From: Lachnospiraceae bacterium
GTDB lineage: Bacteria > Bacillota > Clostridia > Lachnospirales > Lachnospiraceae
Assembly: GCA_017479285.1 (NCBI GenBank)
Contig: JAFVCL010000077.1
Location: forward strand, 1-42,482
DNA: 42,482 nt
Direction: 5' to 3'
Shown here one piece after another: positions 1-42,482 of this stretch. A model generated the notes under the pieces. The model was given only the letters and a program-made list of their open reading frames with translations, had not been told where the DNA came from and made no database searches. The position numbers and the translations under genes are program-made. Position 1 is the first letter of the stretch. Every line of letters starts with the position of its first letter.

Positions 1-652
1 ACACATACTTCTTTATATCCTCGTGAATCTGCTCCTGGGTAACATCCTCGTCATGCTGTGTCGAGCATACCACAGCCTCAAGTCTTACCGGCTTACCCTC
101 CTCGTCATACTCTACAGAAACCTGTGTCTTTCCGTCAGGTCTCAAATATTTCAAAGTTCCGTCCTTGCGAACCTTGGTGAGCTGGAACGCAAGCTTATGC
201 GCAAGGGAGATCGGATAGGGCATTAGCTCGGGAGTCTCATCCGTGGCATATCCAAACATCATACCCTGGTCTCCGGCGCCGGTATCGAGGTCATCCTTAA
301 GGCTTCCCTCTCTCGCCTCAAGTGCCTTGTCCACGCCCATCGCGATATCCGCGGACTGCTCATCAAGCGCAACAAGCACCGCGCAGGTATTTCCGTCAAA
401 GCCGTACTCGGACTTCGTATATCCGATTTCCTTTACGGTTTCACGGACTATGCTTTGTATGTCCACATAAGCATTCGTTGTAAGTTCTCCGGTAACAAGA
501 ACAAAGCCCGTGCAGGCAGCCGTCTCGCAAGCTACCCGGCTCATGGGATCCTGCTTCATGCAGGCATCGAGGATTGCGTCGGATATGGCATCGCAGACCT
601 TATCGGGATGTCCCTCTGTAACAGATTCCGATGTAAATAATCTTTTTTCCAT
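1..652 (-). CDS. metK: S-adenosylmethionine synthetase, 3' end cut by window
   Basis: MetK makes S-adenosylmethionine from methionine and ATP in the cytoplasm. About 217 N-terminal residues are present of the roughly 395 usual for the family; the rest lies beyond the window edge. The start is the ATG at 650-652, preceded by a GAAGGAAAG ribosome binding site, giving [19 protein letters not shown]. Visible family motifs are [13 protein letters not shown] near the N terminus (substrate binding) and [15 protein letters not shown] around residue 120 (nucleotide and methionine binding). The gene stands alone behind a SAM riboswitch and a terminator, so the product is expected to repress its own transcription. 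The nearest upstream gene, murA, is separated by its own promoter. Identity is secure. Confidence 0.97.
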
Positions 653-701
653 CTTTCCTTCTTTCTGTGCATTTGCACTGTTAAAACAAGCGTTCCCTTA
701 T

Positions 702-735
702 GGAAAAGTTCGGAGAACTTTCCTATAAAACAAAA
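702..735 (-). repeat. 33-nt post-terminator element, copy 1
   Basis: In the metK leader, immediately 3' of the terminator T-run, the minus strand carries AGGAAAGTTCTCCGAACTTT flanked by the T-rich tail. Nearly the same 33 nt, with about five differences, lies at 10110-10143 after an unrelated terminator. This copy can also fold: GGAAAGTT at 716-723 pairs with AACTTTTCC at 702-710 with one bulge. Function is unknown. Confidence 0.6.
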
Positions 736-766
736 ACCGCTTCCTGATACTCTGATCAAGAAGCGG
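727..766 (-). terminator. Riboswitch-controlled intrinsic terminator before metK
   Basis: On the minus strand the stem CCGCTTCTTGAT / ATCAGGAAGCGG (about 12 bp, loop CAGAGT) is followed by TTTTTGTTTT. It lies between the SAM aptamer and the metK start, the standard place for an expression-platform terminator that forms when SAM is bound. It would also stop read-through from murA. Confidence 0.9.
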
Positions 767-808
767 ATTCATAACTGTATCAAATCCTCCTATTGATCGA
801 ATATATGT

Positions 809-918
809 CCCGCCATCGGCAGGCTCGGCTACTCGCTCAGGTTGGCACCTTCCTTAAAGGGGTTGCCGTGGCTTCTTAGGTCCTATGTACCTCCACCAGC
901 TCTGAATAAGAGAACGCT
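809..918 (-). promoter_or_regulatory. SAM riboswitch (SAM-I clan, possibly SAM-I/IV type)
   Basis: The minus strand has the conserved SAM-I core: AGAGCTGGTGGAGG, then a GGT/ACC hairpin, then GAAGCCACGGCAACC, a short P3 and GGTGCCAACC. This core binds S-adenosylmethionine and controls metK. Unusually, no P4 hairpin follows the GGTGCCAA segment. The sequence CTGAGCGAG that follows directly can pair with CTTATTCAG at the 5' end to form P1. A separate hairpin, CCTGCC-GAT-GGCGGG (809-823), comes after P1. That order resembles the SAM-IV and SAM-I/IV groups more than classic S-boxes. Being a SAM riboswitch is certain; the subtype is inference from hand folding. Confidence 0.93.
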
Positions 919-937
919 ATTTAATTGTTATAATACT

Positions 938-966
938 AAATTACCACCGCAAATACGGCTTGTCAA
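938..966 (-). promoter_or_regulatory. metK: Candidate metK promoter
   Basis: Minus strand TTGACA (961-966) and TAATTT (938-943) are separated by 17 nt, placing the transcript start just before the SAM aptamer. The -35 box is a perfect consensus; the -10 is weak. It begins only nine bases beyond the murA stop codon. Confidence 0.6.
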
Positions 967-974
967 TCGGATTA

Positions 975-2267
975 TCAGATCGCCCTCAATTTAAACTTGC
1001 TGACATCCTTCTCGCTCTCAACAAGCTCTATATCCGCTCCGAGTTTTTTAAGCTTCAGATGGAAATCCTCATATCCTCTCTGGATGTACTTGATCTCGTC
1101 TATGGTACTGAAGCCCTCTGCGGATAACATGGCAAGTACGAGAGCCGCTCCAGCCCGCAGATCCGGCGCGCTTATATCCGCTCCGGTATACTTTGAAACA
1201 CCATCGATTATGGCGGTACTGCTCTCCACCTTTATATTGGCGCCCATCCTTGTAAGCTCGTCAACATACTTGAAACGGTTTTCGTATATGCTTTCCGTAA
1301 CGATGCTGGTACCTTCCGCAAGTCCCAATGCAACCGTTATCTGGGGCTGCATATCCGTAGGAAATCCGGGATACGGAAGTGTCTTTACATTTGTGCGGCG
1401 CAGGGGCTTTGAGGATACAACTCTGACGCTGTCGTCCTCCTCCATAACCTCACAGCCTATCTCGATAAGCTTTGCGGAAATAGACTCAAGGTGCTTGGGA
1501 ATGACATTCTTTACGGTTACATCGCCATGTGTTATCGCAGCGCCGAACATAAAGGTTCCGGCCTCGATCTGGTCCGGGACTATCGTATAGTCGGTTCCGT
1601 GGAATTTGCTCACGCCCTTGATGCGGATAACATCGGTTCCCGCGCCCTTTATATTTGCGCCCATGCTGTTAAGGAAGTTTGCAACATCAACGACATGGGG
1701 TTCCTTTGCAGCATTCTCGATAATGGTTTTACCCTCTGCCATCGATGCCGCCATCATAACATTAATAGTCGCTCCGACACTTACAAGGTCCATATAGATA
1801 TGGTTTCCGACAAGCCTGTCGGAATGAGTCCGGATCATTCCGTGCTCCAAAACGACCTCGGCTCCGAGAGCTCTAAATCCCTTGATGTGCTGGTCGATTC
1901 CTCTGCAGCCTATGTCACACCCGCCGGGGAGCGTGACCTCAGCCTTCCTATATTTACCGAGAAGCGCACCGATAAGGTAGTAAGATGCCCTTATCTTGCG
2001 CATATTATCGTCTTCAACTATGAGATTGTGGATATTCGCGGCATTGATCGTAACCTGATGTCTGCTCTCGCGCCTGACGATAACTCCTATCGCCTCCATA
2101 GCACCAAGGAGAACATTTATGTCCCTGACATCCGGTATATTGTCCAAATGGACAGTCTCGTCAGTCATGACCGCTGCTGCAAGTATAGGGAGAGCCGCAT
2201 TTTTCGCTCCGCCTATCTCGACCTCACCAACCAGCGGTGTGCCGCCTTTTATAGCATACTGCTCCAT
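975..2267 (-). CDS. murA: UDP-N-acetylglucosamine 1-carboxyvinyltransferase
   Basis: MurA transfers enolpyruvate from phosphoenolpyruvate to UDP-GlcNAc, the first committed step of peptidoglycan synthesis. The 430-residue product starts at the second of two adjacent ATG codons (MEQYAIKGGTPL), which sits a better distance from the GAGGTG ribosome binding site than the ATG at 2268-2270. A longer in-frame opening exists upstream to 2387, but it runs through the promoter and is unlike the family N terminus. Lys22 lies in the GGAKNA motif. The catalytic cysteine is Cys117 in LPGGCDIGCRGIDQHI, so the fosfomycin target residue is kept. Many Firmicutes carry two MurA paralogs; which one this is cannot be told from the window. 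Confidence 0.96.
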   Translation of the reverse strand: MEQYAIKGGTPLVGEVEIGGAKNAALPILAAAVMTDETVHLDNIPDVRDINVLLGAMEAIGVIVRRESRHQVTINAANIHNLIVEDDNMRKIRASYYLIGALLGKYRKAEVTLPGGCDIGCRGIDQHIKGFRALGAEVVLEHGMIRTHSDRLVGNHIYMDLVSVGATINVMMAASMAEGKTIIENAAKEPHVVDVANFLNSMGANIKGAGTDVIRIKGVSKFHGTDYTIVPDQIEAGTFMFGAAITHGDVTVKNVIPKHLESISAKLIEIGCEVMEEDDSVRVVSSKPLRRTNVKTLPYPGFPTDMQPQITVALGLAEGTSIVTESIYENRFKYVDELTRMGANIKVESSTAIIDGVSKYTGADISAPDLRAGAALVLAMLSAEGFSTIDEIKYIQRGYEDFHLKLKKLGADIELVESEKDVSKFKLRAI

Positions 2268-2327
2268 CATACACCTCAGTTTTTGACCCTGTCTCTCTTC
2301 CCAAAAGACAAATAAGCCAAACATATT

Positions 2328-2346
2328 GTGTGTGCAATGCACACAC
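2328..2346. promoter_or_regulatory. Perfect 9-bp-arm palindrome, candidate operator
   Basis: GTGTGTGCAATGCACACAC is a perfect palindrome of two 9-bp arms around a single central A. It begins a few bases downstream of the predicted murA transcription start and lies about 60 bp before the murA start codon. That position fits a repressor operator, though a leader hairpin is also possible. Confidence 0.55.
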
Positions 2347-2355
2347 TTATTTAAG

Positions 2356-2384
2356 TTTATACCATATTTTGTGGCTCTTGTAAA
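2356..2384 (-). promoter_or_regulatory. murA: murA promoter with extended -10
   Basis: Minus strand TTTACA (2379-2384), a 17-nt spacer and TATAAA (2356-2361) preceded by TGG make a strong sigma-A-type promoter. Its -35 box overlaps the -35 box of the divergent promoter on the plus strand. Confidence 0.75.
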
Positions 2385-2407
2385 CATTTATAATTATTTG
2401 GTATAAT
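2378..2407 (+). promoter_or_regulatory. plsC-like gene promoter with extended -10
   Basis: Plus strand TTGTAA (2378-2383), an 18-nt spacer ending in TGG, and a perfect TATAAT (2402-2407). The -35 box occupies almost the same bases as the murA -35 box on the other strand, so both promoters can hardly be occupied at once. Confidence 0.75.
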
Positions 2408-2483
2408 GTCTGCTGAATATTGCTGTATTATATAAGGCTTTTAATAAAGACAGCCCCAAAGTATTCAGAAAGAAGGACACGAT

Positions 2484-3245
2484 ATGATCAGACTTATACT
2501 TGTAGGGATATTTCTCATTGTTTTTCTCGTCCTGTCGACTCCGGCGATGCTTGTAACCTGGATCATCGGTAAATTTAACAAAAGAGCGGGTGACAGAGCC
2601 TCTCTCTGGATTGTAAACAGGATTGGCTTTAGAACTGTTCAGTTTCTTGCCGGTGTTAAGGTAAAGGTCATCGGACACGACCGTATTCCGGATGAGCCGG
2701 TCCTCAATATCTGCAATCACAGAGGCTTTTTTGACACCATTACCTCCTATCAGCTTGTCAAAAATCCCACCGGATATGTTGCAAAGAAAGAAATACTCTA
2801 TGCACCCCTTCTCAATCTTTGGATGATTCTTTTGCACTGCCAGTTTCTCGACAGGAAAAAGCCCCGCTCCGGAATGGATATGCTGCTTAAATCCATTGAC
2901 CTTATAAAGAGCGGAATCTCGGTATGTATCTTCCCGGAGGGAACAAGAAACAGGGATGCGGAGAGTGACGAACTGCTGCCGTTCCACGCAGGTTCCTTTA
3001 AGATTGCCACAAAAACGGGGGCGCCCATAGTCCCTGTTACCCTTATAAACGCCGGTAAAGTCTGGGAAGACCACTTCCCATGGATGCACGGCAAGAATAT
3101 GGTTATCGAATACGGCGGGCCCATAATTACAAAGGATCTCTCCAGGGAAGAGCTTAAAAATGTCTCAGAGATCACAAGGGACATCATCCAGAAAACCTAC
3201 ATCAAAAATAAAGCAGAATATGCAGATTTCCTTAACGCACGATAA
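2484..3245 (+). CDS. plsC: 1-acyl-sn-glycerol-3-phosphate acyltransferase family protein
   Basis: This 253-residue membrane-associated enzyme belongs to the PlsC/LPLAT family, which acylates lysophosphatidic acid to phosphatidic acid in phospholipid synthesis. An N-terminal membrane segment (residues 2-28) precedes the catalytic NHRGFFD box (His79, Asp84) and the substrate-binding FPEGTRNR box (150-157). The ATG follows AGAAGGA. It is transcribed divergently from murA and ends in a two-way terminator shared with the giant lipoprotein gene. A second family member lies at 39730-40476, so exact substrate preference is open. The gene symbol is by family only. Confidence 0.88.
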   Translation: MIRLILVGIFLIVFLVLSTPAMLVTWIIGKFNKRAGDRASLWIVNRIGFRTVQFLAGVKVKVIGHDRIPDEPVLNICNHRGFFDTITSYQLVKNPTGYVAKKEILYAPLLNLWMILLHCQFLDRKKPRSGMDMLLKSIDLIKSGISVCIFPEGTRNRDAESDELLPFHAGSFKIATKTGAPIVPVTLINAGKVWEDHFPWMHGKNMVIEYGGPIITKDLSREELKNVSEITRDIIQKTYIKNKAEYADFLNAR

Positions 3246-3278
3246 ATAATCAAAAAATATAAATATCCAGACATACCC

Positions 3279-3313
3279 AAAAAAGGAAGACGCCGCAAAG
3301 CGCCTTCCTTTTC
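3279..3313. terminator. Bidirectional terminator between convergent genes
   Basis: GGAAGACGC / GCGCCTTCC form a stem (one A-C mismatch on plus, G-U on minus) around CGCAAA. It is followed by TTTT on plus and TTTTTT on minus. It serves the plus-strand acyltransferase and the minus-strand giant lipoprotein. Confidence 0.85.
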
Positions 3314-3328
3314 TGTCATCAAAAAACT

Positions 3329-6300
3329 TTAGTCTCTGTAGAAAACTATCTTACTCGGAGGAGCGATATAATCATTCTTATCGCCTTCAAAATCATCAGA
3401 AAGCTCATAGGATATATCATATTCCCTGCCCGGTTCTATTTCTGCAAATGTCATTTCCTCGTCGAAGGAAGGGATATATTCATATATCTGTTCATAAGTG
3501 CTTCCGTCAAATACCCTGAGGAAAATGCAATCCAAAAGCAAAGCGTCCACAGGAATATCCGTTATACTGTCTGTCAGTTTAAATCTGATAACACCATCCG
3601 ATACCGCCACAATACTTGAAGTATACCAGTTGTCATCACCCTCCTCAGCGGGATATCCGTTATAATAAAGATTTTCATCATGTATGAACTCTACATCTTT
3701 TGTATGCGTAGTAAATCCGTTTTCTGAAGTAAATGTAGCGGTATATGTCTTTATTCCCGGCACAGTCCCGTTAAGCGGTCTTGTAATCTCACAGGTTATG
3801 TCTACTGTGGTTTCACTGATTTCATGTCCGCATACTGTACATATCTTTACTCCGGTACATGATTCATAATTACTTCCCCAGGTGTAAACCGGATTTCCGT
3901 ATGTATGCAGCCCTGTAGCAGACTTTCCTTTTTCTGTTTTCTTTTCGCCACAGTTCTTACATGTATATGTTATTTCCTCATCATGCACACAGTCTGCATG
4001 GATCGTTATTTTTCCCGAATCCCAGCTGTGTCCTGTGGCAGGTATTATTTCCGTATAAGTCGCTTTGCAGTCCCTGCAAGTATAGGTCATCACTCCGTCA
4101 TGTTCACAATCCGCTTCGGTGGTCACTACTCCGGAATCCCAGTTGTGTCCTGAACCCTTGACTTTCTCTACCCTTGTTTCACCACACTCGGAACATGTAT
4201 ATGTTATCTCTTTTTCACGCGAGCAATTACCCTCAAATGTGACAACTCCATCATCCCATTTGTGACCTGTCGCAGGTATGCTTTCCGTGTAGGTTTCCCC
4301 ACAATTCTTGCAGGTAAATGTCACCACGCCTTCACTCTCACATCCGGCCTTCTTTGTTACGGCTCCCTCATACCAATCATGTCCTGTCGCAGGTATGCTT
4401 TCCGTGTAGGTTTCCCCGCCATTCCTGCAGGTAAATGTCACCACGCCTTCACTCTCACATCCGGCCTTCTTTGTTACAACTCCCTCATCCCAATCATGTC
4501 CGGTTACCGGTATGCTTTCCGTGTAAGTGCTGCCGCAGTTAAGACAGGTAAATGTCCGTGTGCCGTCTTCGGTACAGGAAGCCGCTTTTGTCACGCTTCC
4601 ACCGTCCCATCTGTGGCTGCTGCAATACCAGTCAGCTGTAAATACCACATCCATATACGGAAGCACAACATTTTGACCCGGATCGTACTGCTCATCCGAC
4701 ATTCCGGAACCCTCCGGCGCATGGAAATGCCATTTCAGTCCGTATCCCTGACCGGATCTTGTGGTGTTCTCGTAGTCCGGAGTTGTTACGATCCGCCTGC
4801 CCTCCATATCGACCTTCTCTACCAGGGTATCTCCGTCCATGAAGGTTGCGGTGTAGCTAACAGGTTCATACACAACCTGAAGCTTTATATCTCCTGCGGG
4901 AACAGTCATTGAATCCTCAAGTTCTACAAGACCCTCCGCAGTCTCCAGATACCACTTATCTGTAAGATTCCTGTTTATATTTCTCGGGAACCATGGATTG
5001 TTCCTTATTACGCTTCCGTATTCCGCATAAGTCGACGCAAGAAGCCTATCCTCGAAGTACCAGCTTATCCTGTACTTTTGCGGCTGAAGCTTTGCGGTTA
5101 TAACCGCATCCCTTGCAGGCATTACATATTTATAGCCCTCTGTAAGGATATCCGGAACATAGTACGGAAGGGCAAGATCCTTTGACATATCCGAGGTATC
5201 CCAGTACAGAATGTAATACCCATCCTCTGCATCTGTATCCGGAGCCGAAAGGGGAATCCTGTAATATGCCCCAACCTCCTCGGTTTTTATCTTATTATCA
5301 TCAAGCGCCCAGCTGAGGTTATAGGTCTTTGCCTTGACATAATAGTCGACAACAACGGACTTATCCTCCATAACGGAATTCTCGTCAAACTCCTTAAACT
5401 CGGCGTTTGCGGTATCCTCAGCTGTTTCCTTTCTGTCAATCAGGACAAAATCCTCATATTTCTTTAAAAGCTCATCGGCATCCGAAAGGGCGGAAGCTAT
5501 TTTTTCTCCCATTGCGACATTCTCTTTCCTGCCGTAACCGAGAAGTGTTCCCATCTCCCCTGCCATATTCGGGTCACCCCATACACGCCATGTGACATCG
5601 CTTGCAATATGGTCGTAGTAGATCTTGACAACGGTTTCTTCGGCTCCCATCAGGAAGTAGAGAGTACCTTCTCCCTTCTCTATCGTGTCATAGATGTTTT
5701 GTCCGTAGTTGTTGAGGTTATCGAAGGCGGCATCGAGATTATTCTTCATCTCTTCTATCTCCGCCCTATTCTTTCCGGTACTATAGTATGCTTTAACCTG
5801 GCGGTTGTATTCTTCCAGTAGTTCATTATATTTTTCACGAAGTACCGAAACATCTTCGAATTCCGCTTTTGCAAGACGATATCCGTCGTACTTGTATGTG
5901 AAATCCTCATCCACGATAATATCGTATTCTATTCCGTTAAAGCCGTCGAACTCGCCTTCCTCCTTAAGCTCATACTCGCCTGAACCGGGCTCCTTTTCAA
6001 CATAGTATTCAACCGTTGCGGCAGCCGGAGTGCCCTCCCAGTGGAGCTTTACTGTACGCCGGATTTTCATAGTGTTAAATCCGAAGGTACTGTTCTTATA
6101 TGTGAAGGTAACCTCGCCCCAAATCTCCTTAGTAACTGCACTTGCGGGCTTAACGAGAACTTCGTTTGTCGCAGGAAGATAGACAAAGGAGCAGGTATCG
6201 AGTCTTTCTCCGTCCTCATCCGTGTCATGGCACTCTATGATGAAATGCTCCTCATCATACTGGGTATAGGTACGACCGCGTGTCGTAAAGGATGTTCCTT

Positions 6301-9300
6301 CACCGCAGCTTTGTGCCGAATCCATCTCCTCCTCGGAAACCTCGCCGGATTTCATATCCATCATATTTATCTTGTAGAGGTCATCCGGCATTTTTACACT
6401 GCTCTTGCCCTTCTCGTATTCTATGTCAAGGCTGTCATCGTTCTTCTCGATCGTAAAGTCAAGAGGCACCGCCTCTGCTCCGAGCTTAACCAGAGGCCAG
6501 GTGTTCTCATAAAGCGATATTTCCTTCGAAAACCTGCCTTCTCCAAGCTGCGCCACGAAATTGATCTCGAGATATATACCGACCTCAAAGTATAGCGAGC
6601 CCATAGCCCCCGAGGTCGAGCCCTGACCGGAGGTCCACTCGTACCACACATACAAAAATCCGTATACTTCAGCATAAAGTCCAAGTTCGGCGGTCACACC
6701 GATGGAAGCGAGCTTTGTGCTGATGATTCCGAGGCGCACATCAATCCTTATACCGACCCTTATGCCGATCATACCGAAAGCATAGAAGTCTGCCCTGAAG
6801 TGAGGTGTTGCAAGGTCAGCCTGACTCGAGTACTTCTCATCCTCGCCCCTTGCGAACACATATTTCCTTACATGGTAGGTAAACTGCTTTGCGTTCTCAT
6901 ATGATATGCCTGTACCTATCATGGCATTAAGCTTGAAGGAAACCACGAAGTATGCGCCGATGCTGAATTCTACAAGGTGGAAGGGATCCACGGGTGTAGC
7001 GAATGTACCGATCTCCTTATTTACAAGATCAATATACTCAGCGTCATTTCCGAGCATTGCGGAATACTTATCGGGAAGACTGCCACCCACTCCGGGAGAG
7101 CTGTTCTCCATAAGTCCGCCTTCCTCGTTTTTCTGGCCGCCTTCCCACTGTGCGCCGGCTCCTGAACCCGCTGCTTTCTTAAGGTCTGCCAGCTTCTTTA
7201 ATGAATCCCCGGACTTTATGAGATTCTTTACTGTATCCTCTCGCTTATACTTTCCGTCGCCGGCATTGTCGTTGTACTCCTTGACCATGTCAGCAAATTC
7301 GCCTTGGTTTTCATCCTCTGCGCCCTTGGTCATAATGGTTACATTGAGACCGATTCCGGTATAGGTTCCGCACTCAAATGTGGGGTCTATATCAATATAC
7401 GCAAGATAAGGGATGAATCCTAAAGCATACCCCCACTTACCCTTGACATTGATCGCAGGGCTGATAAGAACCTCCTGCTCAAAGACAACCATGGGAGTTA
7501 TCTCAATATTTCCCGCCTCGCCGAGGGAAATGGTTATCTTTAATGATACCGTCACCTCAGCCCTCAGACCTGCTTTTCCTTCAAAATGCTGGAGCGCTCC
7601 GCTTATCACAAAGGCGACATTTACATCATCAACCTTTACCTTCTCACCGCCATCCGCGAGACGCCTTACCTCCTCGAAGGTAATCTCCTCACCGTCAGCA
7701 GTCTTAAACTGCATCTGCTCAAGCTTGTCCCTGTTCTTATACTTTTCAAGGTCAGCCTCATCGGAGAGGATTGCCGTGCACAGATAATCACTTGCCTCAT
7801 CTACCAGATTGCTTCTCTCGATCTCCTCAAGCATTGACTGCTTGATCTCTTCCTCATCTATCTCGCTGAGCTCGGGAGCAACCTCGCCGGTCTTCATATA
7901 AAGATTTACTGAGGAAACCACCTCTTCGACAGGTGCGTCGGCAAACTCAACTGTATAATTTCCGCCATCCCCGCTGACGGATAAAACCTTCGCGTATCCC
8001 TCAAATTCGATGCCTTCGGAGGAATCTATACTTGAACGGTCATCCAGATTTCCTACATAAAATGCAAGATAATCTCCCTCTTTTATCGTCTCCTCCTCGG
8101 AAAATCCGAGGACATCTCTTAATTCCTTATCAAATTTAAGCTCCGCATAAGGGATGACCGCAGCGGAATCCCCACTTCTTCTTTCGCTCTTAACGGGTAT
8201 GATCCTCGGAAGCGCGATAACTTCTTTTAAGTCCGCGCTTTGATAATCAAACTTTCCGCTTCCCTTATCAGCCGTGATCTCGAAATATCCAACCTCCCCG
8301 TCAACGCTTCTGTCCACGTTAAGCGTCCCGTCATAAACCGCGATAACGGAGCCTTCCGTAAGAGCTTCCGGACCTTTGTACTCTAATGTACCCTTTATCT
8401 CCCTTTCGGTCGTTACACTGTTTCCGTCACCGTCCACGGATATCTCTAAAAGACTCCCGAGAGTAACACCGCTTACCTCATTTGCAGGTATAAAGATCAC
8501 ATCACCGCCAACCGCAAGGTTCTTCTTTTCCTCGCAGCCCACCGTGAAATTGTAATAAGTTATATACTGCGAGCATATCTCCTCCCCGAAAACGAAGCGC
8601 AGACGCTCGGTGTTTAATATCTCAGCCTGGAAGAGGTCGCCCTCGGCCCATCCCTCCTCTGAAGGTCGTATCGTATATCTCGAAGTCTCCCTGAAGGTGG
8701 AATTTGCCTTTACGATATCGCTTAGCCTTAGCACCTCCTCGATGCTGAGCCCTGCATCCTCTCTCCAGTACCTCTCAAGGCTGTCATCCCCTGAGAGTCC
8801 ATATATCTCCTTAAGCTCATTTTCCGTATAACTGCCTATCTCCGCCATCTCCGAGAGCACGGATTCTTCAAGCTGTGCATCCCCTGTTTTCCCGGCCTGA
8901 TCCTTATAGAAGGCCTCTCTCTCCTCAGGCGCATAAATGAGCACAAGCCTGTAAACGGTATCCATATCAAGACCCATTGAATAAAGCCTGCCCATTACAT
9001 CGGTCTCGGGCTCCTCACGGTTTAAATCTATAAGATTTCTGACATAAAAAACCAGTTTTTCCGGAACCATTCCGCTCAGTGCCGCATCCGTATTTTCTTC
9101 GATGATATACGGCATTTCCTCATCACCTGTGGTAAGATCCTTAACTTTAAGTATCTGCTTCAGTTCTTCGGGCGAGAGACCATAGGCGGACACCTCGATG
9201 CTGTAATCGGAGCTGACATCGGTTCCCGATACAAAATTCATATCAAAGACATTCGTCATACCCTCGGGGCTGTCGAACATAGGATACAGAGTAAGGTTTT

Positions 9301-9616
9301 CAATTATCTCCGCGTCATCCGGCGCCGGCTTTAACCCCTTCGAGTCATAGGAATATCCCATGAATATGCCGCTTGTACGGTTAGAAGCGGGAAGCTCCCC
9401 GATAAGAGTTCCCTTCTTTACCGTAACAGACTCCGGAAGCGAGGTCTCCTCTATATCAAACTCGGATGCATCCTCTGCGAGGGCGAAACTGACTGTGAAG
9501 TTTTTCTTAAAGATGTCAAAAAAACTCCCGCCGCCATTTCCGCACCCGGTAAGCACGGTCGAAGCCTGTGCCACGATCAGTATTACAGATAAGATTTTTT
9601 TAAGCTTAAGTTTCAT
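3329..9616 (-). CDS. Giant repeat-rich surface lipoprotein, function unknown
   Basis: A 2095-residue predicted lipoprotein. The N terminus has basic residues, a hydrophobic stretch and a lipobox LTGC with Cys25 as the lipidation site. The first part (about 38-115) and residues about 1430-1660 resemble InlB-type B repeats found in Gram-positive surface proteins. The middle (about 680-1110) is rich in beta strands with alternating hydrophobic residues. Residues 1668 to about 1935 hold six 39-residue repeats plus a divergent seventh, of the form H-x-W-D-x-G ... C ... Y/F-T-C-x-x-C-G ... I-P-A-T-G, which look like small zinc-ribbon or disulphide modules. The ATG overlaps the stop of the upstream 115-residue gene by 4 bp (ATGA), so the two are probably translationally coupled. 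I recognise no enzyme domain. Adhesion or envelope sensing are guesses. Confidence 0.9.
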   Translation of the reverse strand: MKLKLKKILSVILIVAQASTVLTGCGNGGGSFFDIFKKNFTVSFALAEDASEFDIEETSLPESVTVKKGTLIGELPASNRTSGIFMGYSYDSKGLKPAPDDAEIIENLTLYPMFDSPEGMTNVFDMNFVSGTDVSSDYSIEVSAYGLSPEELKQILKVKDLTTGDEEMPYIIEENTDAALSGMVPEKLVFYVRNLIDLNREEPETDVMGRLYSMGLDMDTVYRLVLIYAPEEREAFYKDQAGKTGDAQLEESVLSEMAEIGSYTENELKEIYGLSGDDSLERYWREDAGLSIEEVLRLSDIVKANSTFRETSRYTIRPSEEGWAEGDLFQAEILNTERLRFVFGEEICSQYITYYNFTVGCEEKKNLAVGGDVIFIPANEVSGVTLGSLLEISVDGDGNSVTTEREIKGTLEYKGPEALTEGSVIAVYDGTLNVDRSVDGEVGYFEITADKGSGKFDYQSADLKEVIALPRIIPVKSERRSGDSAAVIPYAELKFDKELRDVLGFSEEETIKEGDYLAFYVGNLDDRSSIDSSEGIEFEGYAKVLSVSGDGGNYTVEFADAPVEEVVSSVNLYMKTGEVAPELSEIDEEEIKQSMLEEIERSNLVDEASDYLCTAILSDEADLEKYKNRDKLEQMQFKTADGEEITFEEVRRLADGGEKVKVDDVNVAFVISGALQHFEGKAGLRAEVTVSLKITISLGEAGNIEITPMVVFEQEVLISPAINVKGKWGYALGFIPYLAYIDIDPTFECGTYTGIGLNVTIMTKGAEDENQGEFADMVKEYNDNAGDGKYKREDTVKNLIKSGDSLKKLADLKKAAGSGAGAQWEGGQKNEEGGLMENSSPGVGGSLPDKYSAMLGNDAEYIDLVNKEIGTFATPVDPFHLVEFSIGAYFVVSFKLNAMIGTGISYENAKQFTYHVRKYVFARGEDEKYSSQADLATPHFRADFYAFGMIGIRVGIRIDVRLGIISTKLASIGVTAELGLYAEVYGFLYVWYEWTSGQGSTSGAMGSLYFEVGIYLEINFVAQLGEGRFSKEISLYENTWPLVKLGAEAVPLDFTIEKNDDSLDIEYEKGKSSVKMPDDLYKINMMDMKSGEVSEEEMDSAQSCGEGTSFTTRGRTYTQYDEEHFIIECHDTDEDGERLDTCSFVYLPATNEVLVKPASAVTKEIWGEVTFTYKNSTFGFNTMKIRRTVKLHWEGTPAAATVEYYVEKEPGSGEYELKEEGEFDGFNGIEYDIIVDEDFTYKYDGYRLAKAEFEDVSVLREKYNELLEEYNRQVKAYYSTGKNRAEIEEMKNNLDAAFDNLNNYGQNIYDTIEKGEGTLYFLMGAEETVVKIYYDHIASDVTWRVWGDPNMAGEMGTLLGYGRKENVAMGEKIASALSDADELLKKYEDFVLIDRKETAEDTANAEFKEFDENSVMEDKSVVVDYYVKAKTYNLSWALDDNKIKTEEVGAYYRIPLSAPDTDAEDGYYILYWDTSDMSKDLALPYYVPDILTEGYKYVMPARDAVITAKLQPQKYRISWYFEDRLLASTYAEYGSVIRNNPWFPRNINRNLTDKWYLETAEGLVELEDSMTVPAGDIKLQVVYEPVSYTATFMDGDTLVEKVDMEGRRIVTTPDYENTTRSGQGYGLKWHFHAPEGSGMSDEQYDPGQNVVLPYMDVVFTADWYCSSHRWDGGSVTKAASCTEDGTRTFTCLNCGSTYTESIPVTGHDWDEGVVTKKAGCESEGVVTFTCRNGGETYTESIPATGHDWYEGAVTKKAGCESEGVVTFTCKNCGETYTESIPATGHKWDDGVVTFEGNCSREKEITYTCSECGETRVEKVKGSGHNWDSGVVTTEADCEHDGVMTYTCRDCKATYTEIIPATGHSWDSGKITIHADCVHDEEITYTCKNCGEKKTEKGKSATGLHTYGNPVYTWGSNYESCTGVKICTVCGHEISETTVDITCEITRPLNGTVPGIKTYTATFTSENGFTTHTKDVEFIHDENLYYNGYPAEEGDDNWYTSSIVAVSDGVIRFKLTDSITDIPVDALLLDCIFLRVFDGSTYEQIYEYIPSFDEEMTFAEIEPGREYDISYELSDDFEGDKNDYIAPPSKIVFYRD
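4266..4499 (-). repeat. Two adjacent near-identical 117-bp repeats inside the lipoprotein gene
   Basis: Bases 4266-4382 and 4383-4499 match with six differences in 117. Each copy encodes one 39-residue Cys repeat. The other repeats of the series are much more diverged, so this pair is a recent duplication. The second copy on the plus strand (4383-4499) has Gly1733 where the paired copy has the second Cys of the C-x-x-C motif. Confidence 0.9.
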
Positions 9617-9960
9617 GATTCTTCTCCGGTATCTTCTTTATCTCTGTTTTTTTCTTGGAATCTATCTTTGCTTCTTTGTTTAAAGATCAATATTGCAACC
9701 ACTACTCCGACCACAAACGAAACCACAGCCGCAAGCACATATCCCCCCGCCGAGCCCGGCATGAGAAACGAGCCGTAGGAGGTTAGCCCCGCTTCATGCC
9801 CTCCGCTGCCGGCCGAGAGATATCCCGTACCGATCGTAGCCAGCGATGTAAGCAAAATGCCGGTCAGCAAAAGGTATATCTTTAATTTTTCCCTTTTTCT
9901 TTTAATTTTCCTGCTTCGTTTAAGAATCTCCGAAACAGCTTCATCCTTTGTATATTTCAT
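9613..9960 (-). CDS. Small two-TM membrane protein upstream of giant lipoprotein
   Basis: A 115-residue protein with a strongly basic cytoplasmic N terminus, TM helix 1 at about residues 27-46, a short Gly/Ser-rich outside loop, TM helix 2 at about 74-95, and a charged tail. The chosen ATG (MKYTKDEAVSEIL) follows AGAGG with a 9-nt gap. An ATG 14 codons upstream at 10002 has a poorer site. The stop overlaps the lipoprotein start by 4 bp. The second half resembles the 55-residue protein at 11643-11810: both have YGS, then GY, then a helix with a FV-x-G-x-x-V pattern and a polar tail. That links this unit with the sigma-factor operon next door. No known family recognised. Confidence 0.75.
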   Translation of the reverse strand: MKYTKDEAVSEILKRSRKIKRKREKLKIYLLLTGILLTSLATIGTGYLSAGSGGHEAGLTSYGSFLMPGSAGGYVLAAVVSFVVGVVVAILIFKQRSKDRFQEKNRDKEDTGEES

Positions 9961-10053
9961 ATAAAAATACCTCTTATACTTGTTAATTGCGGGAATCTGC
10001 ATTTTTACTCACTTAAATCTAAATTTTTTTCCACAGGTTTTAAGTACATCTGT

Positions 10054-10082
10054 TTTATACATAAACTTCGCTTAAAGAACAA
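10054..10082 (-). promoter_or_regulatory. Candidate promoter of the membrane protein-lipoprotein unit
   Basis: Minus strand TTGTTC (10077-10082), 17-nt spacer, TATAAA (10054-10059). It lies just after two hairpin terminators and about 90 bp before the 115-residue gene. The -35 is weak, so activation may be needed. Confidence 0.45.
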
Positions 10083-10096
10083 AACTCCTCGCGGAG
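10078..10096 (-). terminator. Short second terminator with GCGA tetraloop
   Basis: Minus strand CTCC-GCGA-GGAG (10085-10096) is followed by TTTTGTT. The stem is only 4 bp but closes on a stable GNRA loop. It lies about 45 bp beyond the UUCG terminator and may act as a backup. Confidence 0.5.
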
Positions 10097-10109
10097 CGTT
10101 TAGCATTAA

Positions 10110-10143
10110 AAATAGTTCGGATAACTTTCCTGTAAAGTAAAAA
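10110..10143 (-). repeat. 33-nt post-terminator element, copy 2
   Basis: Minus strand carries TTTACAGGAAAGTTATCCG and a following AACTATT directly after the T-run of the UUCG terminator. It matches 702-735 with about five substitutions over 33 nt and shares its position relative to the terminator. Role unknown. Confidence 0.6.
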
Positions 10144-10163
10144 CGCACCCCGAAGGGTGCGCA
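10138..10163 (-). terminator. UUCG-loop terminator of the cell-wall/sigma operon
   Basis: Minus strand GCGCACCC-TTCG-GGGTGCG then TTTTT. A GC-rich 7-8 bp stem with the extra-stable UUCG loop and a T-run, about 70 bp downstream of the protease gene stop. A strong intrinsic terminator that ends the long operon. Confidence 0.92.
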
Positions 10164-10233
10164 TAATATATATACTATGAATAAAGTCTTAATTTATGTT
10201 TTGTTATCCCTTTTATAATTATGATATTAGGGA

Positions 10234-10863
10234 TTACAGTTTTTTTACGAATCTCCTGTAGGGAATAAAAAGTACGGCTGCGGACAGAAGCGGCATTGCA
10301 TACCCTATATAGGACGAAACACCGGATTCGGAGACCAGAAGGTTATACAGCGCGTGGAATATCATCGAAAGAGAGAGCGCTCCGACAATACCCGAAAAAG
10401 ACAGCGCCTTGAACTTCTTTAAAAGTACCAGCGCCAGGGACAGCATGAGAGTACATACTATATGCATAACTCCCACCGCAAGTCCTCTTATAAGGATGTA
10501 GAGCAGACTCCCCGCCCCGGAGGACAGAATGTAGCAACAGTTTTCGAAAGTGGCAAAGCCTGCTCCTATGCCCACCGAGAAGAGCATAAGGTCACCGCTC
10601 TCAGGTATAAACATAACAAGATAAAAAAGAATCGGGAGCAGCTTCATGATCTCCTCTATGATGGGAGACAGGAAAACAGCGGTCTCGTCAGCGGTCATCT
10701 TCGATACATATTCCATAAATCCGCCGATATACGCAGCGATAAGACATATAACCATCCCTATAAGAAAGGCCGTAACAAACCGCCTTGCACTCTTTTTCAG
10801 AAAAAATACCGACACAAAAAGCGGCACCGCTATACATATAAGGATATTTTCAGCATAGATCAT
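10234..10863 (-). CDS. PrsW-family intramembrane metalloprotease
   Basis: A 209-residue polytopic membrane protein with the conserved residues of the PrsW/CAAX-protease-like family: EE-x-x-K at Glu70-Glu71-Lys74, F-E-N at 106-108, His134, and H-x-x-x-N at His170/Asn174. In Bacillus subtilis PrsW makes the first cut in anti-sigma factor RsiW and so releases an ECF sigma factor; this is established for that protein and only inferred here. Length is close to the family norm. The ATG overlaps the end of the upstream membrane-protein gene by 14 bp, so the pair is coupled. It is the last gene of the operon that contains an ECF sigma factor, which supports a role in sigma activation. Confidence 0.85.
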   Translation of the reverse strand: MIYAENILICIAVPLFVSVFFLKKSARRFVTAFLIGMVICLIAAYIGGFMEYVSKMTADETAVFLSPIIEEIMKLLPILFYLVMFIPESGDLMLFSVGIGAGFATFENCCYILSSGAGSLLYILIRGLAVGVMHIVCTLMLSLALVLLKKFKALSFSGIVGALSLSMIFHALYNLLVSESGVSSYIGYAMPLLSAAVLFIPYRRFVKKL

Positions 10864-11641
10864 TTTTCATAACCTCCCTTCTGAAGGTCAGATATAAAAG
10901 AGGCAGAATAAGAGTCAGCGTTATAAGCGAAACAAAGTAAACAACTCCCGGACTCATATACATCGTAAATACATTCCATACAAATGCGATCAGACTGAAA
11001 GTGAACGCGGCGGGATTTTTATTCTCCCTGTACCTGCGGACAGTCATATATACAAAATATATAAGCACAAGATACATTAAAGCATAGCTTACATACTCAA
11101 GCACCCGGGTCAGCGGATTACCGATATATGTGGAGAGAGCCTGAAAAGCAATCACAAGAGTCGATACCGCTGCGATCACCGGTCCTGCCGGTCTTTCGGG
11201 AATTCCCTCCTTTGGAGCTGTCCGAACGATCGATACGGCAAGTACCCCCACCGCAAACCCGGTCATTATATCCTGCAGCCACTCACCCGACCATATTATC
11301 CAGAGCGCCGTATTTACAGCGGTAAACAGGATCACATACAGCATTTCCGGCACGGAAGCCCCTGCTTTTTCCTTTTTCAGCGAGGACAGACCGGTTGCCA
11401 GAAGCAGAAAAAAAGCCCATTCTCCTATCTCATTGGCGGCGATCGGCATACGCATTCCATAGCGGAGTGTGTCGAAAGTCAGCCAATACAGATCGCTGAG
11501 AAGCAGGCTGACAAACGCAAATGTAAAAAAAACCGTGAGAAGCACATTGTTTCCACGGGTTACAAGTCTTGCGGACAAAAAAATGACCACAACCACCACA
11601 AGTATCTGAAAAATAGAAAACACATTGTTTACTACAGTCAT
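10850..11641 (-). CDS. Polytopic membrane protein of the sigma operon, unknown
   Basis: A 263-residue protein with about eight or nine hydrophobic helices and short loops; the last residues are basic and probably cytoplasmic. The start is an ATG one base after the stop of the 55-residue gene, and its end overlaps the protease gene by 14 bp, so translation is likely coupled. I recognise no catalytic motif. In this position it could be a membrane sensor, a partner of the protease, or an unusual sigma-binding protein; none of these is shown by the sequence. The hydrophobic pattern is reminiscent of sensor domains such as 7TM regions of histidine kinases, but no kinase part follows. Confidence 0.8.
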   Translation of the reverse strand: MTVVNNVFSIFQILVVVVVIFLSARLVTRGNNVLLTVFFTFAFVSLLLSDLYWLTFDTLRYGMRMPIAANEIGEWAFFLLLATGLSSLKKEKAGASVPEMLYVILFTAVNTALWIIWSGEWLQDIMTGFAVGVLAVSIVRTAPKEGIPERPAGPVIAAVSTLVIAFQALSTYIGNPLTRVLEYVSYALMYLVLIYFVYMTVRRYRENKNPAAFTFSLIAFVWNVFTMYMSPGVVYFVSLITLTLILPLLYLTFRREVMKNDLC

Positions 11642-11642
11642 T

Positions 11643-11810
11643 TCAATCCTCGTTTGAGTCTTTTGAGCCTCTTATCCTTCCGATCTGTATACACAGCATT
11701 GTAACTAGAATTCCCAGTACAAAAGCAAGCACACCTACTATCGCATATCCGACATAAGCGTTATGTAGTATAAGGCTTCCGTAGCGGATCAGTTCCTCAA
11801 TACTTCGCAT
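11643..11810 (-). CDS. 55-residue single-pass membrane protein overlapping sigma gene
   Basis: This small gene starts at the ATG 11808-11810, inside the last codons of the ECF sigma gene (14-bp overlap, different frame), and stops one base before the next start. The product begins MRSIEELIRYGSLILHN, has one TM helix at about residues 20-42, and ends in a polar tail, GRIRGSKDSNED. A GGAAAGGA ribosome binding site lies about 11 nt upstream. Tight packing on both sides, and similarity to the second half of the 115-residue protein at 9613-9960, argue that it is real. Its place directly after the sigma gene is where an anti-sigma factor is usually encoded, but it is far too short for a known anti-sigma domain. 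Confidence 0.75.
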   Translation of the reverse strand: MRSIEELIRYGSLILHNAYVGYAIVGVLAFVLGILVTMLCIQIGRIRGSKDSNED

Positions 11811-12369
11811 AGTTAAAGCCATTCCTTTCCAGCGCCTTTTTCAGAGCCTCTTTTCCCCTCGCCGTTAAATTATAGACCTGCTTGCTGCTCTTCTTTAATA
11901 CCCGTGCTATTTCCTCGGGCTTCATGTCCTCAAAATAAGTAAGAAACAAAACCTGTCTGTAGTCTGGATTTATCTCCTCCAGCGCTTCGTACAGCTGCCG
12001 TCTCTCTTCCTTTTCAAACAGCTCCGGCTCCGGCAGCGAGGTCTCCGAGCAGATTTCCTCATCCAGCTCCGTAAACACGAGCCTTCTCTTTCTGAGAAGC
12101 ATTCTTGCCTTATTTTGGGCTATGGCAAAAAGCCAAGTTTTAAAGCTGCAGTCCCTGCGGGGCGTATAGCTTACCGTCTCGGAGGCGATAACCGCAAAGC
12201 TGTCTATCATAAGCTCCTCGGCATCCTCCATGCTCTGCACCATCCCGTTCAGGAACAGAGTAAGACTCCTGCCGTGCCTTTCGAGCAGCTCCCTTAGCAG
12301 ACCTTCATCATGCTCCTTCAAAAAACGGCTGTATAAAATTTCATCAGTAATATCTTTGTAGGATGTCAT
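11797..12369 (-). CDS. RNA polymerase sigma factor, ECF subfamily
   Basis: A 190-residue sigma-70 family protein of the extracytoplasmic-function type. Region 2 covers about residues 18-95 (FLKEHDEGLLRELLERHG through FKTWLFAIAQNKARMLLRKRR), and region 4 about 125-185, with a helix-turn-helix around KPEEIARVLKKSSKQVYNL. Regions 1 and 3 are missing, as expected for ECF factors. It starts 57 bp after the murF stop with no terminator between, so it is probably in the same transcript as lipoprotein-ddl-murF. Three membrane-protein genes follow with overlaps, the last a PrsW-type protease. This suggests control by regulated proteolysis at the membrane. The promoter set it controls is not known; I found no convincing AAC/CGT-type ECF promoter here. 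Confidence 0.92.
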   Translation of the reverse strand: MTSYKDITDEILYSRFLKEHDEGLLRELLERHGRSLTLFLNGMVQSMEDAEELMIDSFAVIASETVSYTPRRDCSFKTWLFAIAQNKARMLLRKRRLVFTELDEEICSETSLPEPELFEKEERRQLYEALEEINPDYRQVLFLTYFEDMKPEEIARVLKKSSKQVYNLTARGKEALKKALERNGFNYAKY

Positions 12370-12426
12370 GCAGACCGTATCCCTTTTCGCTTAATAAGGT
12401 CTCAAAAAATAACGGCAGGGCATTTG

Positions 12427-13929
12427 TCAGAAGGCTTCCCTGATTGCCCTGACGATCTCCTCAAAGTGCATGCCGTGGGATGCCTTTACAAGCACGGCGG
12501 AGCCCGGAATAATAAGCTCTCTCTCCTCAGCGGGACGGGCAAGATCCTCTGTGATCCCCTTTATGGCATCATCCCTTGTCTTCCAATAGCCGATGTATTC
12601 GACATTTTTATCCTTCCCATTTTCAAAAGCTTCTCTGGCTCCTTCGGAGATATATTCTCCCAGCTCTCCTACGCAGTATATCCTGTCTATTCCGAGTCCT
12701 GCGGCATACTCTCCGACCTCGCGGTGCATATTCTTTTCGTTCTTTCCCAGCTCAAACATATCGCCCATGATGGCTATCTTCTTTCCCTTGGCCAGCATGA
12801 GAAGATCCAGCGAGGATTTCATCGAAACGGGATTGGCGTTATAGCAGTCATCGATCAGGGTAATATCACCGACGGTTACTATATTGTTCCTCCCGGCGAT
12901 GGGTTTCATATTCTCTATCCCGGACTTTATCTCCTCCGGCGTCAGCTCCATAAGTATCGCTACCGCGGAAGCCGCCGCCGCGTTTATAACCATATGATGT
13001 CCCGGAAGCGGAACATTTACCCTGAGCCTTTCGGAAATATCCATCTGCTTTCCGGAGCGCACTCCCTTCCCGGAATAATTCAGTTCAAAGACAGCGTCCG
13101 ACCCGAAAAGACCGTTATCCGTACATTCGCTGACAGAAACCGCAAGGGATTTTACGGATTCCTTTTCCCCGAAAAATACAGGCTCATTATCCGCCACCGG
13201 ACCTACCGTAACCAGCTTGTCATCCCCTCCGAAAAGCACCGCTCTGCCTCCCTCGCGAAGAGAGCTGAATATCTCGGTTTTTGCCTTAAGGATCCCATCC
13301 CTGGTTTTAAGATTCTCCAGATGGCACTGACCGATATTGGTGATAACCGCGATATCGGGCTGAACCATCTCCGTCAGCCTCGTCATCTCCCCGAAATCAC
13401 TGATTCCCATCTCTATCACGGCAAGCTCATGCTCCCCGCGTATCCTGAGAAGTGTAAGCGGAACACCTATTTCGTTGTTAAAATTTCCCTCGGTCTTAAG
13501 TACATTATATTTCTCTGACAATACACCCGCGATAAATTCCTTGGTACTGGTCTTTCCGACGCTTCCGGTTATCCCGACGAAAGGAATGGATAGCTTTTCC
13601 CGGTATGCCTTTGCGATCCTTTTAAGAGCGATAAGCGAGTCCTCAACGATTATATAACTTCCCCATTTTTCAGGCTCTGTCCCAAAGCAGACCTTAACCT
13701 GCTCCGGATCCATCTCGCATATTACCAGCGAGGCTCCCTTTTCAAAAACCTGTCCGATAAAGGAATGTCCGTCGCTTCTCTCGCCCTTTTGCGCGATGAA
13801 GACCGCATCCTTATCCACAAGTCTCGAATCAAGATACACTCCGCTGACCTTTTTTGACTCCGCGTCTTTATCTGTAAAAACGGCTCTTCCGCCGCATGCC
13901 TTAGCTATATCTCCGATCGTCAGTTCCAT
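12427..13929 (-). CDS. murF: UDP-N-acetylmuramoyl-tripeptide--D-alanyl-D-alanine ligase
   Basis: MurF adds D-Ala-D-Ala to the UDP-MurNAc-tripeptide, finishing the cytoplasmic peptidoglycan precursor. The 500-residue product has the Mur-ligase N-terminal uridine-binding domain (1-110), the ATP P-loop GITGSVGKTSTKE (119-131), the central domain with EMGISDFGEM and TNIGQCHLE, and the C-terminal ligase domain with DDCYNANPVSM. It begins 15 bp after the ddl stop, so substrate supply (Ddl) and use (MurF) are coupled. Slightly longer than the typical 450-480 residues. Downstream comes the ECF sigma factor. Confidence 0.97.
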   Translation of the reverse strand: MELTIGDIAKACGGRAVFTDKDAESKKVSGVYLDSRLVDKDAVFIAQKGERSDGHSFIGQVFEKGASLVICEMDPEQVKVCFGTEPEKWGSYIIVEDSLIALKRIAKAYREKLSIPFVGITGSVGKTSTKEFIAGVLSEKYNVLKTEGNFNNEIGVPLTLLRIRGEHELAVIEMGISDFGEMTRLTEMVQPDIAVITNIGQCHLENLKTRDGILKAKTEIFSSLREGGRAVLFGGDDKLVTVGPVADNEPVFFGEKESVKSLAVSVSECTDNGLFGSDAVFELNYSGKGVRSGKQMDISERLRVNVPLPGHHMVINAAAASAVAILMELTPEEIKSGIENMKPIAGRNNIVTVGDITLIDDCYNANPVSMKSSLDLLMLAKGKKIAIMGDMFELGKNEKNMHREVGEYAAGLGIDRIYCVGELGEYISEGAREAFENGKDKNVEYIGYWKTRDDAIKGITEDLARPAEERELIIPGSAVLVKASHGMHFEEIVRAIREAF

Positions 13930-13944
13930 GTTTTTCCCCTATCT

Positions 13945-15033
13945 TTATTTTATCGCCATAGCTATTATCTTCTCGCAGAGCTCTTCGAAGCTCATTCCCA
14001 CAGCGGCAGCCTCCTGCGGAAGAAGTGAGGTCGGGGTCATTCCCGGCAATGTATTGCACTCAAGGCAATAAATGTTTCCGTCACTGTCCATCATAAAGTC
14101 CATTCTCGCATAGCTGCGGTATCTTAACGCTCGGAAGGCTCTTTCCGCAAGACTCTTAAGCCTTAAAGCGGTCTCCTCCGGGATATCCGCCGGACAGGTC
14201 TCAACGGTACTGTCTGCCTGGTACTTGTTCTTATAATCGTAAAATCCCTGCTTCGGAGCTATTTCAATAGCGGGGAGCGCCTCTCCGTCAATTACGCTGA
14301 CGGCAAATTCTCTTCCCTTGATATACTGCTCAACCACAGCCTGGGTGTCATACTTAAACGCTTCGTCACAGGCCGCATCAAACTCCGACCTTTCGTTTGC
14401 GATACTTACACCGACGGAGGAACCGCCGTTTGTGGCTTTTACAATACAGGGAAATACAATATCTTCCTCGCTACCGTTCTCGGCTACGTATTTATCAAAG
14501 ATCACGCTGTGCTTATGACCGCTGCCTGCATCCTTGAAATTCTCTTTTCTGTAGATCACTATTCCCTTGGGAGTCGGAATATCCCATGCCCTGAAAAGAT
14601 CCTTGGTAACGGTCTTGTCCATCGCCATGGCCGCGCTCTCAAAATCCGTTCCGGTGTATGTAATACCCAGCAGTTCGAATGCCGCCTGAACCTTTCCGTC
14701 CTCTCCGCCTACACCGTGAAGCGCCATAAAGACCACATCCGCCTCCTGGCAAAGCTTTATTACATTAGGTCCGAAGAAATTCTTATCTCCGTCCGGACGC
14801 ATTGCCTTTATCTTTGACACATCGGGATTTACGGAGGAAACAGCGCTTATGGAAGCGGCCCAGTCCCTGTCGGAATCAAAGATACCTTCGGTCTCTCCCT
14901 CATATCCGAGATAAACATCAAGTATTATCGCCCGGTGTCCGTTTTTCCTCAGCGCTTTATAGATCATGCTTCCCGTGACGAGAGATACATCTCTCTCCGT
15001 ACTGATTCCGCCTGCCAAAACTACAATTTTCAT
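13945..15033 (-). CDS. ddl: D-alanine--D-alanine ligase
   Basis: Ddl joins two D-alanines with ATP hydrolysis, supplying MurF. The start is taken at the ATG of MKIVVLAGGISTERDVS, the family's usual N terminus; the reading frame is open to 15072. The product has 362 residues. ATP-grasp features are visible: HGVGGEDGKVQ, KATNGGSSVGVS, and the C-terminal metal and substrate site ECNTLPGMTPTSLLPQEA. The segment GFYDYKNKY carries the Tyr typical of D-Ala-D-Ala ligases, not D-Ala-D-Lac ligases of vancomycin-resistant type. The gene lies 20 bp after the lipoprotein gene and 15 bp before murF. Confidence 0.96.
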   Translation of the reverse strand: MKIVVLAGGISTERDVSLVTGSMIYKALRKNGHRAIILDVYLGYEGETEGIFDSDRDWAASISAVSSVNPDVSKIKAMRPDGDKNFFGPNVIKLCQEADVVFMALHGVGGEDGKVQAAFELLGITYTGTDFESAAMAMDKTVTKDLFRAWDIPTPKGIVIYRKENFKDAGSGHKHSVIFDKYVAENGSEEDIVFPCIVKATNGGSSVGVSIANERSEFDAACDEAFKYDTQAVVEQYIKGREFAVSVIDGEALPAIEIAPKQGFYDYKNKYQADSTVETCPADIPEETALRLKSLAERAFRALRYRSYARMDFMMDSDGNIYCLECNTLPGMTPTSLLPQEAAAVGMSFEELCEKIIAMAIK

Positions 15034-15053
15034 TTTCTGCCACTTTTCCCTTT

Positions 15054-16445
15054 CTACCAAGAATAGTTCCATATAACGGGGGCTGAAGGATCAAGCTTTC
15101 CGTTATTTTCAAGCCACGCAAGCCACGCAAAGACCGCGATCGCGTCCGAAGGATAGCTTTCGGTCAGATCATAAACACAGGAATCGCTGTTTCTGCCGGA
15201 AAGATAGTGTACGATGTTTATGATATTCTCGTTATACTCGTATCCGTCAAGAATGTAATTCATCGCGGCAAATTTCTGCGCGTCCAGAAGAAGCTCTTCA
15301 GGATCCTTTTCCTTTATCCCATCCACCTCATAGAGAGTCCTATCTTCATTCATATCCCGGCAATTATACAGCAGAGTCTCCATAAGGACATCACAAAAAT
15401 CTCTGTCAACAGGGTGTCTTGTGGTCATATACCCCATTGCTCCGTTCAGTAGATATTTCGAGGAATACAAGTCCTCGACGGCCTCTATAGTTTCCGACAT
15501 CCGGTATAATTCATCCGCATACGCCTTTATTGCGGAGGTTCTGTAAAGCTCCACCAGTGCAAGGAACGCCACATATCCTTCTTTTCCGGCATCTGCCCTC
15601 TCCCCGGTCTGTGAAGCTGTTTCTCCCGGGATCGCTGTATTTTGGGCATCCCCGACTTTCTTGTACATAGCGGATGCCTTCTGGATACACTCGGTGGCGA
15701 GTTTTTCCTCCACCGTATTATAGTTGTATCCGAATTTTGCAAGGATCGCTATCGCAATATAACCATCGGTTCCCTCAAAGGAGTCGAAATCGGTTCTTCC
15801 TATCCACTCCCCTACTGCGCCGAGTACATCGGGCGCGTCCTCCTTGAGGGCATAGAGAACATCCTTGTACCTTTCGAAAGTGTATAAAAGCGAGTATACC
15901 TCCCAGAGCTCCGCATTACCGTCTTTTATCTTCTCACACTCGGAGTTTATAAGATTCCAGTATATATCACGATAGTAGCTCCCGCTTATATCAAACGAAT
16001 ATGAACTGCCTATACTTTCCGCGAAAATGTAATATCTCCCATCCTCCGGGATATTCTCGAAGGGCAGCCTTGCGCTGTAAATCCCCGTAGTCCCGTCATA
16101 CTGGATTTCCTCCGGGGTTCCGATATACACGCTCTCCTCTGTATCAACATCAAGGACACAATATTTCTCCGGAAGTCTCGTCGAATAACAAAGGGCATAT
16201 TTAACTTCGTCCTGGCAGTACCCTTTCCTGTCTACAAGCACACCCGGAAGCATCTCCGGAAGCTCGTACTCAAGGACCGGCGAGCTCTCCATCGAAAGCT
16301 TTTCGTTCTCCTGCTTTTCATAGGTGTATGTAATAAGCGCATTATCGCTGTCCGTTGTAAGCCCGCAGGCCTGGAAAAACACTGCTGACGCCAATAAAAG
16401 TGACATCACGGAATATGCGGTTTTTCTTTTGAAAAATCTACACAT
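15054..16445 (-). CDS. Lipoprotein with GH9-type N-terminal Ig domain
   Basis: A 463-residue predicted lipoprotein: basic start (MCRFFKRKTAYS), hydrophobic segment and lipidation Cys27 in FFQACG. Residues about 60-150 resemble the immunoglobulin-like domain found before the catalytic domain of family 9 glycoside hydrolases (GYCQDEVKYAL ... FENIPEDGRYYIF ... SSYSFDISGSYYRD). The remaining helical part is compatible with a six-hairpin fold and ends with YLSGRN, but the usual D-A-G-D catalytic motif is not visible, so it may bind glycan without cutting. The chosen ATG has AGGGATGA as ribosome binding site; a TTG start at 16490 is possible but less likely. First gene of the ddl-murF-sigma operon. 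The GH9 link is a moderate-confidence reading. Confidence 0.8.
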   Translation of the reverse strand: MCRFFKRKTAYSVMSLLLASAVFFQACGLTTDSDNALITYTYEKQENEKLSMESSPVLEYELPEMLPGVLVDRKGYCQDEVKYALCYSTRLPEKYCVLDVDTEESVYIGTPEEIQYDGTTGIYSARLPFENIPEDGRYYIFAESIGSSYSFDISGSYYRDIYWNLINSECEKIKDGNAELWEVYSLLYTFERYKDVLYALKEDAPDVLGAVGEWIGRTDFDSFEGTDGYIAIAILAKFGYNYNTVEEKLATECIQKASAMYKKVGDAQNTAIPGETASQTGERADAGKEGYVAFLALVELYRTSAIKAYADELYRMSETIEAVEDLYSSKYLLNGAMGYMTTRHPVDRDFCDVLMETLLYNCRDMNEDRTLYEVDGIKEKDPEELLLDAQKFAAMNYILDGYEYNENIINIVHYLSGRNSDSCVYDLTESYPSDAIAVFAWLAWLENNGKLDPSAPVIWNYSW

Positions 16446-16454
16446 AAAATAATC

Positions 16455-16521
16455 ATCCCTGTATGCGGAGCCCGTCTGAATATCTTTCAAACATGTTATT
16501 ACCCATACAGAGATGATTATA
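16455..16521 (-). promoter_or_regulatory. Operon promoter and leader inverted repeat
   Basis: Minus strand TGG-TATAAT (-10 at 16516-16521) is an extended -10 promoter without a good -35. Around the start point the arms ATCTCTGTATG (16504-16514) and CATACAGGGAT (16455-16465) can pair over 11 bp with one G-U, across a 38-nt spacer. The second arm contains the ribosome binding site of the lipoprotein gene. It could be an operator or a hairpin hiding that site. Confidence 0.55.
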
Positions 16522-16557
16522 CCATAATTACATTACATTTGCGATAATTATTACTTT

Positions 16558-17751
16558 TTAAGCTTCCTGCATATACTTTACAAGATCAAGATGCTGCATG
16601 GTCCCGGCCATGCCGTTCTCGTAGAGAAAAACTCCCGTGCTGCGGATAAATGCCTTTGCCCTGTTGGAGTCGTCGGTATCCGAAAACTCTGTAGAGCGCC
16701 TGTTAAGACAGAGAGCTCCGACTCCGGCCTCCGCAAGTGAATACAGCTGCATACGCCCCTTCTCGTCCGCCGCCCAGATCTTCAGCTTATCCCATATCCC
16801 GTCATCCTCATCGATCCAGCCGTTTCCGTCGGTATCGTACTCCTCAAGATCGGCGAAACCATCCCCGGACTTCGAGCCGAACAATTCATTGCCGTCATTT
16901 ATGGTTCCATCGCCGTTTTTATCAAGGGCAATAAAACCGCTTCCGGCAGCAAGCTGATTTATCGTATCAAGCTCCCCGTCCCCGTCGATGTCGAATCTTA
17001 TCTTCTGGTCCGTAACGGTGGAGACTCCACCATCAAGGTTTATGACCAGTGGATCGCAGGTCTGGACAGCACTAATATCAAGGCTGTGTGCGGTTTCCCG
17101 CATAAACCTCCTGCTCATCGAGACATCGATGTTAAAGTCGATCTCCCTTCCGTCAGCCGTCCTTACGATGCCTTTCGCGGAAAATGTCGTATCTTCGGCT
17201 TCCTCGTACCTGTCAACAGACTGATAGGAAATCCTCTTTACAGGCGTCTGCATGATCCGGGATACATCTGTTGTAAGAAGATCCGCGGCACTCAAAGTAC
17301 CGGTGTTTGCAGGTGCGAATTCTTTAAAATAACCGTTTCCGGATGAATTTCCGTTTACGGAGATTCCCTCCGAATTCTTTTCGATCCAGTCGTGGAAGCG
17401 CGCTCTTGCGTCCTTGAACAGAAGCTCGAGGATATACATTATCGAGTTTTGTCTAATGGTCTCTTTGTCCGTTTCCTCTTCGGATCTGTATACCCGGTTT
17501 TTGTTTACCCCCTCCATCTTTTTTTGAAGATCAAGGATCTCCTCTTTGGTGATCATATTGTCACCGATGGCATTTTTCTTTTCCTTACTGTTTCCTTTGT
17601 CTTCTTCCCCGAGAGCATTACCCTCCCCTTTAAAGGCATCTCCCGATAGTACGCCTGTGAAGTCCTTTTCCTCAAAGCGCCTGAATGAGTAACTTGCAGT
17701 CCTGAAACTGCGGGCGGATTCCATTCCTACGGTAGCTGAGCTTATTCTCAA
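16558..17751 (-). CDS. EF-hand calcium-binding-motif protein, unknown function
   Basis: A 397-residue protein. The N-terminal half is charged and Ser/Glu-rich with a helical stretch. Residues about 230-345 carry a run of Asp-rich calcium-loop motifs: FDIDGDGELDT, LDKNGDGTINDGNELFG, YDTDGNGWIDEDDGIWDKL. The order D-I-D-G-D-G ... ELFG ... D-x-N-G-D-G-x-I-D resembles a segment found in large RTX-type bacterial proteins. There is no signal peptide. The start is unclear: the reading frame opens with TTG at 17749-17751 (MRISSATVGMES), only 2 nt after AAGGAG. An ATG nine codons later is possible. It stands alone, with its stop facing the promoter of the ddl operon. Function not known. Confidence 0.78.
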   Translation of the reverse strand: MRISSATVGMESARSFRTASYSFRRFEEKDFTGVLSGDAFKGEGNALGEEDKGNSKEKKNAIGDNMITKEEILDLQKKMEGVNKNRVYRSEEETDKETIRQNSIMYILELLFKDARARFHDWIEKNSEGISVNGNSSGNGYFKEFAPANTGTLSAADLLTTDVSRIMQTPVKRISYQSVDRYEEAEDTTFSAKGIVRTADGREIDFNIDVSMSRRFMRETAHSLDISAVQTCDPLVINLDGGVSTVTDQKIRFDIDGDGELDTINQLAAGSGFIALDKNGDGTINDGNELFGSKSGDGFADLEEYDTDGNGWIDEDDGIWDKLKIWAADEKGRMQLYSLAEAGVGALCLNRRSTEFSDTDDSNRAKAFIRSTGVFLYENGMAGTMQHLDLVKYMQEA

Positions 17752-17803
17752 TACTCCTTACCATAACATCTTTCTCTCCCTGAAATCCTGTTAATGCAAT
17801 AAT

Positions 17804-17822
17804 GTGGCGCAGCTCGCGCCAC
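17804..17822 (-). terminator. Hairpin without clear T-run after sseB
   Basis: GTGGCGC-AGCTC-GCGCCAC is a perfect 7-bp GC-rich stem about 43 bp downstream of the SseB-like gene. The minus-strand sequence that follows is ATTATTGCATT, a poor U-tract, so termination would be weak. Confidence 0.4.
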
Positions 17823-17864
17823 TTACGGTTACATATTCTTTATCGGGTGGGGAACCGTTTTTCT

Positions 17865-18443
17865 TTAGTCTTTGGGATTATTCCTTCCGGGTCCGGGGAA
17901 CCGGATTACCTTACCGGGATCCTCCATGGCCCTTCTTGCGTTTTCCGCCTTTTTCTTAAGCACCTCGACCTTATGACGGAAAAGCCCGATAGCCATCTCT
18001 TTTCCCACCACAAAATTTTCGTGGAAGGGATTTATCACAACTCCGTCGGCGGCTGCGGGCTGCATCCGCTCGGGAGTTGCCGCCATCATCGCCCCGAGCT
18101 CGTCAAGCTGCACCGCGGCAAAATGGTCTCTGAATATCTCGGGGGTTGCGTTGCCCTCCTCGTCCTCCGCCTCATCCATACACCTCTTGTCGGTATAGAG
18201 GACGAAAAATCTTTTCCCGTCCTTTGTGTTAAGCATCGGGAACTGAACCTTCGCACCGGGCTCCACCTTCACATTTCCCTCCTCATCGGTCACAGGCGCG
18301 GGATCTACATAAATAGGCGACAAAAACACTGCCTTTGCCAGTTCATCCGTTATAAGCTTCCTGTGCTCCGGCGTATCCTCAGCCTTCATAAGCTGCATAG
18401 CTCCCACAAGCATGGGATTCGAGCTTTCTACATCAAATTTCAT
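17865..18443 (-). CDS. SseB family protein
   Basis: A 192-residue cytoplasmic protein resembling the SseB N-terminal domain family: an opening helix NPMLVGAMQLMKAEDTPEHRKLITDELAKA, strands with FPMLNTKDGKRFFVLYTDKRCMDE, and a later GVVINPFHENFVV segment. The biochemical role of SseB-like proteins is not settled; the E. coli name refers to serine sensitivity. The C terminus is short, basic and Pro/Gly-rich. It starts 24 bp after the hydratase stop and is probably the last gene of a glgP-hydratase-sseB transcript. Confidence 0.8.
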   Translation of the reverse strand: MKFDVESSNPMLVGAMQLMKAEDTPEHRKLITDELAKAVFLSPIYVDPAPVTDEEGNVKVEPGAKVQFPMLNTKDGKRFFVLYTDKRCMDEAEDEEGNATPEIFRDHFAAVQLDELGAMMAATPERMQPAAADGVVINPFHENFVVGKEMAIGLFRHKVEVLKKKAENARRAMEDPGKVIRFPGPGRNNPKD

Positions 18444-18467
18444 AATTTTCCTCTATCAGTCTACCTG

Positions 18468-20780
18468 TCAGTCTACGCGGTTGTAATTGATGAGACATCC
18501 CTTGAGGATTATCTGTCTCTCCTCATCGGTAAGCTCTCCGAGCTTTAACTCAAAGGCATCCGAAAGCTTATGTCCTTCGGCATCGATTCTGTATGCCTTA
18601 ATGACCTCCCACTTTTCCTCGACTGCCTTCTTTATCCCGGGGATAAAGAGGAAATCAAGGTTCTTAAAGGGAAGCTCTCCCTCGGGAATAAGGAAAGGAA
18701 GCATACCCCAGTTTATAAGGTTTGAGCGATATCTCTTGGTTGCATATTCATTTGCGATATTTGCCCATCCGCCGAGAACCTTCTGGCAGCTGGCGGCCTG
18801 CTCACGGGCAGAACCGTCACCGGGCTTCACCGCAAAGATGGTCGAACCGAAACCGGTGTTGTGAGGACTTGCCTCCTCAAAGCCGTTGTCCTTCACGGTA
18901 TGCATTACGCCGTGAACCCAGTCAGCCTTCTCGCAGAGATGTCCTTCACCGGCTACTCTCGCATCCTCTATCTTCTTGATCTCCTTTGCGCGTCCGACAT
19001 ACTGCGGATCCTTTCTGGAAAGCGCAAACTCGGCGAGTCCCAAAGGATTTGAACGGTAGCTTGATGTCTCTCCGGAGGGGATGAGCTCATCTGTGGTTGT
19101 AACCGGGTCGTGTATCTCGGAGACAACTCTGAGGATAAGGTTCTCCGGGAGAGCGCTCATTTTGGGCCAATCCTTGATATTGGGGCCGAGCACAAGCTCT
19201 GTGTCCGGATCTGCTACGCCCTTTGAATCGAATACACGGTTCTCGTATATATTTGCATCGTAGTGATATTTATAATTCGTAAACTCACCGTCAAATTCCG
19301 TTGCAGGAGTGAGAATACCTCCGTTTGCGGCAGTTGCGGCAATGGAACGCGCATCCATAAGAGCAACGGAAGATATCTGACCATTCTGGAGCTTGCTTCC
19401 CTCACGGTTAGGGAAGTTTCTTGTCGAGTGGCGGATACTGAAGGCATTGTTTGCGGGAGTATCTCCTGCGCCGAAGCAGGGACCGCAGAATGCTGTCTTC
19501 ATAACTGCGCCGGTTTCCATGATGTCCGCAGCACATCCGTTTTTGATAAGCTCCATATAAACAGGCATTGATGCAGGATATACGCTTAAGGTAAACGCAT
19601 CGGAGCCGATATATCTTCCCCTTAAGATATCCGCCGCGGCACAGATATTCTCAAATCCTCCGCCGGCGCATCCTGCGATGATACCCTGATCCACCATGAA
19701 TCTGCCGTTTCTGACCTTGCTCTTAAGCTCGTAGGGAACAGCGCCGTCAAGGGAAACCTGTGCTCTCTTTTCAGTCTCGTCAAGGATGTCAAGAAGGTTT
19801 GCGTTAAGCTCCTCAATGGTATATGTGTTGCTGGGATGGAAGGGCATTGCGATCATGGGTCTTATGGCCGAGAGATCCACCACAACCATTCCGTCGTAGT
19901 ATGCGACCTCTCCGGGATTAAGCTCCCCGTAATCCTCTGCTCTTTCATGTATCTCGAAGAATTCCTTTATCTTTTCATCGGTTCTCCAGATTGAGGACAG
20001 GCAGGTGGTCTCGGTGGTCATTACATCCACTCCGATACGGAAATCTGCGGAAAGACTTCCCACACCCGGTCCGACAAATTCCATTACCTTGTTCTTTACA
20101 TATCCGTTTTTAAACACGGCGCCGATGATGGCAAGCGCAACATCCTGGGGGCCGACGCCCTTTACAGGCTCTCCCTTGAGATATATACCGACAACACCTG
20201 GCATATTGATATCGTAGGTCTGGTTTAAAAGCTGCTTAACAAGCTCAGGTCCGCCCTCGCCCACAGCCATTGTTCCAAGTGCGCCGTATCTGGTGTGGGA
20301 ATCCGAGCCCAGGATCATCTTTCCTCCCCCTGCAAGCATCTCTCTTGCAAACTGGTGGATGACAGCCTGGTGAGGAGGTACATATACTCCGCCGTACTTT
20401 TTGGCTGCCGAGAGACCAAATACATGGTCATCCTCGTTTATCGTACCGCCCACAGCACAGAGTGAATTGTGGCAGTTGGTAAGCACATAGGGCATGGGGA
20501 ACTTTGTAAGTCCCGATGCGCGTGCGGTCTGTATTATTCCGACAAATGTAATGTCGTGGCTTGTAAGCTTGTCAAATCTTATCTTAAGCTTATCAGGATT
20601 TCCGGATGTATTATGCGCCTGCAGGATGCCGTAAGCGATGGTCTCTTTCTTCGCATCCTCCTTCGCAACATCCTTTCCGGTCTTTGCTTTGATGGCAGCC
20701 TGCGCCTCTTCGTTATCGGCTATTAATTCTGTTCCGTTAAGGAGATAGGCACCTCCCTCGTACAACTCGATCATGCTCAT
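18468..20780 (-). CDS. Aconitase-family hydratase (probable aconitate hydratase)
   Basis: A 770-residue iron-sulfur hydratase. The aconitase fold signatures are visible: [20 protein letters not shown], the cluster Cys in [13 protein letters not shown], and the pair in FCGPCFGAG; the C-terminal swivel domain has [15 protein letters not shown]. Aconitase isomerises citrate to isocitrate through a 4Fe-4S cluster, here likely serving glutamate synthesis through a partial citric acid cycle. Length is close to mitochondrial-type aconitases. ATG is preceded by AAGGGAA. It follows glgP by 33 bp and precedes sseB by 24 bp. The substrate could be another hydroxy acid, since the neighbours include no citrate synthase or isocitrate dehydrogenase. 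Confidence 0.85.
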
Positions 20781-20813
20781 TTTGTGTTTTCCCTTATGTT
20801 ATATTTTTCCTAG

Positions 20814-23327
20814 TTACTTCGTACTCTTAGCAGGCTTGTTCTCCTTGAGAACCACCTTGTCAAGATGCCATATCTCGTCCACATACTGCTGGATTGTTCT
20901 GTCCGAAGTGAATTTACCGGAGCATGCCACATTAAGGATCGCGCTCTTTGCCCATGCGGACTCGTTCCTATACGCCGCCTCAACCTTCTTCTGCGCATCC
21001 GCATAGGACTTGAAATCCTTGAGGATGAAGTAAGTATCTGCCTTTGAAGTTGACTGCGTATTCAACAGGCTGTTATAGAGAGGTCTGAACAGCTCGGTAT
21101 CCGGATTATAGGTTCCGTTGATAAGCTGCATGAGAACCTTTCTGATGTCGGGATCGTTGTTGAAGATCTCCATCGGATCGTATCCGCCGTAATTCTCAAA
21201 GTGGATGACCTCATCGGATGAAAGACCGAAGATAAATGCGTTCTCCGCGCCTACCTCCTCTACGATCTCCACATTCGCGCCGTCCATTGTTCCGAGGGTA
21301 AGGGCACCGTTTAACATAAACTTCATGTTACCGGTTCCGGAAGCCTCCTTGGAAGCGGTTGAGATCTGCTCGGATACATCTGCTGCCGCAAAGATGATCT
21401 CCGCGTTTGAAACATTATAGTTCTCGATAAATACAACCTTTATCTTGCCGCCGATGGAATCATCGTTATTGATGACATCAGCAACAGAGTTGATAAGCTT
21501 AATGGTAAGCTTTGCGTTGCGGTATCCCGCTGCCGCCTTAGCACCGAAGATGAAGGTGCGGGGGAAGAACTCCATATCGGGGTGCTCTTTAAGTTCATTG
21601 TAAAGATACATTACATGGAGGATGTTAAGGAGCTGTCTCTTGTATTCATGGAGACGCTTTACCTGTACATCAAATATGGAGCGTGGATCAACCTCTATGC
21701 CGTTATGCTCGAGGATGTACTTTGCAAGGCGTACCTTGTTCTGGTACTTGATATTCATAAACTCCTGCTGTGCCTTCTCGTCATCGGCGTAAACTTTAAG
21801 CTTGCCGATCTGGGGAAGGTCAGTTATCCACTCGTTTCCGACATGGTCGGTAACCCAGTCTGCAAGAAGCTGGTTTCCGTGGAGCAGGAAACGCCTCTGG
21901 GTGATTCCGTTTGTCTTGTTGTTGAAGCGCTCGGGGAACATCTCGTAGAAATCGCGGAGCTCCTGCTTCTTGAGTATCTCTGTATGAAGTCTTGCAACAC
22001 CGTTTACGGAGTAGCCCGCAACGATGGCAAGGTGTGCCATCTTGACCTGTCCGTCATATACGATAGCCATCTTGCGGATCTTCTCGTTTACATCAACTCC
22101 CGGAGTGCTTCCGTACTTGTTCTTGATCTCCTCGATAAATCTGCGGTTGATTTCCTCGACGATCTGGTAGATTCTGGGAAGGAGTCTTGAGAAAAGCTCA
22201 ATGGGCCACTTCTCGAGAGCCTCGCTCATTATCGTGTGGTTGGTATATGCACAGGTCTTCGTTGTAACCTCCCATGCCTCGTCCCATGTGAGATAATAAT
22301 CATCCATGAGCACACGCATAAGCTCTGCGATGGCAACGGTCGGATGAGTATCGTTAAGCTGGAAGGTAACCTTCTCATAGAACTTGCGGATATCGTCATG
22401 CTTTCTCATATACTTCTCAACTGCCTCCTGTACGGATGCGGAGATGAAGAAGTACTGCTGTTTTAGGCGAAGCTCCTTACCTGCGTAATGGTTGTCATTG
22501 GGATAAAGAACCTCAACGATGTTTCTTGCAAGGTTAGCCTGCTCAACGGATCTCTGGTAATCACCCTGGTCGAAAGCGTCAAGCTGGAAGCACTCGATAG
22601 GCTCTGCGTCCCATATTCTCAGGGTATTTACGATGCCGTTTCCGTATCCGACGATGGGAAGGTCGAAGGGGATAGCCCTTACCGACTGGTAGCCCTCCTG
22701 GGAGAAGACGCTTCTTCCGTTCTGGTCGGTCTTTACGGAGACATAGCCTCCGAATTTTATCTCCTTTGCATACTCGGGGCGGCGGAGCTCAAAGGGATTT
22801 CCGTCCGCAAGCCAGTTGTCCGGAACCTCAACCTGATATCCGTCCTCGATCTTCTGCTTGAACATACCATAGCGGTATCTTATACCACAGCCGTATGCAG
22901 GATATCCAAGAGTCGCAAGCGAATCAAGGAAGCATGCGGCGAGACGGCCGAGACCACCGTTTCCCAGAGCTGCATCCGGCTCCTGATCCTCGATCACATT
23001 GAGGTCAAGGCCAAGCTCCTTGCAGGCCTCCTTTACGGGCTTATATGCCTGCATATTGATGAGGTTATTACCCATCGCGCGCCCCATAAGGAACTCCATG
23101 GACATATAGTAAACCATCTTGGGGTCTTCCTTCTCATACGCCTTCTGGGTCTCCATCCAGCTCATGACGATCTGGTCCTTGATAGCGTATGAAACCGCCT
23201 GGAATATCTGCTGGGGAGATGCCTCCTCAAGTGTCTTTCTGTAAAGAGTAGTCACATTGTAAAGAACGCTTCTCTTAAACAGTTCCTTGTCGAATTTTAC
23301 CTTTTTGGTAGTAGTAGTACTTTTCAC
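20814..23327 (-). CDS. glgP: Glycogen/starch phosphorylase
   Basis: An 837-residue glucan phosphorylase that releases glucose 1-phosphate from glycogen or maltodextrin with PLP. The PLP-binding lysine is Lys669 in ASGTGNMKFMLNGALTLGT. Other family blocks are visible: ALGNGGLGRLAACFLDSLA near residue 120, FQLNDTHPTVAIAELMR, NGITQRRFLL and KRLHEYKRQLLN. The start codon is GTG at 23325-23327 with GGAGGG seven nt upstream. It follows ileS by 78 bp, with a hairpin between them. Lachnospiraceae commonly store glycogen, and this gene fits that role, but no other glycogen gene is in the window. Confidence 0.96.
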   Translation of the reverse strand: MKSTTTTKKVKFDKELFKRSVLYNVTTLYRKTLEEASPQQIFQAVSYAIKDQIVMSWMETQKAYEKEDPKMVYYMSMEFLMGRAMGNNLINMQAYKPVKEACKELGLDLNVIEDQEPDAALGNGGLGRLAACFLDSLATLGYPAYGCGIRYRYGMFKQKIEDGYQVEVPDNWLADGNPFELRRPEYAKEIKFGGYVSVKTDQNGRSVFSQEGYQSVRAIPFDLPIVGYGNGIVNTLRIWDAEPIECFQLDAFDQGDYQRSVEQANLARNIVEVLYPNDNHYAGKELRLKQQYFFISASVQEAVEKYMRKHDDIRKFYEKVTFQLNDTHPTVAIAELMRVLMDDYYLTWDEAWEVTTKTCAYTNHTIMSEALEKWPIELFSRLLPRIYQIVEEINRRFIEEIKNKYGSTPGVDVNEKIRKMAIVYDGQVKMAHLAIVAGYSVNGVARLHTEILKKQELRDFYEMFPERFNNKTNGITQRRFLLHGNQLLADWVTDHVGNEWITDLPQIGKLKVYADDEKAQQEFMNIKYQNKVRLAKYILEHNGIEVDPRSIFDVQVKRLHEYKRQLLNILHVMYLYNELKEHPDMEFFPRTFIFGAKAAAGYRNAKLTIKLINSVADVINNDDSIGGKIKVVFIENYNVSNAEIIFAAADVSEQISTASKEASGTGNMKFMLNGALTLGTMDGANVEIVEEVGAENAFIFGLSSDEVIHFENYGGYDPMEIFNNDPDIRKVLMQLINGTYNPDTELFRPLYNSLLNTQSTSKADTYFILKDFKSYADAQKKVEAAYRNESAWAKSAILNVACSGKFTSDRTIQQYVDEIWHLDKVVLKENKPAKSTK

Positions 23328-23363
23328 GGTAGATCCCTCCTATATTCTTTTATCCTAGTGACA

Positions 23364-23385
23364 GTGGAAATCTTGATATTTCCAC
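23364..23385 (-). other. Hairpin between ileS and glgP
   Basis: GTGGAAAT-CTTGAT-ATTTCCAC is a perfect 8-bp inverted repeat in the 78-bp gap. Neither strand has a T-run after it, so it is more likely a transcript-stabilising or processing hairpin than a terminator. Confidence 0.5.
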
Positions 23386-23405
23386 CTGTAAATAATAGGC
23401 TATAT

Positions 23406-26400
23406 TTATACAACTTCTATAGAAATAGATACCTTCTCTCCATTGATATCCCAGTCCTTGGATACTGCAAAGGTCTTATCCGAGGTGAATTCATCCGCCA
23501 GAACCTTACCTGCGATGGAGTCAAGATTGCGGGCTGCAATGTCTGAGAGCTTGGCATTTCCGTTCAGGGATATGCGGATGTGGTCGGTAACATTAAAGTC
23601 GGAATCCTTACGCATGGTCTGGATCTTGGATACAAGCTCTGCTGCGAAACCTTCCTCGATAAGTTCTTCTGTAAGGTTGGTGTCAAGAACTACGATAAGC
23701 TTGTTGTCTTCCTGGGAGACATAACCCTCTTTCTGAGTCATCTCGATAAGAAGATCGTCCTTTGTAAGTTCAACTAAAGCTCCGTCAACCTCAAAGCTGA
23801 GCATTCCTTTCTCGTTAAGCTCGTCCATGGCTGCATTTCCGTCGAGAGCCGCCAGAGTATTCTTGATTCCGCCGAGCTGCTTTCCGTACTTGGGTCCCAC
23901 GGTGCGGAGCTGGGGCTTGAAGGTGTAGGTTGTAAAGTCTCTCACATCATCCGCATATACAACCGTCTTTACATTGAGTTCGTCGCGGATTATATCCGTG
24001 TAGAAGCTCTCAAGGGCTCCCTTGTCTTCTCCGACAGTCTTGATATACATGGTACTGATCGGCTGACGGTTCTTTATCGCTGCGGCATTTCTCGCTGCGC
24101 GTCCCATAACGACCGCGTCAAGCACCTCATCCATGGACTTCTCAAGCTCTGTATTGATATAGGCCTTATTAACCTCCGGGTAATCACAGAGATGGATTGA
24201 CTCCGGTGCGCTACTGTCAATGCTGCGGACAAGGTTCTGGTAGATATCCTCGGTCATGAACGGTATCATGGGGGCTGCAGCCTTTGATATGGTGACAAGT
24301 GCGGTGTAGAGGGTCATGTATGCATTGATCTTGTCCTGCTCCATGCCCTTTGCCCAGAATCTCTCACGGCTTCTTCTGACATACCAGTTGGAAAGGTCGT
24401 CAACAAACTTCTCAAGAACAGCACCTGCTTCGGGAATCTTGTAATTCTCAAGGTTATTATCAACTGCTTCCACTGCTGAATTGAGTCTTGACAGAACCCA
24501 CTTATCCATAACGGGAAGCTTGTCATAATCAAGTGTGTACTTTGTTGCATCAAAATTATCGATGTTTGCATAGAGTACAAAGAAAGCGTAGGTGTTCCAT
24601 AAAGTACCCATGAACTTTCTCTGACCTTCTCTTACAGTCTCACCCGAGAATCTCTTGGGAAGCCAGGGTGCTGCGGATGTGTAAAAATACCATCTGATGG
24701 CATCTGCACCATAGGTCTTCAGCGCATCAAAAGGATCCACCGCATTTCCCTTTGACTTACTCATCTTCTCACCGTTCTCGTCAAGAACAAGGCCGAGAAC
24801 GATGACATTCTCATAGGGCGATTTATTGAAAAGAAGAGTACTCTCAGCCATGAGTGAGTAGAACCATCCTCTGGTCTGGTCAACTGCCTCGGAAATGAAT
24901 GCTGCGGGGAACTGTGACTCAAATACTTCTTTGTTTTCAAAAGGATAATGATGCTGTGCAAAGGGCATCGCACCTGAATCAAACCAGCAGTCGATAACCT
25001 CGGGTACGCGCTTCATGGTCTTTCCGCACTTAGGACACTTGCAGGTGATCTCATCGATATAGGGGCGATGAAGCTCAACAGTCTTTGCTGCCGGATTGCC
25101 GGAGAGCTTCTCCAGCTCTTCGCGGGATCCGATAGCTTCCTGATGTCCGCACTCCTCGCACTCCCAGATATTAAGGGGAGTACCCCAGTAACGGTTTCTG
25201 GAAACGCCCCAGTCCTGAATGTTTTCAAGCCAGTTTCCGAAACGGCCTTCACCGATTGAAGGGGGAATCCAGTTTACAGTCTTGTTGTTTCTCACAAGGT
25301 CGTCCTTTACAGCGGTCATCTTGATGAACCAGGACTCTCTTGCATAATAAAGAAGAGGTGTGGAGCATCTCCAGCAGTGAGGATAATCGTGCTCAACCTT
25401 GGGAGCCGAGAAGAGGAGCCCTCTGCCGGAAAGTTCTTTTAATACCTCGGGATCGCAGCTGACAGCGCCTGCGTCGATCTCCTTCTGAGTGGGCTTTGCA
25501 CGCATACCTGCAAAAGGAGTCTCAGGCTTCATTACACCGTGCTCATCTACCATCTGTACGAAAGGAGCATCATATTTGCGTCCCACTCTGGCGTCATCTT
25601 CACCGAATGCGGGAGCGATATGGACGATACCTGTACCGTCTGCCATGGTTACATAGTCATCGCAGTATACAAAGAATGCTTTCTTTTTCTGCTTCTCGGC
25701 AGCATCGGCGGCACAAGTGTAAAGGGGCTCGTACTCTTTGTACTCAAGTTCCTTACCCTTGCAGGTTTCGATAACCTCGTATGCGGGAGTTCCTTCCTCT
25801 CTCTCGATTCCTCCGAGCACGCTATCCAGAAGGGCCTGTGCCATGATGTATGTATATCCGTCAGCGGCCTTGACTCTTGCATAGATCTCCTCAGGGTTTA
25901 CGCAGAGAGCAATATTGGATGCCAGTGTCCAGGGGGTGGTGGTCCATGCAAGGAAGTATGCATCCTCACCCTTTATCTTGAAGCGGACGATGGCGGTGCG
26001 CTCCTTTAAGGTCTTGTAGCCCTGGGCAACCTCATGTGATGAAAGAGGGGTTCCGCAGCGAGGGCAGTAGGGAACGATCTTGAATCCCTTATAAAGAAGG
26101 CCCTTATCCCAGATAGTCTTTAATGCCCACCATTCGGACTCGATGAAATTATCGTCATAGGTAACATAGGGGTTGTCCATATCAGCCCAGAATCCGACTG
26201 TTCCGGAGAACTCCTCCCACATTCCCTTATATTTCCACACAGATTCCTTGCACTTTGAAATGAAAGGATCGAGACCATACTCTTCAATCTGCTCCTTGCC
26301 GTCAAGTCCCAAGAGCTTTTCAACCTCGAGCTCTACGGGAAGACCGTGAGTATCCCATCCTGCCTTACGGGGAACGCGATATCCCTTCATGGTACGGTAT

Positions 26401-26609
26401 CTGGGGATCATATCCTTAATTGTTCTGGTCTCAACATGTCCTATGTGAGGCTTGCCGTTTGCTGTGGGCGGTCCGTCATAGAAAGTATAAGTGGGGCAAC
26501 CTTCACGGATGTCGATACTCTTTCTGAAAATATCGTTTTCGGCCCAGAATTTCTCTATGTCTTTTTCTCTGTCTACAAAATTCAGGTCGGTTGAGACTTG
26601 CTTGTACAT
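23406..26609 (-). CDS. ileS: Isoleucyl-tRNA synthetase, eukaryote-like type
   Basis: IleS charges tRNA-Ile. The 1067-residue product has the HIGH motif at 55-58 in DGPPTANGKPHIGHVETRTI and KMSKS at 615-619 in GEKMSKSKGN. The wording around both motifs and the length match the eukaryote-like type 2 enzymes rather than the E. coli-like type 1 (about 930 residues, D-I-H-I-G-H and S-L-G-N). Type 2 enzymes are known for low mupirocin sensitivity. The ATG has a strong GGAGG site. No T-box leader is present. It is followed by glgP. Confidence 0.96.
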   Translation of the reverse strand: MYKQVSTDLNFVDREKDIEKFWAENDIFRKSIDIREGCPTYTFYDGPPTANGKPHIGHVETRTIKDMIPRYRTMKGYRVPRKAGWDTHGLPVELEVEKLLGLDGKEQIEEYGLDPFISKCKESVWKYKGMWEEFSGTVGFWADMDNPYVTYDDNFIESEWWALKTIWDKGLLYKGFKIVPYCPRCGTPLSSHEVAQGYKTLKERTAIVRFKIKGEDAYFLAWTTTPWTLASNIALCVNPEEIYARVKAADGYTYIMAQALLDSVLGGIEREEGTPAYEVIETCKGKELEYKEYEPLYTCAADAAEKQKKKAFFVYCDDYVTMADGTGIVHIAPAFGEDDARVGRKYDAPFVQMVDEHGVMKPETPFAGMRAKPTQKEIDAGAVSCDPEVLKELSGRGLLFSAPKVEHDYPHCWRCSTPLLYYARESWFIKMTAVKDDLVRNNKTVNWIPPSIGEGRFGNWLENIQDWGVSRNRYWGTPLNIWECEECGHQEAIGSREELEKLSGNPAAKTVELHRPYIDEITCKCPKCGKTMKRVPEVIDCWFDSGAMPFAQHHYPFENKEVFESQFPAAFISEAVDQTRGWFYSLMAESTLLFNKSPYENVIVLGLVLDENGEKMSKSKGNAVDPFDALKTYGADAIRWYFYTSAAPWLPKRFSGETVREGQRKFMGTLWNTYAFFVLYANIDNFDATKYTLDYDKLPVMDKWVLSRLNSAVEAVDNNLENYKIPEAGAVLEKFVDDLSNWYVRRSRERFWAKGMEQDKINAYMTLYTALVTISKAAAPMIPFMTEDIYQNLVRSIDSSAPESIHLCDYPEVNKAYINTELEKSMDEVLDAVVMGRAARNAAAIKNRQPISTMYIKTVGEDKGALESFYTDIIRDELNVKTVVYADDVRDFTTYTFKPQLRTVGPKYGKQLGGIKNTLAALDGNAAMDELNEKGMLSFEVDGALVELTKDDLLIEMTQKEGYVSQEDNKLIVVLDTNLTEELIEEGFAAELVSKIQTMRKDSDFNVTDHIRISLNGNAKLSDIAARNLDSIAGKVLADEFTSDKTFAVSKDWDINGEKVSISIEVV

Positions 26610-26670
26610 CTTAAAACCTCCGGATGTAAATATAATCTAAATATCGTTTCGAACTATGAAATCCGACCCA

Positions 26671-26734
26671 GGGTACAATACCCCTAGTTTTCGATAATCC
26701 CTATAATCTTGCCACAAATTGACTAATATGTCAA
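26671..26734 (-). promoter_or_regulatory. ileS: Candidate ileS promoter and leader hairpin
   Basis: Minus strand TTGACA (26729-26734), 17-nt spacer, CAAGAT (26706-26711); the -10 is weak and TATAGG lies a few bases further on. A small hairpin GGGTA-TTG-TACCC (26671-26683) follows in the leader. None of the T-box hallmarks can be seen. Confidence 0.4.
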
Positions 26735-26749
26735 GAAAATGCAGTATCT

Positions 26750-26791
26750 GAAAAAAGTGGCAGAAGGCTGAAAAAACGCCTTCTGCCACTC
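26750..26791 (-). terminator. Intrinsic terminator after the cysteine protease gene
   Basis: AGTGGCAGAAGG / CCTTCTGCCACT form a perfect 12-bp stem closing a loop with six T (minus strand). Minus-strand tail is TTTTTT. It lies about 30 bp past the protease stop and just before the ileS promoter. Confidence 0.93.
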
Positions 26792-26821
26792 TATCTTAAT
26801 TCAACTGATAAGTCTCTTTTG

Positions 26822-28867
26822 TCATTGAAGGACACCGGTCACCTCGTCAAAGTGATATGTAGTTCCTCCTAATGTGATAAAGCCTCTGGCCATCAGACCG
26901 GTTTTCGTATCGTAGTAATAGGTATTGCCGACCTGATCCGGATACTTCTCCGCAAGGGCTCCCTCGATAGTAACCCATCCTTTGAGCATCGCCCCGTTTT
27001 CATCATAGCGGACCCACTTGCCTTTTTTATTCTTGATGGTATAAATGACCAGGTCCTGAAGTCCTGCATCACAGCCTGCTGCGACACTTTGTATTTCATC
27101 ATCCGAAAAACCGTCTTCGTTACTGAATACATATGGCATCCACACTTCTTTGCCTACAGCTTTTGCACCATTATATATAGCGTCAAGCCAATACCACTCG
27201 TTAGATCCGGGATCATATATCTCTCGACCTCTGATAGTGTTGTCTCCCATTACACCTTTTTTATCATCATATGTTCCCTGTCTGATGCCGTCTTCGTACC
27301 AGTACCATCTTCCGGAAAGTCCCTGGCACCACCCGAAAAGAGGCGGCAGCATCGCCATATCTATTTCATCATTGAACCTGTCCTCAAGGGTCTTTTCTTC
27401 CTCCGTGTCGACTACTATAGTCGCATCACCGCTGAATAATCCGGAATTTGCATTACTGTTATGGGAAGGATTATTGGTAAAAAGTGCTATATAAGGGTCG
27501 TAGGCTTCATGATCATCATCCCAGTATGAAACTTCTACTCCTCCGCTCTCACATACCGGATAATAATTTATCCCTCCTATATACCCTTCCCCTTCGGGAT
27601 CGTCCTCAACCAGAAGTTTAACATCCTTTGAAAAATTGATGGTGACGGTAACAGTGGTAGCACTCGCTGTAAAAATATCTTCATCAAGGTCTATGGTATA
27701 ATACCCTGCATAATTGGTATCCACATGACCCATTGTTCTCTGAGTTCCCGCTGTGACTGTGGCAGTGGCACGGAAATCCGTACTTTGGGTTTCAAAGCTG
27801 ACTGCTTTTATATATTCCCCCGCTCCTACATTAAACCTTATGGTGGCATCAGGGACAGTAACCATCGCCCTGGGAGTTATAGTCCTTGCATAGCAGTATG
27901 CATTGTCATAGGGATCCATGTTCGCATCAAAGGCTATGCACTCCAGTCCAAAGCCCTTATCTTCATAAGACATCCAGAAATATCCTTCAAGACAGTATCC
28001 TTCACGGCCCCAGCTGTTTCTCACAAGCCATGCTCCGTTTTGAGAAGGTCTTTGGCCTTCCTTGAAATAAGAGGCGGGGAAATCATCATCCCACCCCACG
28101 ATCATGATTCCATGATTGGAATAATCCTCTTCTCCGACTGTAAAACTGTCATGATAAGGTTCATAATCACAATAATAAGCATTATGCTCCTTATTGTAGT
28201 ATTTGTTATCATCATATAAATCTGTGCGCATGCCGGCAGACACAGCCCCATGACTTAAAATTGCCGATTTTATACCCGTTCTATCCGTACTTTTTATGGT
28301 ATAAGCATTTTCAAGACCAACTACATTGTGACCGTAAGCATACTCATCCGGAACAGTATAATCCCAGGATTCCCTTTGTGTTTCCAGATACGGCATATCG
28401 CTTTCCTTTATCGCACCTATCCCGTTCATCATGATCTCACATATGCTTTTCGGAGAACCTCCGGTATCGGCCCACAGGCCACGACCGCTGTTTTCAACGA
28501 TCCTGTCTCTGTCATGGCAATCTTTCGGGTCATCACAGGAATGACCGTGATAATAGACTATCTGCAATTCCGAGAGATCCACCGAGGTTCCGACCTTTCC
28601 GTCATGTATAAGATCTGCCTCTATAGCTCCAATACCTGAAAATGCCCAGCAGGCTCCAAATGGATACTGATCCCTGATGGGTGGAAGTTTCTTTAATTCC
28701 TCAACATTGTATCTTGAAGGTAATCCCGAGGTACTTATTGCAGCCACATCATCTGCTGCATAAGCCGTCCCGGAGCATAAGAAAACTCCTGCCGTGATCA
28801 CCCCGATTAATATCGGGATCTCATTCTTTGCTTTGATCAAAAGATCCCTTACTACACTGTTTTTCAT
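26822..28867 (-). CDS. Secreted papain-like (C1) cysteine protease with wall-binding repeats
   Basis: A 681-residue exported protease. A signal peptide with a hydrophobic stretch (18-32) ends at AYA before residue 38. The peptidase domain has catalytic Cys73 (FGACWAFSGIGA), His252 (SNHGIMIVGWDDD) and Asn284 (LVRNSWGREG), so it looks active. Residues about 330-470 form a beta-rich domain like the lectin-like domain that often follows C1 peptidases in clostridia. The C terminus (about 515-681) has Trp/Tyr-rich repeats such as GRWYWYEDG, WVRYDENGAMLKGW and NTYYYDTKTGLMARGF, similar to choline-binding cell-wall repeats. The ATG follows GGGGGAT by 8 nt. It stands alone and ends in a strong terminator. 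Confidence 0.92.
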   Translation of the reverse strand: MKNSVVRDLLIKAKNEIPILIGVITAGVFLCSGTAYAADDVAAISTSGLPSRYNVEELKKLPPIRDQYPFGACWAFSGIGAIEADLIHDGKVGTSVDLSELQIVYYHGHSCDDPKDCHDRDRIVENSGRGLWADTGGSPKSICEIMMNGIGAIKESDMPYLETQRESWDYTVPDEYAYGHNVVGLENAYTIKSTDRTGIKSAILSHGAVSAGMRTDLYDDNKYYNKEHNAYYCDYEPYHDSFTVGEEDYSNHGIMIVGWDDDFPASYFKEGQRPSQNGAWLVRNSWGREGYCLEGYFWMSYEDKGFGLECIAFDANMDPYDNAYCYARTITPRAMVTVPDATIRFNVGAGEYIKAVSFETQSTDFRATATVTAGTQRTMGHVDTNYAGYYTIDLDEDIFTASATTVTVTINFSKDVKLLVEDDPEGEGYIGGINYYPVCESGGVEVSYWDDDHEAYDPYIALFTNNPSHNSNANSGLFSGDATIVVDTEEEKTLEDRFNDEIDMAMLPPLFGWCQGLSGRWYWYEDGIRQGTYDDKKGVMGDNTIRGREIYDPGSNEWYWLDAIYNGAKAVGKEVWMPYVFSNEDGFSDDEIQSVAAGCDAGLQDLVIYTIKNKKGKWVRYDENGAMLKGWVTIEGALAEKYPDQVGNTYYYDTKTGLMARGFITLGGTTYHFDEVTGVLQ

Positions 28868-28891
28868 CGCTTTATCCCCCTTTTTTGGTGG

Positions 28892-29074
28892 TTAATCGTC
28901 AAGTATCCGGGATCTGCCTGCAATGAAGGGCAGTTCCACATCTCCTAAATCCGTGATGCTTCCCGCACTTATATTTTCTTTGGCACTGAACGCATTAGCC
29001 TTTACGACCTCGGATACTTCCTCATATTGTTTCTTCTCTTGAAAACAATGAATACCTTTTATGTTCAAAGTCAA
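28892..29074 (-). CDS. Possible 60-residue peptide upstream of protease, weak
   Basis: An open frame ending 25 bp before the protease start would encode a 60-residue polar peptide ending in GRSRILDD. It begins with TTG, has no in-frame ATG and no visible ribosome binding site, so it may be no more than leader sequence. It is listed because it fills most of the 227-bp gap and is acidic and non-repetitive like a real protein. A link to the protease is a guess only. Confidence 0.25.
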   Translation of the reverse strand: MTLNIKGIHCFQEKKQYEEVSEVVKANAFSAKENISAGSITDLGDVELPFIAGRSRILDD

Positions 29075-29094
29075 TCTATTATTTGACCCGTTTA

Positions 29095-30000
29095 TTATCT
29101 CACGGCACCGATCAGTTCCTTTATGTCTTCAACATGATTCTTTTTCATGTACTCTTCTATTCCGTTTATCACCTCTACAGTTGCATAGGGATTTATGAAA
29201 TTGGCTGCTCCCACACTTACCGCACTAGCACCTGCCAGAATAAACTCCAGCGCATCTTCGGCGTTAGAGATACCTCCCATTCCGATGATGGGTATCTTGA
29301 CGGCCTGAGCTACCTGATAAACCATTCTGACCGCCACGGGCTTGATGGCAGGGCCGCTCATTCCGCCTGTTTTATTGGCCAGGGCAAAGGTGCGGCGATT
29401 AATATCTATCTTCATTCCGGTGATGGTATTGATGAGTGAGAGCGCATCCGCCCCAGCAGCTTCTGCAGCACGAGCCATCTCAGTGATATCTGTCACATTG
29501 GGGGACAGTTTCATGATGATGGGCTGCTTTGCATGATTTTTGATCTCTTTTGTGATTTCAGTGAGCGCCTCTGCTTTCTGACCAAAGGCGATGGCTCCCT
29601 CTTTTACATTGGGGCAGGATACATTGATCTCCAGCATGTCCACTTTCTTTTCATCCGAAAGTCTCTCTACCACATCAACATAATCCTGTATTGATTTTCC
29701 GCAGACATTTACTATCACACGGGTATCATATTTTTCCAGAAATTTTAAATCTCTTTCACAAAAAACATCAATTCCCGGATTCTGAAGTCCGATGGCGTTC
29801 AGCATTCCGCCGTAAACCTCAGTCACTCTGGGTGTGGGATTTCCGGGCCAGGGCACATTTGCAACGCCCTTGGTGGTGATAGCGCCCAGTCTGTTTAAAT
29901 CTATAAATTCATCATATTCCATTCCGGAGCCAAAGGTACCCGAACCAACGGTTACAGGATTCTTCCATTTTACTCCGGCGATCTCTATTTCAGTGTTCAT
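29095..30000 (-). CDS. pyrD: Dihydroorotate dehydrogenase B, catalytic subunit
   Basis: The FMN subunit of the class 1B enzyme, which oxidises dihydroorotate to orotate in pyrimidine synthesis and passes electrons to PyrK and NAD+. The 301-residue product has the catalytic Cys129 in INVSCPNVKEG, the FMN-binding GSGTFGSG (19-26) and the C-terminal GMGGISNAEDA phosphate loop. A Cys base marks class 1 enzymes. It lies 65 bp after pyrK, the usual partner. Confidence 0.96.
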   Translation of the reverse strand: MNTEIEIAGVKWKNPVTVGSGTFGSGMEYDEFIDLNRLGAITTKGVANVPWPGNPTPRVTEVYGGMLNAIGLQNPGIDVFCERDLKFLEKYDTRVIVNVCGKSIQDYVDVVERLSDEKKVDMLEINVSCPNVKEGAIAFGQKAEALTEITKEIKNHAKQPIIMKLSPNVTDITEMARAAEAAGADALSLINTITGMKIDINRRTFALANKTGGMSGPAIKPVAVRMVYQVAQAVKIPIIGMGGISNAEDALEFILAGASAVSVGAANFINPYATVEVINGIEEYMKKNHVEDIKELIGAVR

Positions 30001-30065
30001 GTTTTCACACTCCTGTTTCTTTAATTGTGCTTAGCTTTTGGTACGCGAAGACTGTATTCAGATGC

Positions 30066-30914
30066 TCAGATATCCACGTCCTCCGCGGCAAAGACAGGTC
30101 CATCGGTACAGATCCTGGCATTGTTCACATGGGAGTGATGATCCACTTCCTTCGTCTTTACCACACAGCCAAGGCATGCTCCCACTCCGCAGGCCATACG
30201 TTCCTCAAGTGAGATGTATGCGGGAATCTGTTTTTCTTCTGCGTATACTTTAATGGCCCGGAGCATTGGCATTGGGCCGCAGGCACAGATGATGTCTGCC
30301 TTGATAGTGTCCTCATTATCGGCTGTCTTATCCGCAGATTCACCATCAGAACCCTCTGACGCCATCACATTCATAACATTTCCTTTGGTGCCTACGCTGC
30401 CATCCTCGGAAGCAATATATACTTTTCCGTATTTTTCAAAATCTTCTTTGAGGAAAGTCATACTGTCTCTGTATCCCAGGACAATGCTGACTTTCATCTT
30501 ATCACCATCGGTTAGTGCTTCATTATGAGCATTTATTTCCTTTGCAAGCTCCAGCATGGGAGGAATACCTATACCTCCGCCCATGAGAACTACACTTTTT
30601 CCGAGCAGTTTGCCTATATCATAGCCGTTTCCGAGAACGCCCAGAAGCTTAACTTTTTCTCCTGCAGAATACTTTGAAAACTCGTCGGTACCTCTGCCTG
30701 CCACTCTGTAAACAATACGAATGGCATTTTTCTCATGATCCACCTCACAGATACTTATAGGTCTGGGGAGAAGAAGGCTCTTATCTTCTGTGTATACGCC
30801 CACAAACTGTCCTGCGTGAGCATTTTCTGCAAGATCTGTTTCAAGCCACATATCAAATATACCCGGCGCAAGATTTTTTTGTGAGATTACGATTGCTGTA
30901 GTTTTCTTTTTCAT
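30066..30914 (-). CDS. pyrK: Dihydroorotate dehydrogenase B, electron-transfer subunit
   Basis: PyrK holds FAD and a 2Fe-2S cluster and links PyrD to NAD+. In the 282-residue product FAD binding is marked by LLPRPISICEVD, nucleotide binding by GGGIGIPPMLEL, and the cluster by four Cys in the order C-G-V-G-A-C-L-G-C ... I-C-T-D-G. A short acidic stretch of about 18 residues (SEGSDGESADKTADNEDT) is inserted before the ADIICACGPMPML strand and is not typical of the family. The ATG follows GAGGT. It sits 67 bp after pyrC. Confidence 0.95.
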   Translation of the reverse strand: MKKKTTAIVISQKNLAPGIFDMWLETDLAENAHAGQFVGVYTEDKSLLLPRPISICEVDHEKNAIRIVYRVAGRGTDEFSKYSAGEKVKLLGVLGNGYDIGKLLGKSVVLMGGGIGIPPMLELAKEINAHNEALTDGDKMKVSIVLGYRDSMTFLKEDFEKYGKVYIASEDGSVGTKGNVMNVMASEGSDGESADKTADNEDTIKADIICACGPMPMLRAIKVYAEEKQIPAYISLEERMACGVGACLGCVVKTKEVDHHSHVNNARICTDGPVFAAEDVDI

Positions 30915-30981
30915 GGTTACCTCGTTGTGTACTATTTTTTCCCCTCATCAGTCGGCTCCCCCGTCAGTTTATTCATATGCA

Positions 30982-32370
30982 TCAGTCGGCAGAGTAAACG
31001 ATCTTTCCCCGGCATATGGTGTAACATACCTTACCGGTCATCTTCTTTCCGATGAAGGGGGAATTGCATGCCTTGGAGGCGATGCTCTCCTTTGTATAAA
31101 TATATGCTGCTTCAGGATCAAAAATGCAAAGGTCCGCGGGTCCGCCTGCTTTAATGTATCCCGCATCCAGCTTATAGAGCTTCGCAGGATTCGTGCTCAT
31201 GGCCGCCAAAACATCCTGCAGTTTCATTTCATTTGAATCCACCAGATACTCTATTGCCAGAGGAAGAGCTGTCTCCAGTCCGATTATTCCGCTGGGTGCC
31301 TTTGTGATCTCACGGGACTTTTCCTCAGCGGTGTGGGGCGCATGATCCGTTGCGATCATATCTATGGTTCCGTCAGCCAGACCTCTCACTATAGCCTGTC
31401 TGTCCGCTTCCTCTCGAAGAGGCGGATTCATCTTTGCCAGTGTGCCGTGTTCTATCGCAGCCTCTTCCGTCAGTGAGAAATGGTGAGGCGTTGCTTCCGC
31501 ATGGATATTCACGCCTGCTGCCTTCGCTTGTCTTACCAGTTCCACACCCTCTTTTGTAGAGATATGCTGGATATCGATGATCGCACCGGTCTTTTTAGCA
31601 AGTTCTATATCCCGAGATACCATGTTTATCTCGGCCTGCCTCGGAGATCCGCCGATACCAAAATACTCACTGGCTTTCCCGCGGTTTATTCCGTTGTTTT
31701 CAATGACTGAAGGATCCTCCTCGTGAAAGCTTAAGGGCATTCCGAGAGCTTTGCTTCTTTTCATCGCCTCTAAGACGATTTCTTCTTTTACAAGAGGGAT
31801 TCCGTCATCCGTAAAGCCCACCGCCCCTGCCTTTGCAAGGGTCTCCATGTCAGTCAGGGTCTCGCCCTTCATTCCAATGGTTACATTTGCGCAGGCATAG
31901 ATATTTATATCCGTCTGCTTTCCCTTTTCAAGGACATACTTTAAGGTTTCCGTATTGTCGATGGTCGGATTGGTGTTTGCCATCATAACGACACTTGTAT
32001 ATCCGCCCTTTGCGGCCGATCTTGCGCCGGTAAAAATATCCTCTTTTTGCGTAAAGCCCGGATCGCGGAAATGCACATGCACATCCACAAATCCGGGAGC
32101 GACGATCATCCCGGAGGCATCTATGATCTCATCGACCCGGTTTAGTCCGTCACAGTTTAATTCATCCCTGTTTTCTTCATTCCGGTTTTCTTCATTCCGG
32201 TTTTCTCCTTCGTCATTTCCCGGATCATTCCCGGAAGCCTTTTTCTCCGGCTCATTTTGAGGTATTATCCTCTCAATTTTGCCGTCCCGTATAAGTATAT
32301 CTCTTATTCCGTCCAGTCCGGATGCAGGGTCTATAACTCTCCCGCCCTTTATTAAAATACTTTTTCCCAT
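30982..32370 (-). CDS. pyrC: Dihydroorotase with low-complexity insertion
   Basis: PyrC closes carbamoyl aspartate to dihydroorotate, using zinc. The metal-binding motif DVHVHFRDPGFTQKED, the HISTKEGVELVRQAK region and ATDHAPHTAEEK are all present. The 462-residue product is longer than the usual 420-430 because residues about 37-78 are a Glu/Asn/Asp-rich insertion (ENRNEENRNEENRDELN) in the N-terminal beta domain, before the conserved IIDASGMIVAPGFVD. The insertion is encoded by a 15-bp tandem repeat. No good ribosome binding site precedes the ATG (GGCGGGCGTATTTT). First gene of a pyrC-pyrK-pyrD unit. Confidence 0.94.
   Translation of the reverse strand: MGKSILIKGGRVIDPASGLDGIRDILIRDGKIERIIPQNEPEKKASGNDPGNDEGENRNEENRNEENRDELNCDGLNRVDEIIDASGMIVAPGFVDVHVHFRDPGFTQKEDIFTGARSAAKGGYTSVVMMANTNPTIDNTETLKYVLEKGKQTDINIYACANVTIGMKGETLTDMETLAKAGAVGFTDDGIPLVKEEIVLEAMKRSKALGMPLSFHEEDPSVIENNGINRGKASEYFGIGGSPRQAEINMVSRDIELAKKTGAIIDIQHISTKEGVELVRQAKAAGVNIHAEATPHHFSLTEEAAIEHGTLAKMNPPLREEADRQAIVRGLADGTIDMIATDHAPHTAEEKSREITKAPSGIIGLETALPLAIEYLVDSNEMKLQDVLAAMSTNPAKLYKLDAGYIKAGGPADLCIFDPEAAYIYTKESIASKACNSPFIGKKMTGKVCYTICRGKIVYSAD
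32171..32200 (-). repeat. 15-bp tandem repeat in pyrC
   Basis: TTTTCTTCATTCCGG occurs twice in a row without mismatch, followed by a partial third copy. In the pyrC frame it encodes the repeated NRNEE units of the insertion, so copy number can change without a frameshift. Confidence 0.85.
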
Positions 32371-32375
32371 AAAAT

Positions 32376-32452
32376 ACGCCCGCCAAATCTGTGATTCTTA
32401 TATAGGTTAACTACCATACCAGAATTTTACCACAAACTTGGGCGGGCGTGAA
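32376..32452 (-). promoter_or_regulatory. pyrC: pyrC promoter with split inverted repeat
   Basis: Minus strand TTCACG (32447-32452), 17-nt spacer, TGG-TAAAAT (32424-32429) form a plausible extended -10 promoter. The 9-bp arms ACGCCCGCC lie over the -35 region (32441-32449) and, inverted, over the ribosome binding region (32376-32384), 65 bp apart. They look like a two-site operator. Confidence 0.5.
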
Positions 32453-32464
32453 ACTATTTATAAT

Positions 32465-35400
32465 TTACTGTTCTTTATTATCCGATTTGTCAAGGTCGGA
32501 CGGAATCTCACTCGTTGCTTCGCCCGGGTTTTCCCCGGGTTTTGCCTCTCCTCGCTCGAGCCTGAGCTGTTCCATAAACTCCTGGGCATCATCGGGAATA
32601 TCATCGAGATTATCCTTTCCCACATCAATATTGAGAGGCGGTTTCTTGAAGAGGATATCATACATAACGGGAATGATGAACAGAGTCATCAGCGTAGCGT
32701 ACAAAAGTCCTCCCGCGATAACAAGGGCCATAGCTTTACCCATCTGGCTACCCATATCGTCTCCGAAAATAAGGCTTGCCTCCGCGAGGATCGTTGTAAG
32801 CGCAGTCATAAGGATGGGTCTCATACGGGTCTTACCCGTTGCAATAAGAGCGTCCCGCCTCTCCATTCCGCCGATACGGAGCTGGTTCGTGTAGTCCACA
32901 TATACGATACCGTTGTTTACGACAGTACCCGTAAGGACAATGAATCCCATAAGAGCCAACATCGATATATTCTCGCCGGTAACCCAGAGAGCGATAAATC
33001 CTCCCGTGTATGCAAGGGGCAGGGTAAACAGCACGATAAATGGTGAAAGGAGGCTCTGGAACTGCGCTACCATTACGAAATAGATAAACGCGATTCCCAT
33101 AAGGAATATAGGCGCCATATCCTTTATCATCTTCATCGTAGCCTCGGACTCTCCTCCGAGATCCACGGTGTATCCCTCGGGCGGATCATAGGCCTCGATA
33201 AGCGGCTTAAGATCTCTCGCAAGAAGGGTTCCGTTCTTTCCTTCCTCGATTCCCGCAGTTACCGTAATATATCTGGTCTGGTTTACTCTCGAGATACTTG
33301 TAAAGCCGTCCTCTATCGTAAGGGTTGCAAATTCGCTTAAGGGCTTTGTCTCTGTCTTTGTGCCGGTAGAACCCGCAGAAGCAGACATTCCGGAAGCGGA
33401 CATTCCCATAGATGCTCCGCCAAAGGAGCTTCCCATGGAACTGCCACCGAAGGATCCAAAGGAACTTCCTCCAAAGGAACCGAAGGAGCCGCCACCAAGA
33501 GATGACCCCATGGATCCGAAGCTTCCCATGCTTCCGAGGCCTGCGGAAGTCATTCCCGTTGAAGCCTGTCCGGATGAGGAGGACGCGGATGTATCCGCCG
33601 GGTCATCTTCGGATTCCTCGTCCTTCTCCTCCTGCACTGTAACCTCGATCCCTATATCCATAAGGTTTTCAACCATGACCGGATCGAGCTCGTCTATAAT
33701 ATCAACCTTCATATCCACGCCATCAACCGTTACCGTAATGGCGTTCTGGGTCGTTGCCATTTCCCCGGCAATGGTTTGATATATCTGCGCAACGGTAATT
33801 CCATTTCTTATGGCCTTATCCTTGTCTACCTCAAGGTGGAGAACCTTATCCGCCTCCTCCTGTCCGTTGTTAACATTGACATATCCGTCGACGCTCCCAA
33901 CAATATCCATAACATCTTCGCTAACATCGATAAGAGTATCAAGATCCTGTCCGTAGATTGAGATTGAGAGGCCGCTTCCGAGTATCGTACTCATCTCCTC
34001 GAGACCGCTCGATAGGCTGATATTTATCCCCAGCTCATCCGCGATTTTCGTGATCGCGTCATTTATCTGTTTTACTTCCTTTGCTCCGGCCTTCTCGTTC
34101 TCTGTCGTTATCATAAGAGAGAAAGAACCGTATGCTCCCTCGCTGCCTCCAAATCCAAAGAGACTCTCACCGCCGCCGGTCATCGCGCCGATTGAATCGA
34201 TTCCTTCTATCTCGACAGCCCTGAAGATAAGCTCGTCCACCAATTCATAGGCTTCCTCGCGGGTTATCTCCTCCTCATCAAAGACGACTGTACCCTGGAT
34301 CTGGTTGCTTGTAATATCCGGTATCATTACGATGCCCATTCGAAGCACAAGCCAGACCGTAAGACCGAGCAATCCTATGGCAATTCCCAGCGGAACCGCC
34401 TTTACCTTGAGGCAGAACGCAAGCACCTTTCCGTATACATTCTGGATCCTGTCAAAGATCTTGTGTTCCTTCGGCTTTGTCTTTCTAAGAAGGGTCGAGC
34501 TCGATGCAGGAACGACGGTCATGGCCACAAGAAGCGACGCAAGGAGACAGTATATGATTGTCAGGGACATGGGCAGCATAAGAGATCTTACCATACCGGT
34601 CGTGTATACCATCGGGAAGAAAACGCAGACGCTGGTAAGAGTCGATGCAACCACCGCCCCCGCAACCTGCCTTGTACCCTGTACCGCGGCTCTCGGCGCG
34701 GCAATGCCCCGCCCCCGCAACCGGTATATATTCTCCATAATAACTATGGAGTTATCCACCAGCATACCTATGCCAAGCGCCATACCCGATAAGGACATCA
34801 TATTAAGCGATATTCCCGAGAAGTACATCGCAACAAGCGACATGAGCACGCTTAAAGGTATGCTTATGGCAACAACGATGGTCGGCATTACATCCCTTAA
34901 GAATATTGCAAGGATTATTACAGCCAGCGCCGCACCGACTACCATGCTCTGCATAACGCTCTTTATGATAAGCTCGATATAATCTCCCTGATCCACAAGC
35001 ACCAGAATATTCAATCCTTCATACTCTTCCTCGAGCTGACTGATCTCCTCGCGCAGAGTTCTGCTTACCTCATTGGTTCCTGTTGTACTTGCCTTAAATA
35101 TCGAAAGGATTACCGCGCTGCTGTCATTAAGTCTCGTAAAGGTAACATCGCTGTTATCGATAACAACCAGATCCGCAACGGAATCAAGGGTTATATCCCC
35201 GATACCATCGATGTTGGCAAGCAGCATATCTCCGAGATCCTCGATTGAGTCATAGTTGTTACCGACCTTAAGGAGCCATGAATTATCCTCCTTATCGTCT
35301 ATATAACCCGCAGGCATCTCAAAATTCTGGGCATATATAAGCGCGGAGATGGTCGAAAGTGTAAGCAGTCCGTCCGCATTGGCGCTCTCAAGCACGCTGT

Positions 35401-37204
35401 CCTTTGACTTTTCAAACTCCTCGGCTGCATCATTATAGCTCTCCCAGCCTGAATCAATCTGCTCCTGGGCACTCTCAAGCTGGGTCTTTCCGGCATCAAG
35501 CTGTGCCTGGGTGCTCTCCAGCGCAGTCTGTCCGGAGGCAAGCTGTGCCTGGGCTGCTGCAAATCCCGCAGCGGCCTGCATCTTTGCAGCCTCAATATCG
35601 GTATATGAAACCCCCAGCTTTGCAAGCTCCGCCTCAAAGCCGGAGACCATTCCCTTTGTAACCTCTATCTCAAGCTGCAGCGCAGTAAGCTCGGATTTAT
35701 AGCTTGTAACCGTTTCCTGCAGAGTCTTTAGCTGTGGAATATACTGCTGAAGCTGGTTTACAGTTTCTTCCGTCTGGGTTCTTATACTCTTTACCGAATC
35801 AGTCACCTGTTTTACGGATGCCCCAAGCTCCGCAGACTTTGTATTATAATCCGTCTCTGCGGCGGTAAAGGCTTCCTGCGCAGCCGCAGCGGTGAGCTGT
35901 TTTTCCGTGTTTTCGGGATCGGCTTCAAGCTCCGCAGCCGCATTTGCAAGGGCAGTCCCCGCGGATTGATATGCAACCGCGGAAGCGGCAAATGCCTGGG
36001 TCTTCGCGGTAAGATCCTGAGTCGGGGACTGAAGCTCCGAAACAGCACCGGACATCGCGGAAACCGTAAGCAGATATACCTGTAGATTTGTAGAGCCGGG
36101 AACAGTCTCATTCTCGGCAGTTGCAAATGCAACATCAAGTGCACCTTCGGGGGCAAGCTTGTCCCCGAGGGCGATTATCGTGTCAAGCGTGGTCACGGTA
36201 TTTTTCGCAGTCGTAAGGGACGCGTCAAGGGTGCTTACCGTGCTGTCTATATCATCGACTGTAAGAGTATTGTAAGGCTCCGGGAGCTGCTTCATCCCGT
36301 CTTCCACTGCCTTTAAAGCTTCCTTTAAGACGGTTTCCTGGGTCTGCTGCATAAGGAGCTGTGCCTGATATGAGGAAAGCTGGTCCAGCGCAAGGCTTGC
36401 CTGGGCAAGCTGGTTATAGGTTTCCGTCTGCTGCTTTTCAAGCTCTGCCTTACCGTTCTCCAGCTCGTTTTTTGCCTTATCAAGCTCGGCCTGTCCGGTA
36501 GTCATTTCATTTTTGCCCTTGTCAAGCTCAGCCTGTCCGTCCTCTAACTGCTGACGGGCATCGTCAAGCTGTTTTTCGGCATCGTCAAGTGCCTCCTGTG
36601 CCTTGGCTTTTATCTTTTCATTCAGTGCATCTATCTTTTCCTGATTGAGCCTTACCTCAACACTCTTATCTATAAGCCCGCTCTCGGAAACACTCGCAAC
36701 ACCGTCCTGTCTTTCAAACCGGGGAGTCAGTGTATTTTCGACAAATCTCGAGAGTTCCTCCATATCCTTTCCGTCATAGCTTACCGCAATATACATCGAA
36801 GCCAGCATGTCCACGCTAAGTTCGAGCACACTCGGGGTTCCGACCTCCTCCGGGAAGACGGTCTTTACCGTATTTATCGCCGCCGTTACTTTTACAAGGA
36901 CGCTGTCCATATTGGTATCGTCCTCGAACTCCAGCTGAACCATGCTGTAGTTTTCATAGCTGTAGCTGTTTACATTTTTAACGCCTGTTATTGTTCCAAG
37001 ACCGCTCTCAAGCGGCTCGGTTACAACCTGCTCAACCTTCTCCGGGCTCGCGCCGGGGTATGTGGTGATCACAAGGAGATACGGAAGACTGACCTCCGGG
37101 AGCAGGTCAAGCTGCATCTTGGTCACGCTGACCACTCCGAGTATAAGTACCACCAGAACCGCTATCAAAATTGTGTAAGGTTTCTTAACGCTAAACTTAG
37201 CCAT
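32465..37204 (-). CDS. RND-family transporter with long coiled-coil insertion
   Basis: A 1579-residue inner-membrane pump of the HAE1/AcrB-like RND type, which exports substrates using a proton gradient. TM1 (11-28) is followed by the first porter domain, the TM2-6 block (GIGMLVDNSIVIMENI, Asp817 with Asn818 in place of a second Asp), TM7 and the second porter half, then TM8-12 (GTVVNNGIVYVDY). Standard AcrB-like pumps have about 1040 residues. The excess is in two insertions. Residues about 195-610 form heptad-rich coiled coil (QLDDARQQLEDGQAELDKGK and similar), and about 1190-1285 form an acidic then Gly/Ser/Phe/Met-rich tract. The start overlaps the MocR-type gene by 8 bp. No membrane-fusion or outer-membrane partner gene is nearby, as expected for a cell with one membrane. 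Confidence 0.93.
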   Translation of the reverse strand: MAKFSVKKPYTILIAVLVVLILGVVSVTKMQLDLLPEVSLPYLLVITTYPGASPEKVEQVVTEPLESGLGTITGVKNVNSYSYENYSMVQLEFEDDTNMDSVLVKVTAAINTVKTVFPEEVGTPSVLELSVDMLASMYIAVSYDGKDMEELSRFVENTLTPRFERQDGVASVSESGLIDKSVEVRLNQEKIDALNEKIKAKAQEALDDAEKQLDDARQQLEDGQAELDKGKNEMTTGQAELDKAKNELENGKAELEKQQTETYNQLAQASLALDQLSSYQAQLLMQQTQETVLKEALKAVEDGMKQLPEPYNTLTVDDIDSTVSTLDASLTTAKNTVTTLDTIIALGDKLAPEGALDVAFATAENETVPGSTNLQVYLLTVSAMSGAVSELQSPTQDLTAKTQAFAASAVAYQSAGTALANAAAELEADPENTEKQLTAAAAQEAFTAAETDYNTKSAELGASVKQVTDSVKSIRTQTEETVNQLQQYIPQLKTLQETVTSYKSELTALQLEIEVTKGMVSGFEAELAKLGVSYTDIEAAKMQAAAGFAAAQAQLASGQTALESTQAQLDAGKTQLESAQEQIDSGWESYNDAAEEFEKSKDSVLESANADGLLTLSTISALIYAQNFEMPAGYIDDKEDNSWLLKVGNNYDSIEDLGDMLLANIDGIGDITLDSVADLVVIDNSDVTFTRLNDSSAVILSIFKASTTGTNEVSRTLREEISQLEEEYEGLNILVLVDQGDYIELIIKSVMQSMVVGAALAVIILAIFLRDVMPTIVVAISIPLSVLMSLVAMYFSGISLNMMSLSGMALGIGMLVDNSIVIMENIYRLRGRGIAAPRAAVQGTRQVAGAVVASTLTSVCVFFPMVYTTGMVRSLMLPMSLTIIYCLLASLLVAMTVVPASSSTLLRKTKPKEHKIFDRIQNVYGKVLAFCLKVKAVPLGIAIGLLGLTVWLVLRMGIVMIPDITSNQIQGTVVFDEEEITREEAYELVDELIFRAVEIEGIDSIGAMTGGGESLFGFGGSEGAYGSFSLMITTENEKAGAKEVKQINDAITKIADELGINISLSSGLEEMSTILGSGLSISIYGQDLDTLIDVSEDVMDIVGSVDGYVNVNNGQEEADKVLHLEVDKDKAIRNGITVAQIYQTIAGEMATTQNAITVTVDGVDMKVDIIDELDPVMVENLMDIGIEVTVQEEKDEESEDDPADTSASSSSGQASTGMTSAGLGSMGSFGSMGSSLGGGSFGSFGGSSFGSFGGSSMGSSFGGASMGMSASGMSASAGSTGTKTETKPLSEFATLTIEDGFTSISRVNQTRYITVTAGIEEGKNGTLLARDLKPLIEAYDPPEGYTVDLGGESEATMKMIKDMAPIFLMGIAFIYFVMVAQFQSLLSPFIVLFTLPLAYTGGFIALWVTGENISMLALMGFIVLTGTVVNNGIVYVDYTNQLRIGGMERRDALIATGKTRMRPILMTALTTILAEASLIFGDDMGSQMGKAMALVIAGGLLYATLMTLFIIPVMYDILFKKPPLNIDVGKDNLDDIPDDAQEFMEQLRLERGEAKPGENPGEATSEIPSDLDKSDNKEQ

Positions 37205-38630
37205 TTTCTTTCAAAGCCCCTTTTATAGCTTTCATTGCCGTAATCAGTCTGTCTTCCGCTATTTCTCCGTAGCAGATAAGGTATTTGTTTTTATAGCTTA
37301 ATTCGCTATTGTAACAATATAAATCAATCGGATTTATTTTTACATAATCATCTTCTAAAAGTTTTATGAAATTTTTATTAACCTCTTTTTTAAACTCTAT
37401 CATAAGATGCAGTCCCGCCTTTGACTCATGAAGTATCGCATCCCTGTCAAGACCTGTCTCCTTAAAAGCCCGAAGCAGCCTGTCGTGACATTTCGCAAAG
37501 CGTTTCCGCATTCTCCTTATATGTCTTTCGTAGTATCCCTCTCTTATAAAAGCCGCCAGAGTATATTGTTCAAATGCCGAGACTGTCCCCGAGTAAAAAT
37601 CAAGCCGCTCGCTGTATATTTTATCAAGCTTCTCCGGCAGGACCATATACGCCACCCTTATCGACGGAGCCAGGGTGCGGGTAAAGGTGTTCATGTAAAT
37701 AACCCTGTCGCTGCCCATGGAATACATCGGAAGGAGCGGTCTTCCCTCAAACTTAAGCTCACTGTCGTAGTCATCCTCGATAATATAGGCATCCTGCTCC
37801 CTTGCCCATTCGAGCAGTTTTCTTCTCCTCGAGACGGGCATTATACAGCCCGTCGGGAAATGGTGGGAGGGGGAAATATGAACCAGCTTTGTTCCTCTTG
37901 AGGGGAGCCTGTCTATGACCATCCCATCCCCGTCAACAGGGATGTGCAATACTCTTACTCCGTTTGCCTCATAGATTTTCCCCACCTTTTTATACCCCGG
38001 ATCCTCGACTGCCACAAAGCTGTTCCGCCCGATAAGCTGGATGAGGATGTGATGGAGGTATTCGGTCCCGGGGCCAATTATAATGCGCTCCGCCGGCGCG
38101 GATATTCCCTTTGCCTCGTAAAGATACCCGCTTATGGCACTCCTGAGCTCGTACACTCCTCTTCCTTCGGGTGCCATAAGAAAGCTCTCCTCCCTGTCAA
38201 GCAGGACCTTCCTTGATATCTTCGCCCAGGCGTCAAAAGGAAAGCTGTCAGCGCCGAAGGTATTGACCGAAAAGTCAGCTATGTACTCCCGGTTTTCTTT
38301 TGTATCCCCCGGATCTTGGAACAATTCTCTTTCCTCTTCTTTTGAAAACTCCTTCACATATCCATTGCCAAAGGCCGTCACCGCATCCTCCGACACATAA
38401 TATCCCTTCTTTTGAAGCGTATAGATAAACCCCTCCTGTTCAAGGAGCGAGTATGCGTTCTCAACCGTAATGACAGAGACGCCGAGATTTCCCGCCAGTG
38501 TTCTCTTCGAGGGAAGGCGCTCCCCCTTTGGGATTTTTCCGGATATGATATCTCTGCGGATGCATTCATATATGTATTTGTAAACCGGCTTTTTCCCGCT
38601 TTCCTCTATCGGATAAGTCAATACCTGCAT
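37197..38630 (-). CDS. MocR/PdxR-type GntR regulator with aminotransferase-like domain
   Basis: A 477-residue fusion of a GntR winged helix (about 10-80: LPSKRTLAGNLGVSVITVENAYSLL) with a fold-type I aminotransferase domain (about 110-470; HISPSHHFPTG, EDDYDSEL). Such proteins sense PLP or related amines; PdxR members control vitamin B6 genes. It is divergent from a pyridoxal kinase gene, which fits PdxR. In the canonical PLP site S-K-T-L-x-P the lysine is replaced by Arg318 (FTRTLAPSIRVAY, codon CGC at 37677-37679), so a Schiff base is not expected. ATG follows AAGGAGG. Its end overlaps the RND pump start by 8 bp, so the pump is probably co-expressed. Confidence 0.9.
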   Translation of the reverse strand: MQVLTYPIEESGKKPVYKYIYECIRRDIISGKIPKGERLPSKRTLAGNLGVSVITVENAYSLLEQEGFIYTLQKKGYYVSEDAVTAFGNGYVKEFSKEEERELFQDPGDTKENREYIADFSVNTFGADSFPFDAWAKISRKVLLDREESFLMAPEGRGVYELRSAISGYLYEAKGISAPAERIIIGPGTEYLHHILIQLIGRNSFVAVEDPGYKKVGKIYEANGVRVLHIPVDGDGMVIDRLPSRGTKLVHISPSHHFPTGCIMPVSRRRKLLEWAREQDAYIIEDDYDSELKFEGRPLLPMYSMGSDRVIYMNTFTRTLAPSIRVAYMVLPEKLDKIYSERLDFYSGTVSAFEQYTLAAFIREGYYERHIRRMRKRFAKCHDRLLRAFKETGLDRDAILHESKAGLHLMIEFKKEVNKNFIKLLEDDYVKINPIDLYCYNSELSYKNKYLICYGEIAEDRLITAMKAIKGALKENG

Positions 38631-38675
38631 AGTTCCTCCTTATATCCGGTAACTCACACTTGCATTATTATTTTA

Positions 38676-38743
38676 TCTGGTCTTATTTTTTAGTTTAATA
38701 ATGGCATTATGATTTATACCAGAACTATCCTATACTATGTCAG
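38676..38743. promoter_or_regulatory. Divergent promoter and operator region, MocR gene/pyridoxal kinase
   Basis: The 233-bp gap holds a minus promoter CTGACA (38738-38743) and TGG-TATAAA (-10 at 38713-38718; 19-nt spacer). A plus -10 TATACT (38731-38736) has no good -35, as for an activated promoter. An inverted pair TCTGGT (38676-38681) and ACCAGA (38718-38723), 42 bp apart, is a candidate MocR site. Bases 38744-38863 form a long kinase leader with no clear structure. Confidence 0.5.
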
Positions 38744-38863
38744 GAACAGTTGTAAAGAAAAACTTTCGCCAAAGGGGACGGAACATAAAAGTTCATACAG
38801 GCACATAAAGGAAAGTTTTTACAAAACCCGGATAACGGATAAATCGAAAGGATATGTTTAATT

Positions 38864-39712
38864 ATGAAAAGAGTAATGACAATCCAGGACATTTCATGCA
38901 TAGGAAAGTGCTCTCTTACCGTTGCTCTGCCCATCATCTCGGCAGCAGGCATCGAGACTGCAATAGTTCCCACAGCCGTTTTGTCCACACATACACAATT
39001 TAAAGGCTTTACCTTCAGAGATCTTACAGACGATATGGAGCCCATAAGGGATCACTGGAAAAAAGAGGGATTTATTTTTAATGCGATATACACCGGATAT
39101 CTCGGAAGTGAAAGACAGATAGATATTGTTAAATCGTATTTTGAGGATTTTTCCACTCCCGGCACGATAAAGATCGTGGACCCTGCCATGGCGGACGGCG
39201 GTAAGCTCTATGTCGGATTTGATGAGCATTTTGCCCGGGAGATGGGAAAACTCTGCGGTAAGGCGGATATCATACTTCCGAATATCTCTGAGGCGGCGCT
39301 TATGCTCGGAGAGGAATATCCCGGCGAGGATGCCGATGAAGAGACCGTTAAGGCACTGATATTAAAGCTTGCCAAGCTCGGTTCAAAAATCGTTGTGATC
39401 ACCGGTGTGACCCTTTCCGACGGAAGCTTCGGCTTTATCGGATACAATGTAGAAAAGAATGAATTCTTTAAGTACGGCACAGAAAAAGTTCCGCACAAAT
39501 CGCACGGAACCGGTGATATCTTCGCAAGCGCATTTACAGGCGCACTTGTAAACGGCTATTCTGTTTATGACTCACTCAGCATAGCAGCGGATTATACCGC
39601 TGCCTGCATAAAGAACACCTACCTTGACCCGGATAAGGTAGATTACGCGGTAAACTTTGAGCTCGAACTGCCCTACTATATCAGCAGGCTTTCAAAGCAG
39701 AAACTTGGTTGA
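38864..39712 (+). CDS. pdxY: Pyridoxal/pyridoxamine kinase
   Basis: A ribokinase-superfamily kinase that phosphorylates B6 vitamers to make PLP. The 282-residue product has the substrate-binding start TIQDISCIGKCSLTVALPII, the VDPAMADGGKLY block, and the catalytic anion-hole motif KSHGTGDIFASAFTGALV with Asp. The ATG is preceded by AAAGGA at a somewhat long distance. It is divergent from the MocR/PdxR-type regulator, the standard arrangement for B6 salvage control. The symbol is chosen over pdxK by similarity of the N-terminal region and is not firm. It ends 17 bp from the stop of the convergent acyltransferase gene; no clear terminator. Confidence 0.9.
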   Translation: MKRVMTIQDISCIGKCSLTVALPIISAAGIETAIVPTAVLSTHTQFKGFTFRDLTDDMEPIRDHWKKEGFIFNAIYTGYLGSERQIDIVKSYFEDFSTPGTIKIVDPAMADGGKLYVGFDEHFAREMGKLCGKADIILPNISEAALMLGEEYPGEDADEETVKALILKLAKLGSKIVVITGVTLSDGSFGFIGYNVEKNEFFKYGTEKVPHKSHGTGDIFASAFTGALVNGYSVYDSLSIAADYTAACIKNTYLDPDKVDYAVNFELELPYYISRLSKQKLG

Positions 39713-39729
39713 GCTTACCTTTAAATCAG

Positions 39730-40476
39730 TCACATTTGCTTCGGGGAGATGACATCGAGTATCTGCATTATAACCTGCTCCCCGATAGCATTTGTTTTTA
39801 CACCCTTTATTTCCTCTGCCGTGAGCACTCCGGTTATATCAAAATATACATCGGAACCGCGGCGGGGGAAATTTTTGTGTATATCCGAAGTTCCCCTTAC
39901 CGCCATAATGACTATCGGAACCTCAGCCATCTGGGCAATCTTAAACATGGAGTTATGAAACGGAAGAAGCGGCGCATCTGTCGTATTCCTTGTTCCCTCC
40001 GGATAGACCCCCATTGATACCTGATCATCCTTCAAAAGAGCCACGGCATTTTCAACGGTCTTCATCGCCGCCGCCGGATGCTGTCTGTCGATAGACATAA
40101 AGCAGCACCTTCGGATGATTTTTCCAAAAAATGGAATATGCATGTTTTCTTCCTTTGAAAGAAAGGCAACATCGTATTTTTCAAGCACATACCAGGAAAG
40201 GATCGGATCGAATTTTGATCTGTGGTTTTGTATAAGCAAAAACCTCGTCCCCTGCGGAATCTTCTCAAGTCCGGTCGTGTGGATACGGATTCTTAAAAGC
40301 CACACGGCAAGATGGGTTGCGCTGTTGAGAAGTCCCCGGTAATACCTGCTGTGTTTCATGTATATTCTGTTCTTATCAACAAAAAGACTGCTGACCGCAA
40401 GCAAAAGAACATAGCACAGGCAGATTCCCGCAAACGCCGCGAGAACGATCAGTATTATCTTCACTGCTAAAGGCAT
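39730..40476 (-). CDS. plsC: Second PlsC-like 1-acylglycerol-3-phosphate acyltransferase
   Basis: A 248-residue LPLAT-family enzyme. Hydrophobic N terminus (5-33), catalytic QNHRSKFD with His85 and Asp90, and YPEGTRN (158-164). It transfers an acyl chain to lysophosphatidic acid in phospholipid synthesis. The ATG lies 3 nt after the glpK stop, with GGAGGA inside the end of glpK, so the two are coupled. That pairing, glycerol to glycerol 3-phosphate and then acylation, suggests use of exogenous glycerol for lipids. It is distinct from the gene at 2484-3245. Confidence 0.88.
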   Translation of the reverse strand: MPLAVKIILIVLAAFAGICLCYVLLLAVSSLFVDKNRIYMKHSRYYRGLLNSATHLAVWLLRIRIHTTGLEKIPQGTRFLLIQNHRSKFDPILSWYVLEKYDVAFLSKEENMHIPFFGKIIRRCCFMSIDRQHPAAAMKTVENAVALLKDDQVSMGVYPEGTRNTTDAPLLPFHNSMFKIAQMAEVPIVIMAVRGTSDIHKNFPRRGSDVYFDITGVLTAEEIKGVKTNAIGEQVIMQILDVISPKQM

Positions 40477-40479
40477 TGT

Positions 40480-42041
<1,562 letters not shown>

Positions 42042-42066
42042 GTACTAATATTATCCCCGTCACGGC

Positions 42067-42277
42067 GTGGCGGCTATAAATCATATAGTTTTATTCAAGG
42101 GCATACGCTGCTAAGTTCGAGCCACTTTGCTCAAGGCGAAATCGGTCGCCTCAAACTCGCGACGCTCGCCTCATCAGGCGAGCTGCTCAAACAGTTTCGG
42201 CGACACGATTTTCCGCAAAGATGTCTCTCGCTAAGCGCTTCGCCTATTTCATAAAACTATATGTTCATATCCGCCGC
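42067..42277. repeat. 211-bp element with 27-bp terminal inverted repeats, non-coding
   Basis: The ends 42067-42094 and 42251-42277 are inverted copies with three mismatches and one 1-nt gap; the innermost 13 bp, CATATAGTTTTAT, are identical. The 156-bp interior contains no open frame over 60 codons and has several short hairpins, for example CTCGCCT-CATC-AGGCGAG (42165-42182). It could be a miniature transposon-like element or a structured intergenic repeat. No target duplication was evident. Confidence 0.6.
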
Positions 42278-42482
42278 ACCTGAACGGTATAGAATTAAAG
42301 CTATAGTATTCAGCTGATTGAACGATATTATAGATCAACAAACCTGACTAACCGGTATCTCGAACTGCGAGGGTATATTGTATTTCCGTTCGCACCAAGG
42401 AGATGCCTTTAGCGTAGGCGAAATCTGTCCCGAATTTCTTAGGCTATGCGTTACGATGCGCTCCCCTCCAGAGCGCATTGTA
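42278..42482. other. Non-coding right edge of window
   Basis: No gene recognised. The phrase AGGCGAAATCTGTCCCG (42415-42431) echoes AGGCGAAATCGGTCGCC (42134-42150) in the adjacent element. TGCGCTC / GAGCGCA (42457-42477) is a 7-bp inverted repeat at the edge, possibly part of a terminator whose tail is outside the window. Confidence 0.4.

What the first reader, a model, noticed from the sequence alone, without database searches (positions are those of the whole stretch)
10234..16521. Peptidoglycan precursor genes in one operon with an ECF sigma factor and a PrsW-type protease
Seen: lipoprotein, ddl, murF, ECF sigma, 55-residue TM protein, polytopic protein and PrsW-like protease follow with gaps of 57 bp or less, or overlaps, behind one promoter and before one UUCG terminator. 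Known: PrsW in Bacillus cleaves anti-sigma RsiW to free SigW. Inferred: a self-contained envelope-stress circuit that couples D-Ala-D-Ala supply to sigma activity. No classical anti-sigma is present, so the protease target would be new.
Basis: partly seen in the sequence, partly recalled or inferred. Interest (0 to 1): 0.85.

Follow-up and report, generated by a model that had tools for sequence, protein, structure and literature searches.

The report
Surface-protein sigma switch parked behind murF
The cell-wall genes here only happen to sit beside a travelling gene set, found in many gut Clostridia, that appears to switch on giant surface proteins through its own promoter code; the proposed link to cell-wall supply is not supported.

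Summary
In the five congeners that have both, the sigma-PrsW block and ddl-murF lie on different contigs; in six of nine fetched neighbourhoods murF is followed directly by plsC. The real unit is sigma - short membrane protein (TM2_A) - P263 - PrsW - second short membrane protein (TM2_B) - large secreted protein, reaching past the terminator to 3329. Of the best 80 PrsW loci 77 have the sigma, 78 P263, 67 TM2_B, none ddl or murF. TGAGTAAA-N13-GCAAYTAA precedes TM2_B (window 9983-10011). Sigma residue 167, in the presumed region 4.2 helix, tracks -35 base 3: Asn with A 48 of 48, His with G 13 of 13. Ten genomes hold 20 exact sites, against none for a reversed or a longer-spaced pattern. In one congener the only close site lies on another contig, before its TM2_B-protease-lipoprotein operon. 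Best reading: a portable ECF/PrsW circuit for surface proteins, with TM2 as probable anti-sigma (unproven). A new variant of a known kind.

The parts
11797..12369 (-). ECF sigma factor, 190 aa; residue N167 in the presumed region 4.2 recognition helix, M90 in presumed region 2.4
   Evidence: Sigma70_r2 and r4_2 above Pfam cut-offs; orthologues 57-73% in 5 congeners; residue-base covariation
11643..11810 (-). TM2_A, shortened form (55 aa): family start MRSxxE joined to YGSLIL plus the second TM helix; first TM and most of the cytosolic segment missing
   Evidence: alignment with full-length TM2 proteins; 13 other loci have short forms of 35-54 aa in this slot
10850..11641 (-). P263, polytopic membrane protein, candidate sensor or PrsW partner
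   Evidence: 78 of 80 loci; no Pfam family is matched by more than 3 of 60 members; no PDB relative, best E 0.35
10234..10863 (-). PrsW-family intramembrane protease, 209 aa
   Evidence: PF13367 71.4 bits; E70, E71, H134 and H170 invariant in 8 sequences
10143..10162 (-). intrinsic terminator (CUUCGG loop) between PrsW and TM2_B
9983..10011 (-). predicted promoter of this sigma: TGAGTAAA-N13-GCAATTAA, 0 mismatches
   Evidence: the only site with up to 1 mismatch in the genome
9613..9960 (-). TM2_B, 115 aa, two TM helices, N-terminal segment MKYTKDEAVSEILKRSRKIKRKRE; candidate anti-sigma and PrsW substrate (the ORF also opens at 10002)
   Evidence: homologue in 67 of 80 loci, alignment A7
3329..9616 (-). 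giant lipoprotein, 2095 aa, lipobox LTGC; predicted main target of the sigma
   Evidence: 56-75% identical homologues behind the cassette in 4 congeners; lipobox; no Pfam family at E 0.01
12427..13929 (-). murF: neighbour, not part of the conserved module
   Evidence: TIGR01143 385 bits; on another contig than the cassette in all five cassette-bearing congeners
13945..15033 (-). ddl: neighbour, not part of the conserved module
   Evidence: with murF in 9 of 9 fetched neighbourhoods
15054..16445 (-). lipoprotein with a CelD_N domain: travels with ddl-murF
   Evidence: upstream of ddl in the 8 of 9 neighbourhoods that reach that far
2484..3245 (+). plsC-like acyltransferase gene, right-hand flank of murF in relatives; the block 3246-12426 lies between the two here
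   Evidence: murF next to convergent plsC in G005, G006, G013, G016, G024, G029; the name plsC is from the sequence and recall

Best explanation
The sigma factor, TM2_A, P263, PrsW and TM2_B form a portable ECF signalling cassette that controls large surface proteins. Supported by sequence statistics: the sigma reads promoters of the form TGAGTAAA-N13-GCAAYTAA, which lie in front of TM2_B, giant lipoproteins and other secreted adhesin-like proteins. Inferred: TM2_B, and TM2_A where full length, hold the sigma at the membrane through a short N-terminal cytosolic helix. P263 senses an envelope or outside signal and lets PrsW cut TM2 at its short outer loop (YGSxLL). The freed sigma then switches on the surface-protein operon together with new TM2_B, which shuts the response off. 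In the window's lineage the cassette and its target operon came to lie between murF and plsC, where the cassette may borrow the ddl-murF transcript. That is a matter of position, not cell-wall-precursor signalling.
For: Module: of 80 loci, sigma 77, P263 78, TM2_B 67 (66 of the 74 with at least 700 bp downstream). Promoter: 52 of 66 regions between PrsW and TM2_B score at least 13 of 16, 49 of them with spacer exactly 13, against 2.4 of 66 in shuffles; in front of the sigma gene 3 of 79 against 3.05. When the region is let start 60 bp before the PrsW stop (the motif's TGA can be that stop), 63 of 80 loci have it, 60 of the 67 with TM2_B, against 1.15 of 80 in shuffles. Genome scale: sites with up to 1 mismatch are one each in six of six cassette-bearing congeners and none in six without. 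In G024 that site is on a contig without the cassette, in front of TM2_B - protease - giant lipoprotein. In ten further genomes 20 exact sites, 0 for the reversed pattern, 0 for a 16-bp spacer. Direct recognition: residue 167 N with A 44 of 44, H with G 13 of 13, 48 and 13 with the wider regions and no exception down to score 12; six new loci agree, two of them H/G. Output: 50 of 52 large downstream proteins pass a rough test for a signal peptide or lipobox; four of the six secreted proteins behind exact sites away from a cassette have InlB-like, BspA-LRR or beta-helix repeats.
Against: No direct evidence that TM2 binds sigma; covariation between sigma and TM2_B is no stronger than between sigma and P263. 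The motif was first seen by eye in the regions later scored, so searches are partly circular for enrichment; searches are the independent tests. 17 of 80 loci lack it at score 13, 7 of them with TM2_B. More distant relatives (L102, L104-L113, L120, L121) have sigma and, but for L107, TM2_B, but not the motif. In a relaxed scan only three (G093, G135, G343) of 13 family genomes with PrsW had a site beside PrsW, and eight genomes without a listed PrsW match had 7 chance sites. Only 2 of the 7 residue/base switches are forced by well-supported branches. Of 11 exact sites away from a cassette, one precedes a deaminase-like gene and one no clear gene. Most genomes are MAGs.
Confidence: 0.62

Rival explanations
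1. One reading: an operon that couples D-Ala-D-Ala ligation (ddl, murF) to the sigma and PrsW, as an envelope-stress circuit.
For: Contiguity with gaps up to 57 bp, no terminator found between murF and sigma; PrsW cuts anti-sigma RsiW in Bacillus (passage in PMC3482391; otherwise recalled).
Against: Order not conserved in any of the five congeners with the cassette; ddl or murF in none of 80 loci; no sigma-promoter site at ddl or murF.
Confidence: 0.05
2. PrsW and P263 process or export the large downstream surface protein, as proposed for PrsW-dependent polymorphic toxins, and the sigma is only its transcription factor.
For: Large proteins follow TM2_B behind PrsW in 51 of 80 loci; Zhang et al. 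2012 propose PrsW-dependent export and processing (PMC3482391, passages).
Against: In that proposal PrsW is fused to the toxin; in the window it is a separate 209-aa protein. Downstream proteins have ordinary-looking signal sequences. In G024 cassette and target lie on different contigs, and several target proteins lie away from any PrsW.
Confidence: 0.15
3. P263 or TM2_A, not TM2_B, is the sigma's anti-sigma; TM2_B is part of the output, for example a partner of the giant lipoprotein.
For: Anti-sigma genes usually lie next to the sigma gene (passage in PMC8103513), and TM2_A and P263 do; P263 is in 78 of 80 loci; TM2_B is a predicted target itself.
Against: TM2_A lacks its N-terminal half in 13 loci and the window and was not found in others, while all 67 TM2_B ORFs are at least 98 aa and keep the N-terminal segment in the 55 aligned; P263 has no obvious cytosolic domain (by eye).
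Confidence: 0.25

Closest known systems
Bacillus subtilis SigW-RsiW-PrsW
   Same: ECF sigma plus a PrsW-family protease; regulated proteolysis of a membrane anti-sigma is the likely logic
   Different: No zinc anti-sigma domain found; prsW is in the cassette, with P263 and two short TM2 proteins; predicted regulon is large surface proteins (B. subtilis side recalled)
CnrH-CnrY (class II anti-sigma)
   Same: A very short cytosolic N-terminal segment on a small membrane protein as candidate sigma binder; anti-sigma domains under 50 aa could be class II (PMC7406223, passages)
   Different: Two TM helices; the TM2_B profile gives no CnrY hit in the PDB, though the sigma profile matches CnrH; found in Clostridia with PrsW
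SigI-RsgI systems of cellulolytic Clostridia (recalled)
   Same: Membrane anti-sigma systems that control large surface or secreted proteins
   Different: RsgI is a large protein with outer sensor domains; here sensing would lie in P263, or in the protease fused to the TM2 start in G005
PrsW-dependent polymorphic toxin systems (PMC3482391, passages)
   Same: PrsW near genes for large secreted proteins
   Different: PrsW not fused to the secreted protein; a sigma factor and a promoter code are present

Membership tests
ECF sigma factors | sigma regions 2 and 4 only, small protein | tested here: met
   PF04542 34.8 bits and PF08281 46.6 bits, above cut-offs, 190 aa
ECF sigma factors | assignment to a published ECF group | not testable with these tools
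   the classification paper is not held
PrsW family (PF13367) | profile match above cut-off | tested here: met
   71.4 against 23.5 bits
PrsW family (PF13367) | conserved Glu-Glu and His residues in the membrane core (roles recalled) | tested here: met
   E70, E71, H134, H170 invariant in 8 sequences
PrsW equivalog (NF033739, the SigW protease) | score above the equivalog cut-off | tested here: not met
   35.1 against 225 bits
SigW-RsiW-PrsW system | zinc (HxxxCxxC) anti-sigma next to the sigma gene | tested here: not met
   no Pfam anti-sigma among the window's proteins; 6 same-strand ORFs with HxxxCxxC within 1.5 kb of the modules of the 80 loci and the window, none of them in the window
class II (CnrY-type) anti-sigma | short helical N-terminal domain that binds sigma regions 2 and 4 | tested here: inconclusive
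   short conserved N-terminal segment; sigma-TM2_B covariation at background; structure prediction switched off
conserved ddl-murF-ECF-PrsW operon | same order in relatives | tested here: not met
   0 of 5 cassette-bearing congeners, 0 of 80 loci
PrsW-dependent polymorphic toxin system | PrsW domain fused to the secreted protein | tested here: not met
   PrsW is a separate 209-aa ORF in the window

The most novel reading that the evidence does not exclude
A new class of ECF signalling module found in many gut Clostridia: a two-helix mini anti-sigma (TM2) with a sigma-binding segment of about 25 residues, a new polytopic sensor (P263) and its own PrsW act together on the sigma. It works as a portable switch for giant surface adhesins, with a one-residue/one-base (N167-A, H167-G) specificity code that lets related cassettes stay apart.
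Probability: 0.45. Interest if true: 0.75.

Novelty: new variant of a known kind. Interest (0 to 1): 0.6.

Why it matters
It gives a testable promoter code and target set for a sigma/protease family found in many rumen and gut Clostridia, known mostly from MAGs, and links it to large adhesin-like surface proteins rather than to cell-wall synthesis. One target set lies in a named strain (Lachnospiraceae bacterium G41, locus L173). The N/H167 to A/G correspondence is a clean case for sigma specificity. P263 has no Pfam family and TM2 only weak, scattered matches, so they may be a new way to build PrsW-controlled signalling.

Tried and rejected
Rejected: peptidoglycan coupling; the 55-aa protein as an unrelated novelty (it is a shortened TM2_A); autoregulation of the sigma gene by the same motif as a general rule (3 of 79 regions, as in shuffles; one 1-mismatch site before a sigma gene in G457, L273). 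PrsW ORFs of about 355-400 aa in several loci look like over-long ORF calls; only in G006 did I see a true fusion with P263 (428 aa).

Led nowhere: PDB searches with TM2_B, P263 and PrsW profiles (best E 0.12, 0.35 and none up to 0.1); covariation between sigma, TM2_B and P263; sites with mismatches (2; 1; 1), which are near the reversed-pattern background. Pfam gave TM2_B only weak matches (best E 6e-5 in one of 55 members; the commonest, Rv2743c, in 17 of 55). Six paper searches were seen as listings; none of the listed titles is about this module; the library holds open papers only. For PMC8999054, PMC8103513, PMC7406223 and PMC3482391 I saw passages.

Mended on checking: started the motif region after the PrsW stop and so missed sites that overlap it; one search mends this (four more loci, L177, L183, L188, L190). 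Two loci with TM2_B but no motif, L142 and L169, have Arg at residue 167; at the same spacing they show a G-rich stretch (by eye), which I did not test. One search printed only genes near PrsW, so the claim on ddl and murF now rests on tblastn of the whole loci.

Dropped rows: six duplicate contigs (L122, L123, L125-L127, L133) were replaced by their genome versions; and one search count all 80 loci, including near-copies. One search used 57 rows (56 loci and the window) with a motif score of at least 13 and spacer 13 (53 after removing near-copies for the scores). Of nine out-of-sample loci with a motif, three (L093, L095, L096) are copies of L134, L184 and L188 and were not counted. One search used a cut-off of 1e-60, which only 10 of 30 congeners pass for murF; one search covers 9 of these 10 (G021 was not fetched).
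Full report
OBSERVATION. The seven genes lie on the minus strand at the stated coordinates with gaps of 20, 15 and 57 bp and then overlaps or 1 bp. Pfam and NCBIfam support ddl, murF, an ECF sigma and a PrsW-family protease; the lipoprotein has a CelD_N domain; the 263-residue (P263) and 55-residue proteins have no family. The UUCG-type terminator is at 10143-10162. No terminator or sigma-70-like promoter on the minus strand was found between murF and the sigma gene.

THE CELL-WALL LINK IS LOCAL. Orthologues of sigma, P263 and PrsW occur together in five of 30 congeners searched: G005, G006, G013, G014, G024 (the PrsW profile in 31 genus genomes finds six including the window's own). In all five, murF is on a different contig from the cassette (cut-off 1e-60, which 10 of 30 congeners pass). 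I fetched nine of these ten murF neighbourhoods. ddl precedes murF in nine of nine, and the lipoprotein precedes ddl in all eight that reach it. In six (G005, G006, G013, G016, G024, G029) murF is followed directly by the convergent plsC-like gene that lies at 2484-3245 in the window; G008 and G025 have other genes there; the G014 contig ends just behind murF. So in the window a block of about 9.2 kb (3246-12426) lies between murF and plsC. Elsewhere the cassette sits behind the tmRNA gene (G014 at about 0.2 kb; G013 at about 0.8 kb with two small ORFs between) or near a fragment that reads like a serine recombinase zinc domain (G006; by eye).

THE CONSERVED MODULE. A scan of named genome contigs with the PrsW alignment gave 278 relatives, of which the best 80 were kept, mostly MAGs, many from ruminant guts by their titles, labelled Lachnospiraceae, Clostridiales, Oscillospiraceae and others. 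In these 80, the sigma is present in 77 (73 of the 74 with at least 1700 bp upstream), P263 in 78, a TM2_A in 47 (an undercount: some very short forms are seen only by eye), TM2_B behind PrsW in 67 (66 of the 74 with at least 700 bp downstream), and a protein of over 400 aa behind TM2_B in 51. tblastn finds ddl and murF in none of the 80. A wider family search found PrsW relatives at E 1e-20 or better in 27 of 397 genomes. TM2_A and TM2_B are related short proteins with two TM helices; TM2_B reads MKYxxDEALxEIxxR...KRxxR - TM1 - YGSFLLxxEAGGYVLxAVIAFxLG (55 members). TM2_A is often shortened to 35-54 aa (13 loci) or not found; the window's 55-aa protein is such a form, with the family's start joined straight to YGSLIL. 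In G005 the start of TM2_B is joined to the trypsin-like protease that in G006, G013 and G014 is the next gene (Trypsin_2).

A PROMOTER CODE. In front of TM2_B, often behind a terminator-like hairpin (by eye), stands TGAGTAAA-N13-GCAAYTAA. Of 66 such regions 52 score at least 13 of 16, 49 of them with a spacer of exactly 13; shuffles give 2.4 of 66. In front of the sigma gene it is at the shuffle level, 3 of 79. The motif's TGA can be the PrsW stop codon; with the region widened by 60 bp, 63 of the 80 loci have it (61 with spacer 13), 60 of the 67 with TM2_B, against 1.15 of 80 in shuffles. As I found the motif by eye in these regions, the fair tests are the following. In the window the only match with up to 3 mismatches is 9983-10011. 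In 12 congeners, sites with 0 or 1 mismatch are one each in the six with the cassette and none in the six without; the 24 two-mismatch sites are at the level of the reversed control (25). In G024, whose cassette contig shows no TM2_B behind PrsW, the single site is on another contig, directly before TM2_B, the protease and the giant lipoprotein. In ten genomes reached from the 80 loci there are 20 exact sites and none for the reversed pattern; with a spacer of 16 there is none, and one for its reversed form.

THE SIGMA READS IT. Across 57 rows, -35 base 3 is A in all 44 with Asn at sigma residue 167 and G in all 13 with His; with the widened regions 48 and 13, and down to score 12 it is 52 and 14 with no exception. 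Residue 167 lies in the presumed region 4.2 recognition helix, as expected for -35 contact; residue 90, in presumed region 2.4, varies with -10 bases 2 and 3 (the region assignment is from sequence and recall). On the best sigma tree, made without these two columns, residue and base each switch seven times; only two switches are forced by well-supported branches, and both agree. Six loci not used before agree six of six, two of them H/G. More distant relatives have sigma and nearly all TM2_B but no such motif. In a relaxed scan of 13 PrsW-bearing family genomes only three sites lie beside PrsW, and eight genomes without a listed PrsW match have seven chance sites.

THE OUTPUT. Of 52 large proteins behind TM2_B (51 loci and the window), 50 pass a rough hydropathy and motif test for an N-terminal signal or lipobox; by blastp at 1e-5 they fall into six clusters of two or more and eight single proteins. 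Of the 20 exact sites in ten genomes, eight lie directly behind a PrsW and one (L268) before the TM2_B of a cassette. Of the other eleven, six precede secreted proteins, one a TM2_B followed by a secreted protein, two a 193-aa membrane protein, one a deaminase-like gene (name recalled) and one no clear gene. Four of the six secreted ones carry InlB-like, BspA-LRR or beta-helix repeats, two match nothing. The strain G41 (G451) has five exact sites.

MECHANISM. Supported by sequence statistics: a mobile ECF cassette with its own promoter code and surface-protein targets. Inferred: TM2_B (and full TM2_A) as membrane anti-sigma, PrsW as its protease, P263 as sensor or partner, TM2_B made from the target promoter as negative feedback. 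Support for the anti-sigma step is indirect: conserved cytosolic start, membrane topology by eye, place in the module, reuse of the start on a protease in G005.

COMPARISON. It works like SigW-RsiW-PrsW in outline but lacks the zinc anti-sigma, and its PrsW is far below the equivalog cut-off (35.1 against 225 bits). A class II, CnrY-like anti-sigma is possible but untested. I found no description of the module in the listings of six library searches; the main ECF classification paper is not held, so the group may be listed there.

Noticed in passing
window 787-912, minus strand: SAM riboswitch (RF00162, 63.5 bits) at the left end of the window; in relatives a gene that reads like methionine adenosyltransferase follows murA there (name recalled).
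   Followed up: no
L024:2782-3561: In G005 the TM2_B N-terminal motif is fused to the trypsin-like protease, so the short cytosolic segment is swapped between outer domains.
   Followed up: partly
L142 and L169: Two loci with Arg at sigma residue 167 lack the motif and show a G-rich stretch at the same spacing before GCAACTRA (by eye): perhaps a third specificity.
   Followed up: partly
L077:6557-8321: G014 carries a second TM2_A-P263-PrsW set with no recognisable sigma gene in front; an unrelated 197-aa ORF is there instead.
   Followed up: partly
L023:1563-2849: In G006 P263 has lost its C-terminal part and is fused in frame to PrsW (428 aa).
   Followed up: no
window 15054-16445: The lipoprotein with a CelD_N domain is a constant neighbour of ddl-murF in the genus (the 8 of 9 neighbourhoods that reach it); its role is unknown.
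   Followed up: no
L259:1591-2169 and L269: A 193-aa membrane protein behind an exact sigma site in two genomes (G455 and strain G41); the G455 copy has no Pfam match.
   Followed up: no
80 loci: The sigma gene often follows a same-strand ORF within 60 bp (25 of 72 upstream neighbours, window included, some perhaps spurious ORFs), as if the cassette often borrows other transcripts.
   Followed up: partly
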